NCBI GenBank assembly: GCA_023253615.1
Contig: JALRFZ010000545.1
Coordinates: 1-14,709, forward strand
Direction of reading: 5' to 3'
DNA: 14,709 nucleotides
DNA from: Verrucomicrobiales bacterium
GTDB lineage: Bacteria; Verrucomicrobiota; Verrucomicrobiia; Verrucomicrobiales; DEV007
The translations under genes and the position numbers were made by a program. Below the pieces are notes generated by a model. The model had not been told where the DNA came from and ran no database searches. It saw only the letters and a list, made by a program, of their open reading frames with translations. Of the stretch, positions 1-14,709 are shown one piece after another. Each line of letters starts with the position of its first letter. Within the stretch, counting starts at the first letter, position 1.

Positions 1-1873
1 AGGCGGCGCGACGGCCTTGCGGCGTCTCGGGCAGGACCGTGCCCAACTCCGCCGTGCCGCTCAAGACGGAGAGCACGCCCGGCTTCACCTTCGGGCCTTC
101 AGCGAAGGGATCGCCGCCGGTGAGGATCGAAGTCTGCTCCAATTCTCCCGAAGCCAGCGGATTCCCCGGCATCCGCAGGGGGGCGAAAACGGTTTTCATT
201 TCCCGGGTTCCCCCCGTGTAGACGGCGAGAGCGTAGGGCTCGTAGCGCTCCATCTCCCAGCGGAGCCGTTCGAGCCCCTTCCGCGCGACTCGCTCCAGCC
301 CGAATTGCTCCGGGGTGAAGCCGACCAGCTTGGGAGGGAACCCGCCCTCGGCGACGCCCTCCTTCATCAGCGCGTTGCGAGCCGCCGAGAAGACATCGGA
401 AAAGTCGCGTCTACCTCCCTTGTCCGCATTTTTTTCCGCATCGGCCACCGCGGCGTTCCACCGCGCGGGATCCTTTCCGTTCTCCCGGTACCAGGCCTGT
501 GCGTTCTCCAACAGAACCCGGTCGAGAGAGGCCAGGGTGGCGCGGTATTCCTCCTGCCTTTTCCCGAGATAGGCACGCTCTTCGAACCCCCGGGTGTTTT
601 CGTCAGGGAGAAAGGCCGCCTCCCGTTCCGCGAGCTGCGTGGTCGCGAAGACCGCCTGAATCGAATAATAATCGAGCGTCGGCACCGGGTCGAACTTGTG
701 ATCATGACAGCGGGCACACTCCAGCGAATGGGCGAGGAAGGTCACGCCGACGCTGTTCGTCACATCGTCGAGGAAGCGCTGCCGCGCGATCTTCGCGACC
801 TCCATGCCCGTCAATTCCCACGGCCCCATGCGGAGGAAGCCGGTTGCGACGAGCAGCGCGGGATCCGTCGGATCGATCTCGTCGCCCGCGATCTGCGCCT
901 TGACGAATTGATCGTAGGGTTTGTCCGAGTTGAAGGATCGCACGACATAGTCGCGGTAGCGCCACGCATTGCCCCGCTCGTAATCGTTGGCAAATCCGCT
1001 GCTGTCCGCGTAGCGCACCACGTCGAGCCAATGCTGCGCCATGCGTTCACCGTAGTGGGGCGAGTCGAGAAGGCGGTCAATGAGATTGCGGATTGCGGAT
1101 TCGGTCGAACCGGCGTCCCGGTTTTGGATTGAGTCGGTTTCGAAGGTGGCAATCTCTTCGGGCGTTGGTGGCAGTCCGGTGAGGTCGAAGGTGGCGCGGC
1201 GGATGAAGGTCTTTGGATCGGCGGCGGGGGCGGGAGTCACGCCTTCGGGCATGTGCTTCGCGAGGAGCACATCGATCGGATTCTCTCCATTCTCCAATCC
1301 GAAATCCACAATCCGCAATGGCAAGTATCCCCACAACCCCTCCGGTTGATAACGCCGGTTCGTCCACTCCGGCGAGAGGCCGCCCGCCGTTTTCACGACG
1401 ATGCCGTCCTCCGCCTCCCAGGCTTTGGCATGGGCTTCGGCGATCGCTTTGGCTTTTGCCTCATCCGGCCACGGGGCACCGGCGGTGATCCAGTCCTCGA
1501 TCCATTTCAACTGCTCGGTGTATAGTTGGTCCGCTTCTTTCGGCGGCATCGCCTCCCAGTCCTCGTGATCGCGCGTGGAGGCAAGATAGAGAGGGCTTTC
1601 TTCGGGCTTGCCAGGGACGATGCCCGGCAGCTCGCTGTCGCCGCCCTTCAATGCCGCCTCGAGCGAACGCAGATCAAATCCACCCTTGATCTTGGCCTCG
1701 TCTTCTCCGTGGCAAGCGAGACATTTCTCGTGAAAGAGCGGGATGATGCGCCGCACGAACAACTGCTCGGCATCGGTGCCTTCGGCGTGAATCCAGCTTC
1801 CGGTGCCTGACAGAACCATCGCGGTCGCGATCCGGAAGAGCGACCGCCGGATCATCGTTGTAGAAGTTTTCAT
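1..1873 (-). CDS. PSCyt1/DUF1549 (planctomycete-type cytochrome c) protein, C-terminus off the left edge
   Basis: About 624 residues are visible; the 3' end lies beyond position 1. The ATG at 1873 opens a typical Sec signal peptide (Arg-Arg, then a hydrophobic stretch ending near Ala-30). A haem-binding CLACH follows at residues 51-55, and the region after it (GGFDLRS, MPPKE, WITAGAPWP) matches the PSCyt1 module. DUF1549 (PSCyt2) begins near residue 200 with NPIDVLLAKH, RRATFDLTGLPPTPEE and HWLDVVRYADSSGF. A second haem motif, CARCHDHKFDP, lies at residues 386-396. The C-terminal DUF1553 module would be expected from about here on and is only partly inside the window. The family is large, secreted and typical of PVC bacteria; its biochemical role is poorly defined, though it is often proposed to act in polysaccharide or sugar oxidation. 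It lies 56 nt downstream of the FecR/LamG gene and is probably cotranscribed with it. The coding sequence contains two in-frame repeat-like insertions (see repeats at 1084 and 1278). Confidence 0.9.
   Translation of the reverse strand, partial: MKTSTTMIRRSLFRIATAMVLSGTGSWIHAEGTDAEQLFVRRIIPLFHEKCLACHGEDEAKIKGGFDLRSLEAALKGGDSELPGIVPGKPEESPLYLASTRDHEDWEAMPPKEADQLYTEQLKWIEDWITAGAPWPDEAKAKAIAEAHAKAWEAEDGIVVKTAGGLSPEWTNRRYQPEGLWGYLPLRIVDFGLENGENPIDVLLAKHMPEGVTPAPAADPKTFIRRATFDLTGLPPTPEEIATFETDSIQNRDAGSTESAIRNLIDRLLDSPHYGERMAQHWLDVVRYADSSGFANDYERGNAWRYRDYVVRSFNSDKPYDQFVKAQIAGDEIDPTDPALLVATGFLRMGPWELTGMEVAKIARQRFLDDVTNSVGVTFLAHSLECARCHDHKFDPVPTLDYYSIQAVFATTQLAEREAAFLPDENTRGFEERAYLGKRQEEYRATLASLDRVLLENAQAWYRENGKDPARWNAAVADAEKNADKGGRRDFSDVFSAARNALMKEGVAEGGFPPKLVGFTPEQFGLERVARKGLERLRWEMERYEPYALAVYTGGTREMKTVFAPLRMPGNPLASGELEQTSILTGGDPFAEGPKVKPGVLSVLSGTAELGTVLPETPQGRRAA
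1084..1132. repeat. ATTGCGG-type repeat inside the DUF1549 coding sequence
   Basis: The plus strand reads GATTGCGGATTGCGGATTCGG at its left end and ends in GTTTTGGATTGA, a run of GGATT-spaced units. On the coding strand it becomes CAATCC...AATCCGCAATCCGC and encodes roughly residues 248-264 (IQNRDAGSTESAIRN). It sits between the FDLTGLPP motif and RLLDSPHYGER, where family members usually have only a short spacer. The reading frame is kept. Interpreting it as a dispersed repeat that inserted into a tolerant loop is inference. Confidence 0.5.
1278..1319. repeat. Second AATCCGC-type repeat in the same gene, opposite orientation
   Basis: The plus strand carries successive ATTCTC, ATTCTCC, AATCCGA, AATCCAC and AATCCGC units. 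These are the reverse complement of the GGATTGC units at 1084. The stretch encodes about residues 185-199 (RIVDFGLENGENP), just before the NPID motif, where related proteins have a variable linker between the cytochrome and DUF1549 modules. As with the first copy, the frame is intact. Confidence 0.5.
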
Positions 1874-1929
1874 GATGGGTTTGAAACAATCCCGTCCGCG
1901 GGGCGGGGAGTGCCGGAAATTCGATGTCT

Positions 1930-3477
1930 TCATGGTCTTGGCCGGCCCCGCTCATACATCGCGAGGATTTCCAAAGGAGAACAGGCGGTGCCCTGGATCA
2001 GGAATTCATCGATGGCACCGTTCAGGTTCCTCACCGGAAACTGGTGGCCCTCGGTCGGCAAGCCCCAGTTGCCGATTTCACAGGGGCCGAAGACAACCTC
2101 CCGTCGCGGCACGTGGAGGGCCGACACCCCGCGACCGACTTCATTTCCATCGAAGTATTGGACCACTTCTCCGCTCTCCCCGTCATAGGTGACCGCGAGA
2201 TGATGCCAGCGCCCGAGACTCTCCGCTGTGAAGACCGGACGCGAGAAATACATCTGGTTCCATTTCCCCGTCCGTTCCCCACCCTCCGGCCGGTAGATGA
2301 TCGAAAACATCAGACTGCCGTCCTCGTAGATCTGCCAGTGCGGTTCACCGTTCTCATATCCGTCGGTCAGGAGCAGCGAATTGTATTTCTTGTCGACACT
2401 GTCCACTTTCACCCAACAGGCCAGCGTGATCGCCTGATAGGTGCCTTCGAGATTCAAGCGGACACGGTCGCCGGGCCGTTTGAATTCGAGAGCATCTTTT
2501 TGCGGCCAACGTCCCTCCGTCCACCGGACTCCCACCGCGCCACCGGCACGCGAAGGCACCCGCGGCTCAGCCGCGTTGCGCACCAGCCTGTCCCACCGGT
2601 CGTCCCCGGGACGCTCCATCGGATAATAGCCGATCACCCCGGGATCCCGTGCGACCTGTTGTGACCAGGATTGCCAGTCCCGGTAGCGGCTCTCCGCCCG
2701 GGAGAGGCGCTGTCCGGCGAGATCCCCCAGAGGGAGAAACGAGCCTGGCGTCACCGGCAGATCTCCGTGCGCCAGGGACATGCCATCGGTCAGGCTCTCG
2801 GGGGCTTTCACTCCCGTGTGGGCGATCACTTCCCCTTCGAAGACATGCACGTCGGACGCACCATCCCTCACGTTCAGGGCGAATTCCGTACCCAGATCCT
2901 CCAACTTGAGATCCGGCGAATAGACCAGAAATCCCTTCGCCGCCGGCGGCACCCTCACCCGGATCCTGCCGGAAAGACAACGGACCTCCCAGGCCGAGAT
3001 CACCTCCAGTTCGGCCCTGCCCTCGGCCAGGAGCGTTGCGCCGCTGAAAAACTCAATCTGGGCGAGGCCTGATTCGAGATTCACCCGTCCCGGCACAAGG
3101 GTGTCTCCGGCGCGGAGCCCGTCACCGGAAAACACCGCGTCCATGGTTTCACCGAGCATGGCCACGCCCGAGGAGACGCTCTCGTCCTCCGTCGCCGGAC
3201 GGCTCATCCAGAAAGCACCCGACACCACGATCGCTGCCGCCGCGGCAAGAATGGCAAGCACGACGGGACGCGTGCGAGTCTTCCTCCGCGCCGCCACCGA
3301 CGTGATCCTTCCGGTCGAAACGCTCGGTTCGCGGAGGAGCCGCGCGTGGAGATCGGCGAGCTCGAGATACAGCCGTCTTGCCTCCCAATCGTCTCGCAGG
3401 ATGGATTCGAGCCGTTCCCGTTCCTCCGGAGAGATTTCCCCATCGAGGCATGCGTGGATGAGCGATCCGGGATTCAT
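1930..3477 (-). CDS. FecR/LamG-domain membrane protein, putative anti-sigma regulator
   Basis: 515 aa. Residues 1-50 are a short acidic/helical cytoplasmic segment (LDGEISPEERERLESIL, typical of anti-sigma-like FecR proteins). Residues 71-91 form one transmembrane helix. Residues about 100-240 are a FecR-type domain (GDTLVPGRVNLESGLAQIEF, then LEDLGTEFALNV and VFEGEV). Residues about 325-510 are a LamG/concanavalin-like fold (ITLACWVKVDS, RWHHLAVTYDG, YFDGNEVG, LNGAIDEF). The ATG at 3477 is chosen because it overlaps the sigma-factor stop as ATGA and has GGAGGGG about 5 nt upstream. An in-frame extension further upstream would run through the sigma gene and is rejected. The topology suggests a periplasmic sensor or carbohydrate-binding module coupled to the sigma factor encoded just before it. 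That role is inferred from gene order, not shown directly. Confidence 0.88.
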   Translation of the reverse strand: MNPGSLIHACLDGEISPEERERLESILRDDWEARRLYLELADLHARLLREPSVSTGRITSVAARRKTRTRPVVLAILAAAAAIVVSGAFWMSRPATEDESVSSGVAMLGETMDAVFSGDGLRAGDTLVPGRVNLESGLAQIEFFSGATLLAEGRAELEVISAWEVRCLSGRIRVRVPPAAKGFLVYSPDLKLEDLGTEFALNVRDGASDVHVFEGEVIAHTGVKAPESLTDGMSLAHGDLPVTPGSFLPLGDLAGQRLSRAESRYRDWQSWSQQVARDPGVIGYYPMERPGDDRWDRLVRNAAEPRVPSRAGGAVGVRWTEGRWPQKDALEFKRPGDRVRLNLEGTYQAITLACWVKVDSVDKKYNSLLLTDGYENGEPHWQIYEDGSLMFSIIYRPEGGERTGKWNQMYFSRPVFTAESLGRWHHLAVTYDGESGEVVQYFDGNEVGRGVSALHVPRREVVFGPCEIGNWGLPTEGHQFPVRNLNGAIDEFLIQGTACSPLEILAMYERGRPRP

Positions 3478-4010
3478 GCGAGCCCCTCCGTTTCCAAATG
3501 CCGGGTGACACAGTCGTGCAGACGCCGCCGCAGCCCCTCGAGATTCCGGAACAAGGTGCGGCGGCTCAGGGAAAAGCGCCGCATCATCGACTCGGCACTT
3601 TCGTGGCGCGCGTAGCGGCTCGTGAGAAGCGCGCGGTCGTCCGGTGTCAGTTTTTCCAAACAACGATCGAGGAGACGCAGACGTTCCTCGAGCACCGGCT
3701 CGTGTCGTTCGCGCTCCGCGGCGAGCAGATCGATGACGTCTTCGCTGAAAAGCAGGGGCGAACGCGACGACTTGCCGCGGTGCTTCTGCACCTGCAGATA
3801 GGCGAATCGATAAGCCCACGGCAGGAAGGGACGCGCCGGATCATATTGGTCGAATTTCCTGAACAATGCCACACTGGTCTCCTGCAGGATGTCCTTTGCA
3901 TCCGCCTCCACCGGCACCAGACTGAAGATGTAACGGAAGAGCCGCTCCTGATGCTCCGTGAGAAGCAAAATGAGGGATTCCGTGGAGGATTTCTGGGGTT
4001 CGCCGGACAT
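3474..4010 (-). CDS. ECF RNA polymerase sigma factor, PVC-type
   Basis: 178 aa, the usual ECF length. Region sigma-2 covers about residues 19-90: LFRYIFSLV, the DILQET core-binding motif, then FLPWAYRFAYLQVQKHR. Region sigma-4 covers about 110-170: LEKLTPDDRALLTSRY followed by the helix-turn-helix SMMRRFSLSRRTLFRNLEGLRRRL. The protein resembles the Rhodopirellula/Verrucomicrobium family of small sigma factors that sit next to FecR/LamG genes. GAGG lies about 11 nt before the ATG at 4010, so the ribosome site is weak. The stop overlaps the next ATG by four bases, so the sigma factor and its probable membrane regulator are likely translated together. It would be expected to direct expression of its own operon and perhaps of related cytochrome genes. 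Confidence 0.92.
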   Translation of the reverse strand: MSGEPQKSSTESLILLLTEHQERLFRYIFSLVPVEADAKDILQETSVALFRKFDQYDPARPFLPWAYRFAYLQVQKHRGKSSRSPLLFSEDVIDLLAAERERHEPVLEERLRLLDRCLEKLTPDDRALLTSRYARHESAESMMRRFSLSRRTLFRNLEGLRRRLHDCVTRHLETEGLA

Positions 4011-4031
4011 GAAACGTCTTGCCTCGTCAGG

Positions 4032-4056
4032 ATTATCCCCGGATTCCGCCTCCGGG
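4032..4056 (-). promoter_or_regulatory. Possible promoter with embedded inverted repeat upstream of the sigma gene
   Basis: Reading the minus strand, a GATAAT hexamer (4032-4037) lies 22 nt before the sigma ATG. It is immediately preceded by a perfect 6-bp inverted repeat, CCCGGA (7-nt loop) TCCGGG, at 4038-4056. CTGGCA lies just upstream of the repeat, but 19 nt from the hexamer, which is a poor -35 spacing. The palindrome would sit in the spacer, where a regulator could bind. This is a motif-level suggestion only; it could equally be the 3' hairpin of the dehydrogenase transcript from 4093-5016. Confidence 0.25.
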
Positions 4057-4092
4057 TGCCAGAATTTTTTGCCAAATCACTCCTCCCCAACC

Positions 4093-5016
4093 TCACGCGC
4101 CCGTCTCGTAAATCCGGAACAGTCCCGAGTGATCCAGATCTCCGTGACCGAGTTCGTGCACGAAATGCTCCCAAAGTTGTCTCGAATTCGCAAGCGTCGA
4201 TGACTTCAGCCCGACCCGTTCGGCCAGTTCGCTCATGAGCCGGACGTCCTTCAACTGCAGCTCGCTCCGCCCCCCAGGGGCAAAGTCGCGCCGCACCATG
4301 CGGTCGCCGTGCAGCTCGAGGATGCGGCTTTCCGCGAAGCCGCCGCGCAGGGCCTCGCGCACGAGCGCCGAGTCGACGCCCGCAAGCTCCGCCAATCGCA
4401 GCGCCTGCGCCACCGCGTCGATCGTCTGGGCAACGATGAGTTGGTTCGCCAGCTTCGTCACCTGGCCTGCTCCCTGCGCGCCCATGTGCGTGACCTTGCC
4501 TCCGACGACCTGGAGCACTGGCAGGACCCGCGCGAAGGTCGCGGCTTCGCCCCCGGCCATGATCGTGAGATTTCCCGCCTCCGCACCGACCTGACCTCCC
4601 GACACCGGGGCGTCGATCCATTGACCGCCCCTCGCACGGATGCGTTCGGCAAAAGCCAGCGTCTCGCTGTATCCGGTCGTGCCGAAGTCGATCACGACCA
4701 CACCGGGGACGATGACCGGCTCGATCCAGTCCACGACCGAGGCGACGACCTCGTTGTGGGTGAGGTTGAGGCAGATCACGCCATCCCCCGCCCCCGCCCC
4801 CGCCCCCGCCCCCGCCCCCGCCGCCACCGCCGCGGCCACGGCCCCGGGATCGGACGCGACATTCATGCCCCGCTCCGCGGCGAGACGGGCGCGGGCTTCG
4901 CTGCGGTTCCACACCGTCATCTCCGCACCCGCGTCCTGGAGGTGCCGCGCCATGGGCCAGCCCATGTTGCCGAGTCCGATGAATCCGATCTTGTGTCCTG
5001 CGAGGGTTTCGCTCAT
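4093..5016 (-). CDS. NAD(P)-dependent 3-hydroxyisobutyrate-dehydrogenase-family oxidoreductase (beta-hydroxyacid dehydrogenase; LtnD possible)
   Basis: 307 aa, normal for the family. The Rossmann dinucleotide motif GFIGLGNMG lies at residues 11-19, with MARHL after it. The substrate-binding signature WIDAPVSGG is at 133-141. The catalytic lysine is Lys-188 in GQVTKLANQ. The all-alpha C-terminal domain follows (SELQLKDVRLM). The enzyme should oxidise a hydroxyacid using NAD(P). It is divergent from a DenD-like gene only 42 bp away, and L-threonate dehydrogenase (LtnD) belongs to this same family, so a role in four-carbon acid catabolism is plausible, though the substrate cannot be read from sequence. 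AGGG lies 7 nt before the ATG at 5016. An Ala-Gly run at about residues 66-78 comes from a GGGGGC hexamer array and enlarges a loop that is normally short. Confidence 0.9.
   Translation of the reverse strand: MSETLAGHKIGFIGLGNMGWPMARHLQDAGAEMTVWNRSEARARLAAERGMNVASDPGAVAAAVAAGAGAGAGAGAGDGVICLNLTHNEVVASVVDWIEPVIVPGVVVIDFGTTGYSETLAFAERIRARGGQWIDAPVSGGQVGAEAGNLTIMAGGEAATFARVLPVLQVVGGKVTHMGAQGAGQVTKLANQLIVAQTIDAVAQALRLAELAGVDSALVREALRGGFAESRILELHGDRMVRRDFAPGGRSELQLKDVRLMSELAERVGLKSSTLANSRQLWEHFVHELGHGDLDHSGLFRIYETGA
4785..4820. repeat. Six perfect CCCCCG hexamers (GGGGGC on the coding strand)
   Basis: Six uninterrupted 6-bp units span 36 bp inside the dehydrogenase gene and encode alternating Ala-Gly. 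Each unit is two codons, so gain or loss of units keeps the frame and only changes loop length. The coding strand has runs of five G separated by single C, which could form a G-quadruplex. Degenerate GCC-rich sequence continues to about 4836, suggesting an older, partly decayed array. Confidence 0.9.
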
Positions 5017-5058
5017 CTTCGCACCCTAACTGTTTTTCCCTCAGGAACAAGATACCGA
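5017..5058. promoter_or_regulatory. Short divergent promoter region between the two dehydrogenase genes
   Basis: Only 42 bp separate the two start codons, so promoters for both genes must lie here or inside the opposing coding sequences. No convincing -35/-10 pair is visible on either strand. AGGG is placed 7 nt before the minus-strand ATG. AGGA lies about 12 nt before the plus-strand ATG. The arrangement suggests shared control. Confidence 0.4.
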
Positions 5059-6066
5059 ATGAAAGTGGTCATTACCGGCGGCGGAGGTTTCCTCGGCAGC
5101 CAACTCGCAAAACGCCTCCTCGAACGCGGTGCCCTCACCGGTCCCTCGGGATCCCCCGAGCCGATCGATTCCATCGTGCTCTTTGACGCCCAGTTCGCTC
5201 CCTCTGTTGAAGCCATGGCCACCCAAAAGGGTCAAGCGATCGACCTGACCCTGTTGACCGCCGACATGGGCGACCGCGACGCCGTCTTTGCCGCGATCGA
5301 CCGCGACGACCTCGCCGTTTTCCACCTCGCTTCGATGGTCAGCGGCGAATGCGAGCAGCGCTTTGACGACGCGATCCGCGCGAATCTCGACGGAGGCCGC
5401 CACCTCCTTGAGGCCCTGCGCCAGCGCGAGGGCCTGCCCCGCATCGTCTTCGCGAGCAGCGTCGCCACCTACGGAGGTCCCGACATGCCCGACCGGGTCA
5501 GCGACCTCACCAAACGCACCCCGCAGACCACCTACGGGATGACCAAGGCGATCATCGAGCTGATGATCAGCGACTACTCGCGCAAGGGCTTCCTCGAGGG
5601 ACGATCCGCGCGCCTTCCCACCATCATCATCCGTCCCGGAAAACCCAATGCCGCGGCCTCGAGCTGGGCGAGCGGGATGTTCCGCGAGCCGCTCAATGGC
5701 GAACCGTGTTACCTGCCCGTGCATCGCGACCAGTGCCATCCCGTGCTCGGGTATCGCGATGTGATCGAGTCCTTCATCGCTCTGCACGAGGCCGATCCCT
5801 CCGTGCTCGAGCCCGACCGCGCGTATGTGTTGCCGAGCCACCGCATCACCGTGGCCGAGGGGTTGACGGTGATGGAGCAGGTCGCGGCCGAGTTCGGGAT
5901 TCATCCCGGGCTGGTCATCGATGATCCGAGCCCGGTGATCCAGGGGATCGTTGATACCTGGCCCACGGCAACGGATGGGAGCCGTGCGTTGAAGATCGGC
6001 GTACCCCAGCCCAAGCCGCTCGCGGAGATCGTGCGGGATTACCTGCGCGATTTTGTGGTGACGTGA
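5059..6066 (+). CDS. denD: NAD-dependent epimerase/dehydratase-family SDR, D-erythronate dehydrogenase-like
   Basis: 335 aa, an extended SDR. The nucleotide-binding motif TGGGGFLG is at residues 6-13, VFHLASMVSG at 88-96, catalytic Ser in FASSVATYGG (131-140), and the active-site YxxxK is Tyr-159/Lys-163 (TTYGMTKA). The segment RLPTIIIRPGKPNAAASSWASG (about 185-206) with FREPLNGE is characteristic of DenD proteins rather than of generic UDP-sugar epimerases. DenD oxidises D-erythronate to 2-oxo-tetronate, which OtnK and OtnC (or OtnI) process further; those partners are not in this window. The frame is open upstream through the opposing gene, but homology begins at MKVVITGGGG, so the ATG at 5059 is used. 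A G10 tract follows directly after the stop. Confidence 0.87.
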   Translation: MKVVITGGGGFLGSQLAKRLLERGALTGPSGSPEPIDSIVLFDAQFAPSVEAMATQKGQAIDLTLLTADMGDRDAVFAAIDRDDLAVFHLASMVSGECEQRFDDAIRANLDGGRHLLEALRQREGLPRIVFASSVATYGGPDMPDRVSDLTKRTPQTTYGMTKAIIELMISDYSRKGFLEGRSARLPTIIIRPGKPNAAASSWASGMFREPLNGEPCYLPVHRDQCHPVLGYRDVIESFIALHEADPSVLEPDRAYVLPSHRITVAEGLTVMEQVAAEFGIHPGLVIDDPSPVIQGIVDTWPTATDGSRALKIGVPQPKPLAEIVRDYLRDFVVT

Positions 6067-6076
6067 GGGGGGGGGG
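6067..6076 (+). repeat. G10 homopolymer directly after the denD-like stop codon
   Basis: Ten consecutive G residues follow the TGA at 6064-6066. The tract is outside the coding sequence, so slippage would not alter the protein. It marks the left edge of the repeat-filled convergent gap. Confidence 0.85.
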
Positions 6077-6119
6077 ACGTTCCAGGAACGCCCGTCGGAA
6101 GCGTCGCCGCTTCCGCTAC
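6077..6119. repeat. Dispersed hairpin repeat, copy A
   Basis: Two palindromes lie in tandem. CGTTCC-A-GGAACG spans 6078-6090. An 8-bp stem CGGAAGCG / CGCTTCCG with a TCGC loop spans 6096-6115 and ends in CTAC. The 17 bases at 6102-6118 (CGTCGCCGCTTCCGCTA) recur exactly in copy C. Its location between convergent stop codons suggests it may also act as a transcript-end hairpin, although no U-tract follows. Confidence 0.7.
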
Positions 6120-6146
6120 TGCTGACGCGTTCATCGGAGCGAAAAC

Positions 6147-6170
6147 GTAGCGGAACGGGCTACCGTTCCG
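6147..6170. repeat. Dispersed hairpin repeat, copy B (inverted relative to A and C)
   Basis: GTAG is followed by a perfect 8-bp stem CGGAACGG / CCGTTCCG with a GCTA loop. The start, GTAGCGGAA, is the reverse complement of the TTCCGCTAC end of copy A, so this copy lies in the opposite orientation. Confidence 0.7.
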
Positions 6171-6183
6171 ACCGATCGTCCAG

Positions 6184-6219
6184 GGACGTCCGACCTCGGA
6201 AACGTCGCCGCTTCCGCTA
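6184..6219. repeat. Dispersed hairpin repeat, copy C
   Basis: It opens with the palindrome GGACGTCC (6184-6191). The stem CGGAAACG / CGCTTCCG follows, with the same TCGC loop as copy A and one A-C mismatch. It shares 17 identical bases with copy A (6203-6219), differing just outside (CTAT in place of CTAC). It ends 8 nt before the stop codon of the minus-strand Gfo/Idh gene. Confidence 0.7.
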
Positions 6220-6227
6220 TGCCTTTC

Positions 6228-7280
6228 CTACCCTGCGAATTCCTCCATCCAGACCGTTTCCTTCCGACGGATCGACTCCTGCGCGGCAAGGCAGACGGCG
6301 ACGGCGCGACGGGCGGAGGCGCCGTCGTTGAGGGGCACGCGGTCGTGCCGGAGGCATTCGAGAAAATGCTCGAGCTGCGGTTTGATCCCGCGGTCGATGC
6401 GACCGGAGCTGTCAACGAAGTTCGCGGCGTCGCCCTCATCGGCGATCTGCATCACGGCACGCTCGGGTGTATCAAATCGATGATGGACGAGCTCGAGGGC
6501 CTGGTTGCGCGTGTCGATGCGGCCCTTGTCGCCGCAGGCGCCGATCTCGCAATCGCCACCCTTCGGCGCGAACAAACACAACTCGAGCGAGGCGCGGCGT
6601 CCGCCCTCGTATTCGACGAGGATCTGGGCGTTGTCGAGAATCTCGCGGTCTTTCAGCACGTTCGTGCCGCCGTGGGCGCTGACGCGGACGGGGGCGCAGT
6701 CCATCATCCAATTGAAGAGGTCGAAATGGTGCACGTTTTTCTCGAGGATGGCCCCGCCCGTGACCGCCTCGCTGGAGCGCCAGCCGGGACGCATCGGTCC
6801 GCGGAATTCGCGGCACCACATCAGTTGCAGGTCGCCGATCTCGCCCCGGTCGATCATTTCCTTCATGTGCCCGTAGAGACGCTGGAAGCGCATCTCGTGC
6901 CCGATCTGGAGGATGCGCCCGGCATCGGCGGCCGCGGCGATGATGTCGTCGCATTCGGCAAGCGTGAGTCCGAGCGGCTTTTCGCAAAAGACATGTTTGC
7001 CCGCCCGCAGCGCGGCCATCGCGGCGGCGTGGTGCTGGTCGTTGGTCAGGGCGATGACGATGGCGTCCAGATCATCGAGGGCCACGACCTCGCGCCAATC
7101 GGAAAAGGTGCGGAGCACGTCTCCACCGATGGCCTTCGCGGCGGCGAGACTCTCATCACTGCGGCTGCTCGCCGCGGTGACGGCGACGCCATCGAGGGCG
7201 ACGAGATTGCGGAGGTGTGCCTCGCGGCCGAACCAGCCGGCGCCGAGGAGACCGATGCGGAGGGTGGATGAGGATGACAT
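6228..7280 (-). CDS. Gfo/Idh/MocA-family NAD(P)-dependent oxidoreductase
   Basis: 350 aa, the standard length. The N-terminal Rossmann fold shows RIGLLGAGWFGREAHL (residues 8-23). The cofactor/substrate lysine motif CEKPLG is at 99-104. The C-terminal domain holds GWRSSEAVTGGAILEKNVHHFDLFNW (about 166-191), with the His pair expected at the substrate pocket. Members oxidise or reduce sugars and cyclitols, and PVC genomes carry many; the substrate is not predictable here. The ATG at 7280 is chosen because it directly precedes the Rossmann strand; longer in-frame starts add Cys/Arg-rich sequence without family resemblance. It lies 20 nt after the small membrane protein gene and is the last gene of the minus-strand run, but it may be only loosely related to the cell-wall genes upstream. 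Confidence 0.92.
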   Translation of the reverse strand: MSSSSTLRIGLLGAGWFGREAHLRNLVALDGVAVTAASSRSDESLAAAKAIGGDVLRTFSDWREVVALDDLDAIVIALTNDQHHAAAMAALRAGKHVFCEKPLGLTLAECDDIIAAAADAGRILQIGHEMRFQRLYGHMKEMIDRGEIGDLQLMWCREFRGPMRPGWRSSEAVTGGAILEKNVHHFDLFNWMMDCAPVRVSAHGGTNVLKDREILDNAQILVEYEGGRRASLELCLFAPKGGDCEIGACGDKGRIDTRNQALELVHHRFDTPERAVMQIADEGDAANFVDSSGRIDRGIKPQLEHFLECLRHDRVPLNDGASARRAVAVCLAAQESIRRKETVWMEEFAG

Positions 7281-7300
7281 GATTTGGATGGGTTTTGCGT

Positions 7301-7735
7301 TCAAGAGCCGACCAAACAGGGCGTAATCCCTGCGATACCTGCCAGAACAGAGAATCCAGCATGCCTGATCTCCGCCATTCGGAAGACTCCGATCGATCCG
7401 ACGGGAATTTGGTCGGAAAGTTTGCGGGCAAGTCGGCGGGTCCGGAAGAAAAACCATCCGTGCAGTGCGGCAGTGGCAATCAAAACACCATTCAGCCAAC
7501 GCAGGGTCGAGCCCCCATCATCGAACCATGGAATGACCATCACGATGCCGATCGAAAGCATCAATGTGGAATGCAGATACTGAAACCATTTCGGCTCCAG
7601 GGCATCCAGGATGTTCGAAGGAATCCGCTCACGCGATTCGGCCTCGAACCGGTTCCTTCGAATCGTCGAGATGACGAGAAAGACCAATACGCCGAAGGCG
7701 ATCAACGAAATCAGAATTACCCAAACCACGTTCAT
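7301..7735 (-). CDS. Small hypothetical membrane protein (3-4 helices)
   Basis: 144 aa; no family recognised. Hydrophobic segments lie at about residues 3-23, 55-71 and 79-98, with a weaker one at 126-143. Basic residues after the first (IRRNRF) and third (RTRRLARK) suggest cytoplasmic loops. The ATG at 7735 lies one base after the stop of the preceding gene, which is strong evidence for this start and for cotranscription. A longer in-frame start would add an Arg-rich stretch encoded antisense to nothing conserved and overlapping the upstream gene. Base composition is less GC-rich than in the flanking PBP genes. A role with the PBPs is possible from position only. Confidence 0.7.
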   Translation of the reverse strand: MNVVWVILISLIAFGVLVFLVISTIRRNRFEAESRERIPSNILDALEPKWFQYLHSTLMLSIGIVMVIPWFDDGGSTLRWLNGVLIATAALHGWFFFRTRRLARKLSDQIPVGSIGVFRMAEIRHAGFSVLAGIAGITPCLVGS

Positions 7736-7736
7736 C

Positions 7737-8204
7737 TCAAGCGATCGCGCTGGATCTCTCTTCGGGCACGGTCTCTTCCGCCGCCTCCTCCTTCTCCCCG
7801 ACTTCCGTGAGATCGCGTTTCTGCCTCCCCTCTCCCCGCACCGGCCGCTTCCGGAAGACAAAGCGCAGCACCGAGACAACCACATGCATCGCGCAGATCG
7901 CCGTCATTGCGAGCATCAGCATCGTGAAGGGATCGCGGTGGTCGAAGGTCTCTTTCAGATAAGCGGGCAGCATCCGCCCGATCCCGAGTCCCGCACCCAT
8001 GAGGGAGGCGAGGAAGGCGATCTGGAGTCCGGTCTTGCGCAGGAGCAGGGCGATGAGGACTCCGAGGAACATGGCCGCGCCGACGAAGGCGGGAATGGCG
8101 GAGGTCAGGGTCTGTGCGGGTTCGCCGCGATCCTCCCAGCCGTAATACGAGACCGCCCCGACTCCCAGCAGGAGCAACGCGCAGACAAAGGTGAAGATCC
8201 TCAT
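7737..8204 (-). CDS. Small hypothetical membrane protein (4 helices, charged C-terminal tail)
   Basis: 155 aa. Four hydrophobic helices lie at about residues 4-21, 36-56, 59-80 and 92-117. A hydrophilic tail with alternating basic and acidic stretches follows (RKRPVRGEGRQKRD, then EEAAEETVPEE). A Gly/Ala-rich third helix (SLMGAGLGIGRMLP) hints at helix packing. No database family is recognised with confidence; similar uncharacterised proteins occur in Verrucomicrobiota as far as I recall. The gene starts 10 nt after the class A PBP stop and ends 1 nt before the next ATG, so it belongs to the same transcription unit. No Shine-Dalgarno sequence is visible before the ATG at 8204. Confidence 0.8.
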   Translation of the reverse strand: MRIFTFVCALLLLGVGAVSYYGWEDRGEPAQTLTSAIPAFVGAAMFLGVLIALLLRKTGLQIAFLASLMGAGLGIGRMLPAYLKETFDHRDPFTMLMLAMTAICAMHVVVSVLRFVFRKRPVRGEGRQKRDLTEVGEKEEAAEETVPEERSSAIA

Positions 8205-8214
8205 GGCGGTTTTG

Positions 8215-10269
8215 TCAGGGTTCGGATGACGCCGCCACGGGACCTGGTGCGACGACTCCGGCTGCGAGCGTTTCGGCGAGGGGCTGGGCGATCTCGCTGC
8301 CGAAAGCGAGCGGACGGATCGGGCTGAACCGGTCGCGCCCGATCCAGAGGCCCCAGGTATGCGTCCCGCTGAAGCCGAAGTGCCAGGCGTCGGTGAAGGT
8401 CGGGGTGGTGCCGGATTTGCCCCGCGCCCCGGGCACGGCGGAGACGGCGGGCAAAGCCGAGGCGACGGACCGCGCGGTCGATTCCCTCAAGGCCCGCGCC
8501 GGGGCGTTGGCGGAGGGACGCGCCACGACCTTACCGAAGGAATCGCGGATCTCGCGGATGAGCCGGGGAGCGGGCGCGGGAGTGCCGCCGTTGGCGAAGA
8601 CGGTGTAGGCCCGCGTCAGTTCGGTGAGGCTGGCCTCGCTCGCGCCGAGGAGGCTGCCGGGGATCCCGCGGAGCTCGCTGTTGATGCCGCTGGCCCGCGC
8701 GACGCGGCGGAGACGCTCGAGCCCGACGAGCTGGCCGAGTCTGGCCGAGGGTGAGTTTTTGGACTTTGTCAGGGCTTCGGCGGCGGTGATTTCCCCCTCC
8801 CAGCGGTTCGCGGGATTTTCGGTGCTCCATTCGCCGAGGATGCCGCCGACGGCGCCCAGGCCCATCTCGCGGTTGTCGAAGGGCGCGTCGAGCAGGATCG
8901 TGGAGGGCGTGAAGGGCGGATTCTCGTAGGCGGCGGCGTAGAGGAAGGGCAGGAAGGCGGAGCCGGGCGGCCGTTTCATCTCGACGGCCCGGTCGTATTC
9001 GCTGCGCTGGTAATCGCGGCTGCCGACGGAGACGAGGATTTGTCCCGTGGCGTTCTCGAGCAGGACGAAAGCGGCCTCGAGGGGATTTTCCCGTCCGGCC
9101 TCGTCGGCGAGCCCGGCGAGGTGGCGGTCGATCGCCTTGGCGGTCTCCTGCTGGGCGGCGAGATCGACGGAGGTCTCGAGCGTGTAGCCGTCGAGGGATT
9201 CCGGCGGCTCGGGCCAGGTCGCGATCTCTTCGCGCAGTTCACGTTCGATCCGCCCGATGAGATAGGAAATCTGCCCGCGCTTCAGCGAATCCTCTCGCGA
9301 ACTCGCGACCTTCGTCTCCATCGCGAGATAGCGGTCGAAATCCGCGGCGGAGAGTTTGCCGGTCTCGAGCATGCGCCGCAGGGTCTGATCGCGGTTCTCC
9401 TTCGCGCGCACCGTGCTGACAAAGGGCGAATAGCGGCTCGGCGAGGGGATCACGCCGCAGATCAGGGCCGACTCGTCGAGCGTCAGCTCGGAGGCCTTCT
9501 TTCCGAAATATCCCCGCGCGGCGGACCCGAGGCCGTAAAAGCCGCTGCCGAAATAGATGCGGTTCAGGTAGTGGACGAGGATCTCGTCTTTCGAATAGAC
9601 CTCCTCGATGCGGACGGCGGCGGCGATCTCGGAGAGTTTGCGATCGATGTTCCTGCCTTCGAGCCGGTAGACATCGCGGGCGAGCTGCTGGGTCAGGGTG
9701 GAGCCGCCTTCCTTGATCGCTTCGGAACGGAGGTTGGCAAGGGCGGCGCGGAAAGAGCCCACGGGATCGAAGCCGGGATGGACGAAAAACCGCTGGTCCT
9801 CGGCGGCGATGAGGGCATCGACAAAGTGCGGCGGGATGTCTTCGCGGGTGATGAGGACCCGGTTCATCGATCCGGCCCGGCCGATCTCGAACCCCTTCGC
9901 ATCTTTCACGAGCGCTCCGATCCCGGGACGCGCGACGAGCCCGAGATTGAGCTCGGCGCTGCCGTCGAAATAGTACCACCCCACCCCGGCTCCGACGGCC
10001 CCGGCGAGGATGGCGGCATACAAGGGCGTCAAAAACAGGATCTGGAAAAAGAGAATGACGAGGTGCAGCCAGACGGGTCGTTTTTTGAGGGTTTTGTCAG
10101 GCTCGGGTGGAGGCACGGTACCGGCGGCGGCGACGGCCGCCTCTCCCTCCGCCGCCCGGATCTCCTCGGCGATGATGGTGGCAATGTCAGGAAGGCCCGG
10201 CACGGTGCCCGCCGGGGTTTCCTGCCCTTCACGGGAGGGTTCATCCTTCTGGTATTCAGGCTCTTTCAT
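8215..10269 (-). CDS. Class A penicillin-binding protein with intact GT51 domain but altered SxxK transpeptidase motif
   Basis: 684 aa. Residues 1-63 are a cytoplasmic acidic/Pro-rich tail, and about 65-100 are the membrane anchor. The GT51 glycosyltransferase covers about 135-300 with all signatures: catalytic Glu-157 in AAEDQRFFVHPGFD, GGSTLTQQLARD (188-199), RKLSE with Glu-214, and KDEILVHYLNRIYFG. This part should polymerise lipid II into glycan strands. The transpeptidase domain covers about 395-670. SKN (503-505) and KSGTT (618-622) are present, but the nucleophile motif reads PGSAFLPF: Ser-437 is kept and the general-base lysine is Leu-440 (codon CTG, 8950-8952). Cross-linking activity is therefore doubtful. 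The ATG at 10269 shares one base with the upstream PBP stop (TGATG), indicating translational coupling. Earlier in-frame starts lie within that upstream gene and are rejected. Confidence 0.92.
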   Translation of the reverse strand: MKEPEYQKDEPSREGQETPAGTVPGLPDIATIIAEEIRAAEGEAAVAAAGTVPPPEPDKTLKKRPVWLHLVILFFQILFLTPLYAAILAGAVGAGVGWYYFDGSAELNLGLVARPGIGALVKDAKGFEIGRAGSMNRVLITREDIPPHFVDALIAAEDQRFFVHPGFDPVGSFRAALANLRSEAIKEGGSTLTQQLARDVYRLEGRNIDRKLSEIAAAVRIEEVYSKDEILVHYLNRIYFGSGFYGLGSAARGYFGKKASELTLDESALICGVIPSPSRYSPFVSTVRAKENRDQTLRRMLETGKLSAADFDRYLAMETKVASSREDSLKRGQISYLIGRIERELREEIATWPEPPESLDGYTLETSVDLAAQQETAKAIDRHLAGLADEAGRENPLEAAFVLLENATGQILVSVGSRDYQRSEYDRAVEMKRPPGSAFLPFLYAAAYENPPFTPSTILLDAPFDNREMGLGAVGGILGEWSTENPANRWEGEITAAEALTKSKNSPSARLGQLVGLERLRRVARASGINSELRGIPGSLLGASEASLTELTRAYTVFANGGTPAPAPRLIREIRDSFGKVVARPSANAPARALRESTARSVASALPAVSAVPGARGKSGTTPTFTDAWHFGFSGTHTWGLWIGRDRFSPIRPLAFGSEIAQPLAETLAAGVVAPGPVAASSEP

Positions 10270-12350
10270 CAGGGTTCGGGGAAGGAAGGTTCCCCGGGAA
10301 AGGTGCGCGCATTGCGGCGGCCGCCACCGAAGAGGCGACGGAAAAATCCACCCACGCCACCGCCTGGCGTGAGGTCTTCGATGAGCACTTCGGGCGGCAC
10401 GGGTGCGGCGGCGACGATGGCAGAGACCTGGCGCGAAGGCCCCTCGGGCAGGGTCACGGCGTAGGTTTCCGGCTCCTGATAGACGGTGCGCAGCACGCCG
10501 GCGGCGATGGGAGCGGCGCTGCGCCCGCCGCTGAGCGTCTCGTAGCCCTCGCCCTGGGTCACGGCGGCAAAAGCGATGCGGGGGCTCTGCGCGTCCACCC
10601 AGCCGGAGAACCAGGCGAGGTAGCGCATTTTCCCTCCGGTGGCCCACTGCGAGGTGCCGGTCTTGCCGTAGACGACGGGATTCCGCATCGAGGCTCCCCC
10701 GGCGGTGCCCGCCAGGTGATTGACGACACCCCAGAGTCCGTCGCGGATGATGTCGACGTCTTCGGGCCGCAATCCGAGGGAATGCGCCACGGCCGGCTCG
10801 ATGTATTTCACCGCCTCGCCGGTATGGGGGTCGGCGGTTTCACGGACGAGGCGCGGCTTCGGGATGTAGGCCCCGTTGGCGAGCCCGGCCATCGCATAGG
10901 CGAGCTGCACGGGAGAGGAGAGCACCTGACCCTGGCCGATCGAGAAATTCGCGAGACTGCGCGGATCGCCGTAGACGGCGGGATCGGGAATGTTCCCCGG
11001 GGCGACCGCCGGCAGGGGCAGCTCGGGCGCGACCCCGAAGCCGAAACGCCGGCTCACGTCCGCGATCGGCGTCGCCCCCATGTTCAGCGCGGCCTGGTAG
11101 AACCAGGTGTTGCAAGAACGAACGAGAGCGTAACGCACGTCCATCAGCCCCTCCGCGGTGCTGCTGTGGTTTTTGAAATATCGCCCGTCGATGACCATCC
11201 CGGCCGGCCCGGGGAAAAGCGTACGGGTGCCCTTGATGTGGCCCGAGTCCATCCCTGCCAAAGCCACAAACGGCTTGAAGGTCGAGCCGGGCGGATACGC
11301 CCCGGAGACGGCCCGGTCGAAGAGCGGCGCATCCTCGGCCTTGGCGAGGGCGTCGTAGGCGGCCTGGGAGATGCCGCCCTCGAAGAGATTCGGATCGAAG
11401 GTCGGATGAGAGACCATCGCGAGGATATCACCGGTATCGGCATCGACGGCGACGAAGGCCCCGGGCCGGCCGCTGCGTTCGAGCATCCTTTTGGCGAGCC
11501 GCTGCATCTCGAGATTCACGGAAAGGACGACGGTGTCGCCGGGCTCGGCCTCGCGCTCCACTTCCTGATGCCTCACGACGCCCTGCGGATCGATGAGACG
11601 CAACACCTGCCCCTCCCGGCCGCGCCATTCGGCGTCGAGCGACTTCTCCATTCCGGCCCGGCCTTCGGTCGGGGGAAAGGCATGCTCGACCTTGCCGATG
11701 GGCCCGTGCTGGTCGGGCAGGGAGACGCCGATGTAGCCGAGGAGATGGGCGACCAGTTCACCCTCGGGATACTCCCGGACGTAGACCGAATCGAGCGCCA
11801 GATCGGCGGGAAGGACGTCCTCGAGGGCGCAGAGGAACTCATCCGGGATCACCGGCGAGACCGGCAGGGGCAGGCCGGGACGATGTTGGAAATGCCGTTT
11901 GATCTCCTCATCGGTGATCTTCAAAAAAGGAAATCCCTCGCTGAACTCTCCCGCGATCGCCCGGACGCGCGCGACGGCCTCCTCCGCGGTGGCGGATTTT
12001 CCGGAGAGGCGGCAGACGAGTCGTTTGCCGATGTGGTTCTTCGCGAGGATCACCCCGTCCGACGAGACGACGACACTGCGCGGCGCGGGGATGCGGAAGG
12101 TGTGGAGCTGCCAGTCGGCCAGCGAGGTCATCGGCGTGGGGCCGTGATCGATGCGCTCGAGCGGCACCTTCGGCACGGCCTCGTAGGCGGGTCGCGCCGC
12201 GACCGGTGCCGTCGCGGGGCCGGGAACCGCCGGCTCGACCCCTCCGAGCGGGAGACCGGCGCACAAGAAAAGCGCTCCGATCCAAAGGGACCGGTTGCCG
12301 GCGGCGCCGCGACACGCGATCGGACGGCGCTCTGGGTTCATTCTCGGCAT
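10269..12350 (-). CDS. Class B penicillin-binding protein (PBP2-like peptidoglycan transpeptidase)
   Basis: 693 aa from the ATG at 12350 (alternative ATG at 12341; the first is preferred because GGAG lies 12 nt upstream). The N-terminus has a basic stretch and one hydrophobic segment (about residues 21-37) acting as signal or anchor. The PBP dimerisation/pedestal domain covers about 85-270, including REYPEGELVAHLLGYIG. The transpeptidase domain covers about 295-625, with intact SxxK (Ser-356 to Lys-359, PPGSTFKPF), SxN (SCN, 412-414) and KTGT (563-566). The C-terminus is a Gly/Arg-rich tail (GGGVGGFFRRLFGGGRRN). It cross-links peptidoglycan in the periplasm. The fold is closest to PBP2/MrdA, which normally works with RodA; no RodA is present here, and the neighbour is a class A PBP. 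It is the first gene of the minus-strand run. Confidence 0.92.
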   Translation of the reverse strand: MPRMNPERRPIACRGAAGNRSLWIGALFLCAGLPLGGVEPAVPGPATAPVAARPAYEAVPKVPLERIDHGPTPMTSLADWQLHTFRIPAPRSVVVSSDGVILAKNHIGKRLVCRLSGKSATAEEAVARVRAIAGEFSEGFPFLKITDEEIKRHFQHRPGLPLPVSPVIPDEFLCALEDVLPADLALDSVYVREYPEGELVAHLLGYIGVSLPDQHGPIGKVEHAFPPTEGRAGMEKSLDAEWRGREGQVLRLIDPQGVVRHQEVEREAEPGDTVVLSVNLEMQRLAKRMLERSGRPGAFVAVDADTGDILAMVSHPTFDPNLFEGGISQAAYDALAKAEDAPLFDRAVSGAYPPGSTFKPFVALAGMDSGHIKGTRTLFPGPAGMVIDGRYFKNHSSTAEGLMDVRYALVRSCNTWFYQAALNMGATPIADVSRRFGFGVAPELPLPAVAPGNIPDPAVYGDPRSLANFSIGQGQVLSSPVQLAYAMAGLANGAYIPKPRLVRETADPHTGEAVKYIEPAVAHSLGLRPEDVDIIRDGLWGVVNHLAGTAGGASMRNPVVYGKTGTSQWATGGKMRYLAWFSGWVDAQSPRIAFAAVTQGEGYETLSGGRSAAPIAAGVLRTVYQEPETYAVTLPEGPSRQVSAIVAAAPVPPEVLIEDLTPGGGVGGFFRRLFGGGRRNARTFPGEPSFPEP

Positions 12351-12547
12351 GGGAAGTCGCGTCTCCACCCGCGGGCGGGACGTTCCCGAATCGTTTCGGG
12401 TATTCGGGACTGCCAGACTATAACCGGACCGGAACGAGTTCAAGGCGAACCACCGCCGCACGGGGGGATTCTTGCGCCGCCTGCCGAATGCCCTTGGCAA
12501 AACCTTTGGAAGGCGGCAGGGTTTACGTCTTGCCAGATCGCGAAGAC
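12351..12547. promoter_or_regulatory. Divergent intergenic region between the PBP operon and the adenylate cyclase
   Basis: This 197-bp gap must hold promoters for both directions. On the plus side, the cyclase leader (12476-12519) can form competing short stems: GCCGCC (12476-12481) with GGCGGC (12512-12517), or CTGCCG (12481-12486) with CGGCAG (12514-12519), plus an inner TGCC/GGCA hairpin at 12489-12499. No clear plus-strand promoter is seen. The frame of the cyclase stays open through the region, with an alternative ATG at 12488 that would add 20 residues. Confidence 0.35.
12417..12443 (-). promoter_or_regulatory. Candidate promoter for the PBP operon
   Basis: Reading the minus strand, TTGAAC (12438-12443) is followed after 15 bp by TATAGT (12417-12422). 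The -10 matches five of six consensus positions, but the spacer is shorter than the preferred 17. Transcription would begin near 12410 and leave a leader of about 60 nt before the class B PBP. Motif evidence only. Confidence 0.35.
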
Positions 12548-14443
12548 ATGAGGCGGGGACTCCGATTCCAGACCAAACTGATGCTGACCCTCGTCGCCGC
12601 CATCGCGACGGTGACGATCGCCTTGCTCTACGTGACGGAGACGAAGATCAGCCAGACTTATACCCGGCAGTTTTCCCGGAATTTCAGCGACCTCGTCCAC
12701 AAGCTCGAACAATCGCGCGAGGAGCGCTCGCAGGAGTTCCTCGAGCTGAGCCGGCGTCTCGCCGCCCATCCCTACGTCATTTCATCGCTGAAAAACACCA
12801 CGACCTCCGACGAGGGCCGTGCTTTCTGGCGGTTCTACCTCGAGGCCCTGAACGAACTCGACAAAGATCCCGCCAAGGCCGCCATCTCCGATGACAAGCC
12901 GCAGACTTCGGCCGCGGACCTCATCCCCCGTTTCGGCTCGATCGGTCTCGTCGATCCCGGGGGCGAGATCCGCACCCTGCATCCGCCGATCGGGAACGGG
13001 GACCGCGAAGGCGACAAAAGACGCGTGTCGAGCCCACGGTTCCGCAAGAGCCCGTCGGGCGTGAACCGTGCCAAAAAACGCATCGACGAGCTGCTCGCCA
13101 GCCAGGTGCAGGAGACCCTCTTCCTCCCCTTCGAGACTCCCGATGGCACCGGATTCGTGCAGGAGATGGTGAGCACCCCGGTGAAGGACCCCGCGACCGG
13201 CGAGCTGCTCGGCCTTTTCCTCCGCGCCACCTCGGCCGAGACCGAGACGCAGCGTTTCCTCGAGCGTTACCAGGAGGAATTCCAATCCGACACGCCCCTC
13301 CTCACCGGCATCTTTCTCGACGGGCAGGTCTACTCGCGGGCGATCGAGCCGGAGAAAGCCGCGATCATGAGCCAACACCTCGCGGAGAGGATCGCCCGTC
13401 ACCCCGACCTGTCCGGCGGCGAGGATCTCGCCTTCGAGGAAGAGCTGCAGGGAGTGCCCTATCGTTTCTACGTGAAACAGATCGGTCATGATGAAGGCAC
13501 CGCCACCGCCTTCCAGGTCAGCGCTTTCTCTCTCGCCCCTCTGCAGGCCGATCTCGCCGAGCTGCGCCTGCGCGGCAGCGGCGTCGGGATCGCAGCCCTC
13601 TTCGCGGGGATCCTCATCGCCTGGCTCTTTTCGCGCCGCCTCGCCGTGCCCATCGCCGAGCTGACACGCGCGACACGCGCGGTGCGCGACGGCCGGCTCG
13701 AGACCCGCATCGACGTCCGCAGCCGCGACGAAATCGGCGATCTCGCCGAATCCTTCAATGAAATGACCGAAGGGCTCCAGCAACGCGACGCCTATCGCAG
13801 CATCCTCGGCAAGGTCAGCGACGAGACCGTGGCGCAGGCGATGATCAGCGGTCACCTCGATCTCGAGCTGGGCGGGGAATTGAAGAACGTCTCCGTGCTC
13901 TTCTGCGACATCCGCGGTTTCACCTCGCAGACCGAACACATGCACCCGACCGAGGTCATCGGCCTGCTCAATGAGCACATGACGGCGATGACGGCGATCG
14001 TGCGCAAACACTATGGCGTCGTCGACAAATTCGTGGGCGACGAGATCATGGCTGTCTTCGGCGCGCTGAAATCCTATGGAAACGACGCCGACCACGCCGT
14101 CGCCTGTGCCCTCGGGATGATCGCCGAGCGCGAGCGGCTGAACCGCACCGCCGCCCACCCCATGCTCATCGGCATCGGTCTCGCCACCGGCGAAGCCGTG
14201 GCGGGATGCATGGGATCGGTCGATCGTCTCAACTACACCGTCGTCGGCGCGCGCGTGAATCTCGCCTCGCGCCTCTGCTCCGAAGCCGGCGCGATGGAGC
14301 TGGTCATCGACGACCAAACCCTCTCAGGTCTCGGGCCCGACAGGGTCGAGTCGGAGGCCATCGAGGACCTGAGACTGAAAGGCTTCTCCGCGAATGTCGT
14401 CGCTTATCGGGTGCGGGAGAGGGCGGCGGCGGCGGTAACGTAG
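12548..14443 (+). CDS. Membrane-bound class III adenylate cyclase with periplasmic sensor and HAMP domain
   Basis: 631 aa. A basic start (MRRGLRFQTK) precedes the first helix (residues 11-29). A periplasmic sensor of about 310 residues follows, dCache-like in size and layout. The second helix lies at 344-361 and the HAMP linker at about 361-413 (RRLAVPIAELTRATRAV, DEIGDLAESFNEM). The cyclase domain covers about 444-620. Metal-binding Asp-454 (FCDIRGFT) and Asp-498 (KFVGDEIMAVFG) are present, as are the transition-state pair Asn-571 and Arg-575 (VNLASRL). Lys-494 and Thr-564 occupy the base-specificity positions, the Lys/Thr pair of class IIIb adenylate cyclases, many of which respond to bicarbonate. 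It should make cAMP in response to an extracytoplasmic signal. The ATG at 12548 is chosen for the classic basic-hydrophobic N-terminus. The Ala-rich C-terminus runs straight into a dispersed repeat that supplies the TAG stop. Confidence 0.92.
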   Translation: MRRGLRFQTKLMLTLVAAIATVTIALLYVTETKISQTYTRQFSRNFSDLVHKLEQSREERSQEFLELSRRLAAHPYVISSLKNTTTSDEGRAFWRFYLEALNELDKDPAKAAISDDKPQTSAADLIPRFGSIGLVDPGGEIRTLHPPIGNGDREGDKRRVSSPRFRKSPSGVNRAKKRIDELLASQVQETLFLPFETPDGTGFVQEMVSTPVKDPATGELLGLFLRATSAETETQRFLERYQEEFQSDTPLLTGIFLDGQVYSRAIEPEKAAIMSQHLAERIARHPDLSGGEDLAFEEELQGVPYRFYVKQIGHDEGTATAFQVSAFSLAPLQADLAELRLRGSGVGIAALFAGILIAWLFSRRLAVPIAELTRATRAVRDGRLETRIDVRSRDEIGDLAESFNEMTEGLQQRDAYRSILGKVSDETVAQAMISGHLDLELGGELKNVSVLFCDIRGFTSQTEHMHPTEVIGLLNEHMTAMTAIVRKHYGVVDKFVGDEIMAVFGALKSYGNDADHAVACALGMIAERERLNRTAAHPMLIGIGLATGEAVAGCMGSVDRLNYTVVGARVNLASRLCSEAGAMELVIDDQTLSGLGPDRVESEAIEDLRLKGFSANVVAYRVRERAAAAVT

Positions 14444-14472
14444 AAGCGGCGTCCCGCCGCTTTCCGGGCTAC
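14440..14472. repeat. Dispersed hairpin repeat, copy D, in a convergent gap
   Basis: GTAG, then a perfect 8-bp stem AAGCGGCG / CGCCGCTT (14444-14462) with a TCC loop, then TCCGGG and CTAC. The terminal GTAG/CTAC matches the ends of copies A and B, while the stem sequence differs. The TAG stop of the cyclase lies within the repeat's first bases. Six bases further on is the stop of the convergent NHL gene, so the hairpin is well placed to act as a bidirectional terminator. Confidence 0.6.
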
Positions 14473-14477
14473 TGACC

Positions 14478-14709
14478 TCACGACACCTTCCGCAGCTTCG
14501 AGATCCGCCCGGTATCGACCCACTCGGCGACGAAGATGTTCCCCGCCGCATCGAAGCAGGCGTCGTGGGGATGCACGAATTTCCCGGAGACCCAGCCGGA
14601 GGGATTTTTCCGCATCGCCATCTTGTCCTCGAGCACGGCCTTCCGCCATTCGGGATCCTCGCCGAGGTGGATCATCCGGTTCTCCTTGTCGAGCAAGGTG
14701 ATCCGCGCG
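14478..14709 (-). CDS. NHL-repeat / six-bladed beta-propeller protein, C-terminal fragment
   Basis: Only the last 76 residues are in the window; the gene continues beyond 14709. The visible part contains RITLLDKENRMIHLG, then FVHPHDACFDAAGNIFVAEWVDTGRISKLRKV before the TGA. The HPHDACFD...GNIFVAEW...GRISKL pattern is the final propeller blade found in NHL-repeat proteins and in peptidyl-alpha-hydroxyglycine-lyase-like proteins, common in Planctomycetes and Verrucomicrobia and often exported. Function cannot be set from the fragment. It converges on the adenylate cyclase with 34 bp between the stops. Confidence 0.8.
   Translation of the reverse strand, partial: ARITLLDKENRMIHLGEDPEWRKAVLEDKMAMRKNPSGWVSGKFVHPHDACFDAAGNIFVAEWVDTGRISKLRKVS

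Follow-up and report, generated by a model that had tools for sequence, protein, structure and literature searches.

pPBP1, encoded in a 14,709-nucleotide stretch of Verrucomicrobiales DNA (the whole stretch analysed, hereafter the window), is a variant of the class A PBPs whose transpeptidase (TP) domain lacks the lysine of the SxxK motif; this feature is real, conserved and wider than first noted. We consider it probable that pPBP1 is a GT51 polymerase with a pseudo-transpeptidase, acting in a fixed pair with a class B PBP to which trans cross-linking would fall.

Table 1. Coordinates of the pPBP1 gene, its motifs and the adjoining genes in the window.
Feature	Positions	Strand	Remarks
Hydrophobic protein, 155 aa, downstream of pPBP1, same direction	7737..8204	-	
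pPBP1, class A-type PBP, GT51 + pseudo-transpeptidase, 684 aa	8215..10269	-	ATG 10269, stop 8215
KTG motif, KSGTT, kept	8404..8418	-	
SxN motif, SKN, kept	8755..8763	-	
Family signature GILGEWSTE, residues 476-484	8818..8844	-	Pattern match and conserved alignment columns
SxxK position, residues 437-440, SAFL (TCC GCC TTC CTG)	8950..8961	-	
GT51 motif EDQRF	9787..9801	-	E and D invariant in a 33-row alignment
TGATG, bPBP-p stop TGA overlapping pPBP1 ATG	10267..10271	-	
bPBP-p, class B PBP (PBP_dimer + Transpeptidase), intact PPGSTFKPF and KTGT	10269..12347	-	

pPBP1 matches the Pfam domains Transgly (E 1.7e-55) and Transpeptidase (E 3.9e-20). Its GT51 half, described as complete in an earlier sequence-only reading, indeed carries the catalytic motifs, whose residues are invariant in the alignments, and structure prediction gives both an intact fold for the TP domain, as in class A PBPs, and a long helix at residues 66-106 that, in the model, is probably a membrane anchor. 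The SxN and KTG motifs, which that reading had listed as retained, were both located in the pPBP1 frame, and both are variable across the wider GxxGEW family. What the protein lacks is an intact SxxK: residues 437-440 are Ser-Ala-Phe-Leu, as first read and in agreement with the codons, and since this SAFL sits ungapped on the SxxK of solved PBP1A chains in two phmmer alignments, the absent lysine is no alignment slip. The lack of an intact SxxK places pPBP1 outside the bifunctional class A PBPs. Its score on the NCBIfam model PBP_1a_fam (TIGR02074) is 410.3, below the cut-off of 508.75, and a relative with a T-x-x-K motif (L129) scores 514.6 on the same model; for the monofunctional MtgA family (TIGR02070) pPBP1 reaches 125, below the cut-off of 182.65, and the absence of a TP domain that characterizes MtgA does not apply to pPBP1, which contains this domain in a form that the model shows as folded.

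The probability that the motif stems from faulty sequencing or assembly, or from a recent change in the source genome alone, is negligible; the source assembly is fragmented (802 contigs), but orthologues across many other assemblies also lack the lysine, and the idea is already refuted. An error had been judged unlikely on the grounds that AAG to CTG needs two base changes, a correct count, and the orthologue alignment bears this out: all 18 S-type rows, window included, are without Lys and read SAFL, SAFF, SAFI, SAIF or SSFL. These orthologues derive from a search of 56 relatives (among the matches listed) and from named genomes (11 loci); the close ones are without Lys, which leaves the original reading unrefuted. 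Because acylation of the serine depends on the SxxK lysine as general base, the pPBP1 TP half is very likely unable to use the canonical mechanism, in line with the inactivity first predicted for the domain, and penicillin binding without this lysine is doubtful. Threonine, phenylalanine or methionine in place of the serine should hinder acylation as well, threonine being the least certain case.

The loss of the lysine thus stands, whereas its framing as the oddity of a single protein does not: pPBP1 belongs to a family without an intact SxxK in any member read, recognized by a TP-domain stretch around G-x-x-G-E-W-[GS]-x-E whose residues are invariant when 20 divergent members lacking SxxK are aligned. 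Used as a DNA pattern, this signature matches 55 of 383 genomes of the phylum (those at least 90% complete, plus the source genome; two genomes with the reversed control), distributed over the same order (46/52), other orders of the class (9/92) and other classes (0/239). Slightly widened, the pattern occurs in 47/58 genomes of the same family (two with the control) and, across the class, in 127/384 of those sampled (one with the control). Some matches do not represent true members, one of the two in G320 encoding GLLGEWCGE, and the pattern misses variants such as L095 (GLAGEWG, in G053). Motifs were read for part of the matches (at most 30 loci from each search, together with extra regions), giving 115 signature-bearing members, that is, 88 distinct frames and 27 readable loci of 28, the one left out (L249) starting inside the domain. 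In the merged sets, frames sharing one 45-letter stretch were joined and the window is represented by its close relative L065, unlike in a 62-row class A tree that contains the window itself; the 27 later loci are unmerged, and two of them (L250 and L253) would merge under the 45-letter rule.

An intact Ser-x-x-Lys is absent from all 115, a count that, the signature having been defined on SxxK-less members, means that no member read combines the signature with an intact SxxK and is compatible with an intact ancestor. The serine position is occupied by Thr in 96 members, by Ser in 17 and by Phe and Met in one each; Lys is found at the fourth position in 27, always beside Thr and in none of the 17 Ser rows. 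In a merged set of 62 frames, the 24 without the signature all have SxxK. SxxK-like strings in four signature rows (L038, L041, L089 and L047) were rejected because the aligned motifs are TAVL, TAVL, TAIL and TTIA, respectively, and are taken, from the alignment, as matches elsewhere in the frame; three motifs counted by alignment read, by their letters, TAFF (L138), TVFK (L203) and SAFL (L035). A literature search by title, with most subscription journals outside its coverage, found no publication on the GxxGEW PBP family.

In a 96-row tree (88 signature and 8 canonical rows), the signature rows, without intact SxxK, form one clade (support 100, starred) that splits with moderate support (94 each) into branch I, whose 64 rows all have Thr and in 19 cases Lys, and branch II, to which the window belongs and whose 24 rows comprise 17 Ser, 5 Thr and 2 other residues, the 17 Ser rows constituting a single clade (99, starred). 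Loss of the lysine is accordingly a trait of the window's branch, where no row retains it, and not of the family, in which the 27 members mentioned above keep it. By parsimony, with the canonical rows included, the Ser position accounts for 4 changes and the Lys position for at least 8, and the change from Ser to Thr probably preceded those of the lysine. The simplest history would be a Ser-to-Thr change at the base, repeated Lys changes and, in the clade of the window, a regain of Ser but not of Lys; alternatively, the old Ser may have survived, with parallel losses. A single loss of Lys, to which the tree of 62 class A PBPs had pointed by placing all 38 SxxK-less rows behind one branch (99, starred), was rejected once T-x-x-K relatives were found. 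A GT51-only tree of 61 rows leaves the SxxK-less rows ungrouped, with 2 changes (only 4% of bootstrap replicates have 1), and as far as these alignments go speaks against a single origin, in a topology whose base is poorly resolved, whose long branches meet and whose starred branches are all compatible with one origin. It is thus the full-length trees that support a single origin. Retention of Lys can be set against retention of SxN or of KTG in 5 independent pairs each.

Tentatively, and with somewhat less than even confidence, we propose an old Verrucomicrobiota PBP family in which Ser first changed to Thr, and one branch then lost Lys and turned into the GT51 component of a dedicated synthase whose second gene encodes a class B PBP. 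If so, the T-x-x-K members may function as threonine transpeptidases or serve to clamp the substrate, the pair would be a GT51 counterpart of SEDS-class B pairs, and beta-lactams should not acylate the polymerase.

The T-x-x-K rows of the tree (L129, L202, L203, L205-L207, L211, L213, L215, L219-L221 and L225-L231), which are joined by further ones among the later loci (L234-L236 and L238-L242), keep S-x-N in 17 of 19 cases and K-T-G-T in all 18 with letters, and their motifs make it possible that they are natural threonine PBPs; no natural Thr nucleophile is known in SxxK enzymes. This retention, together with that of Ser437 in 17/17 rows of its clade, would suit catalysis by another route, in which Ser437 would rely on a relocated general base, perhaps that of SKN (its Lys), and the T-x-x-K relatives on a Thr nucleophile. 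We regard such chemistry as quite improbable, given that the Ser position of branch II varies to Thr, Phe and Met and that most Thr rows lacking Lys have a degraded SxN (SKI or GKN, among others).

The strongest functional clue, absent from the sequence-only reading, is the class B PBP gene that lies directly upstream of pPBP1 in the same direction and whose start was set by homology within an open frame extending to 12500. A class B gene occupies this place in all 24 branch II loci with visible upstream sequence, of which 21 junctions were resolved by script and three (G014, G032 and G027) are adjacent by tblastn coordinates; the junction in G018 relies on a 222-aa pPBP1 start at a contig end, and those of G021 and G016 are hidden by contig ends. 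Overlaps of the TGATG or ATGA type are present in 6 of the 21 resolved junctions. Of 56 genomes, the same 22 contain both a partner-type class B PBP and a branch II pPBP1, absence in the others being judged by match scores among the matches listed. In a 51-row class B PBP tree, 26 rows labelled as paired, among them G021 and G016 with their hidden junctions, make up one clade (97, starred) together with three paralogues that are unpaired; its 29 members all keep SxxK and KTGT. The paralogues, L168 (G000:C197), L169 (G010) and L170 (G001), have intact motifs and no adjoining pPBP1, and group together inside the partner clade. Pairwise distances of pPBP1 and partner correlate with r=0.98 (22 rows); in a 10-genome subset the correlation of pPBP1 is 0.96 with the partner, barely above the 0.91 with MrdA, so that most of it reflects common descent.

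Beside the branch I genes, no class B PBP was found in 31 neighbourhoods, except for a 234-aa stretch in L131. A gene family lies divergent beside branch I in 18 of the 31 loci (L092:7236-8441 and 17 others), and its two scanned examples (L092 and L129) are PF02636 methyltransferases; the branch I neighbours gave no clue to function. The 155-aa protein downstream of pPBP1, for which a Pfam and NCBIfam scan returned zero matches, has a homologue at the same place in several orthologous loci and is a possible third member of the pPBP1 unit. Elsewhere in the window, positions 4093-5016 of the minus strand encode a 3-hydroxyisobutyrate-type dehydrogenase (PF03446, PF14833) with an Ala-Gly repeat, AGAGAGAGAGAG, near the N-terminal third.

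Substitution rates indicate that the pPBP1 TP domain is under purifying selection and not in decay, as had been suggested from the sequence: in three close comparisons its dN/dS is 0.095-0.115, near the 0.092-0.095 of an active paralogue. A fourth, more distant pair (G000-G032) gives 0.284 for pPBP1 and 0.198 for the paralogue, and the median TP/GT distance ratio is 1.52 versus 1.35. Both values, higher for pPBP1, count against a maintained domain and favour a decaying relic, evolving somewhat faster relative to GT than in the active paralogue and retained through its fusion to a needed GT51 domain. That the domain is such a relic is nevertheless highly unlikely, considering the dN/dS of about 0.1 in the three close pairs, the untruncated state of the full-length members and the lineage-specific invariant residues within the domain.

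In the two-protein synthase that we favour, the GT51 domain of pPBP1 would polymerise lipid II and bPBP-p would cross-link the new strand in trans, while the pseudo-transpeptidase would, without chemistry, dock bPBP-p, couple to it allosterically or hold the nascent strand. With GT51 intact, the net activity of pPBP1 is likely strand polymerisation; the constant neighbour, with its intact class B chemistry, is a natural source of cross-linking; and a dead TP domain under selection most likely couples the two proteins. The analysis itself establishes the absence of an intact SxxK in the members read, purifying selection on the TP domain, an intact predicted fold, and constant adjacency and co-inheritance with an intact class B PBP, of which the last two do not prove an interaction; we infer the activity of the GT half, the inactivity of the TP half, the binding of bPBP-p and the role of the TP domain. 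Counting against fixed pairing, three genomes carry partner-type class B paralogues that lack an adjoining pPBP1. In addition, since the likewise dead or Thr-type domain of branch I has no class B PBP gene next to it, the domain must have a role beyond docking an adjacent class B PBP.

This presence of the domain in branch I is more readily accommodated if it acts as a sensor or clamp, controlling the GT51 domain of the same protein through non-covalent binding of stem peptides (or beta-lactams), while the class B PBP is co-expressed without being a physical partner. The retention in the window's Ser-type clade of SKN (all 15 rows with letters) and largely of KTG (K-S/N-G-T in 10 and Q-S-G-T in 2 of 12 rows with letters) suits ligand binding; however, a sensor or clamp leaves the constant class B neighbour (24/24) unexplained, and we consider it unlikely.

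The source genome (5.0 Mb, 802 contigs, 84.7% complete) encodes five class B PBPs and six GT51 proteins, and a listing of the latter yields two without SxxK, the window gene (SAFL) and C713 (TAFM), and four with it (C364, STFK; C705, SVFK; C223, STVK; C353, STLK). Its two SEDS genes sit on other contigs than pPBP1. Counts of class A PBPs by domain match consequently overstate the number of cross-linking enzymes in these bacteria, here by two of six proteins without SxxK.

By definition, class A PBPs combine two activities and are targets of beta-lactams, a definition from which the GxxGEW family, with its signature in 127/384 genomes of the class, departs. The family offers natural material on roles of the TP domain besides chemistry, and bears both on the coupling of GT51 to class B transpeptidases and on the replacement of Ser by Thr in the superfamily. 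Compared with the bifunctional class A PBPs (PBP1A family, TIGR02074; solved PBP1a and PBP1b), pPBP1 has no SxxK and possesses GxxGEW. As in the SEDS-class B PBP synthases FtsW-FtsI and RodA-PBP2, polymerase and cross-linker would reside on two chains, the class B PBP gene adjoining in 24/24 loci; unlike in those synthases, the polymerase is a GT51 enzyme that carries a pseudo-transpeptidase. The expected net activity, polymerisation only, resembles that of monofunctional GT51 enzymes such as MtgA (TIGR02070), which differ from pPBP1 in that the latter retains a whole folded TP domain. In Staphylococcus aureus, the GT domain of class A PBP2 works with the TP domain of the acquired class B PBP2a, a combination of class A GT and class B TP like that proposed for pPBP1; there, however, the PBP2 TP domain is blocked by drug rather than lost by evolution, and the genes are no fixed pair. 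Finally, a study of Clostridioides difficile describes a complex of class A PBP1 and class B PBP3 with a non-catalytic role of one PBP domain, in which the PBP1 TP domain is active and required for growth and the class B protein acts non-catalytically (PMC12154710). The pPBP1 pair resembles this complex in its proposed class A-class B association with a non-catalytic PBP domain, and differs from it in that the class A protein would hold the non-catalytic TP domain while the class B motifs are intact.
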